From Methanothrix soehngenii GP6 (GTDB lineage Archaea; Halobacteriota; Methanosarcinia; Methanotrichales; Methanotrichaceae), in assembly GCF_000204415.1 (NCBI RefSeq), contig NC_015416.1, positions 1,054,001-1,118,000 on the forward strand: a stretch of 64,000 nt of DNA, in the 5' to 3' direction. The notes under the pieces were generated by a model. It was not told the DNA's origin, did no database searches, and saw only the letters and a program-made list of their open reading frames with translations. Both the position numbers and the translations under genes were made by a program. This document shows, piece by piece, positions 1-64,000 of the stretch (within the stretch, counting starts at the first letter, position 1; each line of letters opens with the position of its first letter).

Positions 1-122
1 AGCTGCGCCATCAGATAAAAGAGCATATACATAAGAACAAAAATCACGCTCGAAATCTATGGAAGGCCATCTTCCTGGAAGCCTGGCTTAAAACCTTTTT
101 TCCCAACAGGAATCGGATGTAA
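1..122 (+). CDS. C-terminal end of an asparagine synthetase-like protein (partial)
   Basis: The frame beginning at base 3 is open from the window edge to a TAA at 120-122 and ends with a segment containing NLWKAIFLEAWLKTFF. This resembles the final helix of class-II asparagine synthetases (LWxLLxLExWLxxF). Such enzymes, which make asparagine from aspartate and glutamine, are often encoded inside surface-polysaccharide clusters, and a beta-helix protein and a flippase follow here. Only about 39 residues are visible, so the call rests on one short motif. Confidence 0.45.
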   Translation, partial: LRHQIKEHIHKNKNHARNLWKAIFLEAWLKTFFPNRNRM

Positions 123-172
123 GCCTCGAGGGCCAAGGCTCATGGACCCCGAGAGCCTTGAAATATTCTCAT

Positions 173-1492
173 TCAGACATCTGGAAGACCGAATCCATAC
201 GATCCCTGATTATTGAGCGTTCCCTCCACAATCATCGATCCAATGGAGGAAGAATAGCAGTACATGATATTAATGCTCGTCCCCGGAGCACAGTCTATGG
301 TATGCTTTGCAGGTATGAATACGGTTCCGATCAGCGTTGCCATTGCTGTGCTTGGATCGATGCCCCGGAGATAGGCGCAGGCATATGAGGCATTGACTGC
401 GCCCCCGCGCAGAGTTGCTGTCGCAGATCCCAATACATGCAATGCATAATATCCATCCAAAACGCAATTTTCAAGGGTTGCTGCCGTGGGACCATCGATG
501 TCGGCGTCTATATAAGATGCCCCTCCATAAGAGCTGGCTTTATTCCGGTCCGATTTGAAGAAGGACTCCTTGATATGGACTCCAATCGAGCTATGAATCA
601 ATAGACCATATGCATTCGGACTCGCAGTACAATCCATGTTGACGCTGGACATCTGCAGATCATTTATGCACCATATGGTGAGAGGGGAGGCAATGCACGA
701 TATGTCTTTTACCACAATGCGGTCTTTTGTCCGAGTTTGGTAATCGTTATTCCCATGGATTGTTAGCCCGGTTCTGCAGCGTTCAAAAACACAATCAGAG
801 ACAACAGTATCCTGTGCGGTATCAAGGAGTATGCCCTCCAGGCTGCAGTCTCTGGCAACTACATTGGTTATGGAAGAATGCGATTCAGATCCCATCCCAT
901 TATTTCCCAGGTACAAGCCGGTTCCATATGAGTTCTTAAACTCAAGGTTGTAGTAATTGCCGCCGGACCTGGGGCTGCCGGTCAATATCAGCGAAGCGCC
1001 ATCTTTGTACCATTGTTCCTGATTGTCCCTGTTGCCATCAAAGGTCATATTGGCAACAGTAAAGGCGGTAAAACCCGGATCCAGAGAGATTGCACGGTTG
1101 AGCATCATCGCTACAGGATGGCCGACGGAGAATTGGTTTGGTTTTAATTTTAGTACGGTTATGCCTGCCCCATAGCCGAAGATGTGGACATTCTTGTTGC
1201 CCAATATAGGAATGCAGATCCAGAAAGGATTCAAATCCCCTTCGTCCAAGTAGAATTGAGTGTCCGCGCTGAGAAGGTACTCCCCATTGGAGATTAAGAC
1301 ATTGCCATTATCGGGGACGAAAGTTATGGCCTCTGTTATTACTCGAGAGTCGTCAGTTCCAGCCACACCGCTGGAGATCACATTGCCACCAACATCCCTA
1401 GCAATGATCGATCCGCCTTCGATAGATACGATAACATGATATACAATATCATTCAAATTTTTTATATCAGATCCCTCTGATAGTGAGCTCAT
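173..1492 (-). CDS. right-handed beta-helix (pectate-lyase-like) protein
   Basis: 439 aa. The N-terminal part (about 20-70) contains a GGSIIARDVGGNVISSG stretch followed by DDSRVITEAI, the usual opening of pectate-lyase-3-like single-stranded beta-helix proteins. The rest alternates short strands with repeated Asn/Gly/Ser turns and phrases such as FDGNRDN and VVSDCVFERC, typical of parallel beta-helix coils. No signal peptide or catalytic triad is obvious, so activity cannot be named; carbohydrate binding or lysis at the cell surface is possible. The start is supported by a GGGAGG Shine-Dalgarno (complement of 1501-1506) eight bases upstream. It is convergent with the partial gene before it and divergent from the flippase. 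Confidence 0.7.
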   Translation of the reverse strand: MSSLSEGSDIKNLNDIVYHVIVSIEGGSIIARDVGGNVISSGVAGTDDSRVITEAITFVPDNGNVLISNGEYLLSADTQFYLDEGDLNPFWICIPILGNKNVHIFGYGAGITVLKLKPNQFSVGHPVAMMLNRAISLDPGFTAFTVANMTFDGNRDNQEQWYKDGASLILTGSPRSGGNYYNLEFKNSYGTGLYLGNNGMGSESHSSITNVVARDCSLEGILLDTAQDTVVSDCVFERCRTGLTIHGNNDYQTRTKDRIVVKDISCIASPLTIWCINDLQMSSVNMDCTASPNAYGLLIHSSIGVHIKESFFKSDRNKASSYGGASYIDADIDGPTAATLENCVLDGYYALHVLGSATATLRGGAVNASYACAYLRGIDPSTAMATLIGTVFIPAKHTIDCAPGTSINIMYCYSSSIGSMIVEGTLNNQGSYGFGLPDV

Positions 1493-1682
1493 TTTGCCGT
1501 CCTCCCAACATAATCAGGTCCACACCGATCTGCACAGTCATCAATTTTCTCCCAGTTGAGCGCAAGTGAACGCACCCTATCTGGCCGCAGACACCAGGCC
1601 TTTTCCGCTTCAGACTCAGTCCCGTAAAGGCAACAACGGCCATATTAGCACACTTGAGCCTCTAATACCTATTTCTCGTTGC

Positions 1683-1690
1683 TATATAAA
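1683..1690 (+). promoter_or_regulatory. TATA box upstream of the flippase gene
   Basis: TATATAAA in an AT-rich stretch. A start about 26 bases downstream (near 1711) would give a short leader before the first possible start codon at 1739 and a longer one before 1871. Prediction only. Confidence 0.4.
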
Positions 1691-1870
1691 TAACTTTTTG
1701 ATTTTTCGATATATGTAATAATGATCGTCTGACCATATATGGCTTGGGCTTTCGACTGCTCTTGCATGAAAGCATTTATACAACCAAGATCAGATACAAG
1801 ATTAGATACGAATCAGTGGCGTCCAATTCATAAATCTGGCCTACAATGTCTTATGGCCTGGAAACCAGTC

Positions 1871-3124
1871 ATGAACTTCAATCTGCACCGTTATCTGAGC
1901 TGCAAAGCAATCGCAGGAATGGCCGGAGATGGTTTATATAGAACATCCTTCTTCATGGCCTTCGCCAACATCATGAGCGCAGGATGCGGCTTCTTCTTCT
2001 GGATTATCGCTGCCAGGCTTTATGCCCTAGAGCAGGTGGGCCTGGCCACAGCGCTCATATCATCTCTTGCACTCGTCGCTCTCTTCTCAACCCTTGGCTT
2101 TGACTCCTCCATCATCCGCTTCCTTCCCCTGGAGGATAAGGGGAAGGTCATAAGTACGAGCTTTTTTGTTACCACCGGAGCCAGCATCATCTTCGGTGGA
2201 ATATGCATCTTACTGATGATGATTATGACTCCCTCCATGCCATTTTGGCAGGATCCGGGTAATTCTCTGGCCTTCATTCTGGTAGCAGCCCTGAACTCAA
2301 TCGCTGTCATGGGAGGATACGCCTTTGTTGCTGACAGAAAAGCGGACCATTACTTCTTGCAGAATCTCTTGCAGGCAATTCGAATTCCAGCCCTTGTGCC
2401 TCTCGCTTTCCTGGGCGTCTTCGGAATCTTCGGCGCTATTGGCCTGGGGTATTTGACCGCAGCGCTCTACAGCCTGACGAAGATTCAGCTGAGCATATGC
2501 CGGATCAGGCCACAGGCAGACCGGGAGTTCATACGCAAGTCCTTGCGATTCTCCTCTTTAAACTACCTCTCTAGCCTTCTATATGCTGCACCTACCCTCA
2601 TGATGCCCATACTGGTGCTGAGCCTGCTCGATGAAGCTGAAGCCGCAAAATACTATATCGCCTTCGCTCTGGGCACTCTGGTGCTTATCATCCCCAGCTC
2701 CTTTGGGACCTCCCTCTTTGTGGAGGGGAGTCATGGAAATAGCCTCAAGAAGAGCGCCTTTCGCGCAGGAGGCGCAAGCCTGATGATAATGCTCCCCGCC
2801 GTGTTGGTTCTCTTCTTCTATGGCGACCAGCTACTTGGACTTCTCAGGGGAGAGTACGTGGAGGGATTCGGCCTTCTGAAGATCATCGCCCTCTCTAGCT
2901 TTCCTGTGGCCTGTTATTCCCTATTCATCCCCATTCAGAATGTGAGGATGAGGGTTGAGAGCATAGTGAAGCTGAATGCCCTCAGGTGCATCCTGCTACT
3001 TGGATTGAGCTATGTTATGGTAAATCGATACGGCATCCTGGGAGCTGGATATGCCTGGATGATAACCTATATGGTGATCGTTATTTGGGTGGGATGGGTG
3101 GCATTAAAGGAAAAGTGGATTTGA
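1871..3124 (+). CDS. polysaccharide flippase / O-antigen-type exporter (Wzx-like, MOP superfamily)
   Basis: About 417 aa from the chosen ATG; an in-frame ATG at 1739 would add 44 residues that look unlike a flippase N-terminus. The protein has about 12 hydrophobic helices, beginning with SFFMAFANIMSAGCGFFFWI and then a typical YALEQVGLATALISSLALVA segment. The glycine/serine-rich early helices and length fit polytopic lipid-linked oligosaccharide flippases. It likely moves lipid-linked sugars across the cytoplasmic membrane for glycan or S-layer glycosylation. The neighbouring beta-helix and asparagine-synthetase genes fit a cell-surface glycan locus. Confidence 0.75.
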   Translation: MNFNLHRYLSCKAIAGMAGDGLYRTSFFMAFANIMSAGCGFFFWIIAARLYALEQVGLATALISSLALVALFSTLGFDSSIIRFLPLEDKGKVISTSFFVTTGASIIFGGICILLMMIMTPSMPFWQDPGNSLAFILVAALNSIAVMGGYAFVADRKADHYFLQNLLQAIRIPALVPLAFLGVFGIFGAIGLGYLTAALYSLTKIQLSICRIRPQADREFIRKSLRFSSLNYLSSLLYAAPTLMMPILVLSLLDEAEAAKYYIAFALGTLVLIIPSSFGTSLFVEGSHGNSLKKSAFRAGGASLMIMLPAVLVLFFYGDQLLGLLRGEYVEGFGLLKIIALSSFPVACYSLFIPIQNVRMRVESIVKLNALRCILLLGLSYVMVNRYGILGAGYAWMITYMVIVIWVGWVALKEKWI

Positions 3125-3132
3125 AATTATAT

Positions 3133-3495
3133 TTAAAGAAGCTGAGTTACCGACCTTGCTGAGACATTGAGGATACGGGTGGTTATCTCAATAAACAAAA
3201 TCTCCTGTTGGTGCCGATCGATCCCGAATGCATCGCTTATCAACTGTTTTTCCATCTCCAGGGCGATTAATCTCGTTTGCACCTGGGTGATTTTATGATG
3301 CTTGCCGAGTTCTGCAATGACATTCATAAAATAGCCAACGCTGTGCAACCTATCAGAGGAGAGGCTCTTGACAAGACCGCACTCCGTACAATATGGATGG
3401 GGCTTGAGTCCTCGATCCCGCCCTTCAAAGTAATGGGGTAGCCAGATCTTCTCCTTGCTCCCTGATATCTTATGTTCGCAGCAATTCATACTCAT
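3133..3495 (-). CDS. small protein with CxxC zinc-ribbon-like N-terminus, function unknown
   Basis: 120 aa. Residues 5-40 contain CCEH and a later HPYCTECGL, enough Cys/His for one zinc site. The remainder (about 50-110) is predicted helical and rich in Ile/Leu/Gln. I do not recognise the family. It converges on the flippase gene with an eight-base gap. A zinc-dependent nucleic-acid or protein-binding role is only a guess from the Cys pattern. Confidence 0.55.
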   Translation of the reverse strand: MSMNCCEHKISGSKEKIWLPHYFEGRDRGLKPHPYCTECGLVKSLSSDRLHSVGYFMNVIAELGKHHKITQVQTRLIALEMEKQLISDAFGIDRHQQEILFIEITTRILNVSARSVTQLL

Positions 3496-3911
3496 ACCAT
3501 AAGGAGTTCAAGAGCTTTAAAAAACCATTGGTTAAATTATGGAACTGCGAGACAATTGCAGTATCATGGGAAGGATGCCGTATATGAGAGGCAAATTTTT
3601 TTAATGACATTTTATTAAACTTTTATATAACATGACGTTAGGATTTTAACCAGAGCAATATATATTTAAAATTATAATTTTTTTGTTTAATAATAGTATT
3701 CCTTGATAAAATGCTTTGATGAACCTTTGCGCGATAATCGATTCCTTAGAGTAGGACTACAATCTGTCGGAATCAAAACGTAGAAGCCATACCCTTTATC
3801 GGCGGGGAGTAGTCACCCACCGCAAAAGGCAAATAGAAAAGTAGAAATGGATTTCAGGCTATTGCTGCTATCAAAGAATCCCAGATCGAATACACACCAG
3901 GACATCTGAAC
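3496..3911. other. AT-rich intergenic stretch holding an IS remnant
   Basis: About 416 bases, strongly AT-rich from 3590 to 3710 with several TATA-like runs. Apart from the tnpB-end scrap at 3741-3816, I see no gene or RNA. Confidence 0.5.
3741..3816 (+). pseudogene. remnant of the 3' end of an IS605-type tnpB and its right end
   Basis: The bases translate as VGLQSVGIKT before a frameshift. They match the end of the intact tnpB at 23.5 kb almost base for base (GGACTACAATCTGTCGGAAT is shared) and continue through GTAGAAGCC to a terminal GTCAC. Nothing else of the element is present. The shared sequence stops exactly at GTCAC, which helps fix the right boundary of the complete element. Confidence 0.75.
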
Positions 3912-4415
3912 ATGTATGAACTCAACTACGATCTCTGGCAGGAGATGATCGAGGATATAGCTTTTGAATATGCGCCTCTCTTCTCCATCATGCATGAAGC
4001 AGCAAGAGAGCTACCCCTCTCCCGGGCTCTGATCGATGATCTTTTGAGAACAAGAGAGCGGAAGATATCGACAGAACCATGGCAAATGTGGCTTCAGATC
4101 GATCCGATCGATGACAATATCGGCGGTTTTAGAATCTACTTGATGGCCTCAGAGGAGCTGGATGCCATAAAAGAGCTTATGTCAGAGATTGCAGAAGATC
4201 ATGGAATCTCCCAGGAAGAGATAAATGCCTTTGAGGTTGAGCACGGTCTGGACATGCTGGGAGATGTCTTTGAGGTGATCAGAGATAGATACGAGATTCT
4301 TCCGGAGATCAGAGGAGGCAATATCATCTTTTCCCTGATGGCTTTCGACAGCCAGGATATAGACGACAGCAAGGGAAACGATATCTTCTGGAGCGGGGAG
4401 GCTTATACAAATTAG
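3912..4415 (+). CDS. acidic protein of unknown function
   Basis: 167 aa, acidic, with no membrane segments. Regular heptad-like helices cover about 1-60 and 90-130 (for example AIKELMSEIAEDHGISQEE). I do not recognise it. It lies alone between the tnpB remnant and a convergent glutamine amidotransferase. The ATG at 3912 is the first in frame and no clear Shine-Dalgarno precedes it. Codon use (AGA/CTC/ATC-rich) looks native, so it is probably real. Confidence 0.55.
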   Translation: MYELNYDLWQEMIEDIAFEYAPLFSIMHEAARELPLSRALIDDLLRTRERKISTEPWQMWLQIDPIDDNIGGFRIYLMASEELDAIKELMSEIAEDHGISQEEINAFEVEHGLDMLGDVFEVIRDRYEILPEIRGGNIIFSLMAFDSQDIDDSKGNDIFWSGEAYTN

Positions 4416-4457
4416 TTCAGCAAATGCTTAGGTAAGGCACAAAGATGGCAATCCGGA

Positions 4458-5159
4458 TCAATCCTGACCCACCATTAATTCGATGTTTTTCATAAAAATT
4501 CTTAAATGCTTGTATAACTCCTTTAGATGCTTTTCTGCAGAGAGCATATCCTCTGGCTCCTGCACGAACCTTCCTGGAGTCAATTCGTCCCCGCAGTTGT
4601 CTATCAGCCTTCGTATGCTTTGCCTGGACGACTCCAGATGAAATTGCAGTCCAACATTTCGCCCGATCTCAAAGGCCTGGTTAGCGCAGGCTGCAGTCGA
4701 TGCCAGCCCAGTCGCTCCTCTAGGCAGGTCAAATGTATCCCCATGCCATTGAAATGCCGTGAATCTATCAGGAAACCCCTTGAAAGCAGAAGAGCTAAAG
4801 GCAGCACGATTCAGCTTCACCTCATGCCAGCCGATCTCCCTATAGCGATTTTTATGCACCATTCCTCCCAGGATATCTGAGATCAGCTGGGCGCCAAGGC
4901 AGATTCCAAGAATAGTCTTCTTGCTATCCATAGCCCTGCGTATGAACCTCTTCTCCTCCGCCAGCCAAGGATAAAGATCCTCCTGGTAGATGTTCATCTC
5001 CCCACCTAAAACCAGCAGCAGATCAAAATCAGCATCTTTGGGGAGCCTCTCGCCCGCAAATATTTTAGTCCCGAAGACATCATGACCGGAATCTTCCGCC
5101 CAGAGGGCGATATTTGCCGGGTCCTCAAAGGGATTGTGCTGGATGTAGTGCAATCTCAT
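4458..5159 (-). CDS. class-I glutamine amidotransferase (GATase1, GMP-synthase-like)
   Basis: 233 aa single-domain GATase1. The nucleophile elbow is LGICLGAQ with Cys at about 87, and the His-Glu pair is in LQFHLES (His 174, Glu 176), so the triad is complete. FQWHGDTF (about 136-143) is characteristic of the stand-alone GuaA-like GATase subfamily (COG0518). It would release ammonia from glutamine or hydrolyse a gamma-glutamyl substrate; the acceptor is unknown because no synthetase domain or partner gene adjoins it. The sequence upstream to 5295 holds no gene. Confidence 0.85.
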   Translation of the reverse strand: MRLHYIQHNPFEDPANIALWAEDSGHDVFGTKIFAGERLPKDADFDLLLVLGGEMNIYQEDLYPWLAEEKRFIRRAMDSKKTILGICLGAQLISDILGGMVHKNRYREIGWHEVKLNRAAFSSSAFKGFPDRFTAFQWHGDTFDLPRGATGLASTAACANQAFEIGRNVGLQFHLESSRQSIRRLIDNCGDELTPGRFVQEPEDMLSAEKHLKELYKHLRIFMKNIELMVGQD

Positions 5160-5295
5160 CGCTCATCTCTCCCTGCATTACGATGGTCCTTGATAAGGTG
5201 AGAATAATGGATTATAGCTTTTTTTGAGAGGATTTAAGAAGATTTGAGGGGATGTATGAGAAATCCTTAGGTTTAAAAGTTCAAAACTATAAATT

Positions 5296-5751
5296 CTACT
5301 CGTTTTCTCTGAACAGATAAAACCTCGCCTCCCGGTAATTGACCAGCCTCCTGCCAAATCCAGCGAGCTGCGCTATCTCATCCTGCAAGGGCCGGACGAT
5401 GACATCCGCACCCACCGCAGCCGCCAGCTCCCCCATGGCAAGCTGCATCTCCAGAGGAGGGCGAATGGAGTAGATGAGGCCCGCTCCCTGATAGATCTCC
5501 CTCCGGGGGGCGAAGATGTCGTCCTTTTCCACCATCATGCCCGCCAGAAGCCTCTCCACCCGATCCGTAAGGATCACTTCCAGGCCCATATCCGACAGCC
5601 TCTGAGCAACATGGGGAAAATGGCCCACACCCACCTCCACCACCCTGCCAGGGTAGTTTTTGGCGATGAACTCCGCCAGGTCCCTGGCAGCCGTCTGTCC
5701 CGTCATCTTGGTTGCCACTTCTCGTCTGATCATTCTTATCTCTATCCGCAA
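5296..5751 (-). CDS. UPF0146 family protein (Rossmann-like)
   Basis: 151 aa. VVEVGVGHFPHVAQRL (about 37-52) followed by VILTDRVE is the degenerate SAM-binding-like Rossmann motif of UPF0146, an archaeal family of unknown function. Later in-frame ATGs at 5733 or 5706 would give the more usual family N-terminus, since most members begin just before the DLAEFIAKNYPG helix. It is divergent from ftsZ with a 54-base intergenic region, which must hold both promoters. Confidence 0.75.
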   Translation of the reverse strand: MRIEIRMIRREVATKMTGQTAARDLAEFIAKNYPGRVVEVGVGHFPHVAQRLSDMGLEVILTDRVERLLAGMMVEKDDIFAPRREIYQGAGLIYSIRPPLEMQLAMGELAAAVGADVIVRPLQDEIAQLAGFGRRLVNYREARFYLFRENE

Positions 5752-5805
5752 TTGTTATTAACAGATGGCACTAATTGATTATGAGAAAGCAATGAAGGGA
5801 TAGGG

Positions 5806-6888
5806 ATGGAACTTGATATACGGGAGGCCATGGATTTTTCAAATTCAGGCGACGACTTCGGTATCCCCAGAATACTGATCGTGGGCTGTGGCGGCGCAGG
5901 CGGAAACACCATCAACAGACTCAAAAGAATGGGCCTGATGGGGGCGAAGACCATAGCCATAAACACCGACCGCCAGCACCTGGAGACCGTCTCTGCGGAT
6001 GAGAAGATGCTGATTGGCCGGAAGCTCACCCGGGGGATGGGAGCAGGAGGAGACCCCGAGGTGGGAAGGAAGGCGGCGGAGAGCGCAAGAACGGACATCG
6101 AGGACCTCTTGCGCGGCGCAGACCTGGTATTCGTCCTCGCGGGCATGGGTGGAGGCACTGGCACCGGCTCAGCGCCGGTGGTGGCAAGAATTGCCAGGCA
6201 AGAGGGCGCCCTGGTGGTGGCCATGGTCACCACGCCATTTCACATGGAGAGGAAGAGGATCTTCATCGCCGAGGAAGGCCTGGAGAACCTGCGCAATTAC
6301 GCAAACACCTCCATTGTGATGGACAACAATCGCCTGCTGGAGCGCGCCCCCCACCTGCCCTTCCAGGAAGCATTCTCTCTGGTCGACGGTATTACAGGCG
6401 AGATCATCCAGGGGATCTGCGAGACATTGACCACCCCCTCGCTAATCAACCTGGATTATGCCGATGTGCACACCATCATGAACACCGGCGGGGCCAGCTT
6501 TATGCTGGTAGGAGAGGGGAGCATGAAGAAGAGCCCGGAGAATATCGTCCGCTCCGCTCTGAACAATCCCCTCCTGGACGTGGAGCTCAGAGGTGCAAAA
6601 GCCTGTCTGCTGCACATTGACGGTGGACCGGATATGACCCTGAAGGAGGCAGCTTCCATCGCCAGCAGCCTAACCCAGGACCTTGACCCGAGGGCGAATG
6701 TCATCTGGGGGGCAAAGATCAAGCCTGAGCTCAAGGGCAGGGTGAAGCTGATGGCCATAATAACCGGGGTGAAATCTGCCCAGGTGCTGGGGTCAACCGA
6801 GGCGGGGATGGATCCACTGGAGGAGATGAGTCTGCCAGCCGATCGGTGCATTGGCCTTGCCCGGACAAGGACTGATGTCATAAAATGA
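5806..6888 (+). CDS. ftsZ: cell division GTPase FtsZ
   Basis: 360 aa. The nucleotide-binding T1 loop VGCGGAGGNT (26-35) and tubulin signature GGGTGTGSAP (about 115-124) are intact. The T7 loop region and the C-terminal tubulin fold follow, with only a short tail. FtsZ polymerises at mid-cell in a GTP-dependent ring. Length and the N-terminal leader of about 20 residues fit archaeal FtsZ (FtsZ1/FtsZ2 group) rather than CetZ. I cannot assign FtsZ1 versus FtsZ2 with confidence. It is divergent from the UPF0146 gene and followed within 33 bases by a small membrane ORF. Confidence 0.95.
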   Translation: MELDIREAMDFSNSGDDFGIPRILIVGCGGAGGNTINRLKRMGLMGAKTIAINTDRQHLETVSADEKMLIGRKLTRGMGAGGDPEVGRKAAESARTDIEDLLRGADLVFVLAGMGGGTGTGSAPVVARIARQEGALVVAMVTTPFHMERKRIFIAEEGLENLRNYANTSIVMDNNRLLERAPHLPFQEAFSLVDGITGEIIQGICETLTTPSLINLDYADVHTIMNTGGASFMLVGEGSMKKSPENIVRSALNNPLLDVELRGAKACLLHIDGGPDMTLKEAASIASSLTQDLDPRANVIWGAKIKPELKGRVKLMAIITGVKSAQVLGSTEAGMDPLEEMSLPADRCIGLARTRTDVIK

Positions 6889-6921
6889 GGATATTAGGGG
6901 AATAAAGATGAGCGTGATAGC

Positions 6922-7017
6922 ATGGATGAACTCTTGTTTCAGATAATGGCCTTAATCCTGGCGATAATCCTGGGCATTGCCGCGATCTACAGCATCCGCC
7001 TCTATCTGGAGATTTGA
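6922..7017 (+). CDS. 31-aa single-span membrane peptide candidate downstream of ftsZ
   Basis: ATG to TGA encoding MDELLFQIMALILAIILGIA and 11 more residues. There is one strongly hydrophobic helix flanked by acidic N-terminal and basic C-terminal residues (SIRLYLEI end). It starts 33 bases after the ftsZ stop on the same strand. The Shine-Dalgarno is weak (AAAGATGAG). Real small membrane proteins look like this, but chance ORFs of this size are common; conservation next to ftsZ would settle it. Confidence 0.4.
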   Translation: MDELLFQIMALILAIILGIAAIYSIRLYLEI

Positions 7018-7137
7018 GCGGAAAGCGGGTCATTTGGCTTTAGCTGCAAATTGCAGCTTTCAGGCTCAGCGTCCGAAGAAATAGCATCGCCACATGCAGT
7101 GCCCATTGCCAATTCGTTGGCGATATCCATGCCCCAT

Positions 7138-8397
7138 TCAGCCATGCCCTGCGGGGGTCAACCTCTGGAACTTCCAGAGCCGGTCCAGCCTGGCTGTGGC
7201 ATCCACACCCACCTTGGTGGTCATTCCCTCATTGCTCCTGGGGTCGAGAGTGCTGCCGCGCACATTGGGATAAAGAACTATATCCTCGTCACCACGCATG
7301 CGCGTAGCCAGGGCATACTCCAGGTCTCGAGGATCGTGAATATCGATATCTGAGTCCACTACCAGCACATGCTTCAAAGAGCGATGGGCCTTGATAGCGG
7401 CATCGATCGCTCTTCTGGCATCCTCCTCTGTCTCCTTCTCAATCTGCACCACGGCATGGAAGTAACAACATCCTCCCTCGGTAAGCATGACGTCCTTCAC
7501 CTTTGCCACCTTGGAGACCTCCCGGTAGATAAGCGGCTCATAGGGCACTCCCATCAGCATCTTGTGCTCACCTCCTGCAGGCAGAAGGCCATGATAGATG
7601 GGCTCATTGCACATCATCATCCTGGTTAGCCGGATGACCGGCTCCTGCCGGACCAGGTCCCGAGTGCCGGTGATGTCCACGAACGGCCCCTCCGGTGCCC
7701 TTTCAGTGGTGATGTATCCCTCTAAAACGATCTGTGCATGGGGAACAAGAACCCCATTATCCAGAGCAATCAGCTCCACATGAGAGCCTCGCAGGGCGGC
7801 AGCATAACAAAACTCCATCTCTGGAGGAACGCGGGTGGAGGCAGCCATCAATACCAGCGGATCCACTCCTATGGCCACAGCCACTGCAACTTCCTTGCCC
7901 TTGGCCAGAGCGGCCTCATAGAGCTGATGGGTATGCCTTCCCGGGACCAACCTTGCTGCCAGTCGATCTTTTCCCAGGACCATCAGGCGGTGAACGCAGG
8001 CATTGATTTTGTCCTCAAAGCGGCTCACCACCACTCCAGAGGTGATATAAGGGCCGCCGTCCCCCGGAAAGTAGGTCATGATGGGAAGCCTGCTGAGATC
8101 CGGTTGGGAGACATTCTCCATGAAACTGGACCAATCCACCTCTCGCACGGGACCCTGGCATCCGATCTGGGATAGGTGGCGGACCATATCCTCAGCAGGG
8201 ATGCCCAGGGCCCGGGCCAGGAGGTCCCTCGTCCCAAGGATATTCAGGCAGCACTTATGGCCGGAGACATCGTCAAATAGAATCGGCCCACTACCCCAGG
8301 ATCTCTCTGTGACCTCTTCAACGGGCGATACAGGGTCACGCACGTGGTTCATCAAACCTGACCCTTCCAGATCATCCAGAAAGCCCCTGAAGCTCAT
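7138..8397 (-). CDS. UbiD-family decarboxylase, probably anhydromevalonate phosphate decarboxylase
   Basis: 419 aa, full UbiD length. It begins MSFRGFLDDLEGSGLM and has LGTRDLLARALGI, the ITGTRDLVRQEPVIRLTRM block (about 241-260) and VVDSDIDIHDPRDLEYALAT, all typical of UbiD enzymes that use prenylated FMN. In methanogenic archaea the single UbiD protein of this length commonly decarboxylates trans-anhydromevalonate 5-phosphate in the archaeal mevalonate pathway; that substrate is inferred. An AAGGAGGG Shine-Dalgarno lies just upstream of the ATG. The next gene downstream on the other strand is the ftsZ-linked small ORF. Confidence 0.85.
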   Translation of the reverse strand: MSFRGFLDDLEGSGLMNHVRDPVSPVEEVTERSWGSGPILFDDVSGHKCCLNILGTRDLLARALGIPAEDMVRHLSQIGCQGPVREVDWSSFMENVSQPDLSRLPIMTYFPGDGGPYITSGVVVSRFEDKINACVHRLMVLGKDRLAARLVPGRHTHQLYEAALAKGKEVAVAVAIGVDPLVLMAASTRVPPEMEFCYAAALRGSHVELIALDNGVLVPHAQIVLEGYITTERAPEGPFVDITGTRDLVRQEPVIRLTRMMMCNEPIYHGLLPAGGEHKMLMGVPYEPLIYREVSKVAKVKDVMLTEGGCCYFHAVVQIEKETEEDARRAIDAAIKAHRSLKHVLVVDSDIDIHDPRDLEYALATRMRGDEDIVLYPNVRGSTLDPRSNEGMTTKVGVDATARLDRLWKFQRLTPAGHG

Positions 8398-8502
8398 GAT
8401 CTTACCCTCCTTTTTATTACGCTTGCCTTCATTCCGCCACCTTTTCTCATCTTTTTAATAATCTCTTGTCATTCTATCTCTTTCCACTATTTTAGATCCA
8501 TC

Positions 8503-9204
8503 TCACACCAGGAGCACAGCGATCAGACCGCTCAGGAATACACCGTCAAAGGTTCCAGCTCCGCCGATACTGGCCACTGGAGCCCCAAGGTCGCGGATCT
8601 TTCCCAGGTTGAGAATATCCGCCCCAAGCAGAGTGCCCAGGGTTCCTGCCGCATAAGCAATTAAGAAGATGAGATCATGAGGTGCGCCCAGCACATAGAC
8701 CATGAGGATCGCCGCCAGGGCGGCACAAAGGGGTGGGACCAGGGCAGGAGTCACTATCCCCAGCCCTCGAACCGGCCTCGCCACCCGGTTGGTGATGATG
8801 GCCACCAAGACAATGCCCGATAGTGCATAATAGATGGACTCTGGAAACCGGTAGATGAGTGCCATGGAGATCAATGAGGGAATCAGGGCCCCACCCACAT
8901 TTATGGCCAAAAGGGTATTGCAGCTCTTCACCACAGGGACATGATAAGATACGCCAAAGGCCCGAATGTGTCGTTCATGGACCATGGGAGTGCTGCACTC
9001 TAGGTTGGTCAATGGTATGTTTATGCTGGATCCAACCAGAGACGCCAAAAGCACAAAGAGGGCCTGGCTCCAGGAGAAACCGATCTTGGTGAAGGCTGTC
9101 CTGGCCAGATCAAGGAAAAGAAAGCTCACTACTATTGCAATCAAGAACGCGAAGCCCAGCATGATCAATATGCCAACTGGAGAGTAGATCAGACGGTTTT
9201 CCAT
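8503..9204 (-). CDS. DUF1614 family membrane protein
   Basis: 233 aa with about six to seven hydrophobic helices, starting GILIMLGFAFLIAIVVSFLF. NVGGALIPSLIS and the C-terminal SIGGAGTFDGVFLSGLIAVL are the hallmark glycine-rich segments of DUF1614, an integral membrane family of unknown function common in methanogens. It lies 105 bases upstream of the UbiD gene on the same strand and is divergent from aroB' (93 bases). Confidence 0.8.
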   Translation of the reverse strand: MENRLIYSPVGILIMLGFAFLIAIVVSFLFLDLARTAFTKIGFSWSQALFVLLASLVGSSINIPLTNLECSTPMVHERHIRAFGVSYHVPVVKSCNTLLAINVGGALIPSLISMALIYRFPESIYYALSGIVLVAIITNRVARPVRGLGIVTPALVPPLCAALAAILMVYVLGAPHDLIFLIAYAAGTLGTLLGADILNLGKIRDLGAPVASIGGAGTFDGVFLSGLIAVLLV

Positions 9205-9297
9205 TTTCCTCTATATTGCCATCCCAGGCGTATAACCTTTTGTATAAGGGCGTGCAGCTGCAAAAGAGATTTGTAATGGTATGTCAAAGAGTCGCAT

Positions 9298-10419
9298 ATG
9301 AAAGAGAAGTGGCTCATGGCCAGAGGATCATGGGAGGAGATCAAACCCCAGATAACCACCGCCCTTGAATCTGGATTCGAATGCGTAATCGTGGATCGGG
9401 AGAACGTCGAGCGGGTGCGGGAGCTGGGAAATATCCAGGTAGCATGCTTTGGCGCCGAGAAGGGTGCGGAGGACATTCTGGTGATCGGCAGGCACGGTGA
9501 GGGCGATGGTTCGGTGCCTCTGCCCAAAGACCTGAACAGCTCCATGGACTATGCTCTGGCCAAGACCATCTCCGGGAACAAGGCCGCATATGTGGTCATT
9601 GCCGGCAAGAAGTATGAGCAATTCGCAGTGGAGATGGGAAAGCATGTGGACTATCTGCTGGTGATCGGCACCGACTGGAAGGTGATCCCCCTGGAGAATA
9701 TGATCGCCGGCCTGCAGGGATGCCAGGTTAAGATCATCAGTGGGGTCAAGAGTTCGGATGAGGCAAAGCTGGCCCTGGCCACACTGGAGCAGGGAGCAGA
9801 TGGAGTGCTATTGGACAGCTCTGACCTCTCTGAGATCAAGAGGGTTATGAGGGCAGCAGAGCAATCGGAAAAAGGGCGCCTGGACCTCATACCAGCCAGG
9901 GTGGTCTCGGTCAAGCCGGTGGGGATGGGCGACCGGGTCTGTGTGGATACCGCCAACATGATGGTCCCAGGAGAGGGAATGCTCATCGGCTCCCAGGCCA
10001 AGGGCTTTTTCCTTGTCCATAGCGAGTCAGAGGACAGCCCCTATGTGGCTGCGCGTCCCTTCCGGGTGAACGCCGGCGCGGTTCACGCCTATATCCGGGT
10101 GGGGGAGAAGACACGCTATCTATCGGAGCTAAAATCTGGTGACGAGGTCACCATTGTGAGCAAGGATGGCCTCTCCAGGAGCGCTATCGTGGGCCGGGCG
10201 AAGATCGAGAAGAGGCCCATGATCCTCATCGAGGCGGAGGCAGATGGTGTGCTCATAAGCACGCTGCTGCAGAATGCTGAGACCATAAAGCTGGTGAGCA
10301 GCGATGGCACCCCCAGGCCGGTGACGGAGCTCAAAGCCGGGGACGAGGTGCTGGTCCATCTGGAGGAGGCTGCCCGCCATTTCGGCATGAAGATTGAGGA
10401 GAGCATCGTGGAGAGATGA
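9298..10419 (+). CDS. aroB': 3-dehydroquinate synthase II (archaeal aminoshikimate-type route)
   Basis: 373 aa. The family-specific features are visible: the N-terminal KEKWLMARGSWEEIKPQITTA, an SKGFFLVHSE-like block (QAKGFFLVHSESEDSPYVAARPF, about 236-258), and FRVNAGAVHAYI. It converts 2-amino-3,7-dideoxy-D-threo-hept-6-ulosonate to 3-dehydroquinate with NAD, the second step of the archaeal aromatic pathway that starts from aspartate semialdehyde. It overlaps aroD by four bases (ATGA), so the two are translationally coupled. The first pathway gene (aroA', aldolase) is not adjacent. Confidence 0.93.
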   Translation: MKEKWLMARGSWEEIKPQITTALESGFECVIVDRENVERVRELGNIQVACFGAEKGAEDILVIGRHGEGDGSVPLPKDLNSSMDYALAKTISGNKAAYVVIAGKKYEQFAVEMGKHVDYLLVIGTDWKVIPLENMIAGLQGCQVKIISGVKSSDEAKLALATLEQGADGVLLDSSDLSEIKRVMRAAEQSEKGRLDLIPARVVSVKPVGMGDRVCVDTANMMVPGEGMLIGSQAKGFFLVHSESEDSPYVAARPFRVNAGAVHAYIRVGEKTRYLSELKSGDEVTIVSKDGLSRSAIVGRAKIEKRPMILIEAEADGVLISTLLQNAETIKLVSSDGTPRPVTELKAGDEVLVHLEEAARHFGMKIEESIVER

Positions 10420-11072
10420 GATACGTTATGAAAAGGTCGCAGATCGTTGCCGTCCTGGGAGAGAGGGCAGCAGACGACCTCAAGGCGGCATCCGATGCAG
10501 ACATGATTGAGCTGAGGCTGGATCTGGCCACTGAGCCCATTCAGACGATAAAAGCCATCAGAGAGGCTACAGAAAAGCCGATCATCGCCACCAATCGCCT
10601 CCAGGCGGAGGGAGGGAAGTTCCAGGGGTCAGAGAGGGAGAGGATCGAGCTGCTCGTTCAGGCCTCTGAGTACGCCGATCTGGTGGATATCGAGCTTCAG
10701 GCAGAGTTAAGAGAAGAGTTCATCTCTCAAGTCAGCAGGCCGGTCATAGTCTCTTTTCATGACTTCCAGGGAATGCCCGGGATCGATGAGCTCGCTGCCA
10801 TAAAAGAGAGGATGAAGATGGCAGGTGCGGCGATTGCTAAGATCGCCGTGACGCCCAGGAGCCTGAAAGACGACCTGGATCTCCTAGAATTTTTGCTAGC
10901 TGCAGATTTGCCCTTATGTCTGATCGCGATGGGAGATCTGGGCAGACACCTGCGGGCAGTGGCTCCTTTGTATGGTTCTGCTCTGGCATATGGTTATGTT
11001 AGAGAGAGCACCGCTCCCGGGCAGATGAGCCTGGCAGAGCTCTCTAGTGCCAGAGAGTTGCTCAAATGGTAA
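10416..11072 (+). CDS. aroD: 3-dehydroquinate dehydratase, type I
   Basis: 218 aa. The type-I (class I aldolase fold, Schiff-base) signatures are present: ADMIELRLDL (28-37), SFHDFQGMP with the catalytic His (about 115), and AKIAVTPRS with the Schiff-base Lys (about 141). C-terminal GSALAYGYVRESTAPGQMSL matches the family. It dehydrates 3-dehydroquinate to 3-dehydroshikimate. The start at 10416 overlaps the aroB' stop; a second ATG at 10428 is possible. It follows directly in the archaeal shikimate pathway after its upstream neighbour. Confidence 0.95.
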   Translation: MRYVMKRSQIVAVLGERAADDLKAASDADMIELRLDLATEPIQTIKAIREATEKPIIATNRLQAEGGKFQGSERERIELLVQASEYADLVDIELQAELREEFISQVSRPVIVSFHDFQGMPGIDELAAIKERMKMAGAAIAKIAVTPRSLKDDLDLLEFLLAADLPLCLIAMGDLGRHLRAVAPLYGSALAYGYVRESTAPGQMSLAELSSARELLKW

Positions 11073-11489
11073 AATTAGCCAAATTTTTTGTATTTATGGA
11101 AAATATTATTAAAAATGAAAAAATAAGTCGCCTAATGGACATGATTTTTTCTGATAATGCTGCCTGCATAATAGATCGGATGAAGATTGCTTAAAACCTG
11201 GGAAATTCCCCTATCTTTTAAAAAATAATTATAGATATGTTACTAAAATCAATGGTTGATAGAGAATATTATATATTTAAATTTAATATTTATTCGAATT
11301 TCAGCCCTATAATCGCTCCTTATAGGGAGACATAAATGTTATTTGAAGATTAATTTTCTGTATTAATTATAATATGTAATTGGCCAATTGGCTGACCGAA
11401 TATGCGCTATGATTTGCCATATTCGTTCTTCAATACTTATCTGAATATTTGACGCAAGATTTAATTACTCTAACTGCAAATTAAAAGAC
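11073..11489. other. AT-rich intergenic region before mmp10
   Basis: 417 bases, very AT-rich. A 32-codon ORF at 11096-11194 (starts MENIIKNEKISRLMD) has no convincing ribosome site. TATA-like runs occur around 11268-11290 (ATATATTTAAATTT) and could drive mmp10 with a leader of about 180 bases; I see no classic riboswitch fold. Confidence 0.4.
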
Positions 11490-12833
11490 ATGGATGCAGT
11501 CGTTGATATAGGAGGCAGGCCTGGTTATAACTGCGGGGGATTTTGCAGCTTCTGTTATTTTAAAGGAGTGAAAACGGTTGAGCCGCTGGGATGCAAATAT
11601 TGCCCACCCCATAAAAAGGGGTGCGATTACTGTTCTAGAGCAGTAGTTGAGATCCAGCCAGGCTTCAAGTCCCTGGATCAGTTGGTATTTGAAGCATCCC
11701 AGCAATGCATATTATCACGGCCGGATTCCATAACCATAAAAGGGAATGGTGATGCCAGCTTTCATCCAGATTTGCTTAAACTGGTTCAAACCCTCAGCAA
11801 CGGCGTTGTACCCATCCACCTGGATTACACCAGCGGAAAGGGCTTTTTTAAGGGGGATGAAGCCGGTCCCCTGATCGAAGCCGGATTGCGAAGGATAAGC
11901 TTCTCCGTCTTCTCAACTGACCCTGAGCTTCGGCGAAGGTACGTGAATGATAAACATCCAGAGGCTGCGCTCTCAAACCTCAGAACCTTTTGCGAAAGAT
12001 GCGATCTATATGCCATGATCGTCCTCATACCGGGCATAAACGATGGCTTTCAGCTGGAGAAGACCTGCCAGGACCTCTGCGATATGGGAGCAAAAGGCCT
12101 GATGCTCATGTCATTTGCCAACAGCAAAGAGCAAGGGCTCATCTTTGGAAACGAGCCGTTAATGCCGGGCATTGTTCCCTATTCCGTGGAGGAGATCCGC
12201 AGGATTGCCACTGAAATAAATGAACGATATGATATGAGGGTCATAGGGACGCCTCTATGGGATCCACAGACAGGAGCTCCTTTCGCCCTGGCCCATCATA
12301 GAAAAGAGCTGAATCGACTGCCGGCCATCGAGAGGAGCGCCACCATCATCACCAGCTCTGTGGCCTATCCATTCCTATCGACCATATTCGAGGAGATAGG
12401 AGAGGATGTGAATGTGGTAGCAGTGAATAAGGAGATAGGAAACCTGATCACCCTGGAGGATTTCAACTTCCTGGATCTGGGGAACATAAAAGAGAGGGTG
12501 CTAATACCGGGAATGGTTCTAGCTCATGACCAGGAGATCAGAAGGGCTCTTCGCCGTGATGGAGTGCGCCGGCTGGTCTTCAGAGGTCCTGATGCCCTCA
12601 CAGTCGAATCCGAGAGAAGCATCTACATGACCACCGAGGAGGTTATCGCCAGAGAGGTGGAGGCATTCTCTGGATTGATATGCCAGATCAATGAGCTGGG
12701 CGGAGAAGAGACAGAATCCGCCACGGTCCAGAAAGATCGTGATAATTGTAGCTGTGAGAGAATGGACAGATCTCACTATCATGAAAACCCGATAATAGTG
12801 GATGAAGAGGATATCAAGCAGACCGTCGGCTGA
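11490..12833 (+). CDS. mmp10: McrA-arginine methyltransferase Mmp10 (B12-dependent radical SAM)
   Basis: 447 aa. The diagnostic CX3CX2C radical-SAM motif is C15-GGF-C19-SF-C22, followed by Tyr23; established structural work on the family reports a tyrosine at this place acting as a cluster ligand. A second Cys group (CKYCPPHKKGCDYC, about 36-49) is also family-typical. Mmp10 methylates a specific arginine of methyl-coenzyme M reductase subunit McrA after translation, using SAM and cobalamin. The C-terminal region after about 290 is the cobalamin/substrate part, and the last 40 residues are acidic and variable. No mcr genes are in the window. Confidence 0.92.
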   Translation: MDAVVDIGGRPGYNCGGFCSFCYFKGVKTVEPLGCKYCPPHKKGCDYCSRAVVEIQPGFKSLDQLVFEASQQCILSRPDSITIKGNGDASFHPDLLKLVQTLSNGVVPIHLDYTSGKGFFKGDEAGPLIEAGLRRISFSVFSTDPELRRRYVNDKHPEAALSNLRTFCERCDLYAMIVLIPGINDGFQLEKTCQDLCDMGAKGLMLMSFANSKEQGLIFGNEPLMPGIVPYSVEEIRRIATEINERYDMRVIGTPLWDPQTGAPFALAHHRKELNRLPAIERSATIITSSVAYPFLSTIFEEIGEDVNVVAVNKEIGNLITLEDFNFLDLGNIKERVLIPGMVLAHDQEIRRALRRDGVRRLVFRGPDALTVESERSIYMTTEEVIAREVEAFSGLICQINELGGEETESATVQKDRDNCSCERMDRSHYHENPIIVDEEDIKQTVG

Positions 12834-12892
12834 CTCCCTGACGATTAATTTTATCTCACATCCCGGCCAGTGCCAGCAAGAGGTGACTTAGA

Positions 12893-13228
12893 TTGAGCGA
12901 GATGAGAGAACTGGTGATAAATAAGGACGATTATTTGAAATTTCTTGCGGACCGCCTGCGGCTTAAGGGCACCTGCCAGAGGGAGATTGAGAATGTGAGC
13001 TTCCCCTTCCTCTTCGCCTCAGGAAGCGAGATGCTGCGCACTTATATTCTGGGAGAGTCTGAGTTCACCTCCACCCTGCCAGACAGGTACCGGCTCCCGG
13101 ACAGAGGATTCATCTGGTTCCTATTCTCACAATCTGTAAAAGAGATTCAGGTAATGCCTGAGAGGATGACAATAAAATACGAATTAAAAGACGAATACCG
13201 CAAGCCTTTCAAGCAGTTCTATCTCTAG
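12893..13228 (+). CDS. hypothetical protein downstream of mmp10
   Basis: 111 aa from a TTG start preceded by GAGGTGA; ATG at 12902 is the alternative. It contains no membrane helix or cysteine cluster (one Cys). Segments such as YLKFLADRLRLKGTCQREIEN and VKEIQVMPERMTIKYELKDE look like a small alpha/beta fold. I do not recognise it. It lies 59 bases after mmp10 on the same strand, so co-transcription and a role around McrA maturation are possible, but nothing in the sequence proves it. Confidence 0.5.
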   Translation: MSEMRELVINKDDYLKFLADRLRLKGTCQREIENVSFPFLFASGSEMLRTYILGESEFTSTLPDRYRLPDRGFIWFLFSQSVKEIQVMPERMTIKYELKDEYRKPFKQFYL

Positions 13229-13282
13229 CGACCTTTTCCCCTGGCCGGTCACTGGTCCGAGTTGGTCCGGATCAGATACAGG

Positions 13283-14416
13283 TCATGCCGTTTCATCCTT
13301 TTCCGCCTTGATCTTGCGGCCCCAGGATCCTGTCAGACGGCCTCTCTGTGCCAGGCTGCCCAGGAGCGCCTCAGCATCGCTGGATAGGGGCGCAGGCTTT
13401 TTTTCCCAGAGGGGGGTTCCGGGCAGGGGCATGAACCGGTGCGCTCTCACCTTTCCTCCCTTTTCCTCAATCCATCTGGCCAGGTCCAGGGTCATATGCT
13501 GATCCTCTGCTGACTCCATGGGCAGGCCAAATATCAGATCCACCAGGGGGATGAGGCCATGATCCAGGATATGCTCACAGGCAGACTCTATCTCCTGCCG
13601 GCCGTGCCCCCGCCCGATGCTCTTCAGGACCGCGGGGCTGCCGGACTGGCCTCCCAGGCTGATCGTTTTATTGGCGCAGTATTTGGTTATTATTTCCAGG
13701 GCCTCATCAGATACGAAATCGGGCCTGACCTCGGAGGGAAAGGTGCCGAAGTAGATGGGCTTCTTCTGCTCGGACAGCTCTTCCAGCAGAGCTTTGACCT
13801 TCTCCAGCCGTGGACGCCTGCCGTCGGAGCCATAGGCAAGGGAGTTGGGAGAGGTGAAGCGGATGTCTTTATGGCGGCGGGCGAATCTGGCAACGACGGG
13901 GATAGTGCGGTGGCGCATGCAGCGCCCGAAGAGGCGGGGGGTCTGGCAGTAGGTGCAGCCCCAGGGGCAGCCGCGGGAGATCTCTATGGGGGCGAGGATC
14001 CTGGTAAAAGGAGGATAGAGGTCCAGGTTCACCGGGGCACGCTTTTCCGTGAAACAGATCAGACCTTGGGACTTGTAGGCGATGCCCTTCACCATCCCCG
14101 GATCCAGGCCATCGGTTATCGCCCTGATCAGCTCGGGCAGGGTCTCCTCGCCCTCGCCCACCACCACAAAGTCGAAGTGCTCCAGGACCTCCTCCGGCAG
14201 GGCGGAGGGGTGGGGGCCGCCGGCGACAAAGACGGCATCCAGCTTTGCCTTCCTTGCCGTATCGACCTCTTGATAGACCTCCCCCGCCTGAGGGGTGGCA
14301 AAGCTGTAGAGCATGATTCCCGCCCTGGGCCCCGGAGCCAGAGAGGCATCTACCAGAGGTATGAGAGCAGCGATGCTATAGGAGTTCCTGCTATTGGAGC
14401 GAAACCATATCCTCAC
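13283..14416 (-). CDS. B12-binding domain / radical SAM protein (TIGR04013-like)
   Basis: 377 aa. Residues about 1-110 form a cobalamin-binding-like Rossmann region (VFVAGGPHPSALPEEVLEHF then VVVGEGEETLPEL). The radical-SAM cluster motif is SRGCPWGCTYCQTP (Cys 150, 154, 157). GGQSGSP and a distal HRFMPLPGTPLWEK follow, as in the archaeal TIGR04013/MJ1487-type family, whose substrate is unknown. The GTTYCQ-adjacent layout matches class-B-like methylases and methylthiotransferase relatives. It overlaps the upstream amphi-Trp gene by four bases. Confidence 0.82.
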   Translation of the reverse strand: MRIWFRSNSRNSYSIAALIPLVDASLAPGPRAGIMLYSFATPQAGEVYQEVDTARKAKLDAVFVAGGPHPSALPEEVLEHFDFVVVGEGEETLPELIRAITDGLDPGMVKGIAYKSQGLICFTEKRAPVNLDLYPPFTRILAPIEISRGCPWGCTYCQTPRLFGRCMRHRTIPVVARFARRHKDIRFTSPNSLAYGSDGRRPRLEKVKALLEELSEQKKPIYFGTFPSEVRPDFVSDEALEIITKYCANKTISLGGQSGSPAVLKSIGRGHGRQEIESACEHILDHGLIPLVDLIFGLPMESAEDQHMTLDLARWIEEKGGKVRAHRFMPLPGTPLWEKKPAPLSSDAEALLGSLAQRGRLTGSWGRKIKAEKDETA

Positions 14417-14688
14417 GGATTCTCTTTGAGCTTCAGCTGCACCTCCAGCTCTCTATTAGCTGGATCATGCTTGTACTGTATCTCCGCCTTGAGGGGCTCA
14501 GCGGGATTCACTCCTATAGTCCAATCGCCAAAAGAGGCTTCCACCCGCCCTCGGGCCTCGACTTCATCCGCCAGGCCCCGCAGCATGTCAGCCATCTCTG
14601 CCGCAGTCATATAGATCTCCTGCTCGAACTTCACTCCCTCGGCGGGGCTTCCCGCAGTCTTTCCCGGCCTTCCTCTTATCTTTGCCAT
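14413..14688 (-). CDS. amphi-Trp domain protein
   Basis: 91 aa. The EQEIYMTAAEMADMLRGLAD block (about 22-41) followed by two amphipathic strands containing WTIGVNPAEPLKAEIQYKHD is the amphi-Trp domain, a short module of unknown function found in archaea and bacteria. The N-terminus is basic (MAKIRGRPGK). The stop overlaps the start of the radical-SAM gene (ATGA), so the pair forms an operon. Confidence 0.75.
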   Translation of the reverse strand: MAKIRGRPGKTAGSPAEGVKFEQEIYMTAAEMADMLRGLADEVEARGRVEASFGDWTIGVNPAEPLKAEIQYKHDPANRELEVQLKLKENP

Positions 14689-14778
14689 TTGCGATCACCG
14701 GTTCGCATTTTATGGCCTATTCCATAAAACATTTTCCGCATTAGCGAGCACTCCAAATCTCGGGGCACCATGAGCTAT

Positions 14779-15342
14779 CTAAATCGAGATCAAATCCTCA
14801 ATCATCCTCCAGGGATCCTCCCAGGAAGAGAGGAACCATCCGGAAGGCCAGCGAGCAGCATTGAGCGCTCATCGCGCGCATCCATATCTGGCAGACATGG
14901 CTGTAGGGGACACCCGCACGATAGGGGGCCAGATGCCCCCAAGACCTTCCATCAGGTTCCTGATTATCCCATCAGGATCTATTCCGAGACATTCGATCAG
15001 GGGCTTAATGACTGACTCCTGGAAAGCAGGCAGAAAGGAGATTCCTCCTTCGACTTCCCTGGAAGAGATCTAATCTCCGCGGGGACTGAAGCCCTGCTGC
15101 TTTTGCATGCCCATGAGGTAATGGAGGATGAGCACTGCTATGCTCTCCTCTGCAGGAATGCCGGATGACATGGAAAGCACTGTGCGGCTATCTATATCGA
15201 CTTCATAGGTCTCCGTGAGAAGAGGGACAGCATATCTTAATGACGGCGATAATCCTCCCATCTCTACCCAGGCCAGGCCCAGAGCAATATCATAGGGCAT
15301 ATTTATCTCCGCCTTTGGGGCCGTGTCATGAATCATAATCAA
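14779..15342 (-). pseudogene. broken DUF3786-like gene
   Basis: The first 90 codons (15342 to 15073) read YDIALGLAWVEMGG, a DUF3786-like opening. They continue through DSRTVLSMSSGIP and VLILHYLMGMQKQQG to a TAG at 15070-15072. The same frame then continues as ISSREVEGGISFLPAFQES and LIECLGIDPDGIIRNLMEG, again family-like, to a TGA near 14875 and a TAG at 14779. In DUF3786 proteins these halves are continuous. Two in-frame stops therefore break the gene; the second half has no start of its own. Family assignment is by eye. Confidence 0.55.
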
Positions 15343-15597
15343 GTTGAAGAGAGTAAATACCCTGCGCCATGGCAGTATGTCGCAGCGAGCATTGCCGCGA
15401 TGCTCGGGGGGCTCGCTGTTCCGGAGACTCCGGGCGGGGCTGCAGCGATGCTGCTTGGGCGGCGGGTATGGCTGGCAGCAATCCGATCGAGCAGAGATGA
15501 CCGGGAAGCTCGTACGAAAGGTGCCGGAGCTTGCTCGCGTTCCTGGTGTGCCCCTTAATCCCCGATGAACAGGATCGATATGCTTTGATGGACAGCT

Positions 15598-16836
15598 TCA
15601 TCTAGCATCAAATGATGATAAGTACATTAGGTTTAAGGTATCATAATCGATGACCATACAATTGAGGGGAAGCGTCCTTGAAGCTTCGTTAACCTCGTTT
15701 TGAATAACGTTTTCATAGCTTCCAACGATGAGTATTAATTTAGGTTCTGAAACTTTTATGCCATATTTGGATTCAGCATATGCTCTATTTTTTTGAAAAC
15801 TAAAATATTCTCTGTAATTTGCCAGTTGGGCTACTCCTTCGTTCACGTCATCAGTAAATCTTCTCCGCCTATGATCGCTTTTAGTAATTTTGCCTTTATC
15901 TAACAATGGTGTCTTTAAATCACCAATATCAAAGCAACCATCATTTCTTTCAAATAATAAATCCGGTTTTATTGATTTTTCCGGGTATGGATTTCCCTCA
16001 ATCCATTTGAGTTCCTTTTGATACAAAACATCTCTACAAGACAAAGTTCGAAAGGCCCTTCTTAGGAAATCCGGATTTTTTTCAAGAAAATCTCCAATAG
16101 TTGTTTCTCTCAATCCAGGAACAAGAAATAGATTTGCAAATTGTCCGGCCAACATATGATCTTCTTCTGATTCATTTTTGATGTAATGAATACCTGTTAG
16201 ATCATCTGACGTTTCTAATGGAGATTCAAGATTACGGCTAATATCCTTCAAATATTCGCATTTCGAAAACGATTTTCCGATTATTGTGAGGTGCAAAACA
16301 TATTTAATACGATAGATTTCTTCAAGTCTATTCACGATAATACAATTATCTATATAGCAGGATCTAAAATTTTCCCCAAATGCAAATAGGGAACCGTTCT
16401 TCTCGCTTTTTTGAATCAATTTTGTTGGCCATATGTCACGAAAAATGAATCTCTTATTAAGGGATTCGTAATCAATTTCTCTGGAAAGCCATAAGTTCCT
16501 AAAATGAGAACCACGTGTATCCGCAAGATTTAAGAAAGGTTCCTCATGATCCCTTATATCGAATTGACACAAATATATATTGGTTGATATTCCCTTTTTT
16601 TTGTTTGTTTTAGATTTTAAACCCTTAAAATCACGTTGTGCGCCAAATAGTTCAAGGATGAAATGCTTGTCAGTCTCTGTGAAAAGCATGATATTTGGAT
16701 ACAATAGCATGCCTTCTTCTAGATTAATTTCCTTTTTCTTTATTTTTGTATACAGATTTTTGAAATATTTATTCCAATATTCTATATTTAAAGTTATGAA
16801 TTCGTTGAATTCCATTGGGATATCCTCATTCAGCAT
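15598..16836 (-). CDS. Shedu-like (DUF4263) nuclease candidate, predicted stand-alone defence protein
   Basis: 412 aa, AT-rich compared with its neighbours. The C-terminal third carries the Shedu/DUF4263 layout: a helix FLEKNPDFLRRAF (about 262-274), then KPDLLFERNDGCFDIGDLKTP with the nuclease-like D...D-x-K, then NEGVAQLANYREYF and KLILIVGSYENV. These correspond to the PD-(D/E)XK core of SduA. Here DLK replaces the usual ELK. The N-terminal 240 residues are variable, as in the family. SduA is a known single-gene anti-phage nuclease. ATG at 16815, preceded by GAGGAT, is a good alternative start. Confidence 0.6.
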   Translation of the reverse strand: MLNEDIPMEFNEFITLNIEYWNKYFKNLYTKIKKKEINLEEGMLLYPNIMLFTETDKHFILELFGAQRDFKGLKSKTNKKKGISTNIYLCQFDIRDHEEPFLNLADTRGSHFRNLWLSREIDYESLNKRFIFRDIWPTKLIQKSEKNGSLFAFGENFRSCYIDNCIIVNRLEEIYRIKYVLHLTIIGKSFSKCEYLKDISRNLESPLETSDDLTGIHYIKNESEEDHMLAGQFANLFLVPGLRETTIGDFLEKNPDFLRRAFRTLSCRDVLYQKELKWIEGNPYPEKSIKPDLLFERNDGCFDIGDLKTPLLDKGKITKSDHRRRRFTDDVNEGVAQLANYREYFSFQKNRAYAESKYGIKVSEPKLILIVGSYENVIQNEVNEASRTLPLNCMVIDYDTLNLMYLSSFDAR

Positions 16837-17199
16837 TTCTATTTAATCGCTTTTGCTTACATTAACGCGCATCTAAGCCAAGTAATGGTGACTCATGCAC
16901 CAAATCCTAGAGACGTTGCCAGGGACTGAGAAGCTGAATCGCATAATACATTAATCCCATTCTGACACTCTGGCCTTAGTACCATTTCCTTTCTGACCCA
17001 ATCAGACGTTTTGCGTTACATCAGAATACGATTATTGGAGGAAAAACGTTTTGGTTGCTCAACAGGGAATCCAGGATCAAGCTATTGCTATCTACACTGA
17101 CCTGCACCGGAGTCACAAAACGGAGATGCAAGATTCAAGCGTGAATGGATTCAAGAATGGTGGCCATTAGAGAAGTTTTTGCCACACTACTGACAATTA
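16837..17199. other. intergenic region with one small ORF candidate
   Basis: 363 bases between the Shedu-like gene and ade. A GGAGG at 17037-17041 stands nine bases before a TTG at 17051 that opens 39 codons (to 17170, beginning VAQQGIQDQAIAIYTDLHR after the start). It overlaps nothing but has no recognisable homology. Otherwise I see nothing. Confidence 0.35.
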
Positions 17200-18933
17200 T
17201 CAGGATTCCTCCAAAAACAAAGGCACAAACCGAAACACCCTCACATCCACCAGCCCCCTGTCCGTCAGCTTCAGCTCTGGGATCACTGGCAGTGACAGAA
17301 ACGATAGCGTCATGAACGGGTCCTCCAGCGTGCATCCCAGCTTGTGAGCGGCATCAATGCACTCCGCTATGCCCTCTGCCACCTCTTGCATATGACTCTC
17401 CGAGAGCAGGCCTGCCACGGGCAGAGGCAGGCTGGCCAGGACCTCACCATCCTCCACCGCCACCAGCCCGCCATCCATCTCCGTGACTGCTGAGACTGCA
17501 GCCAGCATCTCCTCGTCCCCGGTTCCGACCACAACGATGTTATGGGAGTCATGGGCGACGGATGTGGCCAGAGCGCCCCTCACCAGACGGAAGCCCTGCA
17601 CCAAACCAAGCCCCACATTGCCAGTGGCCCTGTGCCTTTCGACCACCGCCAGCTTGAGGATATCCTGGTCGGTGTCCGATACCACTTTTCCCTCCCGGAT
17701 CAGGGGAAAGAGGGGCAGAGATCTGGTGATGATCTGGCCGGGGACGATGCCAATTGTTCGGGCTGGCCCCTTCTGTGCCACAATCTCAAACGACCGGCGG
17801 CTGAGAGCAGCGAGATGGATCGATTTATGCATTGCCTTGACCGGTCTATTCATAGGGGCGAGGAAATCTCCATCCCTGGCCACCAGCCTGCCGTCCTTGA
17901 AGACATGAGTAACCCGCGGCTCATCCAGACCGTCCAAGACGGCGATGTCTGCCCGATAGCCGGGTGCTATTGCCCCCAGGTCGGCCAGGCCGAAGTAGCG
18001 GGCAGCATTGAGAGAGGAGATCTGCAGGGCAACTATGGGGTCCAGACCCTCATTTATCGCCTTTCTCAGCATGAAGTCGATATGCCCTTCCCGGAGGATA
18101 TCTGCCGGGTGGCGGTCGTCTGAGACGAATAAAAACTGGCGAGAGTTTTTCAGCGTGACCAGCGGCAGAAGATCGGAGAGATTCCGGGCAGCACTTCCCT
18201 CCCGCAGCATGATGAACATCCCGGAAAACAGCTTCTCTTCTGCCTCGGCCAGGGTGGTGCACTCGTGATCGGAGCGGATTCCGGCGCAGATATAGGCAGA
18301 CAGGTCCGGGCCGGAAAGGCCAGGGGCATGGCCGTCCTTGAGCCGCCCCCCTGCCAGCTGGATCTTTTTCATGATCTGCGGGTCCCGGAAGATTACGCCA
18401 GGACAGTTCATTACCTCGGCCAGGCCTATGACCCCCTCCTCCTCAAAGAGACCGACCAGGGCATCCGGGCCCAGGGCTGCCCCTGCAGTCTCCATGTCGG
18501 TGGCTGGGACACAGGAGGGGAGCATGACGAAGACGTTCAGAGGGACATTTCTTGATGACTGCAGGATATAGCGAACCCCCTCCTCACCCCAGACGTTGGC
18601 GATCTCATGCGGGTCGGCGATAACTGTGGTGGTGCCTTGTGGAACCACTGCTCGCGCGTACTCTGGAACTGTGACCATGCTGCTTTCGATATGTACATGG
18701 CCGTCGATGAACCCTGGAGCCAGGATCTGGTCCTCCAGGGAGATGATCTGGCTAGCGCTGCTGCATTCAAAGCCCACGATCCTGCCCTTGTGTACGGCAA
18801 CGTCTGATCTGCGAACCTCGCCCGATATGAGATTGGCTACGGATCCCCCAAGAAGGAGAAGATCCACCTCGATCTCACACCTGGCGGCAGCTATCAACTC
18901 CTCATATTCTTCCATCTGGCCCATGATAATCAA
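17200..18933 (-). CDS. ade: adenine deaminase
   Basis: 577 aa, full length. The amidohydrolase metal site is GFIDGHVHIESSM (about 74-86), with DPHEIANVWG, and SDDRHPADIL downstream. The C-terminal domain with VAHDSHNIVVVGTGDEEM (about 467-484) is characteristic of Ade. It deaminates adenine to hypoxanthine in purine salvage. The likely start is the first ATG or ATG at 18924/18915; no strong Shine-Dalgarno is visible. It is a single gene, divergent from cdc48. Confidence 0.93.
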   Translation of the reverse strand: MIIMGQMEEYEELIAAARCEIEVDLLLLGGSVANLISGEVRRSDVAVHKGRIVGFECSSASQIISLEDQILAPGFIDGHVHIESSMVTVPEYARAVVPQGTTTVIADPHEIANVWGEEGVRYILQSSRNVPLNVFVMLPSCVPATDMETAGAALGPDALVGLFEEEGVIGLAEVMNCPGVIFRDPQIMKKIQLAGGRLKDGHAPGLSGPDLSAYICAGIRSDHECTTLAEAEEKLFSGMFIMLREGSAARNLSDLLPLVTLKNSRQFLFVSDDRHPADILREGHIDFMLRKAINEGLDPIVALQISSLNAARYFGLADLGAIAPGYRADIAVLDGLDEPRVTHVFKDGRLVARDGDFLAPMNRPVKAMHKSIHLAALSRRSFEIVAQKGPARTIGIVPGQIITRSLPLFPLIREGKVVSDTDQDILKLAVVERHRATGNVGLGLVQGFRLVRGALATSVAHDSHNIVVVGTGDEEMLAAVSAVTEMDGGLVAVEDGEVLASLPLPVAGLLSESHMQEVAEGIAECIDAAHKLGCTLEDPFMTLSFLSLPVIPELKLTDRGLVDVRVFRFVPLFLEES

Positions 18934-19045
18934 TTACAGTCGGTCCTATTTAAATGCGATATTTGAATGACCCGGATCACCTCTTGTCCAGCGAGATGAA
19001 GGGAGCTTCCCCTTGTTTGAATAAAAAAATCCTCATCGACACCAG

Positions 19046-19057
19046 ATAAATTTAAAT
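19046..19057 (+). promoter_or_regulatory. TATA box of cdc48
   Basis: ATAAATTTAAAT, centred about 30 bases before the GTG at 19082. With the usual spacing to the transcription start of about 25 bases the mRNA would begin only a few bases before the start codon, so the transcript is probably leaderless or nearly so, in line with the absence of a Shine-Dalgarno. Confidence 0.5.
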
Positions 19058-19081
19058 CGAGAAGCATAGATAAACTAAACT

Positions 19082-21295
19082 GTGCGTGAATTCAAGGATA
19101 TAATTCTGAAAGTGGCCAAAGCCTATCCCAACGACTCCGCCCGGGGCATCGCCCGCCTGGACCCCAATGCCCTTCTAACCCTGAGGCTCAGTCCGGGTGA
19201 CATCATCGAGATTGAGGGGAAGAGGCTTACCGCAGCCAAGGTCTGGCGCGCCGACCGGCAGGATTGGTCTCAGGATTATATAAGAATAGACGGCTTCATC
19301 CGCCAGAACGCCGGCGTTGGCATCGGGGACAAGGTGAAGATCCGCAAGGCCAAGTTCGCCGAGGCGCAGAGGATCGTCCTCGCTCCTCCTTCCGGATCGC
19401 ATATGCACTATGGGGATGAGGCAGCTGATATGATCCGCCGCCAGACGCTCAAGCGGCCGGTGGTGGCGGGAGATATACTTCCCATCATGAGCTCCGGCAC
19501 CCATCCCTTTGTAGGCCGGATGGAACCCGTGCCTTTAGTGGTAACTGAGACCCATCCCGATAATGTGGTGGTGGTCTGCGAGAGGACGGAGATCGTTCTC
19601 CTGGAGAAGCCGGCCAAGAGCGTCCGATCGGTCAAAGCCACGGGAATCACCTATGAGAATGTGGGCGGCCTGGGTTCAGAGGTGCAACGGGTAAGAGAGA
19701 TGATCGAGCTGCCCATGAAGCATCCTGAGATCTTCCAGAAGCTTGGCATTGAGCCTCCCAAAGGTGTTCTGCTCTATGGCCCGCCGGGCACGGGAAAGAC
19801 CCTCATCGCCAAAGCAGTGGCCAATGAGAGTGGAGCTAACTTCATCTCCATTGCCGGGCCGGAGATCATGTCCAAATACTATGGAGAGAGCGAGCAGAGG
19901 CTGAGGGAGATCTTCGAGGAGGCGCAAAAGTCCGCTCCATCCATCATATTCATAGACGAGATCGACTCCATTGCCCCTAAGCGGGGTGAGGTTACAGGGG
20001 AGGTGGAGAGAAGAGTGGTGGCCCAGCTCCTGGCCATGATGGATGGCCTGAAAGAGAGAGGCCAGGTGGTTGTGATCGGAGCCACCAACCGGGAAGAGGC
20101 CATTGATCCCGCTCTGCGCCGGCCGGGCCGGTTCGACAGGGAGATCGAGGTCGGAGTTCCGGACAGGGAGGGCAGAATCGAGATCCTGCAGATACATATG
20201 CACAGCATGCCCGTGGCGGATGATGTGAACCTGGAGGGATTAGCGGACCGGATGCATGGTTTCGTCGGGGCAGATGTGAACGCCCTGTGCAAAGAGGCGG
20301 CCATGAAAGCCCTGCGCCGCTATCTGCCCGATCTCACCTCAGAGGATGAGATACCCCAGGAGATCATCGATCAGATGCAGGTCATGGGTGCGGACTTCGA
20401 GGAGGCTCTCAAGGAGATCGAGCCCTCGGCCATGAGAGAGGTTCTGGTGGAGGTGCCCCGGGTCAACTGGAACGACATGGGAGGATTGGGAGCACTAAAG
20501 CAGGAATTGATCGAGTCCATAGAGTGGCCCATCAAGCAGCCGGAGAAGTTCCAGAAGATGGGCATAAGGCCCCCAAAGGGAATTCTGCTCTACGGCCCGC
20601 CGGGCACGGGAAAGACCATGATCGCTCAGGCGGTGGCCAATGAGACCAACGCCAACTTCATAAGCATCCGGGGGCCGCAGATGCTCTCCAAATGGGTGGG
20701 CGAGTCGGAGAAGGCGATCAGAGAGATATTCCGCAAGGCAAGGCAAGTCTCGCCGGCAATCATATTCTTCGATGAGCTGGACTCCATTGCCCCTATGAGG
20801 GGAATGGACGAGGGGGGCAGAGTGATGGAGAGGGTGGTAAACCAGCTTCTAGCAGAGCTTGACGGCCTGGAAGCCTTGAAGGATGTGGTGGTGATCGCCG
20901 CCACCAACCGGCCGGATATACTCGATCCAGCGCTGCTTAGATCGGGAAGGTTCGACCGAATGCTCCTGGTGGGGCCGCCTGACCGGCAGGGGAGGCATGA
21001 GATCCTCAAGATCCACGCCTCCAGGACGCCCAAAGGAGAGGATGTGAGCCTGGAGGAGCTGGCGGAATTGACCGATGGCTATGTGGGCTCAGATCTGGAC
21101 AACCTCTGCCGGGAGGCGGCCATGCTTGCTCTGCGGGAAGGGCTGGACCGGGTGGAGATGAGACACTACCGGGAGGCTTTGAAGAAGGTGAGGCCGAGCG
21201 TGGAGGAGCATATGCTCAGTTACTATGAGCGCATCGGCGAGAGGTTTAAGGGCGGAATCAAGGTTGAGCCGGCTTCGCTCGCTGGCTACCGGTAG
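19082..21295 (+). CDS. cdc48: Cdc48/VAT-type AAA+ unfoldase
   Basis: 737 aa with a GTG start. The N-domain (about 1-185, double-psi barrel plus alpha/beta) is followed by two AAA+ modules. D1 has Walker A GPPGTGKT near 233 and Walker [11 protein letters not shown]2 has Walker A near 506 and Walker [10 protein letters not shown], with arginine-finger regions RRPGRFD and RSGRFD. It unfolds protein substrates in ATP-driven hexamers, probably feeding the proteasome. The C-terminus ends LAGYR, a loose match to the HbYX proteasome-docking tail. It stands alone, and the PRC-barrel gene follows. Confidence 0.96.
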
Positions 21296-21390
21296 CCTGG
21301 CGGAATAGAATGATGGCTTGAATCTGTGCATGATGCTTGAATTGATGCTCAAGTCTTGACAATTAAATTGGAGAGGAGGGTTTTAGGGGC

Positions 21391-21645
21391 ATGGGAAAGG
21401 TGTTCGCGGGAAGCATTGGAGATAAAGAGATCGTAAACATCGATGGCACAGTCCTGGGAGATCTGGAGAACATTATCTACGAGGTCATGACCGGCAAGCT
21501 GGTGGACCTGGTGGTAAAGCCAAACTCGGGCCTTGATCGCAGCAAGTACCGAGAGGACGGCAAGTTTGTGCTGATACCATTCAGCTCAGTGGTGGCGGTC
21601 AAAGACTACATCGTAGTGGATGAGAGCCGGGCTATGAAAAAGTAG
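21391..21645 (+). CDS. PRC-barrel domain protein
   Basis: 84 aa, one PRC-barrel: IVNIDGTVLGDLENIIYEV (about 14-32) then LVDLVVKPN and FVLIPFSSVVAVKDYIVV. Small archaeal PRC-barrel proteins are suspected to work in RNA processing or cell division, but the role is not established. The GGAGAGGAGG stretch at 21370-21379 serves as the ribosome site. Confidence 0.85.
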   Translation: MGKVFAGSIGDKEIVNIDGTVLGDLENIIYEVMTGKLVDLVVKPNSGLDRSKYREDGKFVLIPFSSVVAVKDYIVVDESRAMKK

Positions 21646-21656
21646 GAGGCTGGGGC

Positions 21657-21791
21657 TCAATTCCTTTTCTTTGCCTTAAAACGTATCTTTGCACATATTC
21701 CCTGACTCATAGCGCTCATCTGGACACAGCCAGAGTTCTTCAGCACCACTCTCTGCTCTCCGGAAAGCTTATTTCTTCTTAGGTCCTCCAT
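21657..21791 (-). CDS. 44-aa basic small protein candidate
   Basis: ATG (complement of 21789-21791) to TGA. It starts [20 protein letters not shown] and ends IRFKAKKRN, rich in Lys/Arg with two cysteines. It is convergent with the PRC-barrel gene (11 bases) and divergent from the cyclophilin gene (6 bases), filling the gap exactly. No Shine-Dalgarno is seen, so a leaderless mRNA would be needed. The composition looks protein-like rather than random, but no family is recognised. Confidence 0.4.
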
Positions 21792-21797
21792 TTTTCG

Positions 21798-22337
21798 ATG
21801 ATGCGACTTAGATCTTATTTGGCCATCGGCATCCTTGTGCTCGCCGTGGTCCAGGCAGGCTGCCTTGGCGAAGAGGATGAAGGTGCAAAGGTCCTTTTGG
21901 AGACCAGCATGGGCAACATCACAATTCAGCTCTATAGCGACATGCCCATCACCACAGGTAACTTCTTGAGTCTGGTCGAGAAGGGCTTTTACGATGGGGT
22001 GATCTTCCACCGAATCATAGACGGCTTCATGATTCAGGGCGGAGATCCCGAGGGAACGGGCATGGGTGGACCGGGCTACACCATCGAAGACGAGTTCACT
22101 GATAATAATCGAAACGATCGGGGGACCATTGCCATGGCCAATGCCGGGCCCAACACCGGGGGCAGCCAGTTCTTCATCAACCTGGTGGACAACAATTTCT
22201 TGGACGACAAGCATCCCGCCTTCGGCAAGGTGATCGAGGGAATGGATGTGGTGGACAAGATCAGTAAGGTCGAGACGGACAGCAACGACCGGCCCCTGGA
22301 GGAAGTTGTGATCGTTCGGGCCGGTGCGATTGTCTAA
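21798..22337 (+). CDS. secreted lipoprotein peptidyl-prolyl isomerase (cyclophilin type)
   Basis: 179 aa. A signal peptide ([15 protein letters not shown], lipobox Cys about 24) anchors it outside the membrane. The cyclophilin domain has [33 protein letters not shown] (catalytic Arg region), GSQFFINL and [17 protein letters not shown]. It catalyses proline isomerisation, here for exported proteins. The following gene is a closely similar copy without the signal peptide, so the pair arose by tandem duplication. Confidence 0.92.
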
Positions 22338-22356
22338 ATTTGGGGATGATTTGATT

Positions 22357-22836
22357 ATGGCAACAGAGAGTACAGAGGCAGGAGATCGGATTCTGCTCGC
22401 TACCAGCATGGGCGATATCACAATTCAGCTCTACAGCGATATGCCCATCACCGCAGGCAACTTCAAGAAGCTGGTCGAGAAGGGCTTTTATGATGGGGTG
22501 ATCTTTCACCGGATCATTGACGGCTTCATGATTCAGGGCGGGGATCCCACCGGAACAGGCCGGGGAGGGCCGGGCTATGCCATCAAGGACGAGTTCACCC
22601 CAAATAGCAAAAACGCCCGGGGGACCATAAGCATGGCCAATGCCGGGCCCAACACCGGGGGTAGCCAGTTCTTCATCAACCTGGTGGACAACAATTTCCT
22701 GGATGGCAAGCATCCCGCCTTCGGCAAGGTGATCGAGGGGATGGATGTGGTGGACAAGATCGGTAAGGTCCAGACCGGTGCCATGGACCGGCCGGCAAAA
22801 GAGGTCAAGATCATGAGCGCAAAAGTGATCGCTTGA
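22357..22836 (+). CDS. cytoplasmic peptidyl-prolyl isomerase (cyclophilin type)
   Basis: 159 aa from ATG 22357; an upstream in-frame start at 22324 would overlap the previous gene and adds nothing family-like. The cyclophilin core ([49 protein letters not shown]) is nearly identical to the preceding lipoprotein, including long stretches of DNA, but the N-terminus (MATESTEAGDR) is soluble. It is probably the intracellular counterpart, co-transcribed with a 19-base gap. Confidence 0.93.
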   Translation: MATESTEAGDRILLATSMGDITIQLYSDMPITAGNFKKLVEKGFYDGVIFHRIIDGFMIQGGDPTGTGRGGPGYAIKDEFTPNSKNARGTISMANAGPNTGGSQFFINLVDNNFLDGKHPAFGKVIEGMDVVDKIGKVQTGAMDRPAKEVKIMSAKVIA

Positions 22837-22909
22837 TCTTTATTTTTTCGATATATTGCATCAAAAGCCTTTTATCGCTCTGTCGACTATTATAAAGTGG
22901 AGAGTTGGA

Positions 22910-23338
22910 ATGAAAATAGCTACATCAATGATCGCATTGCTAATGCTATCGCTAATGGTAATCGCATTGGCCGGGAGCTGCTATGCACAAGGCTCAAGCT
23001 CTGCACCATATGTGGGTGGCGATTTTGGCAGGGCGTGGCTGGGCAACATTGGCCAATTAAGTGCTCAACCTGCGAAGAGCACATATAGCGACCTGTGGAA
23101 TTGGGGCGGCGGCCCGAAAGGAAGCATGGCGGTCAATGGCTACCTGATACCGGATCTGCGCTATATCTGGAAGTCAGAAAACGGCACAGGCTATTGGGCG
23201 GGATGGAAATATCCATACGCAAGCGGATGGTATCCTGGATACAATTATCCTTACTTGTTTGGCAGCATCTACCCCAGCAGCTACTACTATCCCCCAGACT
23301 ACCTCTCCAGTGGATATTTGGCTCGCAGACTATATTGA
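22910..23338 (+). CDS. secreted Tyr/Gly/Trp-rich protein
   Basis: 142 aa from ATG 22910. A clear signal peptide (MIALLMLSLMVIALAGSCYAQ) ends near residue 26. The mature chain is rich in Tyr, Trp, Gly, Pro and Ser, especially at the end (YNYPYLFGSIYPSSYYYPPD), as in some surface or sheath-associated proteins. No domain is recognised. An upstream TTG-type start at 22856 is unlikely. The GGAGAGTTGGA before the ATG can serve as ribosome site. It is followed after 13 bases by the IS-split gene, so the two were probably one operon. Confidence 0.65.
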   Translation: MKIATSMIALLMLSLMVIALAGSCYAQGSSSAPYVGGDFGRAWLGNIGQLSAQPAKSTYSDLWNWGGGPKGSMAVNGYLIPDLRYIWKSENGTGYWAGWKYPYASGWYPGYNYPYLFGSIYPSSYYYPPDYLSSGYLARRLY

Positions 23339-23542
23339 GAGGAGAATTATCATGGTCAAGTCCAATCTATTGGCAGAATTTGCGGTATCGAAAGACCGGC
23401 TGATTCAAGCCCTGGCATGCGTGTCCAACCTGGCAGATAGGGCAGTTGTGCAGGCCATTGTTCATCCCAAGGATACCATACTGGGATTTGCCTTCAGCAA
23501 CACTCTCGTGAATGGTGAGTCCGGGGAACAGATTTATGCTTA

Positions 23543-24688
23543 TTACGTGACCACTCCCGCCCCCTTAAAGGGGCAGGCTTCTACGGTTTTGATTCCGACA
23601 GATTGTAGTCCCAATCTGAGTATATTGATTGCCGCATTCCAATCTCGATCCACCGAAAGCCCGCAATGAGGGCAGTTATGGACGCGATCAGAAAGCGTCT
23701 TTTCAACCAGAATGCCACACCTGGAACACATCTTAGATGTATTTCTTGGATCTACCAGGATCACCACCGAACCGGCACTTGCAGCCTTGTACGAGGTCAG
23801 AGTCACAAGCATATTCCAAGCCACGTCTGAGATGGATTTTGCCAGGCAATGGTTTTTGAGCATATTTTGAATACTAAGATCTTCAAAAGCGATCAATCCG
23901 AACCTGTTAACCAGATCCCGGCTAACCTGATGAGCAAATTCATATCTCTTGTTAGCGATCCTCTCATGGACCCGTTCAACGACCTTCGAGGCGGATCTCC
24001 TCTCCAGAGTACCTTTCGGTGCTTTTGAGAGCTTCCTTTGAACTCTGGTGAGTTCCTTTTCCTCTTCTCGGAAGAATCTAGGATTAGCTATCTTCTCGCC
24101 GTTAGAAAAGGTGGCGAAGCTCTCAAGGCCAACATCTACACCGACGAGAGAACCGTCTTTCCAGGGGGGCTTAGGTTGATCTTCCATCTCGACGGTGAAG
24201 CATGCAAACCATTTACCTGTCGCGGCTCTCCTTACGGTTAGTCGCTTGATCTTGCCTTCAATGGGTCTATGTAGCTTGATCTTGATATTACCAATCTTGG
24301 AAAGATAGAGCTTACCAGCATTGAGCTTGAACCCCTTCTGAGGATAGGTAAAAGAATCGTACCAACCTCTTCCCCGAAATCTTGGATATCCAGGATTCTC
24401 TCCGGCTTTGACTCTTCGGAAGAACGCCTTCAAGGCAAGATCCACCCTTTCCTGGGCATTCTGAAGGGTTTGGGAAAAGACACCACTGAGTTCTGGTTTA
24501 ATCTCTTTCCAAGTTGGAAGAAGGTTGTGAGTCTCGTATTTTGAGATGGATTTGCCTTCTTTCTCCCAGGCATTCTTTCGATAGGCTAATGTTTGATTGT
24601 ATGTCCATCGGCATAGATCTAGGGTCTGCTCCATCTTCGTCCTTTGGGACTTTGTTGGATAGATCCTAAACTTGTATGCCTTGAGCAT
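23543..24688 (-). CDS. tnpB: RNA-guided nuclease TnpB (OrfB family)
   Basis: 381 aa, apparently intact. The N-terminal helix-turn-helix (TKSQRTKMEQTLDLCRWTYN) is followed by the RuvC-like core: first Asp in GVDVGLESFATFSNG (about 184-198), Glu in IAFEDLSIQNM (about 271), and last Asp in DRDWNAAINIL (about 346). The zinc-finger insert CSRCG...CPHCG (about 318-338) is complete. TnpB cuts DNA under guidance of an omega RNA from the element's right end. With the boundary placed at 23547, the TAA stop and the last base of the ACG codon lie in host flanking DNA. Confidence 0.92.
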   Translation of the reverse strand: MLKAYKFRIYPTKSQRTKMEQTLDLCRWTYNQTLAYRKNAWEKEGKSISKYETHNLLPTWKEIKPELSGVFSQTLQNAQERVDLALKAFFRRVKAGENPGYPRFRGRGWYDSFTYPQKGFKLNAGKLYLSKIGNIKIKLHRPIEGKIKRLTVRRAATGKWFACFTVEMEDQPKPPWKDGSLVGVDVGLESFATFSNGEKIANPRFFREEEKELTRVQRKLSKAPKGTLERRSASKVVERVHERIANKRYEFAHQVSRDLVNRFGLIAFEDLSIQNMLKNHCLAKSISDVAWNMLVTLTSYKAASAGSVVILVDPRNTSKMCSRCGILVEKTLSDRVHNCPHCGLSVDRDWNAAINILRLGLQSVGIKTVEACPFKGAGVVT

Positions 24689-24793
24689 AGATATCTGTTA
24701 TGCATTTTATTATATTTATAGTTTCTGCATAATAGTGGGGCACGATTCGTCCCCTCCCCTGAAGGAGAGGGGTCTTCTCTGCCCCTACACCCC
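23547..24793 (-). mobile_element. tnpB-only IS200/IS605-type element
   Basis: Boundaries are fixed from the restored host ORF and from the scrap at 3.8 kb that ends at the same GTCAC. The length is about 1,247 bp, with no target duplication and no terminal inverted repeats, as expected for this superfamily. Subterminal hairpins are visible on the minus strand: at the left end CCCCTCTCC-TTCA-GGGGAGGGG (about 24750-24771), and at the right end GCCCC-TTTAA-GGGGGC (about 23560-23575). There is no tnpA, so movement would need a transposase in trans. The right end would also encode the omega RNA that guides TnpB. Confidence 0.85.
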
Positions 24794-25063
24794 GACGTTA
24801 TAACCGAAGAGGATGAGCCGGATGTGATCAAGAGCGAGGCATTCATCATGGGCGATCACAATTCCGCCGTGGGATCCATATTGCAGCATCCGTCTTCCCA
24901 GGATGATGATACCACACTGGATGCGGATGAGACACAATCTGTGCTGTATGGGTGAATCCTCAAATTCAAGAGCAGTCCTGGCCGATCCGTCCAACAGGCT
25001 GGTGTATCTGCCATAATATTATACATCCAGCGCAAGCTGTGCCAGGACCGGCAGGCAATTATG

Positions 25064-25223
25064 GGCTCTTCGCTGAAATATGTGGGTGAGTTAAGGCAGG
25101 GAATATGGTCTTTTGTTCCTCTGCGCCTCTGTGGTTGGGTCAGAGCATCGCGGTTCACCACAGAGGCGAAAAGATACAGGGAATTTCCGATTCAAGTTCA
25201 CCCATTCCAAATAGCGAGGAGCC
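25064..25223 (+). repeat. 160-bp MITE-like repeat, copy 1
   Basis: Bounded by GGCTCTTCGCT and AGCGAGGAGCC, which are inverted repeats with one mismatch. The core has an internal palindrome (CCTCTGTGGT ... ACCACAGAGG) and ends in a strand rich in TTCCGATTCAAGTTCACCCA. A second copy of exactly the same length is at 26440, and a third in the opposite direction at 51.7 kb. No coding capacity is conserved. Confidence 0.8.
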
Positions 25224-25593
25224 CTCAGGCCAGCGGCTTTCATCGGGGTGCATTTGGCCTGCCAGCCGATGGCGTTGAAGGCCCCAGGATAATCGGACGC
25301 GAGCTTGATCTCGCCAGATGGATCTCCTGAGCAATAGGCCACTTGCACGCTAGATGTCGGTTGTGGCTGAGGAGAGCTGCGCATATTTTCTGGCAATTTA
25401 CCTTTTTGTCCAATAATCCATTTTCCTTTTTTGGTTAATTTATCATTTAATAATATGCCAATTTTTTCATTATTTGGGAGGATAATTTTGCTTTGAAGGC
25501 ATTTTTGATCTATATTTTTCACTATTTGACCGCAGCATTTATAGTGCAAGATGTACCAGGGCGAGATGAGGAATAGAACGGAGGTGATGATGC

Positions 25594-25701
25594 ATGGATA
25601 TGATGTCCCAAATATATGCGGTAATTCTCTTTGGAGCAATGGTGGTTTTATTGCCCTGGGGATTGAATAAATGGTCTGACACCCGCGCCGGCGTAAGGTA
25701 A
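25594..25701 (+). CDS. 35-aa single-span membrane protein
   Basis: MDMMSQIYAVILFGAMVVLL plus 15 residues ending SDTRAGVR: one transmembrane helix, then WGLNKWSDTR at the cytoplasmic-type end. A full-strength Shine-Dalgarno GGAGGTGAT lies at 25580-25588, five bases before the ATG, which is much better than most genes in the window, and a TATA-like TTTATAG is near 25540. Too short for most gene finders. Function unknown; small regulatory subunits of transporters look like this. Confidence 0.6.
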   Translation: MDMMSQIYAVILFGAMVVLLPWGLNKWSDTRAGVR

Positions 25702-26439
25702 GGATTTGCATTCCATCCGGTTAAGCCGGCAAGATGATGCTGACCTCCTCAGATCGATATATCGTGTTTATCATCTGGATGGGCAAAGGCACTTTTCAGT
25801 GGAATGGGCGGCACCGGTTCTGCAGGTTTGAATCGACCTGCAACCGGTGCTCTTTCCAGCCAGGCTGAGGAGGGAGCTGCCGGAAAATGATTAGCCTTCT
25901 TCGATCATTCTCCTAGGTCCGCTTGAACGCCCCCTTAGCCATCGCAACTCTTATCTCCAGATCAGGTCCTTCGAGCTCTTCTGCAACGGATTCGAGAAAC
26001 CGCATTAAGTACCAATGTGAAGAATAAACAACATTTTATGCCATATGATCCTAAAAGTAATTATATTTTCACTGATTGATTAGTAAAAATATTTTAATTT
26101 TACAAAAGATGATAATTATAGACCCGGATATATCTCCCAGATACACCTCTCACATGCATTGTGAGACGCTGTACCTATTGCTGCTCCGCCACATGGACTT
26201 ATGCTGCGCTTTTGCATGGCGAGGATTTCGGGTTGATCCGGGCGGAATGAGTTTATCGGCTTCTTCTCGCCGGGGAGTCTTATTGGCAATAACGTCCTTG
26301 TCCTAATAGCGCCAAACTCTGCAGATCCAAATGGTCACGTTAGTATCAGGAATAGTTATTAAGGAACAGGCTTAATAGTGTAGAAAATGCAGGTAGGATA
26401 ATTGAAATCGGATCCAATTCCAACCGGCAGGGAGAAAGC
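25702..26439. other. intergenic region with terminator-like hairpin
   Basis: 738 bases. It holds the hairpin at 25811-25850 and a 30-codon minus-strand ORF at 25913-26005 (MRFLESVAEELEGPDLEI...), which looks protein-like but lacks a ribosome site. The rest, including 26040-26400, shows nothing I can name. Confidence 0.35.
25811..25850 (+). terminator. long GC-rich hairpin followed by a short T-rich run
   Basis: GCACCGGTTCTGCAGGT pairs with ACCTGCAACCGGTGC around a TTGAATCG loop (15 pairs, one two-base bulge), followed by TCTTTCC. It lies 110 bases after the 35-aa membrane protein gene and could end its transcript or stabilise its 3' end. Confidence 0.45.
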
Positions 26440-26599
26440 GGCTCTTCGCTCAATTATGGGGGTGAGTTCAGGCAGAGAATATGGTCTTTTATTCCTCTGC
26501 GCCTCTGTGGTTGGGTCAGTGCATCGCGGTTCACCACAGAGGCACCGAGACACGGAGAATTTCCAATTCGAGTTCACCCATACCAAATGGCGAGGAGCC
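26440..26599 (+). repeat. 160-bp MITE-like repeat, copy 2
   Basis: Same ends (GGCTCTTCGCT / GGCGAGGAGCC), length and internal palindrome as copy 1. It sits immediately before the cysteine-cluster gene; its DNA is open in the same frame, so an annotation starting at 26402 would wrongly fuse repeat-derived residues to that protein. Confidence 0.8.
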
Positions 26600-26611
26600 G
26601 AGAAAGCCATT

Positions 26612-27109
26612 ATGCCTGAGAGAATCTCCCCCGTTTTAAGCAAGCCCCTGGCCAGGTACCTGGAGCTGGAGTTATTGCTTCATAATTTTTTTGAGAGTAC
26701 TGGCTACTGTAAAGAGAATTATGGCAGAACATGTAATGGTTGCTGCAATGAAAATGTCGTTGAATATCCAAAAATTATCGCCGGTTGCAGCGAGCTGGAT
26801 GAAGAGCGAATAAGGATTTATGGCGTGGGCGACTTAACAAGATCTTGCCCTTATTCCAGCGATATAGGTTGCATTCTTAAAACGCATAAGACGCCAAAAT
26901 GCATAGCTTACATCTGCCCCCAATTCACAAAAGCACTGAGTGAGCATGGCATAGATTATGATTGGCTTGAGACACATACACTGCTCATCAGCATTCTTAA
27001 TGAGGCTAAATTCGACTGGTGGAGTGGTTCTAAAATCGAGTCTTATCGCATCAGTGATGAAGAATTCTCAGAGATTAAAAGACAAATCAAAGAATCGTTA
27101 AAGGTATAG
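26612..27109 (+). CDS. cysteine-cluster protein (YkgJ-like, putative metal or Fe-S binding)
   Basis: 165 aa from ATG 26612 (MPERISPVLSKPLARYLELE). About 14 cysteines are spread in pairs: C...CNGCC near 40-46, RSCPYSSDIGC near 86-96, and PKCIAYICPQ near 104-113. The pattern resembles YkgJ-type CxxxCxxC clusters that bind zinc or iron-sulfur. The Cys-free C-terminus is helical. The open frame continues upstream to 26402 only because MITE copy 2 happens to be open; the real start is after the repeat. Function unknown. Confidence 0.6.
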   Translation: MPERISPVLSKPLARYLELELLLHNFFESTGYCKENYGRTCNGCCNENVVEYPKIIAGCSELDEERIRIYGVGDLTRSCPYSSDIGCILKTHKTPKCIAYICPQFTKALSEHGIDYDWLETHTLLISILNEAKFDWWSGSKIESYRISDEEFSEIKRQIKESLKV

Positions 27110-27190
27110 CTAGAGAAGGCTGCCAAATAGTCAGACATATCAAAGGAAAAAATACGCCTCACGGCCTTTATGGATTAGTAGTGATTAGGT

Positions 27191-27274
27191 GCGGGGAATG
27201 GGATTCGAACCCACGAACACCTTCGTGACTGGACCCTGAATCCAGCGCCTTTGACCTGGCTTGGCAATCCCCGC
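27191..27274 (-). tRNA. tRNA-Leu (anticodon CAG)
   Basis: 84 nt, class II. On the minus strand the acceptor GCGGGGA pairs with the 3' TCCCCGC-type end. The anticodon stem CTGGA/TCCAG encloses loop TTCAGGG (anticodon CAG). A long variable arm follows, and the T-loop GGTTCGAATCC is intact. No intron, no encoded CCA. Confidence 0.9.
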
Positions 27275-27874
27275 AAAAGGATGCAGCCCAATCTCATGCA
27301 GTAGTAGTATTTAATGGTATTCGTAGGCCTGGCATGCCTGTGCCTCAAGGGTGGCTACTTTTCTCCCAGAGTACTTTTCTCCTATTTCATTTCATCAACC
27401 TCCTCTGATGGCTGACAGGCTGTCTACAGCATCTGCCACCGGAAAAGAGAGTGATTTCTCTATACCAGAACCGCCTTCATTTCTTCCCACAAAAGGTGGC
27501 CGGATTTGCCTCGCCCCCGCGCATGTGCCTGCCCACATGGACACACATCAACGGGATTCCGGTCGCAGTTATTCCGACTTAGCCATATCAATCGCTGTAT
27601 CCAAGACTCCCCGGCGTTGAGGGGGCCAGAGCACTACCGCGCGTTTAATCGCGCGCGGCGTCCACTGAAAAATCGGTTCGTAAGAATAGATCAAACAGAA
27701 CTGATTGCTCAAATCATCCGGCAACGGCCTAGCCCGGATCAGCAGGTAGGCCATGTGCTGGACGCAGCGCTGCCGGAGGGTCGAGGGAGATGAGCATCAC
27801 AAGCGAGCAATCTAGATCAATACCGCTTTTGGCGTCACCAAAAGAAGATTATCTGCACCCATCCATTTTACCAT
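27275..27874. other. intergenic region with one hairpin repeat copy
   Basis: 600 bases without a credible gene. It contains the inverted copy of the GC-rich hairpin repeat (27597-27665). Open frames here have proline/arginine-rich composition and no ribosome sites. Confidence 0.4.
27597..27665 (-). repeat. GC-rich hairpin repeat, inverted copy
   Basis: On the minus strand it reads GTGGACGCCGCG, a CGCGCG palindrome, then CCCCCTCAACGCCGGGG and CTTGGATAC, matching the family at 57.1-59.3 kb. As in the other copies it is preceded by a T-run (ATTTTTCAGTGG). Confidence 0.65.
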
Positions 27875-28453
27875 TCATTCAAACCGGTCCCGTTCCTCTC
27901 TCATGAAGGGCTCGATTCCCGGCATGCTCCCGAACTCGGCCTCATTCATGCACTTCTTCCCGACCTCTTCCGCCTCATAGGGAATTCCGCGCCTCTCCAG
28001 CTCCCCAATCAGCTCCTCCATGAATATCCCCCTCCCGGGCACATGCTCGTGCTCCGCCTCATGCACCCGCCCGCCCGCATAGCCAAAGCTCGTCGTCTGC
28101 ACGCCGCAGCTCGGACTACCGGCCACCCCCACCACGCGCACCCGCACTCCCTCTTTTGCCAGCATCTCCAGTAGATCTGCATAGTGAACGATCAGCGAGC
28201 GGCAGAACTGGCGGAACTGGGGCACATCCAGCTGGTTTCTGGTCACCGCCCAGCGCTCGGTGCCCAGATAGAGCGCCTCCGGACAGGGCAATTGCATCGT
28301 TGGTCCTGCGGGAGAGAAGGATAGAGTATCCAGACCCTTGACCCGGGTCAAAGGATTCAGAAGGCAGTGAGCCACCAGTGCCACCTCCTCTCCGCCGGTA
28401 GCAGGCGATTTTTCCTCTGCCCCGGCCCGAATGCTCTTTCTTGACGGCGGCAT
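27875..28453 (-). CDS. TudS/DUF523-like [4Fe-4S] protein
   Basis: 192 aa. It carries HCLLNPLTRVKG (about 29-40), LPCPEALYLG (about 55-64) and GVAGSPSCG (about 109-117): three cysteines in the spacing used by the DUF523/TudS group to bind a cluster. TudS removes sulfur from 2-thiouracil, while relatives of unknown substrate are common in archaea. The N-terminal 20 residues are disordered, so a later start is possible. Downstream on the same strand nothing obvious is coupled. Substrate unknown. Confidence 0.7.
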   Translation of the reverse strand: MPPSRKSIRAGAEEKSPATGGEEVALVAHCLLNPLTRVKGLDTLSFSPAGPTMQLPCPEALYLGTERWAVTRNQLDVPQFRQFCRSLIVHYADLLEMLAKEGVRVRVVGVAGSPSCGVQTTSFGYAGGRVHEAEHEHVPGRGIFMEELIGELERRGIPYEAEEVGKKCMNEAEFGSMPGIEPFMREERDRFE

Positions 28454-28511
28454 AAAATCACCGAATCATCGCGTACTGAGTCAGAGGCCAGAAAAGAAGG
28501 TCCAGACCAGC

Positions 28512-28991
28512 TCACACCCCTGCCGACTGGTCCTTTCGCTTAACTCCCTGGATATACTGATAAAACCGGATGCCATCCAGGTCCTCATAAAAGATGATCT
28601 TCTCCGCCCTCTCCCCCACCAGGAGCTTCAGGGTGTTGGTATGAAATTCTTCCACATACTCCACGCCGGTAATCACATCCAGGGGCACCGTGCGCACGCT
28701 ATCCCAGGCGATCCCCGGCCGGACGAAATGCACATTCTTATCGGTGGTGACGAGATATCCCAGGATCTTATCGAGCATCCCCATCCTGGCGATGGCCAGC
28801 ATCTGTTCAGATGCCTGGCTGTGAAGAATGGCCGGGGCGATGAGCACCAGCTCCTCCCCAGCTGCGGAGAGCTTCTTGGCTATCCGGCCGAGCTTCTTGG
28901 GAACAACCGGGCTCGGGCCTCTGCCCTCGCCTTTGTTTGCGATTTCGTTCATCTTCTCCAGTGGCCTCAGGTCACAATCTGTTCCAGACAA
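28512..28991 (-). CDS. YokE-like PH-domain protein
   Basis: 159 aa as an open frame; ATG at 28952 (MNEIANKGEG) would avoid a 25-base overlap with purP. The ordered part runs from about 45 to 155: LLVTTDKNVHFVRPGIAWDS then VPLDVITGVEYVEE and TLKLLVGERAEKIIFYEDLD, the strand pattern of bacterial PH domains (bPH/YokE). Role unknown. It is transcribed with purP. Confidence 0.65.
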   Translation of the reverse strand: MSGTDCDLRPLEKMNEIANKGEGRGPSPVVPKKLGRIAKKLSAAGEELVLIAPAILHSQASEQMLAIARMGMLDKILGYLVTTDKNVHFVRPGIAWDSVRTVPLDVITGVEYVEEFHTNTLKLLVGERAEKIIFYEDLDGIRFYQYIQGVKRKDQSAGV

Positions 28992-30127
28992 TCGTTCTCC
29001 AGAGCGATCCTCACCTCGCGAGCGAGCCTGCGGCCAGTGGACATATTGGTCCGCCAGAGGGCATTGCCATAGGGGTGGCCGACAGCCATATGCACATTGG
29101 TCCCACCGCCGATCCTGGGTGCGACATCGTAGATGTAGAAGTTCAGGTCCTTGTCCACACAGGTCTGCAGACAGAAGGGGCCGATGATCCCGGGCTTGTA
29201 GTACTCCTGGGTCGCTTCCACATACATCTCCGCCAGGACGAACGCCTTCTCCAAGAGCGACTCGCGCAGGGTGGCGGAGTTATGTCCACAGACGGTGTAC
29301 TCAGGATTGATCTGCTGTTCATTAAGGGTTAGCTGCTGGGGCGCAGGCAGTCGGCAGTGGCCGTCAAGGCTCGTCTCAAACCTCCAGTCTATGCCGATCA
29401 GTTCAATCCTCTTCGTTATGGGGGAGTAGAAGTAGTCCAGATTGAAGACCGGCCCAATGACATAGCGCTCAATCCTGGCCAGCTCAATCCCATCCTGGTC
29501 GATCACATTCTGGCGCAAGAGGAGATCCGCCTTCTGGCAGTACTCCTCATAGGAGGCAGCAGTGAAAAATCCCCTCTCCAGGGTTTTAACCGCGTGGGGC
29601 AGCTTGACCATAACCAACTGGTTGATGTCCTCCGCTTCGATCGGCTCAGGATATGGCAGACCCGCCTTCTCCAGCAACCAGTAGTAGTCCCTCTTGTCTC
29701 CTCTCTCCTCGGAGCGAAGCAGGTTGCGAGAGCCGAGCAGCGGAAGCGTAAACTGATCCTCCACCGCGTCTATCCCGCAATAGGAGGTGAATGAGCGGTT
29801 GGGGACGAACAGGGTGTTCTTCTCCTTGAGAATATCCTGGTTCTCCGGATCCAAGACATCCGGGAACCGCTTCAGCATCATCACCTCATCGATCATGCCG
29901 GTTATGACATTCCCCTTCTGGTCTCTCTCCGCCCGGAAGTACTTGATATAGGGCTTCTCCCTCCCCTCCTGGCATACCGCCAGGGTCTTGAAATTCTCCT
30001 CCACTGCGCCATCTGCCGTATCCAGGGCAGAGTGGGATGCTATCATTCCGATTCGAAGATTCTTGAGGTCGTATCCCCTCAATACCTCCAGAACCTTACT
30101 GCGATCAATCAAGTCTGAACACCTCAA
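28967..30127 (-). CDS. purP: formate-dependent AICAR formyltransferase-type ligase PurP
   Basis: 386 aa ATP-grasp enzyme. MIASHSALDTADGAV (about 28-42), YIKYFRAE and GIDWRFETSLDGHCRLPA (about 247-264), and the C-terminal GIIGPFCLQT...DVAPRIGGGTNVHM are typical of archaeal PurP. It formylates AICAR with formate and ATP to give FAICAR, late in archaeal purine synthesis. Archaea often carry a second PurP homologue of uncertain substrate; I cannot separate the two here. Confidence 0.88.
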   Translation of the reverse strand: MRCSDLIDRSKVLEVLRGYDLKNLRIGMIASHSALDTADGAVEENFKTLAVCQEGREKPYIKYFRAERDQKGNVITGMIDEVMMLKRFPDVLDPENQDILKEKNTLFVPNRSFTSYCGIDAVEDQFTLPLLGSRNLLRSEERGDKRDYYWLLEKAGLPYPEPIEAEDINQLVMVKLPHAVKTLERGFFTAASYEEYCQKADLLLRQNVIDQDGIELARIERYVIGPVFNLDYFYSPITKRIELIGIDWRFETSLDGHCRLPAPQQLTLNEQQINPEYTVCGHNSATLRESLLEKAFVLAEMYVEATQEYYKPGIIGPFCLQTCVDKDLNFYIYDVAPRIGGGTNVHMAVGHPYGNALWRTNMSTGRRLAREVRIALENDCLEQIVT

Positions 30128-30835
30128 AATAATTATACTGGTCCCTCATATTTCCATCCCAATTTATCAAGGTGACCCTATCATACAAAGAACTGACCTT
30201 CTCAATTCCCGCCTCATTGCTCCGATCCCTTTGAGTCACCAAAGATCCTCTCCCCTTCCCCCTGAAAAGCTGCATGAATCCACACACAATCCACTTGGTC
30301 TGCGCAAATAACCACAGCTCTTCGCCCTCCAGAATAACCTGCTCTTATCATAGCCGCCGATTCCCTCCAGACAATGCAGAAGATGCTCAGGGGCAGAAAT
30401 CCCGCCGGTTCCGGCCAGACACTAGAGCATCTTGCTGCCTTTTGCCAATCCGCACATCCCAAGTACTCGCACCGCGATAAAGATTATGCCCCTCATGTCA
30501 TGCCGCCCGTCCGGGCTCGGCCGCTGCCCGTCCGAATAAGTATCAGCCAAGTTCATAGAGCCGCAGGGGTCCGTTCAATCCGGCAGCCTCAGATTCGGTC
30601 TCCTTATCTTTGGGTGGCGGGATTGGCCTTGTTTTTCCTCCTCTGCTATATCACTACCGCTCCATGGATCTAAAGGATCATAAGATCGTATGATAGTCCG
30701 CCTGCACCATACGTAGGCTTGGGCATTTTCCAGGTATCGCAGACGGGAAGAGCAGCCTCTCCTGGAAATTCATGTGCATTACTTTAATATACCTCAATCT
30801 CATTGGGAGTATTTCACTATTGGGAGCTTGATATT
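30128..30835. other. intergenic region with a possible tail-anchored small protein
   Basis: About 700 bases between purP and leuD. A 57-codon plus-strand frame at 30500-30673 (MPPVRARPLPVRISISQ...) ends in one hydrophobic helix, LWVAGLALFFLLCYITT; it has no Shine-Dalgarno. A TATA-like TTTAATATA at 30783-30791 suits leuD. Nothing else is recognised. Confidence 0.4.
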
Positions 30836-31330
30836 TTGGCGGGCAGAGCTTGGAAGTTCATGGACGATATCGATACCGATGCCATCATCCCCGGTCGCTA
30901 CCTGGTAATGAACGACCCCAGGGAGCTGGCGGTACACCTCTTTGAAGGGGTCAGGCCAAAGATGGCATCAGAGGTCAAAGAAAGCGACTACGTAGTGGCT
31001 GGCGAGAACTTCGGCTGCGGCTCATCGCGAGAGCACGCCCCCTTGGCTCTGAAGGGAGCAGGAATCTCGGCTGTCGTCGCCAAATCCTTTGCCAGAATAT
31101 TCTTCAGAAACGCCATAAACATAGGCCTGCCCCTCTTCATCTGCCCGGATGTGGACAGGATCGAAGATGGCGATCAAATCGAGATCGATATGAAAGGCGG
31201 AGTGATAAAGAACATAACCCGCAAAGAATCCTACAATACCACCCCGCTCCCTGATTTCTTAAGGGAGATCGTGGATGTGGGAGGGCTGGTGGAGTACACC
31301 AGACGACAGGTATCCGGAGCGAAAACATGA
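30836..31330 (+). CDS. leuD: 3-isopropylmalate dehydratase small subunit
   Basis: 164 aa from TTG 30836, nine bases after GGGAG; the earlier TTG at 30803 adds non-family residues. [16 protein letters not shown] (about 10-25), then [22 protein letters not shown], are the LeuD signature. In archaeal small subunits YLVM/YLVY at this loop favours isopropylmalate and YLRT favours homoaconitate, so leucine biosynthesis is favoured over coenzyme B synthesis. It needs a LeuC large subunit not present here. It overlaps the next gene by four bases. Confidence 0.9.
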
Positions 31331-32451
31331 ACTATAAAGTACCAGTTATCAGTGGCGACGGCATCGGCCCAGAGATCATAGCCGAGGGCCAGAAGGTCCT
31401 GGAAGCAGCCGCAGACAAGCACAACTTCTCTTTGGAGTGGATCGATTACTCCATAGGCGCAGAGCATTATCTGAAGACGGGCGAGCTGATAAGCGAGGAG
31501 ACGCTCAAAGAGCTATCCGGATATCGGGCCATCTACCTGGGAGCAATAGGCGACCCGAGGGTCAAGCCGGGCGTGCTGGAGAAGGGCGTCCTTCTCACCA
31601 TGCGCTTCTACCTCGACCAGTACATCAACCTCCGGCCGGTCAAGCTCCTGGAGGGGGTCTGGACTCCTCTTAAGGATAAAACGCCGAAGGATATCGATTT
31701 CGTCGTAGTTCGCGAGAACACTGAGGATTTTTACATCGGCATTGGCAGTCGCGCACAGAAGGGCAAGAGCCACGCCGACTTCCAGATCCGTCGTAACCTC
31801 TATAACATCAAGTTCGGCCTGGATATCGACTCGGACAGCGAGGAGATCGCCTACCAGATAGGCGAGGTCAGCCGGGAGGGCTGCCAGAGAGTGATAAAGT
31901 ACGCCTTCGACCTGGCAAGAAAGCGCCACCAGAAGGTCTCTAGCGTCGACAAGGCCAATGTGCTCAGCGACATCTACGGCTTTTGGAGAGAGGTCCTTTT
32001 AGATGTGGCAAAAGGATATCCAGAGGTCAAATACGACTTCAACTTCGTTGACGCCATCACCATGTGGTTTGTCAAGAACCCGGAGTGGTTCGATGTAGTC
32101 GTCGCCCCCAACATGTTCGGAGATATCATTACCGACCTTGGAGCCATGATCCAGGGCGGCCTGGGCCTGGCTCCGGGAGCCAACCTCAACCCGGAGGGGA
32201 CCAGCATGTTCGAGCCCATACATGGCTCTGCTCCCAAGTACAAGGGCCGGAATATGGTCAACCCCCTGGCCACTATCTGGGCGGGGGCTCTGCTGCTCGA
32301 GCATCTCGGCCAGCCGGCGGCTGCCGAGGATATAGTCTCAGCCATAGAGCGGAACCTATTTGAAGGCCGTATAAAGACATATGACCTGGGAGGAAGCTCA
32401 ACCACCTCCGAGGTGGGATCGGAGATTGCTCGCCTAGTGGGGCTTATCTAA
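31327..32451 (+). CDS. leuB: 3-isopropylmalate dehydrogenase family protein
   Basis: 374 aa, NAD-dependent beta-decarboxylating dehydrogenase. The N-terminus is [25 protein letters not shown] (about 129-142) carries the substrate-binding Arg/Glu region, and the metal site is in [16 protein letters not shown] (about 259-274), with GSAPKYKG next. By linkage to leuD it most likely oxidises 3-isopropylmalate to 2-ketoisocaproate. Homoisocitrate and tartrate dehydrogenase relatives are similar enough that substrate is inferred from context. The ATG overlaps the leuD stop. Confidence 0.88.
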
Positions 32452-32538
32452 GTCCCACAAGGGAAAAAGCTTTTATGGGGGATCTCTTCATTCCTCAGTT
32501 AGTGCAGCACATGAGGCTTGAGGCATGCCAGGCCGCGA

Positions 32539-32629
32539 GGGCTCGTAGCTCAGTTAGGCAGAGCGTCTGGCTTTTAAATTTTTGCATGAAGATACCAGGT
32601 GGTCGAGGGTTCAAATCCCCCCGAGCCCG
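32539..32629 (+). tRNA. tRNA-Lys (anticodon TTT) with a 17-nt intron
   Basis: Acceptor GGGCTCG pairs with CGAGCCC (discriminator G at 32629), D-arm TAGCTCAGTTAGGCAGAGC, T-arm GAGGGTTCAAATCCCCC. The anticodon loop CTTTTAA is followed by 17 extra bases (ATTTTTGCATGAAGATA) before the 3' anticodon stem CCAGG. Removing them gives a 74-nt tRNA. The position (37/38) is the canonical archaeal site cut at a bulge-helix-bulge. It is 53 bases upstream of rpoH. Confidence 0.92.
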
Positions 32630-32682
32630 TTTGGAGTTTCCTTGAGCCTGTATGCTGCTCTTTCTAAGAGTTGGTGGTTCTA

Positions 32683-32919
32683 GTGACCAAGTTTGCCGTA
32701 AAAGATCATGAGATGGTTCCGGAACATATTCTGCTCACTCCGGAAGAGGGCCTCGATGTGCTGAAGGAGTTCGGCATCGGCGCGCCACAGCTACCAAAAA
32801 TCCATATAAGTGACCCCGCAGCCAAAGAGATCGGGGCCAAAGTGGGCGACATAATCAAAATAATACGAAAAAGCACAACAGCCAAGCATTCGACCTTTTA
32901 CCGGCTGGTAATCGATTAA
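32683..32919 (+). CDS. rpoH: DNA-directed RNA polymerase subunit H (Rpb5 C-terminal type)
   Basis: 78 aa from GTG 32683 (VTKFAVKDHEMVPEH), with GGTGG five bases upstream; TTG 32671 and GTG 32674 are alternatives. HEMVPEHILLTPEE and LPKIHISDPAAKEIGAKVGD match archaeal RpoH. It opens the polymerase operon, is 10 bases from rpoB'', and is co-transcribed with it. The preceding tRNA-Lys may share the transcript. Confidence 0.93.
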   Translation: MTKFAVKDHEMVPEHILLTPEEGLDVLKEFGIGAPQLPKIHISDPAAKEIGAKVGDIIKIIRKSTTAKHSTFYRLVID

Positions 32920-32929
32920 GGGTGATCTT

Positions 32930-34420
32930 TTGCTCGACAGAAATTCTCTTTATAGCGCTTATTTTACCAGGGATAAGCTGGTGCATCATCATATCAACTC
33001 ATTCAACGATTTCATAGATAAAGGCCTACAAAAGGTGATCGACGAGGTGAACATCATCGAAACCAACATCGAGAACACCTATGTCAAGCTGGGGAACATC
33101 CGGGTGGAAAAGCCCATGGTTCGCGAGGCGGACGGCTCCGTGGAAAGGCTCTACCCCAATGATGCCCGCCTTCGCAACCTGACCTATGCCTCGCCAATAA
33201 AGCTGGAGATGACCATCGTTGAGGGGGAGACGGAGAAAGATCCGGTTGAGGCGGACATAGGGACCCTGCCCATAATGCTCAACTCCAAGGTCTGCAACCT
33301 CTCCGGCCTCAGCGCAGATGAGATGATATCCTTTGGAGAGGACCCCTCTGACCCCGGTGGCTACTTCGTGGTCAACGGATCGGAGAGAGTGATCATGACC
33401 CTGGAGGATCTGGCGCCAAACAAGATTCTAGTGGAGTACAACCAGCGCTACGATGAGAACATCGAGGTGGCCAAGGTCTTCAGTCAGAGGCAGGGCTACA
33501 GATCGCTGGTCATTGTGGAGAGGGGACGCCGATCCATCCTGGAGGTCTCATTCCCCTCCGTCTCGGGCAGATTGAACTTCGTCACCCTTCTCCGCTCGCT
33601 GGGGATGGAGACGGATATGGATATCGTTAAATCGGTATCAGATAACCCGGAGATCATCAAGTTCATGCTGGAGAACCTGGAGGAAGCAGAGGTTTCCACC
33701 AACGATGAGGCCCTGGAGAAGATAGGCTCTCGCGTCGCAGCCGGCCAGGCCAAGGAGTACCAGAAGAAGAGGGCGACCTATGTCCTGGACCGCTACTTGC
33801 TCCCCCACATAGGCGTCGATGAGAAGGATAGGTATGCAAAAGCTCTCTTCCTCTCCCGCATGGCCGAGGCCTGCTTCGAGCTGGCCTTGGCCCGGAGGAA
33901 CGAGGACGACAAGGACCACTACTCCAACAAGAGGCTGAAGCTCTCAGGAGACCTGATGGAAGACCTCTTCCGGGTGGCTTTCAACCGTCTGACCCGAGAC
34001 ATAAAGTATCAGCTGGAGAGAGCTAGCATGAGAAACAGAGACCTGAATGTGGTGACCACCGTCCGGGCGGATGTCCTCACTGAGAGGATGATTCACCCCC
34101 TGGCAACAGGCAACTGGGTAGGAGGGAGAACCGGAGTCTCCCAGCTCCTGGACAGGACCGATTATATGGCCACCCTCTCCCATCTGCGCAGGGTGATATC
34201 TCCACTATCCCGGTCCCAGCCCCACTTCGAGGCCAGAGATCTGCATGCCACCCAGTGGGGACGCATCTGTCCCTCTGAGACGCCAGAGGGTCCAAACTGC
34301 GGCCTGGTGAAGAACTTCGCCCAGGGCGTCGAGCTCTCCAAAGGGATAGACGATTCGGAAGACATCAAGAAGATTCTCATGGATTTAGGGGTAATTTCGG
34401 TAGGTGGTAGCATTGGCTGA
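32930..34420 (+). CDS. rpoB2: DNA-directed RNA polymerase subunit B''
   Basis: 496 aa from TTG, preceded by GGTGATC. It covers the N-terminal half of the beta-like subunit: [20 protein letters not shown] (about 144-163), the fork region, and the ending [24 protein letters not shown], where methanogen B subunits are normally split. It forms one side of the catalytic cleft with B'. It overlaps rpoB' by eight bases. Confidence 0.96.
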
Positions 34421-36242
34421 AGTATTGACGGGCGGCGCTAGAGTATATGTGAACGGTGAGATAGTGGGCTATCATGATGATCCCAAGACTCTGGTCGAGA
34501 ACCTCCGCCGCCTCCGGCACTCGGGGAGCATCAGCAGCCAGACGAACGTAGCCTATTTCGAGGATACCGGTGAGATCTTCATGAACACCGACTCTGGCCG
34601 GGCGAGGAGGCCCCTTATCGTGGTCGAGGATGGCCGGGCCCTGGTCACCGATGAGCATGTTACCAGGATCCAGAAGGGAGAGATGAAATTCGATGACCTG
34701 GTGGCTGAGGGCCTGGTGGAGTACCTGGATGCAGAGGAGGAGGAGAACAGCCTCATCGCTATCTGGGAGGAGGACATCACTCCCGAGCATACCCATCTGG
34801 AGCTCGACCCATCCATGATTCTGGGAATCGCTGCCGGCCTGGTCCCCTATCCCGAGCATAACGCCAGCCCCAGAAACACCATGGGCGCGGGAATGGTCAA
34901 GCAGTGCCTGGGCATGTCCACCGCCAACATGAGGCTCCGGCCCGACACCCGCGGCCACTATCTCAACAGCCCTCAGAAGGCTATAGTGCGGACGAAGACC
35001 TCCAAGGCCATCGGCTTTGACGAGAGGCCTGCAGGCCAGAACTTCGTGGTGGCAGTCCTCGCTTATGAGGGATACAACATTGAGGATGCCCTGGTCATGA
35101 ACCGGGGCTCAATCCAACGTGGCCTGGCTCGCAGCCACTTCTTCCGGGTCTCAGAGGCAGAGGAGCGCAAGTACCCCGGCGGCCAGGAGGACAAGTTCGA
35201 GATCCCGGATGTTGAGGTCCGGGGGGCTAGAGGAAGCGAGGCCTATGACCAGCTCGACTCAGACGGCCTGGTCAACCCCAATGCCTATGTGGGCCCCAAT
35301 GACGTCCTGATCGGCAAGACCAGCCCTCCTCGTTTCCTGGAAGAGCCCTCGGAGTTCGGACTGACCCCCCAGCAGAGAAGGGAGACCTCGGTGACCATGC
35401 GCTCCAACGAGAAGGGTGTGGTGGACATGGTCATCCTGACTGAATCCTCCAACGGCAACCGCCTGGCCAAGGTCAAGAGCCGCGACCAGCGCATCCCGGA
35501 ATTGGGCGACAAGTTCGCCTCCCGCCACGGCCAGAAGGGCGTGGTAGGCCTGATCGTCCCCCAGGAGGATATGCCTTTCACCGAGTCGGGCATAGTGCCG
35601 GACCTCTTGCTAAACCCTCATGCCATCCCCTCCCGGATGACCGTTGGACACGTCCTGGAGATGATCGGCGGCAAGGTCGGCTCATTGGACGGGAGGTTCA
35701 TCGATGCCACCGCATTCTTAGGAGAGAACGAGCCGGAGCTCCGCACCGCTCTGACGAAGTTCGGGTTCTCTCATACCGGCAGGGAGATACTGTACAATGG
35801 AGCCACTGGAGAGCAGATCATGGCAGACCTCTTCGTGGGAGTGATCCTCTATCAGAAGCTCTACCACATGGTCACAGGCAAGATGCACGCCCGCTCCCGC
35901 GGCCCAGTGCAGGTCCTCACCCGCCAGCCAACAGAAGGCCGGGCAAGGGAAGGAGGCTTGAGGTTTGGGGAAATGGAGAGGGATGTGCTCATCGCCCATG
36001 GAGCCGCTCTGGCGCTTAAAGAGCGCCTGGTGGACGAGTCGGACAAGGTCACAGAGCTCGTCTGCAGCCATTGCGGCATGATCGCCATTCACGACCGGCG
36101 AAGAAATGCTGACTTCTGCCCGACCTGCGGAGCAGACACTGAGATCTATCCGGTGGAGATGAGCTATGCCTTCAAGCTCCTATTGGACGAGATCAAATCG
36201 CTGGGAGTAGCACCACGACTGATCCTTGAAGACGCTGTTTAG
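34413..36242 (+). CDS. rpoB1: DNA-directed RNA polymerase subunit B'
   Basis: About 609 aa from TTG 34413; GTG 34404 is an alternative. It contains the catalytic-side blocks [39 protein letters not shown] and [13 protein letters not shown], and a C-terminal zinc site CSHCGM...CPTCG (about 553-575). With B'' it makes the complete beta-equivalent. The short overlap with rpoB'' implies coupled translation. Confidence 0.96.
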
Positions 36243-36250
36243 GTGTAAAT

Positions 36251-40014
<3,764 letters not shown>

Positions 40015-40019
40015 TAACG

Positions 40020-40328
40020 ATGATCAATGTAGATAGAGCGTTAAGAAGTTCCATCAGAACTGGAAATGTGATGCTAGGATCGAATAGGACCATTGAAGCA
40101 GGACTTGGCGGACAGGCAAAGCTCATAGTCTATGCCCTCGACTGCCCTGCAGACGTGCGGATGCAGCTGGAGACCATGGACCTGCCGGTCTACGGTTATC
40201 AGGGAATGGGCAAGGACCTCGGATCTGCCTGCGGAAAACCTTTCTCCGTGGCTGCATTGGCCATCATCGAGCCAGGCGACTCGGAGATAATGGCACTGCA
40301 GCGTGAGATCCGGGGTGTTGAGGCATGA
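40020..40328 (+). CDS. rpl30e: ribosomal protein L30e (eL30)
   Basis: 102 aa of the L7Ae/L30e fold: VDRALRSSIRTGNVMLGSNR then AKLIVYALDCPADVR and LPVYGYQGMGKDLGSACGKP. It is the usual gene between rpoA'' and nusA in archaeal polymerase operons. It overlaps nusA by four bases. Confidence 0.92.
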   Translation: MINVDRALRSSIRTGNVMLGSNRTIEAGLGGQAKLIVYALDCPADVRMQLETMDLPVYGYQGMGKDLGSACGKPFSVAALAIIEPGDSEIMALQREIRGVEA

Positions 40329-40756
40329 GTGAGTTCAAGCTCACCACAGAAGGAATAAGATATATAGCTCTGTTTGAGAGCCTCACGGGAGGCATGGCAA
40401 GGGACTGTGTGGTAGACGAGGAGAACGAGAGGATCATCTTCGTCATCAAGAAAGGAGATATGGGCGCCGCTATTGGCCGAAAAGGCTCGAACATCAACCG
40501 AGTCAAGAAATCAGTCGGCAAGCAGATAGAAATCGTGGAGTATAGCGAGGACGTTAAAGAGTTCCTGGAAAACCTCTTCCAGCCCGCGGCCATCAAGAAC
40601 GTCATGGTCGTGAACAAGAATAGCAAGCGATTGGCTTATGTAGAGGTAGCAAATAAGGACAAGGGCATTGCCATCGGCAGGGATGGTCGCAACATACTTA
40701 AGGCCAAGATGCTTGCACAGAGGCACCATGGCGTTGACGATATTATAATTCAATGA
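40325..40756 (+). CDS. nusA: NusA-like transcription factor (KH-domain)
   Basis: 143 aa with two KH domains only, as in archaeal NusA-like proteins: FVIKKGDMGAAIGRKGSNIN (about 39-58) and VEVANKDKGIAIGRDGRNIL (about 105-124), each with the GxxG RNA-binding loop. It lacks the bacterial N-terminal RNAP-binding and S1 domains. Probably an RNA-binding elongation/termination factor; the precise archaeal role is not settled. Confidence 0.93.
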   Translation: MSEFKLTTEGIRYIALFESLTGGMARDCVVDEENERIIFVIKKGDMGAAIGRKGSNINRVKKSVGKQIEIVEYSEDVKEFLENLFQPAAIKNVMVVNKNSKRLAYVEVANKDKGIAIGRDGRNILKAKMLAQRHHGVDDIIIQ

Positions 40757-40785
40757 TGGATCACGATTTATTCAAGGTGAAATGA

Positions 40786-41214
40786 ATGGGAAATGGAATC
40801 TATGCAGCCAGGAAACTGGAGAGTGATAGGAAGACAATGAGGTGGAGCCATCCCAAGTTTATCCGCAGGATGTCAGGGAGCAAGATGAAGGCTGATCCCC
40901 TGGGTGGAGCGCCCATGGGAAGGGGTATTGTCCTGGAGAAGGTCGGCATTGAGGCCAAACAGCCCAACTCGGCCATAAGAAAGGCAGTGCGCATTCAGCT
41001 CATTAAAAACGGCCGTCAGGTTACGGCTTTTGCTCCGGGCGATGGAGCCATCGGATTCATAGATGAGCACGATGAGGTCCTAGTAGACCGCATCGGCGGA
41101 CGTCAGGGCCGATCCATGGGAGATATCCCTGGAGTCAGATTCAAGGTCATCGCTGTCAATAACGTATCCCTGCAAGAGCTTGTGCGGGGCAGGAAAGAGA
41201 AGCCGGTGAGGTGA
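40786..41214 (+). CDS. rps12: ribosomal protein S12 (uS12)
   Basis: 142 aa. [36 protein letters not shown] (decoding-site loop) and DVPGVRFKV-like [13 protein letters not shown] are diagnostic of archaeal uS12. It sits at the A site of the 30S subunit. The stop overlaps the GTG of rps7 by four bases. Confidence 0.96.
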
Positions 41215-41777
41215 TCGACATGAAGGTATTCGGCAAATGGGAGAATATTGAGACAGAGGTCCTGGATCCCGGAGTGAGAGGATACATGAACCTTGCGCCA
41301 AAAGCGGTCATGCACTCCGGCGGAAAGCATGCAAAGCAGCAGTTCAAGAAGTCTGAGCAGCATATCGTCGAGCGTCTGGTCAATAAGATGATGCGCAAGG
41401 AGAAGAACACCGGCAAGAAGCTCAAAGCTTATGCCATAGTGGAAGGGGCCTTTGACATCATCGCCAAAAAGACCAAGGAGAATCCCCTTACCGTTCTGGG
41501 CCAGGCCATTGCCAACGCCGGGCCGCGGGAAGAGGTCGTGCGTCTCAAGTACGGCGGCATAACTGTGCCCAAAGCAGTGGACACCGCACCTCAGAGAAGG
41601 GTGGACACCGCACTGATGTTTATCGCCAAGGGCGCTCACGCTGCCTCATTCAAGAAGACCAAGACTGCAGAGGCGGCCCTGGCCGATGAGATCATCGCTG
41701 CTGCTAACCGCGATGTTAAGAGCTACGCCATAAACCACAAGGACAGCGTGGAGCGCGTGGCCAAAGCAGCAAGATAA
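41211..41777 (+). CDS. rps7: ribosomal protein S7 (uS7)
   Basis: 188 aa from GTG overlapping the rps12 stop; ATG at 41220 is an alternative. The S7 core [37 protein letters not shown] and [18 protein letters not shown] is intact. In many archaea the next genes are EF-2 and EF-1A; here a methyltransferase follows after a 90-base gap, so the operon appears to end. Confidence 0.96.
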
Positions 41778-41867
41778 GATAGGTTACATATTAAGAAGGA
41801 TAGGCGCTGGCCAATCAGGCAGATAGCGCCTATTAAATCTGTTTTTAGGACGATCGGCCGGGCGAAT

Positions 41868-42479
41868 ATGACCATGAAGTCCTGGGATAGTGACTACTCT
41901 ACCCGGGGTCGGCTCTGGGGAGGTGGAGTCCGCAACCTGCCCGATCTGCCCGAGGGGACCCGTGTCCTGGAGCTGGGCTGCGGAGACGGCAAGACCCTCT
42001 CCGCTATGCCTCGCAGCTGGAGTATCGTTGCCCTGGACATATCTCTTCCTGCCCTGCGCCTGTGCAGTAGATCCCATCCCCAATCCGATCTGATCCTGGC
42101 CAATGCTGAAAGACTCCCATTCAAAAGTGAGAGCTTCGACGGCGTATTCGCCTACCATGTGGCCGGCCACCTCTTCCTGCCGGGGCGCAGGGCCCTCGCC
42201 AGCGAGGTTTCGAGGGTGCTCAAATCCGGTGGAAAGCTGTTCTTTCGGGAGTTTGGATGGCTCGATATGCGTATGGGCGAAGGCCAGGAGGTGGAAGAAG
42301 CTACATTCCTGCGGGGTTCTGGGATAATCACCCATTACTTCACTGAATCTGAGACCAGTGAGCTATTCTGCCGGCTGGTGCCCGCTTCGATCGAGAGCAA
42401 CTGCTGGAATATGCGAGTGAGAGGAAGGTATCTGGTTCGATCCCAGATAGAAGCGATCTTTCTTAAGGGCTGGGAATAG
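41868..42479 (+). CDS. class I SAM-dependent methyltransferase
   Basis: 203 aa. Motif I is VLELGCGDGKTLSAM (about 33-47), motif II around IVALDISLPALRL, motif IV FDGVFAYHVAGHLFL, and post-motif VLKSGGKLFFREF. The Methyltransf_11 type fold is clear but the substrate is not. An in-frame ATG at 41874 is an alternative start. It follows rps7 on the same strand; possible tRNA, ribosomal or small-molecule target. Confidence 0.8.
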   Translation: MTMKSWDSDYSTRGRLWGGGVRNLPDLPEGTRVLELGCGDGKTLSAMPRSWSIVALDISLPALRLCSRSHPQSDLILANAERLPFKSESFDGVFAYHVAGHLFLPGRRALASEVSRVLKSGGKLFFREFGWLDMRMGEGQEVEEATFLRGSGIITHYFTESETSELFCRLVPASIESNCWNMRVRGRYLVRSQIEAIFLKGWE

Positions 42480-42583
42480 CCGATAGCTCTTTTCATCTAG
42501 ATCGCTATCAAAAGATTCTATGGGCCAGTGCCCAGACAAGGCCTGATAGCTGATCTCCCGTTCCAATCAATTGGCCATGATCT

Positions 42584-43024
42584 CTACCTTCGCCTGAGCT
42601 TTCGGCGACCCCTCCGACCTTTTTTGCTCCAGATACAGGCCACCGATGCAACCAGGCCGCAGATCAACAGCACTCCAACGCCAATAGCAGCATAAGGATA
42701 TCGGGGAGCATTCTCTTCGGCATTTGGAGATTTTTTCCCTTTCTCTCCTTCATCCCCTTTCGCCTCCTGCATCTCTTCCTCTCCCCCCAGCTCAGGAATG
42801 ACAGATGCGCCGACAACGATTGTATCCAGAGGGACCTGAACCTCACGATAATCGCTCGATCGGGCATACTCATACAATATGTTCTCCTCCATCCGCTCCT
42901 TGCTCACAAAGTGCACCCCATCCCGGGTGTAAGCCGTCTTGTTCTCCACACCCGAAGCATGTGCACAGAGAAACGCCAGCAGTATGAGCAAGATTGCTGC
43001 TGACTTAATCCCTTCCAGTGCCAT
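42584..43024 (-). CDS. secreted/membrane-anchored protein of unknown function
   Basis: 146 aa. An N-terminal hydrophobic helix (SAAILLILLAFLCAHASG) with a signal-peptidase-like AHASG site is followed by an extracellular stretch of about 65 residues. Then comes an acidic/lysine-rich linker, a C-terminal transmembrane helix (AAIGVGVLLICGLVASVACI, about 110-130) and a basic tail KKGRRGRRKLRRR. This is the layout of a surface protein anchored at its C-terminus. No family is recognised. It is divergent from the ABC exporter operon. Confidence 0.6.
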   Translation of the reverse strand: MALEGIKSAAILLILLAFLCAHASGVENKTAYTRDGVHFVSKERMEENILYEYARSSDYREVQVPLDTIVVGASVIPELGGEEEMQEAKGDEGEKGKKSPNAEENAPRYPYAAIGVGVLLICGLVASVACIWSKKGRRGRRKLRRR

Positions 43025-43133
43025 TCAATCCCCCTCTTTGCCTCTGTTCACCACTGCAGAAATTCCTTAAATATTTTATCCACTGGCGTCAGGTCTAAAT
43101 GGATAGGAGCAATTCCCTGATGATTGGCAAAAA

Positions 43134-44321
43134 ATGGATCCGAATTCTCCCCATCTTCTAAACCCACTTCCCCTGACCATAGCCCTGCGGCATGTGATTC
43201 GGAGAAGGCGACAGACGTTCCTCTCCGTCCTGGCGGTCGCCCTGGCGGTAAGCATATCCATAATCTTCTCTTCACTCATCAACGGCCAGCAGCAGATACT
43301 CACCAATCTCGTGGAGGAGAAGCTGCCTCATGTGGTGGTCGAGCCAAGAGAGGGAGAGGATTTCATTCATCTCTATAACAGCCTGCTGGATCGGATCGTC
43401 TCCCAGCCGGGCCTGAGGTCCACTGCTGCTTCCCTCTCCACCCCGGCCACTCTCTCCCGCAAGGATAAGACCAAGAATGCCCTGTTAAAAGGAGCTGATC
43501 CTCTAGATATAGATAAGATATACAAGATTCAAGGGTCCCTGGTCCGGGGCGATTTTGTCAGCGTTCAGCAGGACCGAAATGCAGCGATCGGGGTGAAGCT
43601 GGCCGATTCTTTGGAACTGAAGCTGGGGGATAAGCTCTTGGCCACCTTTCCCAGGTCCCGCAGCACCGATCTGACGGTGGCAGCGATCTTCCAGACCGGC
43701 ACTCCCTTAGACGATCGGGTGGCCTTTGTCTCTTTAGACACCGCCCGCAACTTCAGGGATGAAGGGGATGTGATAAATGCGGTGGAGATAAGCCTGAACG
43801 ACATCCGCCAGTCAGTGAGCCTGGCCGGCCTGATCTCCTCATGGGGTTACAACGCCAGGAGCTGGGAGGAGAAGAACCCGGAGATCATGCGGGCGATAAA
43901 CATCGGCGGGTTCTGGACCAGGCTTTCCATACTGCTCTTCATGGTGGTGGCATTCTTCGGCGTGGCCAGCATCATGAACCTGATGGTGGTGGAAAAGACA
44001 AAGGAGATCGGCATGCTCATGGCCATGGGAGCGAGAACAAAGGACATTCGCAATATCTTTCTGGCGGAGAGCAGCCTCTTGGGCCTGATCGGCGCAGCAG
44101 CAGGATCCCTTCTGGGCCTTGCGGGGATCTATTATCTGGGACGGGTCCCTTTCGAAGTCGCTGCCGGGGGAAGCGTGATCACCACCCTTCCTCTCATCCT
44201 GAACCCCTGGGATATCCTGCTCCTCAATATTGTAGTGGTAGCTCTGAGCATGGTGGCTGCGCTTTATCCGGCCAGAAAGGCCTCCAGAATCGATCCGGTC
44301 ATAGCCCTGAGAGGGGGATAG
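43134..44321 (+). CDS. ABC transporter permease, MacB/LolC type (first of pair)
   Basis: 395 aa. N-terminal TM helix LSVLAVALAVSISIIFSSL, a large extracytoplasmic domain (about 50-260), then three TM helices (SILLFMVVAFFGVASIMNLM; SLLGLIGAAAGSLLGLAGIY; ILLLNIVVVALSMVAAL) with the FtsX-family coupling segment VEKTKEIGMLMAMGARTKDI. The C-terminal PARKASRIDPVIALRGG is standard for the family. It forms an exporter with the next two genes; the substrate is unknown (lipoproteins, peptides or antibiotics in relatives). Confidence 0.88.
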   Translation: MDPNSPHLLNPLPLTIALRHVIRRRRQTFLSVLAVALAVSISIIFSSLINGQQQILTNLVEEKLPHVVVEPREGEDFIHLYNSLLDRIVSQPGLRSTAASLSTPATLSRKDKTKNALLKGADPLDIDKIYKIQGSLVRGDFVSVQQDRNAAIGVKLADSLELKLGDKLLATFPRSRSTDLTVAAIFQTGTPLDDRVAFVSLDTARNFRDEGDVINAVEISLNDIRQSVSLAGLISSWGYNARSWEEKNPEIMRAINIGGFWTRLSILLFMVVAFFGVASIMNLMVVEKTKEIGMLMAMGARTKDIRNIFLAESSLLGLIGAAAGSLLGLAGIYYLGRVPFEVAAGGSVITTLPLILNPWDILLLNIVVVALSMVAALYPARKASRIDPVIALRGG

Positions 44322-44342
44322 GCACGGGGCTGATGCAGAGCG

Positions 44343-45500
44343 ATGTTCGAGCTGGATGTGGCCCTGCGGCATATAGTGACCAATAGGAGAGGCACTGCCT
44401 TTACCCTGATCTCGGTAGCCATTGCAGTGGCGATAATCATCATGTCCCTGGGTCTGACTGAGAGCGTAAGCAGCCAGATCATCGAGAATACAGTGAACAA
44501 GAATCCTCATATTCTGATCGGCCCAAAGGAGAGCGAGAGCTACATCAACATGTACCGTTCCCTGTCTGATCAGGTCGGATCCTATCCCGGAGTGCTCGCC
44601 GTCTCCCCGAGGCTGGTCGGGCAGGGGGCGGCCCGCTTTCAGGATAATGTGCAATCGGTGGAGTTTGTAGGGGTCGATCCCGCCCTTGAGGACCGGCTGA
44701 TGAGCGTTCAGGAGTCCACGATCTCCGGGAACTTCTCCGACCTCAGATTCAATAACAGGGGCGCTTTTCTAGGAGTTGAGCTGGCCAGGAATCTGAACAT
44801 CAGAGAGGGCGGGGACTTTTATCTCTACCTCAAGAACGACTCCCTTCGACTGAAGATGATAGGCATACTGCAGAAGGATACAGTCAAGGACGAGACCCTG
44901 GTCTACCTCTCCCTGAGCACCGCCCAGGAGCTGGTGGCCGAGGGGGATGTGGTATCTGAGATCGGGGTGAAGCTCGCGGACTATACCCGAGCCCCGGCCA
45001 TGGCCAAAAAGCTAAATGATGCTAGCCGGTACAAGGCCACCAGCTGGCAGGACTTCAGCCGAGAGATAGCCAGGTTCGTGGGAAACCAGGGAGTCACCAA
45101 CATTCTCTTCTACATGTTCATCCTTTTAATATCAGCCTTCGTCATAGCCAATACGACGATAATGGTGGTGAGCAAACGGAGACGGGAGATAGGCATTCTA
45201 ATGGCCATGGGGGCGAAAAGGCGCTCCATACTGATGATATTCTTGCTGGAGAACATGCTCATCAGCCTGCCGGCTGGGATCCTGGGGGCGGTTTTGGGCT
45301 ATGCTGCTGCTTGGGCGATAACTCTTCTCCCCCTGAATGTGACAAGCGCAGCAGCAGGAGAGGGGATCGTTATAGCCGCCAGGCCGGAGTACTTCGTCAT
45401 AGCCCTGGCCTTCGCCCTGTCCCTCAACTTCGTCTCCGGGCTCTATCCAGCATACTCAGCGGCACGGCTCGACCCGGTGGAGGCGATTGGCAGTGAATAA
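44343..45500 (+). CDS. ABC transporter permease, MacB/LolC type (second of pair)
   Basis: 385 aa, same architecture as the gene before it: N-terminal TM (FTLISVAIAVAIIIMSLGL), a periplasmic-type domain, three C-terminal TM helices, the coupling segment SKRRREIGILMAMGAKRRSI and the end SAARLDPVEAIGSE. The two permeases are paralogues and likely form a heterodimer. It overlaps the ATPase gene by eight bases from GTG 45493. Confidence 0.88.
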   Translation: MFELDVALRHIVTNRRGTAFTLISVAIAVAIIIMSLGLTESVSSQIIENTVNKNPHILIGPKESESYINMYRSLSDQVGSYPGVLAVSPRLVGQGAARFQDNVQSVEFVGVDPALEDRLMSVQESTISGNFSDLRFNNRGAFLGVELARNLNIREGGDFYLYLKNDSLRLKMIGILQKDTVKDETLVYLSLSTAQELVAEGDVVSEIGVKLADYTRAPAMAKKLNDASRYKATSWQDFSREIARFVGNQGVTNILFYMFILLISAFVIANTTIMVVSKRRREIGILMAMGAKRRSILMIFLLENMLISLPAGILGAVLGYAAAWAITLLPLNVTSAAAGEGIVIAARPEYFVIALAFALSLNFVSGLYPAYSAARLDPVEAIGSE

Positions 45501-46269
45501 CAGGGATGATGACATAATTGTGCTGAAGGATCTATCCAAGATCTACGGAAACGGGGTGGAGGTCCGCGCCCTGGATGGGGTGAGCGTGAAGATCAAAGCA
45601 GGAGAGTTCGTGGCCATCGTCGGCCCAAGCGGCAGCGGTAAAAGCACCTTGCTCAATATGATCGGCCTCTTGGATACCCCGAGCTCCGGCCATATCTTCC
45701 TCAAGGGGATCGATGTCAGCCGAGCCAGCCCGGATGAGCGCGCCCGTCTGCGAAACCAGGAGCTTGGATTCGTCTTTCAGTACCACCATCTGATCCCGGA
45801 GTTCACCGCAGTGGAGAATGTGATGATGCCCATGCTCATCGCCAATAAGAGCAAGACCGAGGCCCATAAGCGGGGGGAGGAGCTGCTCAGAGCCGTCGGC
45901 CTGGGGGACCGATTGCACAGCCGGCCCAATCAACTATCCGGCGGCCAGAACCAGCGGGTAGCAGTTGCCCGGGCCCTGGCCAATAATCCCTCCATCGTCA
46001 TAGGCGATGAGCTGACTGGAAACCTGGACACCAAATCCTCTGAGCTCATATACAATCTGCTTCGAGAGCTGAACCAGAAGATCAACCAGACATTCATCCT
46101 GGTGACCCATGACATGACCCTGGCGGAGAAGACAGATCGCATATTGAGGATCGTGGATGGGAAGATCGTATGCGAGATGAGGCGAAAGGATGACGGCTTT
46201 GTTGCCAGCGATCTGTGCGTGATGGGCGAGGATGATGGCAAGGTCGTTCAGATCTCCAGGGAGAATTGA
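45493..46269 (+). CDS. ABC transporter ATP-binding protein (MacB/LolD type)
   Basis: About 258 aa from GTG 45493; TTG 45487 is possible. Walker A GPSGSGKST (about 44-52), Q-loop EFVFQYHHL, signature LSGGQNQRVAVARAL (about 152-166), Walker B IVIGDELTGNLD, and the switch His in LVTHD are intact. GDELTGNLD carries Gly where most family members have Ala. It energises the two permeases. No adaptor (MacA-like) gene is adjacent. Confidence 0.92.
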   Translation: MNNRDDDIIVLKDLSKIYGNGVEVRALDGVSVKIKAGEFVAIVGPSGSGKSTLLNMIGLLDTPSSGHIFLKGIDVSRASPDERARLRNQELGFVFQYHHLIPEFTAVENVMMPMLIANKSKTEAHKRGEELLRAVGLGDRLHSRPNQLSGGQNQRVAVARALANNPSIVIGDELTGNLDTKSSELIYNLLRELNQKINQTFILVTHDMTLAEKTDRILRIVDGKIVCEMRRKDDGFVASDLCVMGEDDGKVVQISREN

Positions 46270-46339
46270 AGGGCATCCATATCATTTTGAGTGGCAAAAT
46301 TGATAAGCTTAGAGGCTTGAAAGGAGGCCGAGGTATTAT

Positions 46340-46891
46340 ATGAGTAAACAATTAATATATTTTACAGGCGTCCTCCTGCTGATGATGACTGCGGTCCTGG
46401 CCGTCTCTGCCCAGGATAACTCCCTGAACGCCACCCTTCTGAACAACACTACGCTGAACAACACTACATTAAACAATACAACCATAAATCTATCCGCCAA
46501 TCAGACCATCAATGTGAGTGCAAACGAGACGGTAGAGCTGCAGAATGAAACTGCCCTCCTTCCTGTACAGACCATTCCCTTAAATGATGCAGTGGCTGTT
46601 GAGAATGAGACCGTTCCAGCTGTGGTTGATGCCATGCCCGCGGAGAATGAGACGGTTGCTGCCCCTGTTGAAGTTGCAGTTGAGACCGCCCAGACAGTAG
46701 CACCCGTAACCAGTATCCTCGGCAAGATGGAGACTGAACAGGCTCCGCCAATACTGCTCGGCTTAACGGCAAAATCGACCTATGCCATCGGCAGCAGCAA
46801 TACCTTCAGAGAAGCAGCCCAGGTGGGCAGCACCAAGGCCAGAGTGACATATCCAGTTGGCTCAGCAGCCTTGTCGATGATCACCCTCTGA
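46340..46891 (+). CDS. secreted protein with Asn-glycosylation-sequon-rich N-terminus
   Basis: 183 aa. Signal peptide LIYFTGVLLLMMTAVLAVSA (residues 5-24). Directly after it come repeated NNTTLNNTT-type units and NQT, NVS, NET motifs: about a dozen N-x-S/T sites within 60 residues, so the mature N-terminus could be heavily N-glycosylated. The middle is rich in Val/Ala/Glu/Pro and the end (TYAIGSSNTFREAAQ) is short and uncharged. Not recognised. AAAGGAGG stands upstream of the ATG. It follows the ABC operon on the same strand. Confidence 0.65.
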   Translation: MSKQLIYFTGVLLLMMTAVLAVSAQDNSLNATLLNNTTLNNTTLNNTTINLSANQTINVSANETVELQNETALLPVQTIPLNDAVAVENETVPAVVDAMPAENETVAAPVEVAVETAQTVAPVTSILGKMETEQAPPILLGLTAKSTYAIGSSNTFREAAQVGSTKARVTYPVGSAALSMITL

Positions 46892-46994
46892 AATGGGTCG
46901 CCTCTGGAATAAACCGAATTGAACTGAATTCAAAATACTGTCGATAGACTTTTATGGACAATGTCCCTCTCGATGGGGAAAGGTGTTCCTCTTG

Positions 46995-47966
46995 ATGGGA
47001 ATCAATGAGATGGGTTTCGAGGTCTTCGAGGAGATGCTCGACTATGGAGATGAGCTGCAAATAGAGGTCTATGAGCTTGAGAATGGCACCGTAGTCATCG
47101 ATGCAGGAGTGAAGGCTCAGGGCGGAATAGGAGCCGGCATCTACCTTTCCCGCCTGTGCATGAGCGACCTGGCCGACATCCAGCTCGCTCCCTGCGATAT
47201 AGGCGGAATTCTTCTCCCAGGAGTGCAGGTGGCCACGGACTATCCGGCGGTATCCTGTATGGCCTCCCAGTGCGCCATGTGGCAGATCAAGGCAGACAAG
47301 TACTTCGCCATGGGCAGCGGACCGGCAAGGGTTCTGGCGGGAAAGACCAGGGATCTATATGAGAAGATAGGATTCGAGGAGTTCTCTGATATAGGGGTCA
47401 TCGTCTTGGAGTCGAACAAGCTGCCGGATGAGAAGGTTTCGGCATCGATTGCCCAGAAGTGTGGAATCGATCCCGCTGACCTTAGAATTGCCATTGCCCC
47501 CACGGACTCCGTGGCCGGCCTGGTGCAGGTATCAGCGCGGGTGGTGGAGACCGGCCTGCACAAGCTCTTCACCATGGGCTTTGACATAAACACCATCAAG
47601 AGCGGCTGGGGAAGAGCGCCCATCTCGCCCATCACCGGAGACGCGACCAATTGCATGGGCTCCTCCAATGATGCCATAATCTATGGCGGAGAGACCTATT
47701 ACACCCTCCTCTATGAGGATACTGAAGAGCTGCAGAGGTATCTGAAGGGTATGCCTTCCTCTGCATCCCGGGACTGGGGAGCGCCTTTCTACCAGACATT
47801 CAAGGCAGCTGGTTTTGATTTCTTCAAGGTGGACCATAACGTCTTTGCACCGGCCAAAGTGGTGATGAATGAGATCAAATCGCGACGGACTTTCGTATGC
47901 GGCAAGACCGATCATGAGGTGCTGATGGAGTCGTTCCACCTGGAATGTCTCGATTCGTCGGTCTGA
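46995..47966 (+). CDS. mch: N5,N10-methenyltetrahydromethanopterin cyclohydrolase
   Basis: 323 aa from ATG 46995 (MGINEMGFEVFEEMLDYGDE). It carries IDAGVKAQGGIGAGIYLSRL, ATDYPAVSCMASQCAMW and SGWGRAPISPITGDATNCMG, all typical of Mch. It interconverts methenyl- and formyl-H4MPT in the C1 branch of methanogenesis. In an aceticlastic methanogen it would run for oxidation or biosynthesis. GTG 46983 is the alternative start. A TATA-like CTTTTATGG is near 46950. Confidence 0.95.
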   Translation: MGINEMGFEVFEEMLDYGDELQIEVYELENGTVVIDAGVKAQGGIGAGIYLSRLCMSDLADIQLAPCDIGGILLPGVQVATDYPAVSCMASQCAMWQIKADKYFAMGSGPARVLAGKTRDLYEKIGFEEFSDIGVIVLESNKLPDEKVSASIAQKCGIDPADLRIAIAPTDSVAGLVQVSARVVETGLHKLFTMGFDINTIKSGWGRAPISPITGDATNCMGSSNDAIIYGGETYYTLLYEDTEELQRYLKGMPSSASRDWGAPFYQTFKAAGFDFFKVDHNVFAPAKVVMNEIKSRRTFVCGKTDHEVLMESFHLECLDSSV

Positions 47967-48028
47967 TGGGAGAGTGGATTCAGTTTAGAGGAAATCCGGG
48001 ATAATCTAGATAAACCTCCGGGCAGCCC

Positions 48029-48292
48029 GTGAAAGAGATGAATTCTTTGGAATGCGACCTCAAGGGCCATGGGCCGTGCGGCGGGCCTCTCTGCCAGCGC
48101 GGCATAAGCCTCAACCACCGCTGCGACCAGCATGTCAGGCTCCAGTCGTACTGGGCAGCCCATAACACCGGCAAAAAGCTCAACGACTGGCTGGACGGCC
48201 TGATGAATGCCGAGCGGGAAGAGGCATTGAGGCTGGCTCCGCCCAGGGGAAAGCACTGGCAGGAGATCAGCTCCTCGTCCTCGGAGGACTAG
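48029..48292 (+). CDS. small cysteine-containing protein, function unknown
   Basis: 87 aa from a GTG. The N-terminal half has Cys at about 9, 17, 22 and 32 (CDLKGHGPCGGPLC then HRCDQH), enough for one metal site. The second half is helical (KKLNDWLDGLMNAEREEALRL) and ends in a Ser/Glu-rich tail. It is on the same strand as mch, 62 bases after it. Not recognised; a real gene is likely but not certain. Confidence 0.5.
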   Translation: MKEMNSLECDLKGHGPCGGPLCQRGISLNHRCDQHVRLQSYWAAHNTGKKLNDWLDGLMNAEREEALRLAPPRGKHWQEISSSSSED

Positions 48293-48302
48293 CTTTTAGC
48301 CT

Positions 48303-49262
48303 TCAGGGAAGGTCTATCGTTCCCACTACTCTGAGCTTTCCACCCTCAGGATACGTCAGAACTGCCTTTGCTCCCGGCCGGAAGACGAGCATCTTGTCCA
48401 GCTTCAGTTTCAGCTCTGCTCGATGCCAGTCAGCCTCCGGCAAGACCTCCTGCACTCTGGCCGGGACGAATTGCATCCAGTGGCCGATGTGAAGCACCAT
48501 TCCCTCTTTGAGGGGACTTGGCCAGTATTTAACTATCCGGGCCATGGCTGAGATCTCTGAGACCTTCTTGATCGATTTGTCATTGGTGAGGATGGTCCCC
48601 CGGTCCAGGTCCTCAACATCGACCCCTTTAAGGGCGATCCCAGTCCTCTCACCCACCCCGGCGACATCGAAGTCCTCATCATGCTTCTGGATGGAGCGGA
48701 CCTGGGCGGTCTTCTCTCCCGGGAGAACCATCAGCTCATCATGCTTCTTCAGGGTCCCCTCCGCCACCGATCCCAAGACCACAGTGCCTATGCCCCGCAC
48801 ATTGAAGAAGTGATCCACGGGCATGGTCCCGGTTGGAGAGTCGTAGCTGGTCTTGATCTTTTCAGAAAGGGCCAGGAGGCTCTCGCGAAGGGCATTCTTA
48901 TCATCATCCAAAAATTCATAGCTATCGACCACAGTGCCCTTGATGAAGGGCATGACCCGATCTTTGTCTATGAAGTTTCTCAGTATCACCATGCCGTCTT
49001 TCTTGCCCAGAGAGTCCAGCATGAGGACCGTCTCCCCAAAGGCGGGATCCATCTGATCCACAATCAATAGAATCTTCTGGGACATGGAGATGGCATAGAA
49101 TAAGGGTGCTATCCTCTCCGGATATCTGCTCGGCTCGATGAGGGTAACGGTATTCTCCCCTTTCTTCAGATTGTAAAAGGTAAGATCGCTGACGGTGCCC
49201 TTCTTTCCCAGCTCCTTGCCATATTCCGGGGCGCCCAGGATCGCCACATTGAGATTGGACAT
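48303..49262 (-). CDS. EF-Tu/SelB-like protein with a degenerate GTPase domain
   Basis: About 319 aa from ATG 49262 (MSNLNVAILGAPEYGKELGK); the open frame extends 67 codons further but that stretch is low complexity. The P-loop position reads GAPEYGKELGKKG rather than GHVDHGKT, DQMDPAFGE stands near the G3/G4 area and NKxD is missing, so GTP binding is doubtful. The C-terminal two thirds hold the EF-Tu domain 2 barrel (HFFNVRGIGTVVLGSVAEGT) and a domain 3-like part (LKLDKMLVFRPGAKAVLTYPEG). It belongs with archaeal SelB-like pseudo-GTPases; role unknown. Confidence 0.75.
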   Translation of the reverse strand: MSNLNVAILGAPEYGKELGKKGTVSDLTFYNLKKGENTVTLIEPSRYPERIAPLFYAISMSQKILLIVDQMDPAFGETVLMLDSLGKKDGMVILRNFIDKDRVMPFIKGTVVDSYEFLDDDKNALRESLLALSEKIKTSYDSPTGTMPVDHFFNVRGIGTVVLGSVAEGTLKKHDELMVLPGEKTAQVRSIQKHDEDFDVAGVGERTGIALKGVDVEDLDRGTILTNDKSIKKVSEISAMARIVKYWPSPLKEGMVLHIGHWMQFVPARVQEVLPEADWHRAELKLKLDKMLVFRPGAKAVLTYPEGGKLRVVGTIDLP

Positions 49263-49536
49263 ACAATGCCTGAATCTATCCTTGGGATAATAGGTCTTGC
49301 GGTGGCAGGATAGGGCCTTTTCATTCCCATCTATGCTGCTTTTATAGGGAGAAAGAAGAGATCCAGCGATGTGCGGAGCAGATCTGTCTGACCTGGAGGA
49401 GGAGGAGAGAGAATCCCGGAAGAAGAGTACTGAATCATCCCCTGCAGCGAAGGGCGTACCCAAGGAAAAGAGCAGGCAGTAGACAATAGATATTTATCAG
49501 ATCAAGCCTCATCATTATTCATTAGTAATATGTGAG

Positions 49537-49824
49537 GTGAAGGATATGCTGAGCTCAAAGGAATTGGAGGATATGGGAAAGGCGATTGAGGAGATCGGTG
49601 CTGCCAAGAGCTGCATAACCGGAGATGTTCTCAAGGAGGCCAAGAGGGTGGTATTAGAAAAGAGCTTGGATGCAGCGGAGATATATGCCGCCCAGCTAAC
49701 GGGAACCGATCAGAATACCGAGCTGATGCGCGTTCTGAAGATAAGCCGGAAGAACAATCTCAGCCCGGAGGCGGTAGCTCAACTCTTAGATAAGCTCAAT
49801 GTAATCGAGACCGGCAGGTGGTAG
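49537..49824 (+). CDS. small helical protein, function unknown
   Basis: 95 aa from GTG (ATG 49546 is internal). All-helical: ELEDMGKAIEEIGAAKSCI, DVLKEAKRVVLEKSLDAAE and RKNNLSPEAVAQLLDKLNVI. The last segment resembles a small helical bundle. Not recognised. GTGAGGTGAAGG gives a ribosome site. It is divergent from the pseudo-GTPase gene and convergent with the DUF364 gene. Confidence 0.6.
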   Translation: MKDMLSSKELEDMGKAIEEIGAAKSCITGDVLKEAKRVVLEKSLDAAEIYAAQLTGTDQNTELMRVLKISRKNNLSPEAVAQLLDKLNVIETGRW

Positions 49825-49899
49825 GCCCGATATCCGACCTATTCACACCGGCCCACATACGATTATATATTTTTAGCATATTTCTCTTGCCTTAAGCAT

Positions 49900-50661
49900 T
49901 CAGGTTGAACAGGCACACCAGCTCTCCAGCCCCATGAGATATGCCGCTCCTGCTATGGTCACTCCGAAGAGCACCACCCTCCTATCATGCTCAGCTGCCC
50001 GGTCCAGGAGGTCGTCGATGGTGCCGTTCACTATGGTCGACCCGGTGATCAAAATGAGCTGGCACTGCTCGAAAATCTCCTCGGAGTTCAGGCCGTCCAG
50101 CACCCTGACCCCACAGCGCTCGCTGCCCGCCTCAGCCAGGTCCGAGACCATCACCCTTTCTCTGCCGAAGGCCTTGACCAAAGCCTCCAGAATAGCGGGC
50201 TGCAGGCCCACCAGCCCCACCATCTCCCATTCCTGATCTCTCAGCCAGTCCACTGCCAAAGAGGAGCACCTCTTCGGGCCATCATCCCGGCAGTGAACTG
50301 TCTTCTCGATCTTGCCCAGATATCTGAGAGCAGCATTCATGGTGGCAATAAAGACCGCCCGCTCGAAGTTCTCATCCAGGGGCAGGGCCAGAACATCTCC
50401 TAAAGTTCCCTGGAAATCCCCACTAGCAGCAGTGAACGCCTGCCCGGCAACTCCCTTAAATGTGGCCTGCATGAGAACCTCTCGTCCCCTGATTATGGGA
50501 AAATCGTCCCTTCCCGGATCCCCGATGGCCTCCGCCACGCTGAGCGGCCGGCTGATGACCACCTCGCTTTGCAGCTCCCGGCGATATACCCCATCGCCCT
50601 GGAACTTGAGCAGCTGAATGAAACGCCTCTTTGTCTCCTCTAACAATTCTCCGCCGGTCAT
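49900..50661 (-). CDS. DUF364 (putative heavy-metal chelation) protein
   Basis: 253 aa. GLVGLQPAILEALVKAFG, the IFEQCQLILITGSTIVNGTIDDLL block (about 194-217) and VVLFGVTIAGAAYLMG are the Rossmann-like DUF364 domain with its DUF4213 N-terminal partner (AFTAASGDFQGTLGDVLALP, about 76-95). Members near molybdate or tungstate uptake genes have been suggested to work in metal handling; a ModA-type gene lies just upstream on the same strand, which fits. Confidence 0.8.
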   Translation of the reverse strand: MTGGELLEETKRRFIQLLKFQGDGVYRRELQSEVVISRPLSVAEAIGDPGRDDFPIIRGREVLMQATFKGVAGQAFTAASGDFQGTLGDVLALPLDENFERAVFIATMNAALRYLGKIEKTVHCRDDGPKRCSSLAVDWLRDQEWEMVGLVGLQPAILEALVKAFGRERVMVSDLAEAGSERCGVRVLDGLNSEEIFEQCQLILITGSTIVNGTIDDLLDRAAEHDRRVVLFGVTIAGAAYLMGLESWCACST

Positions 50662-50766
50662 AGTAATTCCCCTCTTAAAGCTGATGGTATCCCCGTGCTT
50701 TATAGCCTCATAATATCTTTGAGCCTCAACGCCCCATCAGGTCATGCGATTTGGATCCTCTCGGCA

Positions 50767-51648
50767 TTAATCGATGGCCGCGGCCCGGTCCCCGGCCGGC
50801 AAGGCTGCGTTCTCTTCCCAGCCCTCCAGGGAAATGAATCCATATTCGTCTAATATGGCCTGAGCATCATTTGATATCAATAGATCGATGAATGCCTCTG
50901 CAGCCTCAGAATTATCAGATTGCGAGAGCACAGCAGCGCTGCAGTTTCCCCGTATATTGTAACCCTCCGGAATGGAAATCTTTCTGATCTTTCCTCTCAT
51001 CTGAGGTGTGACATCGGACATGAAGGCGAAGCCGGCATCCGCCTCCCCCATGGCGACCTTGGAGACTATGCCCGTGACCCTGGTCTCTAAAGATACCACA
51101 TTGGCGAGGACCGCCTCTTTGAAGGCAGGGCCGTATTCGGGATCTTTTGCCATAAGGTCAAGGACCTGCAGGGCATAGTCCCCTATGGGAAGCTCTTCTA
51201 TTCCCATCACGATCTTCGTCCCGGGAGTGGCCAGGTCCCGGATGGTGGTGATATTGGCAGGATTGTCCACCGGTAAGACCACTGCCACCTTATTGCTGGC
51301 AAAAGCCTCGACTGTGTCCTCCCCAATAAAGCCTGCATCGACCAATGGATCCATGTACCTCTGATCCGGCGATATCAAAAGATCGGCATAGGCACCCTCC
51401 TCGATCTGAACCCGGAGGGCGGGAAGGCCATCGAAGTTGAATCGTACCTGAGAATTGCTGCTATTCTCATAGAGCTCGGCGATCTCGCTCATAGCTCCGG
51501 TAAATCCTGCACCGCAAAAGATTACCAGCTCCTCGTTTGGAGCGGTCTGAGAGCCGAGATCCGATGCTTCCATAGCCATGGTCACGGACAGTATCGTCCC
51601 AGCCAATAACATCGCCACCAATATCATTGAAGTCATTCTCTCATTCAT
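50767..51648 (-). CDS. modA: molybdate/tungstate-type ABC substrate-binding protein (ModA family)
   Basis: 293 aa from ATG 51648 with GGTGGATC upstream; the ORF could begin six codons earlier. Signal peptide MILVAMLLAGTILSVTMAM. The periplasmic-binding core begins LVIFCGAGFTGAMSEIAE, with PALRVQIEEGAYADLLIS and ASNKVAVVLPVDNPANI. There is no lipobox cysteine. It would bind an oxyanion outside the membrane. No permease or ATPase genes are next to it. Confidence 0.82.
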   Translation of the reverse strand: MNERMTSMILVAMLLAGTILSVTMAMEASDLGSQTAPNEELVIFCGAGFTGAMSEIAELYENSSNSQVRFNFDGLPALRVQIEEGAYADLLISPDQRYMDPLVDAGFIGEDTVEAFASNKVAVVLPVDNPANITTIRDLATPGTKIVMGIEELPIGDYALQVLDLMAKDPEYGPAFKEAVLANVVSLETRVTGIVSKVAMGEADAGFAFMSDVTPQMRGKIRKISIPEGYNIRGNCSAAVLSQSDNSEAAEAFIDLLISNDAQAILDEYGFISLEGWEENAALPAGDRAAAID

Positions 51649-51725
51649 AGATCCACCCGCTTTCATTTGAGATCCGGAATGCGGACTACTGGATTATCCC
51701 CTTTGCGGCAGAGATCGCTGATCTC

Positions 51726-51874
51726 CGGATTTGGTGGGTGAATTTTGAATCGGATATTCCCTGCATCTTTTCGCCTCTATGGCGAACCGCTATGCTCTGA
51801 CCCAACACAGAGACGCAGAGGAACAGAGGCTATAACCTCTGTCGGACCTCAACCGCATAATTCAGCGAAGAGCC
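51726..51874 (-). repeat. MITE-like repeat, copy 3 (inverted, left end eroded)
   Basis: About 149 bp. The right end AGCGAAGAGCC is intact; on the complementary strand it equals the left end of copies 1 and 2. The core TTCGCCTCTATGGCGAACCG and CTCTGACCCAACACAGAG match the others with substitutions. The opposite terminal repeat is reduced. It ends 98 bases before the trp TATA box. Confidence 0.7.
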
Positions 51875-51972
51875 TGATACTCACTGGATGACAGGACAAG
51901 GACGAGAAAATGGTTGAGATCCAAGGGCAGAACCTCCGGACCATGAACCCATAATGCCAGCAATGCATAATC

Positions 51973-52019
51973 TATAAATATAATGTACGTTTTTACTCAG
52001 TAAAGTACAAAGTTGTACA
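51973..52019 (+). promoter_or_regulatory. trp promoter with three TrpY-type operator boxes
   Basis: TATAAATA at 51973-51980, then TGTACG (51984-51989), AGTACA (52004-52009) and TGTACA (52014-52019). Box centres are 20 and 10 bases apart, so the boxes lie on one face of the helix. TGTACA is the TRP-box consensus reported for the archaeal repressor TrpY in Methanothermobacter. The boxes cover the expected transcription start, so binding should block trpDFEGC. No trpY gene is in the window. Confidence 0.7.
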
Positions 52020-52040
52020 TCAATCGATCTGGTGATTCAT

Positions 52041-53066
52041 TTGAGCTATCTTCAAAAGATCATGGAAGGTCAGGACCTATCCCTGGAGGAGTCTGAGGCC
52101 CTGATGGACGAGATATTCAATAAGGCATCCGATGCCATGATCGGAGCAGTTCTGGTAGCATTGCGAAGAAAGGGCGAATCAGTATCCGAGATCGCGGGAT
52201 TTGCCAGGAAGATGCGAGAGTCCGCCATCCGCATAGAGCCCTCTGTCAGCGGCACGCTGGTCGATACCTGCGGCACAGGAGGAGACGGCTCCAACACCAT
52301 CAATGTGAGCACCGCAGCCGCCATCGTCACCGCCGCCTGCGGTGTGCCCGTGGCCAAGCACGGCAACTATGCCATCAGCTCAAAGTGCGGCAGCGCCAAC
52401 GTCCTGGACGCGCTGGGGGTGCGGATTAGCTCCGATCCGGCTGAGGTCCAGTCTCTGATTCAGGAGGTGGGAATAGGATTCATGCTGGCGCCGGCATTCC
52501 ACCCCGCCATGAAGCGCGTGGGCCCGGTGAGAAGGGATTTAGGAATTCGAACCGTCTTCAATATCCTGGGACCCCTCACCAATCCCGCCGGGGCGAAGGC
52601 GCAGGTGATGGGAGTCTACGATCCGAGCCTGTGCGAGAAGCTGGCCTGTGTGCTGCAAATCCTGGGGGCGAAGAGGGCAATGGTGGTCAACGGCGAGGGC
52701 ATGGACGAGATCACCAACACAGGAGAGACCCGCGTCTCTGAGCTCAAGGACGGATCGGTAAAAAGCTACACCCTCCGTCCTGAGGATTTGGGCTACCCCC
52801 AGGCCGAGAGCGCTGATATCGCCGGCGGTATGCCCGATGAGAATGCCAAGAGGTTAGTCGAAGTATTGAAAGGAGAGACCTCAGCAGCCCGGGATATCAT
52901 CGTCATCAACTCCGGGGCGGCTGTCTATGTATCCGGCCTCGTCTCCACTATGAAGAAGGGAGCGAGCATGGCCGAGGATGCCATCGATTCCGGAGAGGCC
53001 TTAAAGACCCTTCAGAGAATGGTTAAGGCAAGTGGAGAGCCTGAGAAGCTGGAGCGCTTCTTATGA
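52041..53066 (+). CDS. trpD: anthranilate phosphoribosyltransferase
   Basis: 341 aa from TTG 52041, with GGTGAT five bases upstream; GTG 52032 is the other option. DTCGTGGDGSNTINVSTAAA (about 72-91) binds PRPP. GNYAISSKCGSANVLDALGV and the KRVGPVRRDLGIRTVFNILG block are present. It transfers ribose-phosphate to anthranilate. First gene of the operon and coupled by a four-base overlap to trpF. Confidence 0.95.
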   Translation: MSYLQKIMEGQDLSLEESEALMDEIFNKASDAMIGAVLVALRRKGESVSEIAGFARKMRESAIRIEPSVSGTLVDTCGTGGDGSNTINVSTAAAIVTAACGVPVAKHGNYAISSKCGSANVLDALGVRISSDPAEVQSLIQEVGIGFMLAPAFHPAMKRVGPVRRDLGIRTVFNILGPLTNPAGAKAQVMGVYDPSLCEKLACVLQILGAKRAMVVNGEGMDEITNTGETRVSELKDGSVKSYTLRPEDLGYPQAESADIAGGMPDENAKRLVEVLKGETSAARDIIVINSGAAVYVSGLVSTMKKGASMAEDAIDSGEALKTLQRMVKASGEPEKLERFL

Positions 53067-53704
53067 CCAGGGTCAAGATCTGCGGAATTATGAGCGGTGA
53101 CGATCTAGCCCTTGCCCTTCAAGCAGGAGCGGATGCCGTGGGATTTGTGGTGGAGATCAAAGACTCCAGGCACTGCATTTCGGCGGAAGAAGCAGCGGAT
53201 CTGATCCATAAGGTGCCGGTTTACACCAAGAGCGTGGCGGTGATCCATCCCTGTGATTTAGATGATGCGCTGCGACTGGCCGATATAACGCGGGCAGATG
53301 TTCTCCAGCTGCATTCGTCGCTGCCGCCTTCAGATGTAGCTGATCTAAAGAGCAGGACTGGCTCCAAGCTGGTGGTTGCTGTGGCCGCAGATGACGGCGG
53401 CCAGCAGGCAGAGAGATATGAGAGGGTGGCGGACGCAATACTCTTAGACAGCATGGTCGAAGGAAGGCTGGGCGGTACGGGAAGGGTGCACGACTGGGAC
53501 AAGAGCGCCGGGATCGCGAGATCGCTCCAGGTGCCGGTGATCCTGGCGGGGGGACTTGATCCGGATAATGTCCTCTTGGCCATAGAGCGGGTGAGGCCCT
53601 ATGCGGTGGATGTCTCCAGCGGCACAGAGACAGCGGGCAGAAAGGACCCCTTCAAGGTCAGAGCATTTGTAGAGAAGGTGAGAAGATGCCCAGCGACCCA
53701 GTAG
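53063..53704 (+). CDS. trpF: phosphoribosylanthranilate isomerase
   Basis: 213 aa TIM barrel. VKICGIMSGDDLALAL (4-19) holds the catalytic Cys and ADAVGFV follows. LLDS, GGTGRVHDW and PVILAGGLDPDNVLLAI complete the phosphate site, with DVSSGTE near the end. It isomerises PRA to CdRP. It overlaps both trpD (4 bases) and trpE (19 bases). Confidence 0.95.
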   Translation: MTRVKICGIMSGDDLALALQAGADAVGFVVEIKDSRHCISAEEAADLIHKVPVYTKSVAVIHPCDLDDALRLADITRADVLQLHSSLPPSDVADLKSRTGSKLVVAVAADDGGQQAERYERVADAILLDSMVEGRLGGTGRVHDWDKSAGIARSLQVPVILAGGLDPDNVLLAIERVRPYAVDVSSGTETAGRKDPFKVRAFVEKVRRCPATQ

Positions 53705-55140
53705 CTCCGGTATTCATAGATGTGAGCAATAAGGTCAGCGTGGACGCTCCCCTGTCCCTGTATATGGCTCTGCGCGATCGCAGGTACCCCTATCTCCTGG
53801 AGTCGGTGGAAAAGTCCGGGCAGAAGGCCAGGTTCTCTTTTGTGGGAGCCGATCCATCGGCCATGATCTCGATCAAGAACCGCTTCCTTGAAATGGAGTT
53901 TTTCAGCGGCGGAATGGGGCCGATGACGGAGAGGCTCTCGGTTTGCGTGGATGTGGAAAGAAAGGGCTCAGTTCTCCAGGGATCGATAAAGGATGGCTAT
54001 GATCTCTTCGATGTGCTGAGGGCGGCCATACCCTCCCGCCGTGGAGCGCCCAACAGCTTCTCCAGGCAGGTGTTCACTGGAGGAGGGATAGGCTTTCTGG
54101 CTTACGACCTGGTGAAAGAGAGGCTGGGGAAAGGCTCGACCTCCCAGACCCCTGATGCCCAGTTCGGCCTGGCGGAGAGCACCTTCATCTTCGATCACCT
54201 GGACCGCAAGGTCTACTTCTCCATCGCCCCCATTCTGCCCGGCCCCAAGGTCAATCTGATTGAGACCATCGGCGGATTAGATCCCGACTATAATCCGGAA
54301 GAGGATCCGAACATATCAGGCAGGGTGCTCTCGGCCGGGGCGCCTGAGGAGTATAAGGATGCCGTATCCCGGGCCAAGGAGCATATCATCGACGGGGACA
54401 TATTTCAGGTCGTCTTGGCCCGATCGACTAGGATTGAATGCCCGGACCCGGTCAAGCTCTATTTGAAGCTGAGGAGCATCAATCCCAGCCCTTACACCTA
54501 TCTCTTCGAGTTCGGTGATCTGGCCATTGTGGGAGCGTCGCCTGAGACCCTCTTCAATACCTACAACCGCATGTTGAAGGTCAATCCCATCGCCGGGACC
54601 TGTCCCCGGGGGAGGACCAGGTCTGAGGACGACCGGTATGCTCGGATTATGCTCAATGATGAGAAGGAGAGGGCGGAGCACGTGATGCTGGTGGACCTGG
54701 GCAGGAACGACGTGCGTTCCGTCTGCCGGTCGGGGACGGTCCAGGTAGAAGATTTCATGTCCGTTCTGCAGTACTCTCATGTCCAGCACATAGAGACCAC
54801 GGTGATTGGCGAACTGAGGGAGGAGTGCGACCAATTTGATGCCGCGCGGTCGGTATTTCCTGCTGGCACCCTATCCGGTGCTCCCAAGCTGCGGGCGATG
54901 GAGATCATCGATGACCTGGAGAGGGCTCCCCGAGGAATTTATGGGGGAGGCATAGGCTACTTCTCCATAGACGGGAGCTCAGACTTCGCCATAGCCATAA
55001 GAAGCGTTCTGGTCAAGGACGGCGTGGCCACGGTGCAGGCGGGAGCGGGGATAGTGGCGGACTCGGATCCGGAGAAAGAGTACCAGGAGACGGAAAGGAA
55101 GATGGCGGCCATGAAAAGGGCCCTGGGAGTGGCGGCATGA
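53686..55140 (+). CDS. trpE: anthranilate synthase component I
   Basis: 484 aa. The chorismate-binding core is visible from about 220: AKEHIIDGDIFQVVLARSTR, the NPSPYTYLFEFGDLAIVGAS block, NPIAGTCPRGRTRSEDDRYA and LVDLGRNDVRSVCRSGTVQV, ending GGGIGYFSIDG and AGAGIVADSDPEKEYQETE. The N-terminal LLES motif that binds tryptophan for feedback inhibition reads YLLESVEK (about 36-43). It acts with TrpG. The start overlaps trpF. Confidence 0.96.
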   Translation: MPSDPVAPVFIDVSNKVSVDAPLSLYMALRDRRYPYLLESVEKSGQKARFSFVGADPSAMISIKNRFLEMEFFSGGMGPMTERLSVCVDVERKGSVLQGSIKDGYDLFDVLRAAIPSRRGAPNSFSRQVFTGGGIGFLAYDLVKERLGKGSTSQTPDAQFGLAESTFIFDHLDRKVYFSIAPILPGPKVNLIETIGGLDPDYNPEEDPNISGRVLSAGAPEEYKDAVSRAKEHIIDGDIFQVVLARSTRIECPDPVKLYLKLRSINPSPYTYLFEFGDLAIVGASPETLFNTYNRMLKVNPIAGTCPRGRTRSEDDRYARIMLNDEKERAEHVMLVDLGRNDVRSVCRSGTVQVEDFMSVLQYSHVQHIETTVIGELREECDQFDAARSVFPAGTLSGAPKLRAMEIIDDLERAPRGIYGGGIGYFSIDGSSDFAIAIRSVLVKDGVATVQAGAGIVADSDPEKEYQETERKMAAMKRALGVAA

Positions 55141-55718
55141 GGCCGATTCTCTTCGTGGACAATCATGACTCGTTCGTCTGGAACCTGGTGGATTATGTCT
55201 CCGTCTTTTATGATAACACCATCGTCCGCTCCAATGAGATCTCTATGGCGGAGGTGGAGAGGTTGAACCCCAGGGGGATCGTGATCTCGCCTGGGCCGGG
55301 CCATCCGGCCAAGGCCAGGGATATAGGCAGCTGCCTGGAGATAATTCTCGGCCATCCAAAAACGCCCATCCTGGGGGTGTGTCTGGGCCACCAGGCCATG
55401 AACCTGGCCTATGGGGGGACCATCTCTCACACCAGGCCTCTTCACGGGAAGACCTCCCAGATCGAGCATGATGGCCGGGGGATATTCCGGGGGGTGGAAA
55501 ATCCCCTGCAGGGCGGTCGCTACCACTCCCTGGCCATCGAGAAGCTCAGCCCGGAGGTGGAGGCCTGTGCCCGGAGCGCTGAAGGGGTGGTTATGGCCAT
55601 CCGCCACAGGAATCGTCCTCACTGCGGCCTGCAGTTCCATCCGGAATCAGTGCTTACCCCCTCGGGAAAGAGGATCATCCGAAACTGGGTGGAGGAGGTG
55701 GAAGAATGCACTCCCTGA
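55137..55718 (+). CDS. trpG: anthranilate synthase component II (glutamine amidotransferase)
   Basis: 193 aa. The triad is complete: Cys in LGVCLGHQAM (about 83), His and Glu in LQFHPESV (about 165-172). NHDSFVWNLVDY at the N-terminus and SPGPGHP are typical. It supplies ammonia to TrpE. It overlaps trpE by four bases and trpC by 13. Confidence 0.95.
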   Translation: MRPILFVDNHDSFVWNLVDYVSVFYDNTIVRSNEISMAEVERLNPRGIVISPGPGHPAKARDIGSCLEIILGHPKTPILGVCLGHQAMNLAYGGTISHTRPLHGKTSQIEHDGRGIFRGVENPLQGGRYHSLAIEKLSPEVEACARSAEGVVMAIRHRNRPHCGLQFHPESVLTPSGKRIIRNWVEEVEECTP

Positions 55719-56437
55719 TAGACGGCATCCTGGAGGCCTCGCGGGCGCGGGGGCCGGCGGCGACGGAGTTATGGCCGGCGGAGGAGAGGAGAGATCTGGT
55801 TGCCTCTGCCGCGGAGGCTAAAAGAAATGGCCTGATACCAATCATCGCCGAGATCAAGCCCAAGGCACTTGGCAGGACCCTCGCTCAGGAGGAGGTGGCA
55901 ACCTACGCTCGGGCTTACGCGCAGTACGGTGCCTGCGCCATATCCGTTCTCACCGAGCCCACCCACTTCAAGGGCAGTCTTGAGAATGCAAGGACTGCTC
56001 GCCGGGCGGGCTTGCCGGTACTGAGAAAGGACTTCATATTCAGTGAGGTGCAACTCTCGGAGGTCCAGGCGGATCTGGTGCTGCTCATCGCCGCCCTGGA
56101 TATCGATTTAGATCGGTTCGTGGCCGCGGCCAGGGATCTTGGAATGGAGCCATTGGTAGAGGTCCATTCGGAGAAAGAGATGGAGAGGGCCCTGTCGACA
56201 GAGGCCAGGATCATCGGCATAAACAATCGCAATCTTAAGACCCTGGAGGTTGACCTTGAGACCTTCGAGCGGCTGGCGCCGCGGGCAAGAGATGCGGGGG
56301 TATTCCTGGTGGCGGAGAGCGGGGTGCACAGCCCGGAGGATGCGGTGCGGATGGTGCGGGCTGGAGCGGATGCCCTGCTGGTGGGAACGGAGCTGATGGC
56401 GGGGCCGGAGAGGCTGGGGGAGCTAAACAGGCTTTGA
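55706..56437 (+). CDS. trpC: indole-3-glycerol phosphate synthase
   Basis: 243 aa. IIAEIKPKALGRTLAQEE (about 47-64) is a variant of the usual IAE(I/V)KRxSPS motif with Lys52. ISVLTEPTHFKGS, GLPVLRKDFIF and GINNRNLKTLEVDL follow, and AESGVHSPEDA and the terminal phosphate site are present. KPKALG in place of the bacterial KRASPS is common in archaeal TrpC relatives. It is the last gene here; trpB and trpA are not in the window. Confidence 0.9.
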   Translation: MHSLIDGILEASRARGPAATELWPAEERRDLVASAAEAKRNGLIPIIAEIKPKALGRTLAQEEVATYARAYAQYGACAISVLTEPTHFKGSLENARTARRAGLPVLRKDFIFSEVQLSEVQADLVLLIAALDIDLDRFVAAARDLGMEPLVEVHSEKEMERALSTEARIIGINNRNLKTLEVDLETFERLAPRARDAGVFLVAESGVHSPEDAVRMVRAGADALLVGTELMAGPERLGELNRL

Positions 56438-56486
56438 AAACGCCGAAAACATCTCATTATTTCACGATTTTTCTATTTCCTGATTG

Positions 56487-56595
56487 CTAATTGCTTCTTA
56501 CAGCATCGTCATAGAAGCCCTCTTCAAAGAGGTGGCGGGGGCGGCATCAAGCCTCGTCTCCGATTCCGAGAGCAGATGCGCTATCTCATCGTCAG
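56487..56595 (-). pseudogene. broken HEPN toxin partner of the MNT gene
   Basis: Just after the MNT stop the minus strand reads DDEIAHLLSESETRLDAA in one frame and RHLFEEGFYDDAVRSN-stop in the next. Together they match the start of HEPN (HepT-like) proteins, which continue SRAYYAMFHAA. A frameshift separates the pieces, and the C-terminal RX4-6H catalytic region is missing. Only the antitoxin-side gene remains intact. Confidence 0.65.
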
Positions 56596-56918
56596 GCAAT
56601 CTTGATACCCTCAGATAGGACGTTGCTTAAAAATGAAAAAGACTTTTTGGCTTCAAAATCATCCTGAGAGAGAACCTTTACGGATATATCTTCTCCTGTT
56701 TCCAGCAGAATATCGAAGGTCAGGCCGATCAGCTCTCTGCGCAGCCGGAAGTCCTCTCTGTCCACTACTACCAGAAGATCGATATCCGAGTCGGGCCGAT
56801 CTGTGCCCCTGGCAACAGAGCCAAAGAGGGTGATGCTCTGGATTTGGTCTCCGTAAGACTGAACTGCCCTCTTTATGAACTCATCAATGGCATTTTGCTT
56901 GCTGGAATCCATGGACAT
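56592..56918 (-). CDS. MNT-type minimal nucleotidyltransferase (HEPN/MNT antitoxin)
   Basis: 108 aa. GSVARGTDRPDSDIDLLV (33-50) is the GSx10DxD signature with both metal aspartates, and a downstream DILLETGEDISVKVL strand follows. In intact systems the MNT protein AMPylates and neutralises a HEPN RNase encoded next to it. The neighbour here is a decayed fragment, so this is an orphan antitoxin or a free nucleotidyltransferase. Confidence 0.85.
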   Translation of the reverse strand: MSMDSSKQNAIDEFIKRAVQSYGDQIQSITLFGSVARGTDRPDSDIDLLVVVDREDFRLRRELIGLTFDILLETGEDISVKVLSQDDFEAKKSFSFLSNVLSEGIKIA

Positions 56919-57322
56919 CTCTCCAGAAAAGTTATGTTTTCATTGTATTTAAGACTCAGACTGCGGCCTCTTCAGTCTATCCTCCTGCTCGGTCTCTTTC
57001 TCCGCTCGCTTGATGGACCTGCTCCTCAAACCAAGAACTAAAATTTGACATCTAACGAATCGACTTGAAGGGGCTGGCCGGCGTGCCTGGCCTGTGCTTG
57101 CATGGAAAGCGGCTGCAAATTTTCTTATGGGACGCCGCGAGTCAGCCTGCGGGCCTCCCGCGCTAGTGCTCTGGGCCCCTCAACGCCGGGGTGGCTTGGA
57201 TACAATCGGAGGCAAGCCGTTTAGGGTGTAATTAATCCTAGTCGATATTCTCATTCTGGCATCCATACGGCCTTATGTCCCCTATAATCCATGATTAGGT
57301 GCTTTAGGCAGGGAGCATACAC
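56919..57322. other. intergenic region with a hairpin repeat
   Basis: 404 bases. It contains the hairpin repeat at 57132-57203. The remaining bases show no credible gene; GGCTGGCCGGCGTGCCTGGCC at 57072 is another GC-rich inverted repeat. Confidence 0.4.
57132..57203 (+). repeat. GC-rich hairpin repeat
   Basis: ACGCCGCGAGTCAGCC, a GGCC/GGCC-type hairpin, CCCGCGCTAGTGCTCTGGG, then CCCCTCAACGCCGGGG and TGGCTTGGATAC. The same order is seen at 59199-59274 and, inverted, at 27597-27665. Two hairpins can form. Confidence 0.7.
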
Positions 57323-57688
57323 TCAAACACTCTTACATATGAGATGTTCTATTTCCCTGAGTATATCCAAAATTCCTTTCTCTTCGGATTCCAAAATATC
57401 ATTGGCAATATGCTTGTGATGGGGAAAGGTGGAGTTCTCGTGATGTGGGGCATTATCATATCGAAATACCATCTGCCCATTCTTATCTATTAAGTGAAAT
57501 CTATATTTTAGCCTCTGGTCTCTGTGAAGATACTCCATGAACTCCAGAGTTGATCCGTCGATAAAGAGCAACCTTCCACGCAGCATGCCTTGATCAGGAC
57601 TGAATTCGCTGTAACTGACCTTTTTATCAGCAATTATTTCTGCATCTATTAATCTGAAATCAACTATTCTAAAATAGTCAGAGATCAA
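57323..57688 (-). CDS. TumE-family toxin (DUF6516)
   Basis: 121 aa. The family layout is clear: GRLLFIDGSTLEFMEYL (38-54), then YRFHLIDKNGQMVFRYDNAPHH, with RYDNAPHH at 76-83 and PHHKH at 89-93. These His/Asp-rich motifs are the conserved core of TumE-family toxins. It overlaps the upstream partner by four bases (ATGA), as usual for toxin-antitoxin pairs. Fully open and apparently intact. Confidence 0.8.
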   Translation of the reverse strand: MISDYFRIVDFRLIDAEIIADKKVSYSEFSPDQGMLRGRLLFIDGSTLEFMEYLHRDQRLKYRFHLIDKNGQMVFRYDNAPHHENSTFPHHKHIANDILESEEKGILDILREIEHLICKSV

Positions 57689-58011
57689 AGGGAGAGCACC
57701 GCTTTTGCCTTTTGTATCTCATGTGCAACTGCATCCCTGCCCCTCAATAGACCCCACCACTCAAAGAAGTCTTGAGAATCGCCCAACTCTCCGCTTTCGA
57801 ATTTAGACAAGAATTTATGAGAGTCCATCCCATATCGCTCTTCGAACTCTCGAATTTCATTCTCGGCTAGCCTCATCTTCATATCAAGGAGGCTTATTTC
57901 TCTTTCCAGGGATCTCTTAATGATGAGTTGTGCATCATCAACTGCTTTTGCGCTCATTATAATAATAGATTGCTCAGGAGACATATAAGACTTATGAAAG
58001 AATGAGATCAA
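57685..58011 (-). CDS. TumA-like antitoxin partner
   Basis: 108 aa; ATGs at 57984 and 57957 are alternative starts. It is helical: DDAQLIIKRSLEREISLLD then MRLAENEIREFEERYGMDS, KFLSKFESGELGDSQDFFEW and the last stretch RGRDAVAHEIQKAK. TumE partners share the EFEERYGM...F...EWW pattern. It precedes the toxin and is translationally coupled to it. Confidence 0.75.
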   Translation of the reverse strand: MISFFHKSYMSPEQSIIIMSAKAVDDAQLIIKRSLEREISLLDMKMRLAENEIREFEERYGMDSHKFLSKFESGELGDSQDFFEWWGLLRGRDAVAHEIQKAKAVLSL

Positions 58012-58130
58012 TGGAAAGACATTGTTGTTTTGATCAATTACTGATTTATAAATTAATTAAGGTTATACATTTCTGAGTCTATTTTATGAATCTGGATTAG
58101 GCTAACATAATCCATGCAGGCTTTTTTTAA

Positions 58131-58175
58131 GTGCACGCCGCGAGTTGTCCTGCTGACCTCCTGCGCTATGTTTGG
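58131..58175 (+). repeat. degenerate hairpin repeat start
   Basis: GTGCACGCCGCGAGTTGTCC follows a T7 run (58121-58127), as in the other copies. Similarity fades after GCGCTATG. Probably an eroded member of the family. Confidence 0.5.
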
Positions 58176-58345
58176 GGGCGCGGCTTATGGTCGCGGCCGG
58201 CCAGGCGAGGGCGGTTAAGCTGTGGACTCATAGAGCGCGTCCTAAAGTCTATTATTGCCGATTCGAGGAGACCTATATTGAGGTCCCCGGAGACCGGAAT
58301 GGTTATGAAAGAGCTGTTTGGCAAGCGCAGGGCGCGACTACGCCT

Positions 58346-58560
58346 TCATACCATGACCTCTTCATATCTTGCAGAGATCGTTGGCTTTGGAATAGGTATC
58401 CTATCCTCCTTCAGCCCTTCCAGATGCAACTCTATAGCTTCTTTCATCAGTTCTGCCGTCTCCTCCTCGGTTTCGCCCGCGGAAACCACTCCAGGGAGAT
58501 CTGGCAGTATGCGGAGTAATTACCCTCACCCTTCTCAATGATTATCGTGTATTTGGCCAT
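58346..58560 (-). pseudogene. hicB: frameshifted hicB antitoxin gene
   Basis: MAKYTIIIEKGEGNYSAYC is a standard HicB start. One base is missing after the Cys codon; beyond it the frame reads DLPGVVSAGETEEETAELMK and continues to KPTISARYEEVMV-stop. In HicB these are one RNase-H-like domain (YSAYCPDLPGVVSAG). A single-base deletion is the simplest explanation. Confidence 0.8.
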
Positions 58561-58646
58561 CCAAGATATCCTCTGTGACTGCCTTTGGTGTTCACCAATC
58601 GCCAGCCATCGGCCTCGATCAGTTTTATGGCATCTCTGATCCTCAT
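58542..58646 (-). pseudogene. hicA: truncated hicA toxin gene
   Basis: MRIRDAIKLIEADGWRLVNT followed by KGSHRGY is the first half of a HicA mRNA-interferase, including the catalytic His in GSH. The frame then runs into the hicB start and stops after 34 codons; the normal second half (about 25 residues) is absent. Order hicA-hicB is as usual. Confidence 0.8.
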
Positions 58647-58707
58647 TTGTGCCTCCAAGTATGCATCAGGTTTCTACAGATATTCATCATTTTGGATTCT
58701 TTTCAGT

Positions 58708-59198
58708 GGGTGCCGCGAGTCGGCCCTCCGGGCGGCAGGCAATGGGGGCCCCTCAAAGCCAGGGAGATCAGAAAAAGCCGTCGATGGTTTTGGATTGTGA
58801 TATATAAAAGGAAAAACTCGCCAGGAGGGGCTGGCCAAAGTCTTCAACTGCTTTTATGAGGCTTGAAAGATCTCGACTGTCGGCATAGTTGAGGTCTTGA
58901 ATCCAGGGCTGTTATCAAGGCTAGGATCGATCTACACAGACTGTTTCTTTTTGTGCAAGCCGCGAGTCGGCCCTCCGGGACGCAGGCAAATAGGGCCCCT
59001 CAAAGCCAGGGAGATCAGAATAAGCCGTCGATGGTTTTGGATTGTGATATATTAAAGGAAAAATTCGCCAGGCGGGCCGGGCCAGAAGTTTGAACTGCTT
59101 TAATGAGGCTCGAAAGATCTGGACTTTCAGCATAGTTGAGTTCTCGAATCCAGGGCTGTTATCAAGGCTAAGATTGATCTAAACAGACTGTTTTTTTT
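58708..59198 (+). repeat. two tandem 247-bp repeats with hairpin head, TATA-like and T-run elements
   Basis: Unit starts (GCCGCGAGTCGG) fall at 58712, 58959 and then 59205, a period of 247 and 246 bases. The two full units are highly similar. Each has the GC-rich hairpin, then GTGATATATAAAAGG (58797-58811) or GTGATATATTAAAGG, about 130 bases of conserved sequence, and a T-run (TTTCTTTTT; T8 at 59191-59198). The layout resembles a repeated promoter-RNA-terminator cassette. Confidence 0.65.
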
Positions 59199-59274
59199 GT
59201 GCACGCCGCGAGTCGGCCTGCTGGCCTCCCGCGCTAATGCCCTGGGCCCCTCAACGCCGGGGTGGCTTGGATAC
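59199..59274 (+). repeat. GC-rich hairpin repeat following the tandem
   Basis: GTGCACGCCGCGAGTCGGCC, GGCCTCCCGCGCTAATGCCC, GGGCCCCTCAACGCCGGGG and TGGCTTGGATAC, nearly the same as the copy at 57.1 kb. It begins directly after T8. Confidence 0.7.
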
Positions 59275-59498
59275 AATTGGAGGGGAGCCGTTCAAGGTTT
59301 GGGAAGCAATATGATGAGTGTTTTCGGATGCTGAAAGGGCACTTGAGATTTTTCTTATAAATATAAGTTTATAATTAACGGCATTCCCCTCAAGAGAAGA
59401 CAATATACTATCCTTCATCTCGTTTCCCTAGTGATGTTCATAGCAATTCCTCATACGATCTATTATCCTTGGGGTATATGGATCATATATGTCTACCC

Positions 59499-60299
59499 TT
59501 AAATTTTTATATCACCAGGTTCCACTCGTTTGCGCCTAGTTTTGACACCTGCTTCCTTAAGGAAATAATTTTGGACGCTTTTAATTGCTTCTGACTCAGG
59601 AACTCTAAAATCAATGATAAGCTTCTCAAGCCGACTCTCTATTTCACCATCTGACATTTCGACTTTGTACTTGGCCAACTCATTTTTCACTTTGTTGGTT
59701 GCATCTGATAGATTTGTATTCAACGAAATTGATGAAATTGCCCAGGACTGCTCGCGAACGATATTCAATATTTCGTCAACCTTGTCATCCAATGAGCGTT
59801 TTGGCTCTGTCTTTTCTTGAGGGCTATTCGAGATATCTTTTAGGGTTTGCTCGAGCGATGGCCAAAATGTATTAAATATTATATTAAGCCTATCCTCCGA
59901 TAAAGGGTTTTCTCCTTGAACATGATTAATTGTTTGCAGTAGTTTCTTTGTGCCATCTTTCTCTGCTTTAACTGCTTGAAACTGGGCAAGTGGACCCGTG
60001 ACCTCAGTGGGTTCGAGTCCCATCAAGTAAGGACATACTCTTGTTTTGTCGATTATTTTTGATAATGCACCAGCTTCGAAGAGAAGCCAGGGGGCACTCA
60101 GGTTTTCAATTGTGAGACATATGATTCCTAATTGAGTTTGCTGCAACTCCTCAGCTAAAGCTGGAGTCCATCTCATACCTGCGTCGATATCTGATGAGGA
60201 AACCCATGGATCAATTGACTGTATCACATTTGGAAGCCAATCTTTCAGGGCCTCTGCCATAGCTTTGCTTCTTGGACCTGACCAACTAATAAAGATCTT
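59499..60299 (-). CDS. stand-alone TIR-domain protein, putative NADase defence effector
   Basis: 266 aa from GTG 60299, preceded by GGGTGGGA; ATG 60320 adds seven residues. The TIR domain (1-130) has KIFISWSGPRSK, PWVSSSDIDAGMRW and PWLLFEAGALSK; Glu 75 in FEAG is the expected catalytic residue for NAD cleavage. After about 150 there is a charged linker and a helical region (DKVDEILNIVREQ, KVKNELAKYKVEMSDGEIE) with no known domain. AT-rich, flanked by repeats and an IS256 remnant. Bacterial and archaeal TIR proteins of this type act in abortive anti-virus responses; no sensor gene is adjacent. Confidence 0.75.
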   Translation of the reverse strand, partial: KIFISWSGPRSKAMAEALKDWLPNVIQSIDPWVSSSDIDAGMRWTPALAEELQQTQLGIICLTIENLSAPWLLFEAGALSKIIDKTRVCPYLMGLEPTEVTGPLAQFQAVKAEKDGTKKLLQTINHVQGENPLSEDRLNIIFNTFWPSLEQTLKDISNSPQEKTEPKRSLDDKVDEILNIVREQSWAISSISLNTNLSDATNKVKNELAKYKVEMSDGEIESRLEKLIIDFRVPESEAIKSVQNYFLKEAGVKTRRKRVEPGDIKI

Positions 60300-60587
60300 C
60301 ACACATTGTCCCACCCACATTATTCATTGAACTAGTTTCAATTTTCTTAATATATTAGGCTATCTAAACTTTAAAGAGCATATACTAGAAATTAAGTACA
60401 AATAGGCAATACATTAAAACTTGAGATTACTAAAATCAAGATCGTTTCTTGCAAAAATTCTTAGGAAATTATTTTCTAATTTTTGCATATCCTAGCTAGG
60501 GGAGCAAAAAATTTGTTATTGTAATATTTATTTACCGATTACAGCCATCATGCGATCGGTGGCAGCCTCGATGCAGTCGAGGCATAG

Positions 60588-60992
60588 TCGAAACATTGCC
60601 ATGTTCATCATTGTAGGGCGATCTTGGAGAGCATTCCCAACAAAGACAAACAGGAGATTGCCGATAAGCTAAAAGAGGCATCGTATGACGAGATGAAGAT
60701 GCAAGAACTGGCGAAGGAGTTGAGAGATCGAGGGTACGATCCTGCTGCAGAGACAATCGACAGGTTCAGATTCGATCTCTGGAACTATAAGGCGTATCCC
60801 AAGGCCCATTGGAAGAGGATACGAACCACAAACGTCATTGAGCGCATCAATAAGGAATTGGGGCGCAGAAGCAGACCTGTGGGAGCATTCCCGAGCGATC
60901 AATCCCTGATGAGATTAGCAGGATGCATCATGATAAATATAAATGAAGAATGGGTCACAGGTAAAGAGTATTTAACGATGGACGTAGAGTAA
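60588..60992 (+). pseudogene. IS256-family transposase remnant (C-terminal third)
   Basis: It opens CHVHHCRAILESIPNKDKQE and continues with FDLWNYKAYPKAHWKRIRTT and RINKELGRRSRPVGAFPSD, then SLMRLAGCIMININEEW: the C-terminal part of Mutator/IS256 transposases including the last acidic-residue region. The N-terminal two thirds, with the first two catalytic aspartates, are missing. No inverted repeats are visible. Confidence 0.85.
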
Positions 60993-61135
60993 TGATAGTA
61001 GGATACAGGGCCGCTACGAAATTACAGCAATTTCGGGACACTACCTGCCAATTGTACAATTAATAAAAGCTATTATAATTATTATTTATGTATAAAAAAG
61101 ATATCGAAGAAATTTTGAACTTTAAAAAGATAATA

Positions 61136-62806
61136 TTAAGTTTGATATAATTTCTGGTATTCTTCTTCAGCATAATTATCTGTCATGCCGGATATATAAT
61201 CACAAATTACTGAAAGGAAAGCGTAGTGATCCTCTAACATGCATTTAACAAATTTAGTATGGTCATCCATTAGCATTACTTCCGCCAAGGACATATTTTG
61301 TATTTCATCCAATTTATTAACTTTTAGCAATATGCCATTATTTCTTACTTCAGTTAGATCAGAATTAAAGAAATCATCGGGACATAATATTTCCTTTATA
61401 TCTATATCCATTTTCAAATAATCAATTAGTTTATTGACTTCATCAGGGCTATTATTTGAGAAATTTATATTCTTAACCTCGAGTGGATTTCCAGTATCAT
61501 TATCTTTTAATTCACTAAATCGTATAATATATATCTCTGAATTATATGAGATAAGAGTAGACAACCGTTCTAAAGCATACTTTGACATCTGCCGAGGATT
61601 AGAATAATAAGCTTTAAATAGTCTTTTGATCACGTAATTCGCTTTCCCATCAAATTTATTTACCTCATTTGAATTCACTATTCTATTCTTAATATATTGA
61701 TCTAATTTTTTATCTAATTCTATTCCTAATTGAGAGTATGTAATTAATTTTCTACCAAAAAATTTGTAATCTTCTTCCGTAATTAGACAATCTTCTGCCA
61801 TTTCTGCTATATTTTTAAACGACATCAGGGTAACATCACAAATAAAATATTCTATGATATCTCGAATTATAGTGTTTCTTTTATATACGTTAGTTCCTTT
61901 ATCTCTTATATCCAAGATATCACGTAAATTTTTCAATAAGTCTACGAAATGGTGTTCTGATTCATCTCTATGACTATTTAATATCTCAATTATATACTTT
62001 TTAACCTCTTTAAAAATATCATCATAATTTAATCCTAAGCCTGAATCTCGCATGCCATCATCTAGATCGTGTTGTCGTTGTGCAATTTCATCCGCTATCG
62101 CGACGACCTGTCCCTCCAATGTAACCGAGTATTCATAATTTAGCAAATTTTCAAATTTAATATTAAATTTAGAGTTGCTTAAATTGAGCAAAAATCTATC
62201 AATATCACACCATAATTCATTATTTCGTTTAATTCTTGTGTGTTTCAAGATTCCTTCGAGAACCTGCCAAGTTAAGTTTAGGCCGCTTTCATTATCATAT
62301 TTTTTTTCTATTTCATCTAGCACTTTTAAACTATTAAAATTATGCTTAAATCCAGTATAATTAATTTCATATTTTAATTCTTTGTATTCTGCTTTTCCGC
62401 TTAGAATCTGATCTAATACTCTCTCCCCTTCATGACCAAATGGGGTGTGTCCTATATCGTGACCTAGGGCAATCGCCTCTGTTAAATCTTCATTTAGCCC
62501 TAAGTATCTTGAAATATTTCTTGCTATCTGAAGCACTTCCAATGTATGTGTAAGCCTTGTTCTAAAATGGTCTCCTCTTTCATGAGAGTAAATCTGTGCC
62601 TTATGTTCTAAGCGTCTAAATGCCCTCGAAAAAAGTATTCTATCTCTATCGCGCGAAAATTCGCTCCTAGATATAAAATTAGAGTAACTGTATCGGTTAA
62701 AGTGATATTCGTCATCTATCGAATTATTCCTTCTAGAGTTCTTATTAGGAACCTGTTTATAGTTCTGCTCTATGATTTTAATAAGGTTTGCATATTGTTC
62801 ATCCAT
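61136..62806 (-). CDS. dGTPase-like HD-domain triphosphohydrolase
   Basis: 556 aa, AT-rich (about 30 percent GC by eye) unlike housekeeping genes here. [20 protein letters not shown] (51-70) and [10 protein letters not shown] (82-91) with His 87, then [16 protein letters not shown] (113-128) with HD at 116-117, are the dGTPase core. [20 protein letters not shown] carries the late Asp. It removes triphosphate from dGTP or other dNTPs. Bacterial relatives restrict phages by dNTP depletion; given the location a defence role is plausible. Intact. Confidence 0.85.
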
Positions 62807-63011
62807 TTAATCCCTCATTTATATTTCCTATGCTCTCTGCTTATTTTGCTTTGATGAATACTATTATAGAAATCTATCGATTATGCTTCGTGTCTATTAA
62901 AGATAGCTTACGTGTTTAGCTCCCCTTCCTTTTTAGATCTACCCATCAAACAGAATTAAATTAGACTGGGAAAATTAAGTAATATTATGGTAATGTTCTT
63001 TTATTGAAAAT

Positions 63012-63600
63012 ATGGACGAATTAGAGATTATCCGGCAACTTCGAGAGCAAAATGAGCTATTAAGGCTTGAAAATGAAATGCTCAAGGCGAGGATAAGTGA
63101 GCTAGAAGCCCGATTAGCTAATATGAGAATGCCCATACTCCTCCGAACCTTCGACGTGGCCGCAATCTCAAAAAGGATAAGAACAATCAGGGAAAGTCTG
63201 GCCAAAAGGTCGGGCATAGGGTGTGACCAGACAGTTAGCTATTCCGGATCGTCAATCTGAGGTTGCAGCCGATCTATGTCCGGATTACGCAGCAAATCTT
63301 AACCTTCCTTTTTGAAGAAACGGTTCCTCTGCATGAAGCACTTAAGGTGCTTAATGAATCGCAGACCAAGTCTTAAGAAAACAATCCTTTGCCATAAATA
63401 AGAATAAATATCTGGCAATCGGCGCAAGAAGCACTATCGCATTGGGTCTATGGAGTGTACCCGTAAATGAATGTCCAGAAATTCATCTACAAAATCCGCA
63501 ATAGATTTGATTACTGGTTTGCGTTTATCCTCAATACTGGGGTGTAGCCGTTCAATAATAGGTCAGATAGGGATGGATTGTCGGAGAGCTTCGACTCACT
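63012..63600 (+). pseudogene. decayed IS66-type transposase
   Basis: 63012-63120 encodes a leucine-zipper-like coiled coil (ENEMLKARISELEARLA). A +1 shift then gives YENAHTPPNLRRGRNLKKDK and GKSGQKVGHRV, after which VTRQLAIPDRQSEVAADLCP matches the zinc-finger domain. At 63467-63600 the frame MNVQKFIYKIRNRFDYWFAF and ILNTGV-stop-PFNNRSDRD matches the terminal NNxxER segment of IS66. The catalytic centre between is deleted. Confidence 0.7.
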
Positions 63601-64000
63601 CATACCCCTCCGCCCCCATCTTCTCAGCCATCTTCATCCTCTTCTTCCTCTTCTCCTCCTTCATCCTCTCCACCTTGTAATCCTGGAATAAGCTCTCCAG
63701 CTTCTCGGCCTCCAGCCTCGCCTGCCTGGCCTTTTGCTGCACCTCCCACCTCTCCCGCGCCGCTTCAAGCTCCTCCGGCTGGATAAAGGGCAGCCCATCG
63801 ATCCTCTGCACCGCAATCTCCGAGGATGTGAATACGGGCAGGCCCAGGTCCAGGAAATACTCCTGCATCGCCTGGGCCATCTCCCCCTCTGCCACTATGG
63901 CGGCAACCCCCCTCTCCCGAAACATCTCAGCCGTGCTCTTTCCCCCGCCGCTGGAGTCCTCCAAGAGGACCAGGTCCCCCTCAGCCAGAGAGTAGCGCTC
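63596..64000 (-). CDS. DUF460 family protein, C-terminal part
   Basis: About 134 residues visible; the frame is open to the right edge of the window, so the N-terminus lies outside. It reads ERYSLAEGDLVLLEDSSGGG, then KSTAEMFRERGVAAIVAEGE and YFLDLGLPVF, followed by a helical stretch and a Lys/Arg/Glu-rich tail. This matches the C-terminal region of DUF460 proteins, which have RNase-H-like and coiled-coil parts and an unproven role in nucleic-acid metabolism. An ATG at 63962 is internal, not the start. Confidence 0.7.
   Translation of the reverse strand, partial: ERYSLAEGDLVLLEDSSGGGKSTAEMFRERGVAAIVAEGEMAQAMQEYFLDLGLPVFTSSEIAVQRIDGLPFIQPEELEAARERWEVQQKARQARLEAEKLESLFQDYKVERMKEEKRKKRMKMAEKMGAEGYE

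Follow-up and report, generated by a model that had tools for sequence, protein, structure and literature searches.

A sequence of 160 bp stands twice in full and once in part within a window of 64,000 nucleotides of the Methanothrix soehngenii GP6 chromosome (G000:C1:1054001-1118000; chromosome 3,008,626 bases, source genome 3,026,645 bases). The sequence is too short for a transposase gene, the open frames crossing its copies are no recognisable genes, and the locus raises the question of what kind of element this is and by what means it was spread. We consider it highly probable that it is a MITE moved in trans by a DDE transposase of the ISL3 family. The mover would be the ISL3 transposase of this genome or a closely related enzyme that has since been lost, and we infer that the core of the element was captured from, or maintained like, wider CTYTGTG hairpin repeats. 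A large, recently active, transposase-dependent family with a likely partner in an anaerobic-digester methanogen helps with annotation and with the interpretation of genome rearrangements.

Copies in the window and across Methanothrix

The first-pass annotation of the window had reported two copies of exactly 160 bp, with near-perfect ends and an internal palindrome, and the same positions were recovered here (table 1). Copies 1 and 2 begin with GGCTCTTCGCT and end with AGCGAGGAGCC, the right end of copy 2 reading GGCGAGGAGCC, and the palindrome is an inverted repeat, CCTCTGTGGT / ACCACAGAGG, with a loop of 21 bp. Their mutual identity is 89%, and copy 1 is 100% identical to the copy at G000:C1:670668-670827. 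The third copy had been described as inverted and as lacking one end, which held, with GGCTCTTCGCT preserved at the intact end; its extent had been given as 51726-51874, of which the sequence profile supports only the part from 51730 onwards.

Table 1. Positions of the 160-bp element, its parts and the adjoining gene in the window.
Feature	Position	Strand	Remarks
MITE copy 1, complete, 160 bp	25064..25223	+	8-bp target duplication absent
Left terminal inverted repeat, copy 1	25064..25092	+	86% over 29 bp vs one end of the G011 ISL3 element
Core left arm, copy 1	25114..25135	+	CTYTGTGN-type units, GTGGTT at end
Core right arm, copy 1	25157..25178	+	ACCACAGAG..
Right terminal inverted repeat, copy 1	25197..25223	-	G011 ISL3 element, opposite end: 85% over 27 bp; own element, 3' end: 77% over 48 bp
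Left target duplication, copy 2	26432..26439	.	GAGAAAGC; single GAGAAAGC at empty site in G041 and G016
MITE copy 2, complete, 160 bp	26440..26599	+	perfect 8-bp target duplication
Core left arm, copy 2	26495..26511	+	
Core right arm, copy 2	26533..26549	+	
Right target duplication, copy 2	26600..26607	.	GAGAAAGC
Gene immediately downstream of copy 2, 165 aa	26612..27109	+	start codon 12 bp past MITE
MITE copy 3, truncated	51730..51874 (profile-supported extent)	-	intact end 51864-51874; about 12 bp missing from other end

Several features of the surroundings were recorded. A TnpB-type RNA-guided endonuclease of an IS200/IS605-like element (23543-24688, minus strand; NF040570, 322 bits) lies immediately left of copy 1, and two neighbouring peptidyl-prolyl isomerase-like frames, named by eye, occupy 21798-22836 on the plus strand and are apparently a tandem duplication. 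The site of copy 3 (51667-52031) is situated between divergent genes for a solute-binding protein and an anthranilate phosphoribosyltransferase-like protein. Copies 1 and 2 share a ACCGGCAGG located exactly 8 bp ahead of their left ends (25044-25063 and 26420-26439). It is absent from the 14 bp listed beside the other copies, and the sharing is probably due to chance or to an old local duplication.

A BLASTN comparison with the whole genome and with relatives, as the first-pass annotation had proposed, yielded many dispersed copies, at least 40 of them of whole length in the own genome (E at most 7e-40). The sequence profile, built from 30 copies, located about 95 separate places there, about 60 of them complete. 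The repeat is far beyond chance. Pairwise identity among copies has a median of 83% and identity to the nearest relative a median of 91%, which suggests that the family is old and some of its members are young. The profile matched 21 of the 41 genomes searched; these 21 are all Methanothrix, and genomes from seven further genera of the class had no match. No similar element was found in plasmid and phage collections at E 0.01, and a literature search returned no published account of repeats in Methanothrix soehngenii. In a second Methanothrix species (G011), eight identical 159-bp copies occupy eight different sites, six with perfect duplications, one with a single mismatch and one cut by the contig end. 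These eight identical copies are the product of a recent burst.

Target duplications and the probable ISL3 partner

When the element was taken to run from GGCTCTTCGCT to AGCGAGGAGCC, 8-bp target duplications flanked 34 of 61 near-complete copies, copy 2 included; 25 of these duplications are perfect and 9 contain a single mismatch. When the right flanks were shuffled among copies, the expectation by chance was 0.8% (0.15% perfect, 0.7% with one mismatch). G+C content is 21% at the duplicated sites and 52% in the window. Open frames of 120 aa or more cover 28% of the insertion sites, compared with 68% of points drawn at random. The target sites are AT-rich, and insertions avoid open frames.

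These data bear on the simplest alternative, that segmental duplication or recombination spread the 160-bp stretch without any transposition, leaving homologous flanks at all copies. Such an origin would fit copy 1, where 7 of the 8 flank bases differ, and some divergent copies that also lack a duplication, but we regard it as extremely improbable, considering that the flanks of the copies differ and are unalignable, that copy 2 and more than half of the near-complete copies carry duplications of their own, and that related Methanothrix species retain an empty site. At the position orthologous to copy 2, G041 and G016 have one GAGAAAGC and no element (left flanks aligned by eye). The target duplications rule out segmental duplication for the family as a whole, while copy 1 alone could be a rearranged copy. 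Recombination between MITE copies was considered as the cause of its absent duplication and rejected, because the complementary flank was not found at any other copy; a local deletion or rearrangement is assumed instead.

In G041 and G016, about 95 bp more separate GAGAAAGC from the start codon of the following gene. A further deletion has to be assumed to account for this, by which the own genome probably lost DNA to the right of copy 2. Given the short distance to the start codon, the MITE is now the upstream region of this gene. Its protein has no Pfam or NCBIfam matches. The gene is conserved in a further four species of Methanothrix and in part in one more.

The transposition of such a short element would require an enzyme from elsewhere. 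The first-pass annotation had found no transposase with matching ends in the window, and indeed the own genome contains exactly three PF01610 matches, all of them outside it; a second pair of matching ends is likewise absent from the window. The three matches are near-identical copies of one 1302-bp element with an intact open frame of 406 aa. The protein has the DDE, HTH and Zn-ribbon domains of ISL3 (PF01610 with 255 bits, PF13542 and PF14690) and scores 339 bits against the NF033550 equivalog (cut-off 180), and the elements have GGCTCCTCGCT ends and perfect 8-bp duplications (GTTTATTG, AAATTCCA and TAATTTAG). By these features the 1302-bp element is assigned to the ISL3 family. A sequence search gave no solved structures for the ISL3 transposase.

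This element answers the earlier suggestion to look for an IS with the same terminal sequence: GGCTCYTCGCT ends and an inner GTGGGT are common to the MITE and the ISL3 elements, and the MITE and the own ISL3 element are alike at the ends only (72-79% there). For copy 1, identity to the own element is 77% (48 bp) at one end and 76% (29 bp) at the other, and the ISL3 element of G011 is closer (table 1). Assignment of the left MITE end to one fixed IS end was tried and rejected, because the own and G011 elements disagree. Partnership with the ISL3 family is secure from these ends; since the own element matches them less well than that of G011 does, a different ISL3 element that has since been lost could have been the actual partner. 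Mobility in trans, as first proposed, is well supported by ISL3 copies that share the ends of the MITE and have perfect 8-bp duplications, together with the dispersal, terminal repeats, duplications and empty site of the MITE itself.

In the proposed mechanism, the terminal inverted repeats of about 27-30 bp would be the end-recognition sequences of a transposase supplied by the three intact 1302-bp elements elsewhere in the genome. The enzyme would cut the element out and re-insert it at AT-rich, mostly non-genic sites, and a staggered target cut of 8 bp would give rise to the duplications. The CTYTGTGN hairpin codes for nothing; in sequence it is a modular inverted repeat, the pattern of which is kept while the loops of related MITEs change completely.

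Some MITEs moved in pairs. At G000:C1:996168-996637 two of them enclose a 154-bp spacer, and the duplication AAAAGAAA flanks the whole. Two similar composites, at about 2771310-2771667 and at 412214-412581, have one-mismatch duplications recognised by eye. All three MITE-spacer-MITE composites moved as units, and their cargo is a non-coding hairpin repeat of about 150 bp. A fourth composite (G000:C1:2745160-2745630) splits an apparent CRISPR repeat, GTTCCACGAAAACAAGGATTGAAAC, of which one perfect copy stands 72 bp upstream.

MITEs dependent on ISL3 are a kind already known, and the Methanothrix element is a further member of it, since a 187-nt MITE of Microcystis aeruginosa PCC 7806 has been attributed to an ISL3-family transposase (PMC11448079). 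The two elements are alike in the terminal nonamer GGCTCTTCG, in 8-nt duplications, in tens of mainly intergenic copies and in an ISL3 partner, which is 1215 bp long there; unlike the 160-bp archaeal element, the published one is cyanobacterial and longer. An 11-bp GGGTCTTCGGA repeat is also found, together with 8-bp duplications, in a Staphylococcus transposon whose transposase is of the ISL3 type (PMC9782665). The own 1302-bp element agrees with ISL3-family IS (NF033550/PF01610) in domains, duplications and ends, whereas the MITE is without transposase and has only the ends in common with them. The composites resemble TIME-COMPs, in which two Tn3-type MITEs move the DNA between them (PMC13367494), in that an 8-bp duplication surrounds the entire unit; they differ in transposase family and in having a hairpin repeat, not a gene, as cargo. 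Archaeal MITEs are on record from Sulfolobus, Halobacterium, Haloquadratum and others (reviewed in PMC10969869), and these are likewise non-autonomous, multicopy and moved in trans. However, an ISL3-linked MITE is unmentioned in that review, and Methanothrix is missing from its taxon list.

A modular core

The core of the element is modular: units of 8 bp, CTYTGTGN, are arranged in it as an inverted repeat. In G011 its arms read CTCTGTGC-CTCTGTGT-CTCTGTGG-TT with an inverted partner, and one G011 copy is short of exactly one 8-bp unit. MITEs of other Methanothrix species are 171-236 bp long, with different loops and with ISL3-type ends that start with GGTTCC or GGCTC. Since the same arms recur in them despite other lengths, loops and ends, the arms are the feature common to these MITEs apart from the ends. 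Of the 63 arm motifs examined, 16 are enclosed by a pair of ISL3-type ends; 8 of those 16 show an 8-bp duplication that is perfect or has one mismatch. A gene-poor region, G000:C1:729000-766000, contains most of the 9-bp-spaced motifs of the genome, with arrays of a unit of about 156 bp (2-3 copies each) on CTTTGTGNNCTTTGTGGTT arms; its frames, named by eye, are TnpB-like, IS110-type transposase-like and glycosyltransferase-like.

So strong a hairpin invites the reading that the hairpin itself is the mobile unit, as in REP/BIME-type or other palindromic repeats spread by a RAYT-like (HUH) enzyme or homogenised by the host, and CTYTGTG hairpins do stand alone in many genomes, mostly without ISL3. 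We nevertheless think this reading very improbable. The 160-bp copies stop exactly at the ISL3-type terminal repeats and have 8-bp duplications, where a palindromic unit without target duplication would be expected; related MITEs with different loops retain the same ends; and the only insertions found are bounded by GGCTC, none by the hairpin. HUH enzymes are not known to make such duplications.

Only a very slight chance is likewise given to a structured RNA family that was spread by transposition and retained for its RNA. The fold does beat shuffled sequences, with z -3.3 when the core is folded as RNA and z -5.6 when copy 2 is folded as DNA, but RNAalifold on 30 copies gave a covariation term of -0.15, with two-sided change in 2 of 31 pairs, the covariance test on these copies was negative for compensatory stem changes, and no Rfam family was found.

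A role for the arms in transposition itself would be an addition to the ISL3-driven MITE and not a replacement of it. The modular arms would then be extra binding sites of the ISL3 transposase, through which the core aids transposition. The arm unit CTCTGTGG is similar to TGTGGGT in the inner part of the ends, CTCTGTGGGT occurs at the 5' end of the own ISL3 element (IS positions 15-24), and arms are retained in MITEs with otherwise unrelated interiors. On the other hand, the distribution of arms outside Methanothrix, given below, makes this role rather unlikely.

The arm motif outside Methanothrix

The core motif matters more than the MITE family, as the pattern occurs in several different MITEs and in scattered genomes of many phyla, and its spread and preservation are directly testable. 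Records of at least 15 phyla, assigned by record title, contain CTYTGTGNNCTYTGTGNNCTYTGTGGTT. Of 197 genomes from the own phylum, 9 contained the pattern CTYTGTGN{1,2}CTYTGTGGTT, as did 14 of 96 genomes of another, among them the Opitutaceae record (G231) by which this phylum was defined. The pattern read backwards had almost no matches. Genomes selected for the motif have the motif at up to 383 places, against one control match in all. Arms outside Methanothrix point mostly outward (AACCAC...GTGGTT), with 60 GTGGTT ends outside, 21 inside and 67 without a nearby partner, which is the opposite of the Methanothrix MITEs, where these ends lie inside.

No ISL3 transposase was detected in 18 of 25 motif-rich genomes, compared with 17 of 21 motif-poor ones, and no ISL3-type ends were found within 200 bp of 137 arm sites. 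Therefore, the wider motif is independent of ISL3, and both observations speak against the arms as transposase binding sites. The MITE arms may descend from the wider repeats or may have arisen in parallel.

Tentatively, it is possible that the arms represent an undescribed modular hairpin class, in which (CTYTGTGN or CTYTGTGNN)n leads to GTGGTT with inverted partners. This class would occur in many copies in genomes scattered over a large number of phyla of bacteria and archaea, with no common mobile element, and would have been captured more than once by Methanothrix ISL3 MITEs; a shared process, either an unknown enzyme or unit-by-unit homogenisation, would keep its 8/9-bp pattern. The core motif was not found as text in the literature, either as 16-19-mers or as a 10-mer with repeat terms, which is weak evidence of novelty since such strings are rarely searchable. 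Two other archaea (G049:C1 and G064:C1:227668-228215) possess many CTYTGTG hairpins, around which no ISL3-type ends were seen by eye, and some of these hairpins form short tandem arrays with periods of 35 and 43 bp.

Follow-up and report, generated by a model that had tools for sequence, protein, structure and literature searches.

What kind of element is the GC-rich double hairpin that recurs between the genes of this region, and what accounts for its many copies? The window, by which we mean the whole 64-kb stretch of DNA analysed here (G000:C1:1054001–1118000), belongs to a Methanothrix genome (G000) consisting of a 3,008,626-bp chromosome and an 18-kb contig. Methanothrix is a major archaeon in the conversion of acetate to methane. 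The element proves to be real, structured and apparently undescribed; with a probability of about one half, we favour the reading that it is a non-autonomous, REP/MITE-like structured repeat, spread by viruses and by recombination. A covarying repeat of Methanothrix chromosomes and viruses that stands beside toxin–antitoxin modules would be a handle on gene-module movement in this genus, and would let REP-like or attC-like elements be tested in archaea that lack their known enzymes.

Six elements in the window

The element has a core of approximately 75–90 bp, lying within a conserved unit of roughly 140–250 bp, and runs from a pyrimidine-rich stretch through a GC-rich head hairpin and a tail hairpin (4–5-bp stem) to (A/C)GGC. 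The window holds six, one on the minus strand at 27.6 kb and five on the plus strand between 57126 and 59279. The first of the five (57126–57208; 80.7 bits with the covariance model, CM, described below) combines a GAG-type head with a type A tail (CCCC-TCAACGCC-GGGG), and its nearest gene, to the left, is a small nucleotidyltransferase-like reading frame on the minus strand (56592–56912; function inferred by eye). The last (59197–59279) has the same head and tail, with a T8 run immediately upstream, and the two are 91% identical over 96 bp; the minus-strand copy (27592–27667) joins a palindrome head (CCGCGCGCG-ATTAAA-CGCGCGG) to a type A tail. The near-identical order at 57.1 and 59.2 kb and its inversion at 27.6 kb are therefore as the first-pass annotation described them, as is the sharing of the head by tandem units: two 247-bp units (58701–59194, plus strand; 87% alike) are in phase with the flank that precedes the 59.2-kb copy, and each carries a variant element, the first at 58704–58781 (GAG head, TCAAAGCC tail loop; CM 36.1 bits) and the second at 58951–59028 (CM 22.5 bits).

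Two points of that annotation have to be revised. The 58.1-kb copy, taken to be eroded, is a complete element of a second subtype with a type B tail (58137–58228, plus strand), and its best relatives are copies of other species (for example 86% over 92 bp to one on G024:C66 and 82% to one on G024:C49). The different first stem at 27.6 kb, taken to be a compensating change, is an alternative head module. One head form, CGCGAGTC-GGCC..GGCC-TCCCGCG, occurs in 33 of 116 copies genus-wide, and the other, CCGCGCG-loop-CGCGCGG, which the 27.6-kb copy carries, in the remaining 83; since both recur across the genus and no intermediates were seen among the 116, the swap is not pairwise compensation.

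Between two of the elements lies a HicB/HicA-like toxin–antitoxin remnant (58346–58700, minus strand; HicB_lk_antitox match at G000:C1:1112379–1112510, E 2.3e-8, the HicA part being read from the sequence). We rejected it as a cassette, as contigs of other species with a matching hicBA have no element match. A partial match at 26.27 kb was likewise set aside as a further copy; it extends over 14 bp only and looks like chance.

Copy number and distribution

With the 59.2-kb element as query, its own genome gave 24 places, of which 20 passed E<0.01, and we place about 22 copies on the chromosome. This exceeds the several copies first noted, and clears the limit of a handful below which the first-pass annotation would have held its reading refuted. 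At the genus level, 13 of 26 genomes were matched by DNA search. With a covariance model (R1) trained on 33 copies, about 155 copies came to light in 15 of the 26, at 1–35 per genome, and there was no match outside the genus at E≤1e-4 in the 212 other genomes of the class (238 including the genus; stricter filters). The family is genus-restricted. Truncated copies occur (for example L104, L108 and L195/L208).

The element matched no family recognised at first reading, and this holds: an Rfam 15 covariance-model search gave no gathering-score match for it in the window, with only unrelated matches far below gathering when 57.0–59.5 kb was searched alone; phage and plasmid collections contained no match; and no published Methanothrix repeat turned up in the literature searched.

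A covarying tail hairpin

The structure of the element is under selection. Its tail hairpin combines a freely covarying stem with a fixed 8-nt loop (TCAANGCC/TCCAGGCC), the loops being mostly of the form TCNNNGCC. Tails fall into type A (stem NCCC/GGGN', loop TCAACGCC), type B (stem GNCGC/GCGNC, loop TCAAGGCC) and type C (stems CCAC/GTGG, GCAC/GTGC and others). When 124 copies were anchored on the loop only, pair 2 of the stem was Watson–Crick in 119, by comparison with 69 after the 3' arms had been shuffled, and pair 4 in 113 versus 52. The covariation score was 0.18 versus 0.05, exceeded that of all 500 shuffles and collapsed when partners were slid (MAFFT and model alignments), a signal that arises partly between subtypes and for which both controls, the shuffle and the slide, are limited. 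The covarying pairs that the first-pass annotation asked for as a test are present, in the second hairpin; the head helix hardly varies and so speaks neither for nor against structure at that end. Single-sequence folding energies were no better than those of shuffled sequences (z +0.3 to −1.8). An H-type pseudoknot, pairing the GCC of the loop with the GGC after the stem, is disfavoured by reasoning rather than by computation, because a 1-nt linker would need to span the stem.

Mismatches in the tail stem were more often A.C (G.U on the opposite strand) than G.T (17 versus 7, P 0.06), which hints weakly that an RNA, if there is one, comes from the opposite strand. The claim that the element always adjoins a T-run stands for its own species, in which a run of at least four T lies just upstream of 16 of 18 copies (random 18-mers drawn from the window have one in 5.7% of cases), and fails elsewhere: in other species the adjoining sequence is rich in pyrimidines, and 34 of 105 copies have a T4 run.

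Genomic context and same-orientation clusters

By simple codon-based gene calls, which are approximate, 64 of 65 copies are intergenic. Counts of gene ends at most 150 bp from a copy favour 3' over 5' ends (54 versus 25, some of the loci being mutually orthologous), and bacterial REPs are likewise described near gene 3' ends (PMC3733652). No overall rule of orientation relative to host genes was seen. Copies cluster: adjacent pairs at most 5 kb apart number 7 in G000 (0.7 expected) and 8 in G024 (1.9 expected), and 19 of 21 neighbours 0.3–6 kb apart share an orientation (P 1e-4), although these pairs are not all independent since some are recent duplications. At shorter range, tandem copies are 59–66 bp apart and inverted pairs 96–189 bp apart.

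Direct copies enclose, among other genes, relBE, a PIN toxin pair (vapBC), HicB (hicBA), DUF4258/MqsA-like pairs and ParE. Among the matches listed for G024, 6 of 15 HicB/ParE genes lie within 1 kb of an element, by comparison with 2.4% expected from coverage (P 8e-7), a null that ignores the shared preference of these genes and the elements for variable intergenic regions.

The clustering, the excess of pairs, the modules between direct copies and the HicB/ParE enrichment would all be expected of an integron attC-like cassette boundary, that is, a structured site in which the paired stem counts for more than its sequence and at which site-specific recombination, chromosomal or viral, would swap the small modules lying between same-orientation copies. 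Integron attC sites and CALINs, including those of archaeal integrons (PMC9668308), share with the Methanothrix element a folded site of free stem sequence, toxin–antitoxin cargo and one-orientation arrays with small gene modules between the sites. They differ in that the Methanothrix element has a fixed loop instead of conserved ends and is confined to one genus. Further, the integron integrase model TIGR02249 exceeded its curated cut-off in none of the 26 genomes, so that IntI above that cut-off is lacking; CALINs, too, may lack IntI. The boxes RYYYAAC (R'') and GTTRRRY (R') were found, on either strand, in 4 of 116 copies, no excess over the 2.4–2.9 of shuffled sequences. In G019 a repeated segment reaches past the element into the end of a CRISPR array, as in ordinary duplication; no fixed crossover point emerged, and toxin–antitoxin genes and elements may simply share variable regions. 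Taken together, we regard an attC-like site as an unlikely but live alternative.

CRISPR-Cas genes are neighbours of several copies (the cas genes identified by eye), and cas1/cas2/cas4-like genes lie beside elements in at least three genomes (L098, L110, L083, L089 and L196). At L089:3070–5675 a CRISPR array end and an element are duplicated together and flank a ParE-type toxin–antitoxin pair on both sides. Separately, fragments from the 3' end of one large gene recur in several species, each adjoining an element (L090, L161, L164, L178 and L188); in L090 (G019:C196) the gene has 1294 aa and is type IIG restriction–modification-like by eye.

Copies on viral contigs

The element is carried on viruses. 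In IMG/VR the exact tail pattern was found in three contigs and a viral subtype pattern in four more; scanned whole, these seven (14.9–37.8 kb, completeness not known) hold one or two copies each. A related viral contig, G245, had no copy, and the GAG-head pattern was absent from viral contigs. A stretch of 8,982 bp in one of the seven, L274, matches a contig of a Methanothrix bin (G024:C59, L113) at 100% identity; the element was rejected as the integration site of this virus, since the copy on G024:C59 is bordered by viral sequence left and right. Tandem units of small genes, bounded by the element, distinguish L272, L273 and L274 from one another. Such a difference would again suit an attC-like site, although L272 looks like a tandem duplication.

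In one viral group the element stands between an ArdC-like operon (by eye) and small ORFs. In another it follows the stop of a 96-aa gene and precedes the Shine–Dalgarno sequence and start codon of a 166-aa gene, always in the same orientation and upstream of a terminase-like gene (by eye). Paired stem positions have changed together in L298, and more distant relatives have a different GC-rich hairpin sequence at the same site. This placement suggests a further reading, namely a structured RNA in the untranslated regions of viral and host mRNAs, encoded on the strand opposite to that given here (5'-CCAAGCC-NNNN-GGCGTTGA-NNNN-...-CGCGCG hairpin-purine run-3'). The fixed viral orientation, the joint stem changes in L298 and the A.C excess described above argue for it. 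The lack of any orientation rule relative to host genes, the weakness of the wobble bias and the absence of an Rfam match argue against it, and we judge an RNA role, too, an unlikely but live alternative.

Persistence and turnover between species

At a radical-SAM (rSAM) locus, a single element is present in G014 and G012, two in G009 and the arrangement element–relBE–element in G015; none was found in G020 and G007, and the orientation is opposite in G019 and G021. The module of relBE and element recurs, 88–91% identical, at another locus in G014. Two species hold this module at different loci, and two others have the single rSAM element without relBE. This contrast of a 'filled' with a single-element allele is one more point in favour of an attC-like site. 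At another locus a type B element is common to four species and 83–94% identical, and its intergenic flanks are 39–82% and the neighbouring coding sequence 73–90% identical; at this one orthologous site the element is therefore about as conserved as coding sequence, unlike its flanks, which also suits an RNA. From the variation at the rSAM locus, the relBE module at two loci and the conserved type B site we conclude that copies both persist and turn over.

A clean empty allele was not found at the rSAM locus, where presence, absence and inversion differ by species and the far flank is not alignable. The trpC locus was rejected for an empty-site comparison, its flanks being unalignable because gene content beyond trpC differs in relatives. 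Neither terminal inverted repeats nor target-site duplications were seen in the repeats or alignments, which offered no clean empty site on which to look for them. Some copies have persisted by vertical descent, many intergenic sites have been reached, and tandem and same-orientation clusters have formed.

A proposed REP/MITE-like repeat and its possible movement

The preferred reading, a non-autonomous REP/MITE-like repeat, rests on comparison with bacterial REPs, the GTAG/GTGG-tagged palindromes associated with RAYTs (PMC2817692, PMC3733652). Like these, the element is short, intergenic and downstream of genes, and has covarying stems with subfamilies, dimers and clusters, the closely spaced tandem and inverted pairs recalling REP dimers. 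The tag, GT(A/G)G at the foot of a REP hairpin, is a mixed case: GTGG stands before the head in 12 of 16 copies of this species but in 15 of 100 from other species, most of which lack it. The element differs in its two hairpins in place of one palindrome, its longer conserved unit, its copy number (tens, where REPs reach hundreds) and the lack of a linked RAYT/Y1 transposase. With MITEs it shares small size, non-coding sequence, intergenic position and a copy number that varies among species; the terminal inverted repeats and target duplications of MITEs were not found. As no linked RAYT, no excess of attC boxes and no IntI above cut-off was found, we file the element as neither REP nor attC.

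PF01797 (Y1 transposase) genes are present in 18 of the 26 genomes, and among the loci examined none is flanked by element copies, the only one near an element being in G000, 0.55 kb away; G009 (12 copies, 93% complete) and G010 have elements without any Y1 transposase gene. By analogy with single-stranded-DNA hairpin repeats, protein recognition is likely to involve the fixed loop and the GTGG-like tag. Methanothrix viruses or proviruses would carry copies from genome to genome, and multiplication inside a genome might come from recombination between direct copies or from a transposase acting in trans; small gene modules, often toxin–antitoxin, could be dragged along with moving copies. Against the preferred reading count the missing transposase linkage, the failure to find target-site duplications or a clean empty site, and the undistinguished folding energies; conservation above the flanks at the orthologous site is explained no worse by a host function or by gene conversion than by selfish mobility.

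The same-orientation sites might instead be structure-recognised recombination sites of a new kind, common to the viruses and chromosomes of this one methanogen genus, between which a non-integron recombinase would capture and lose toxin–antitoxin cassettes; we hold this to be a long shot. Functionless debris of viruses or insertion elements, decaying in intergenic space, would account for the truncated copies and the viral carriage but not for the strong compensatory change and orthologous-site conservation, and is very unlikely.

Two other repeats were noticed. A further dispersed repeat of ~105 bp lies in the window at 60595–60700, with four other sites in the same genome (86–92%) and several relatives (about 73–79%), and a second, unrelated repeat (CACAGAGGCGCAGAGCACACAGAGG..ACGCGGAGA) stands beside the element at some intergenic loci (L162, L085 and L104).
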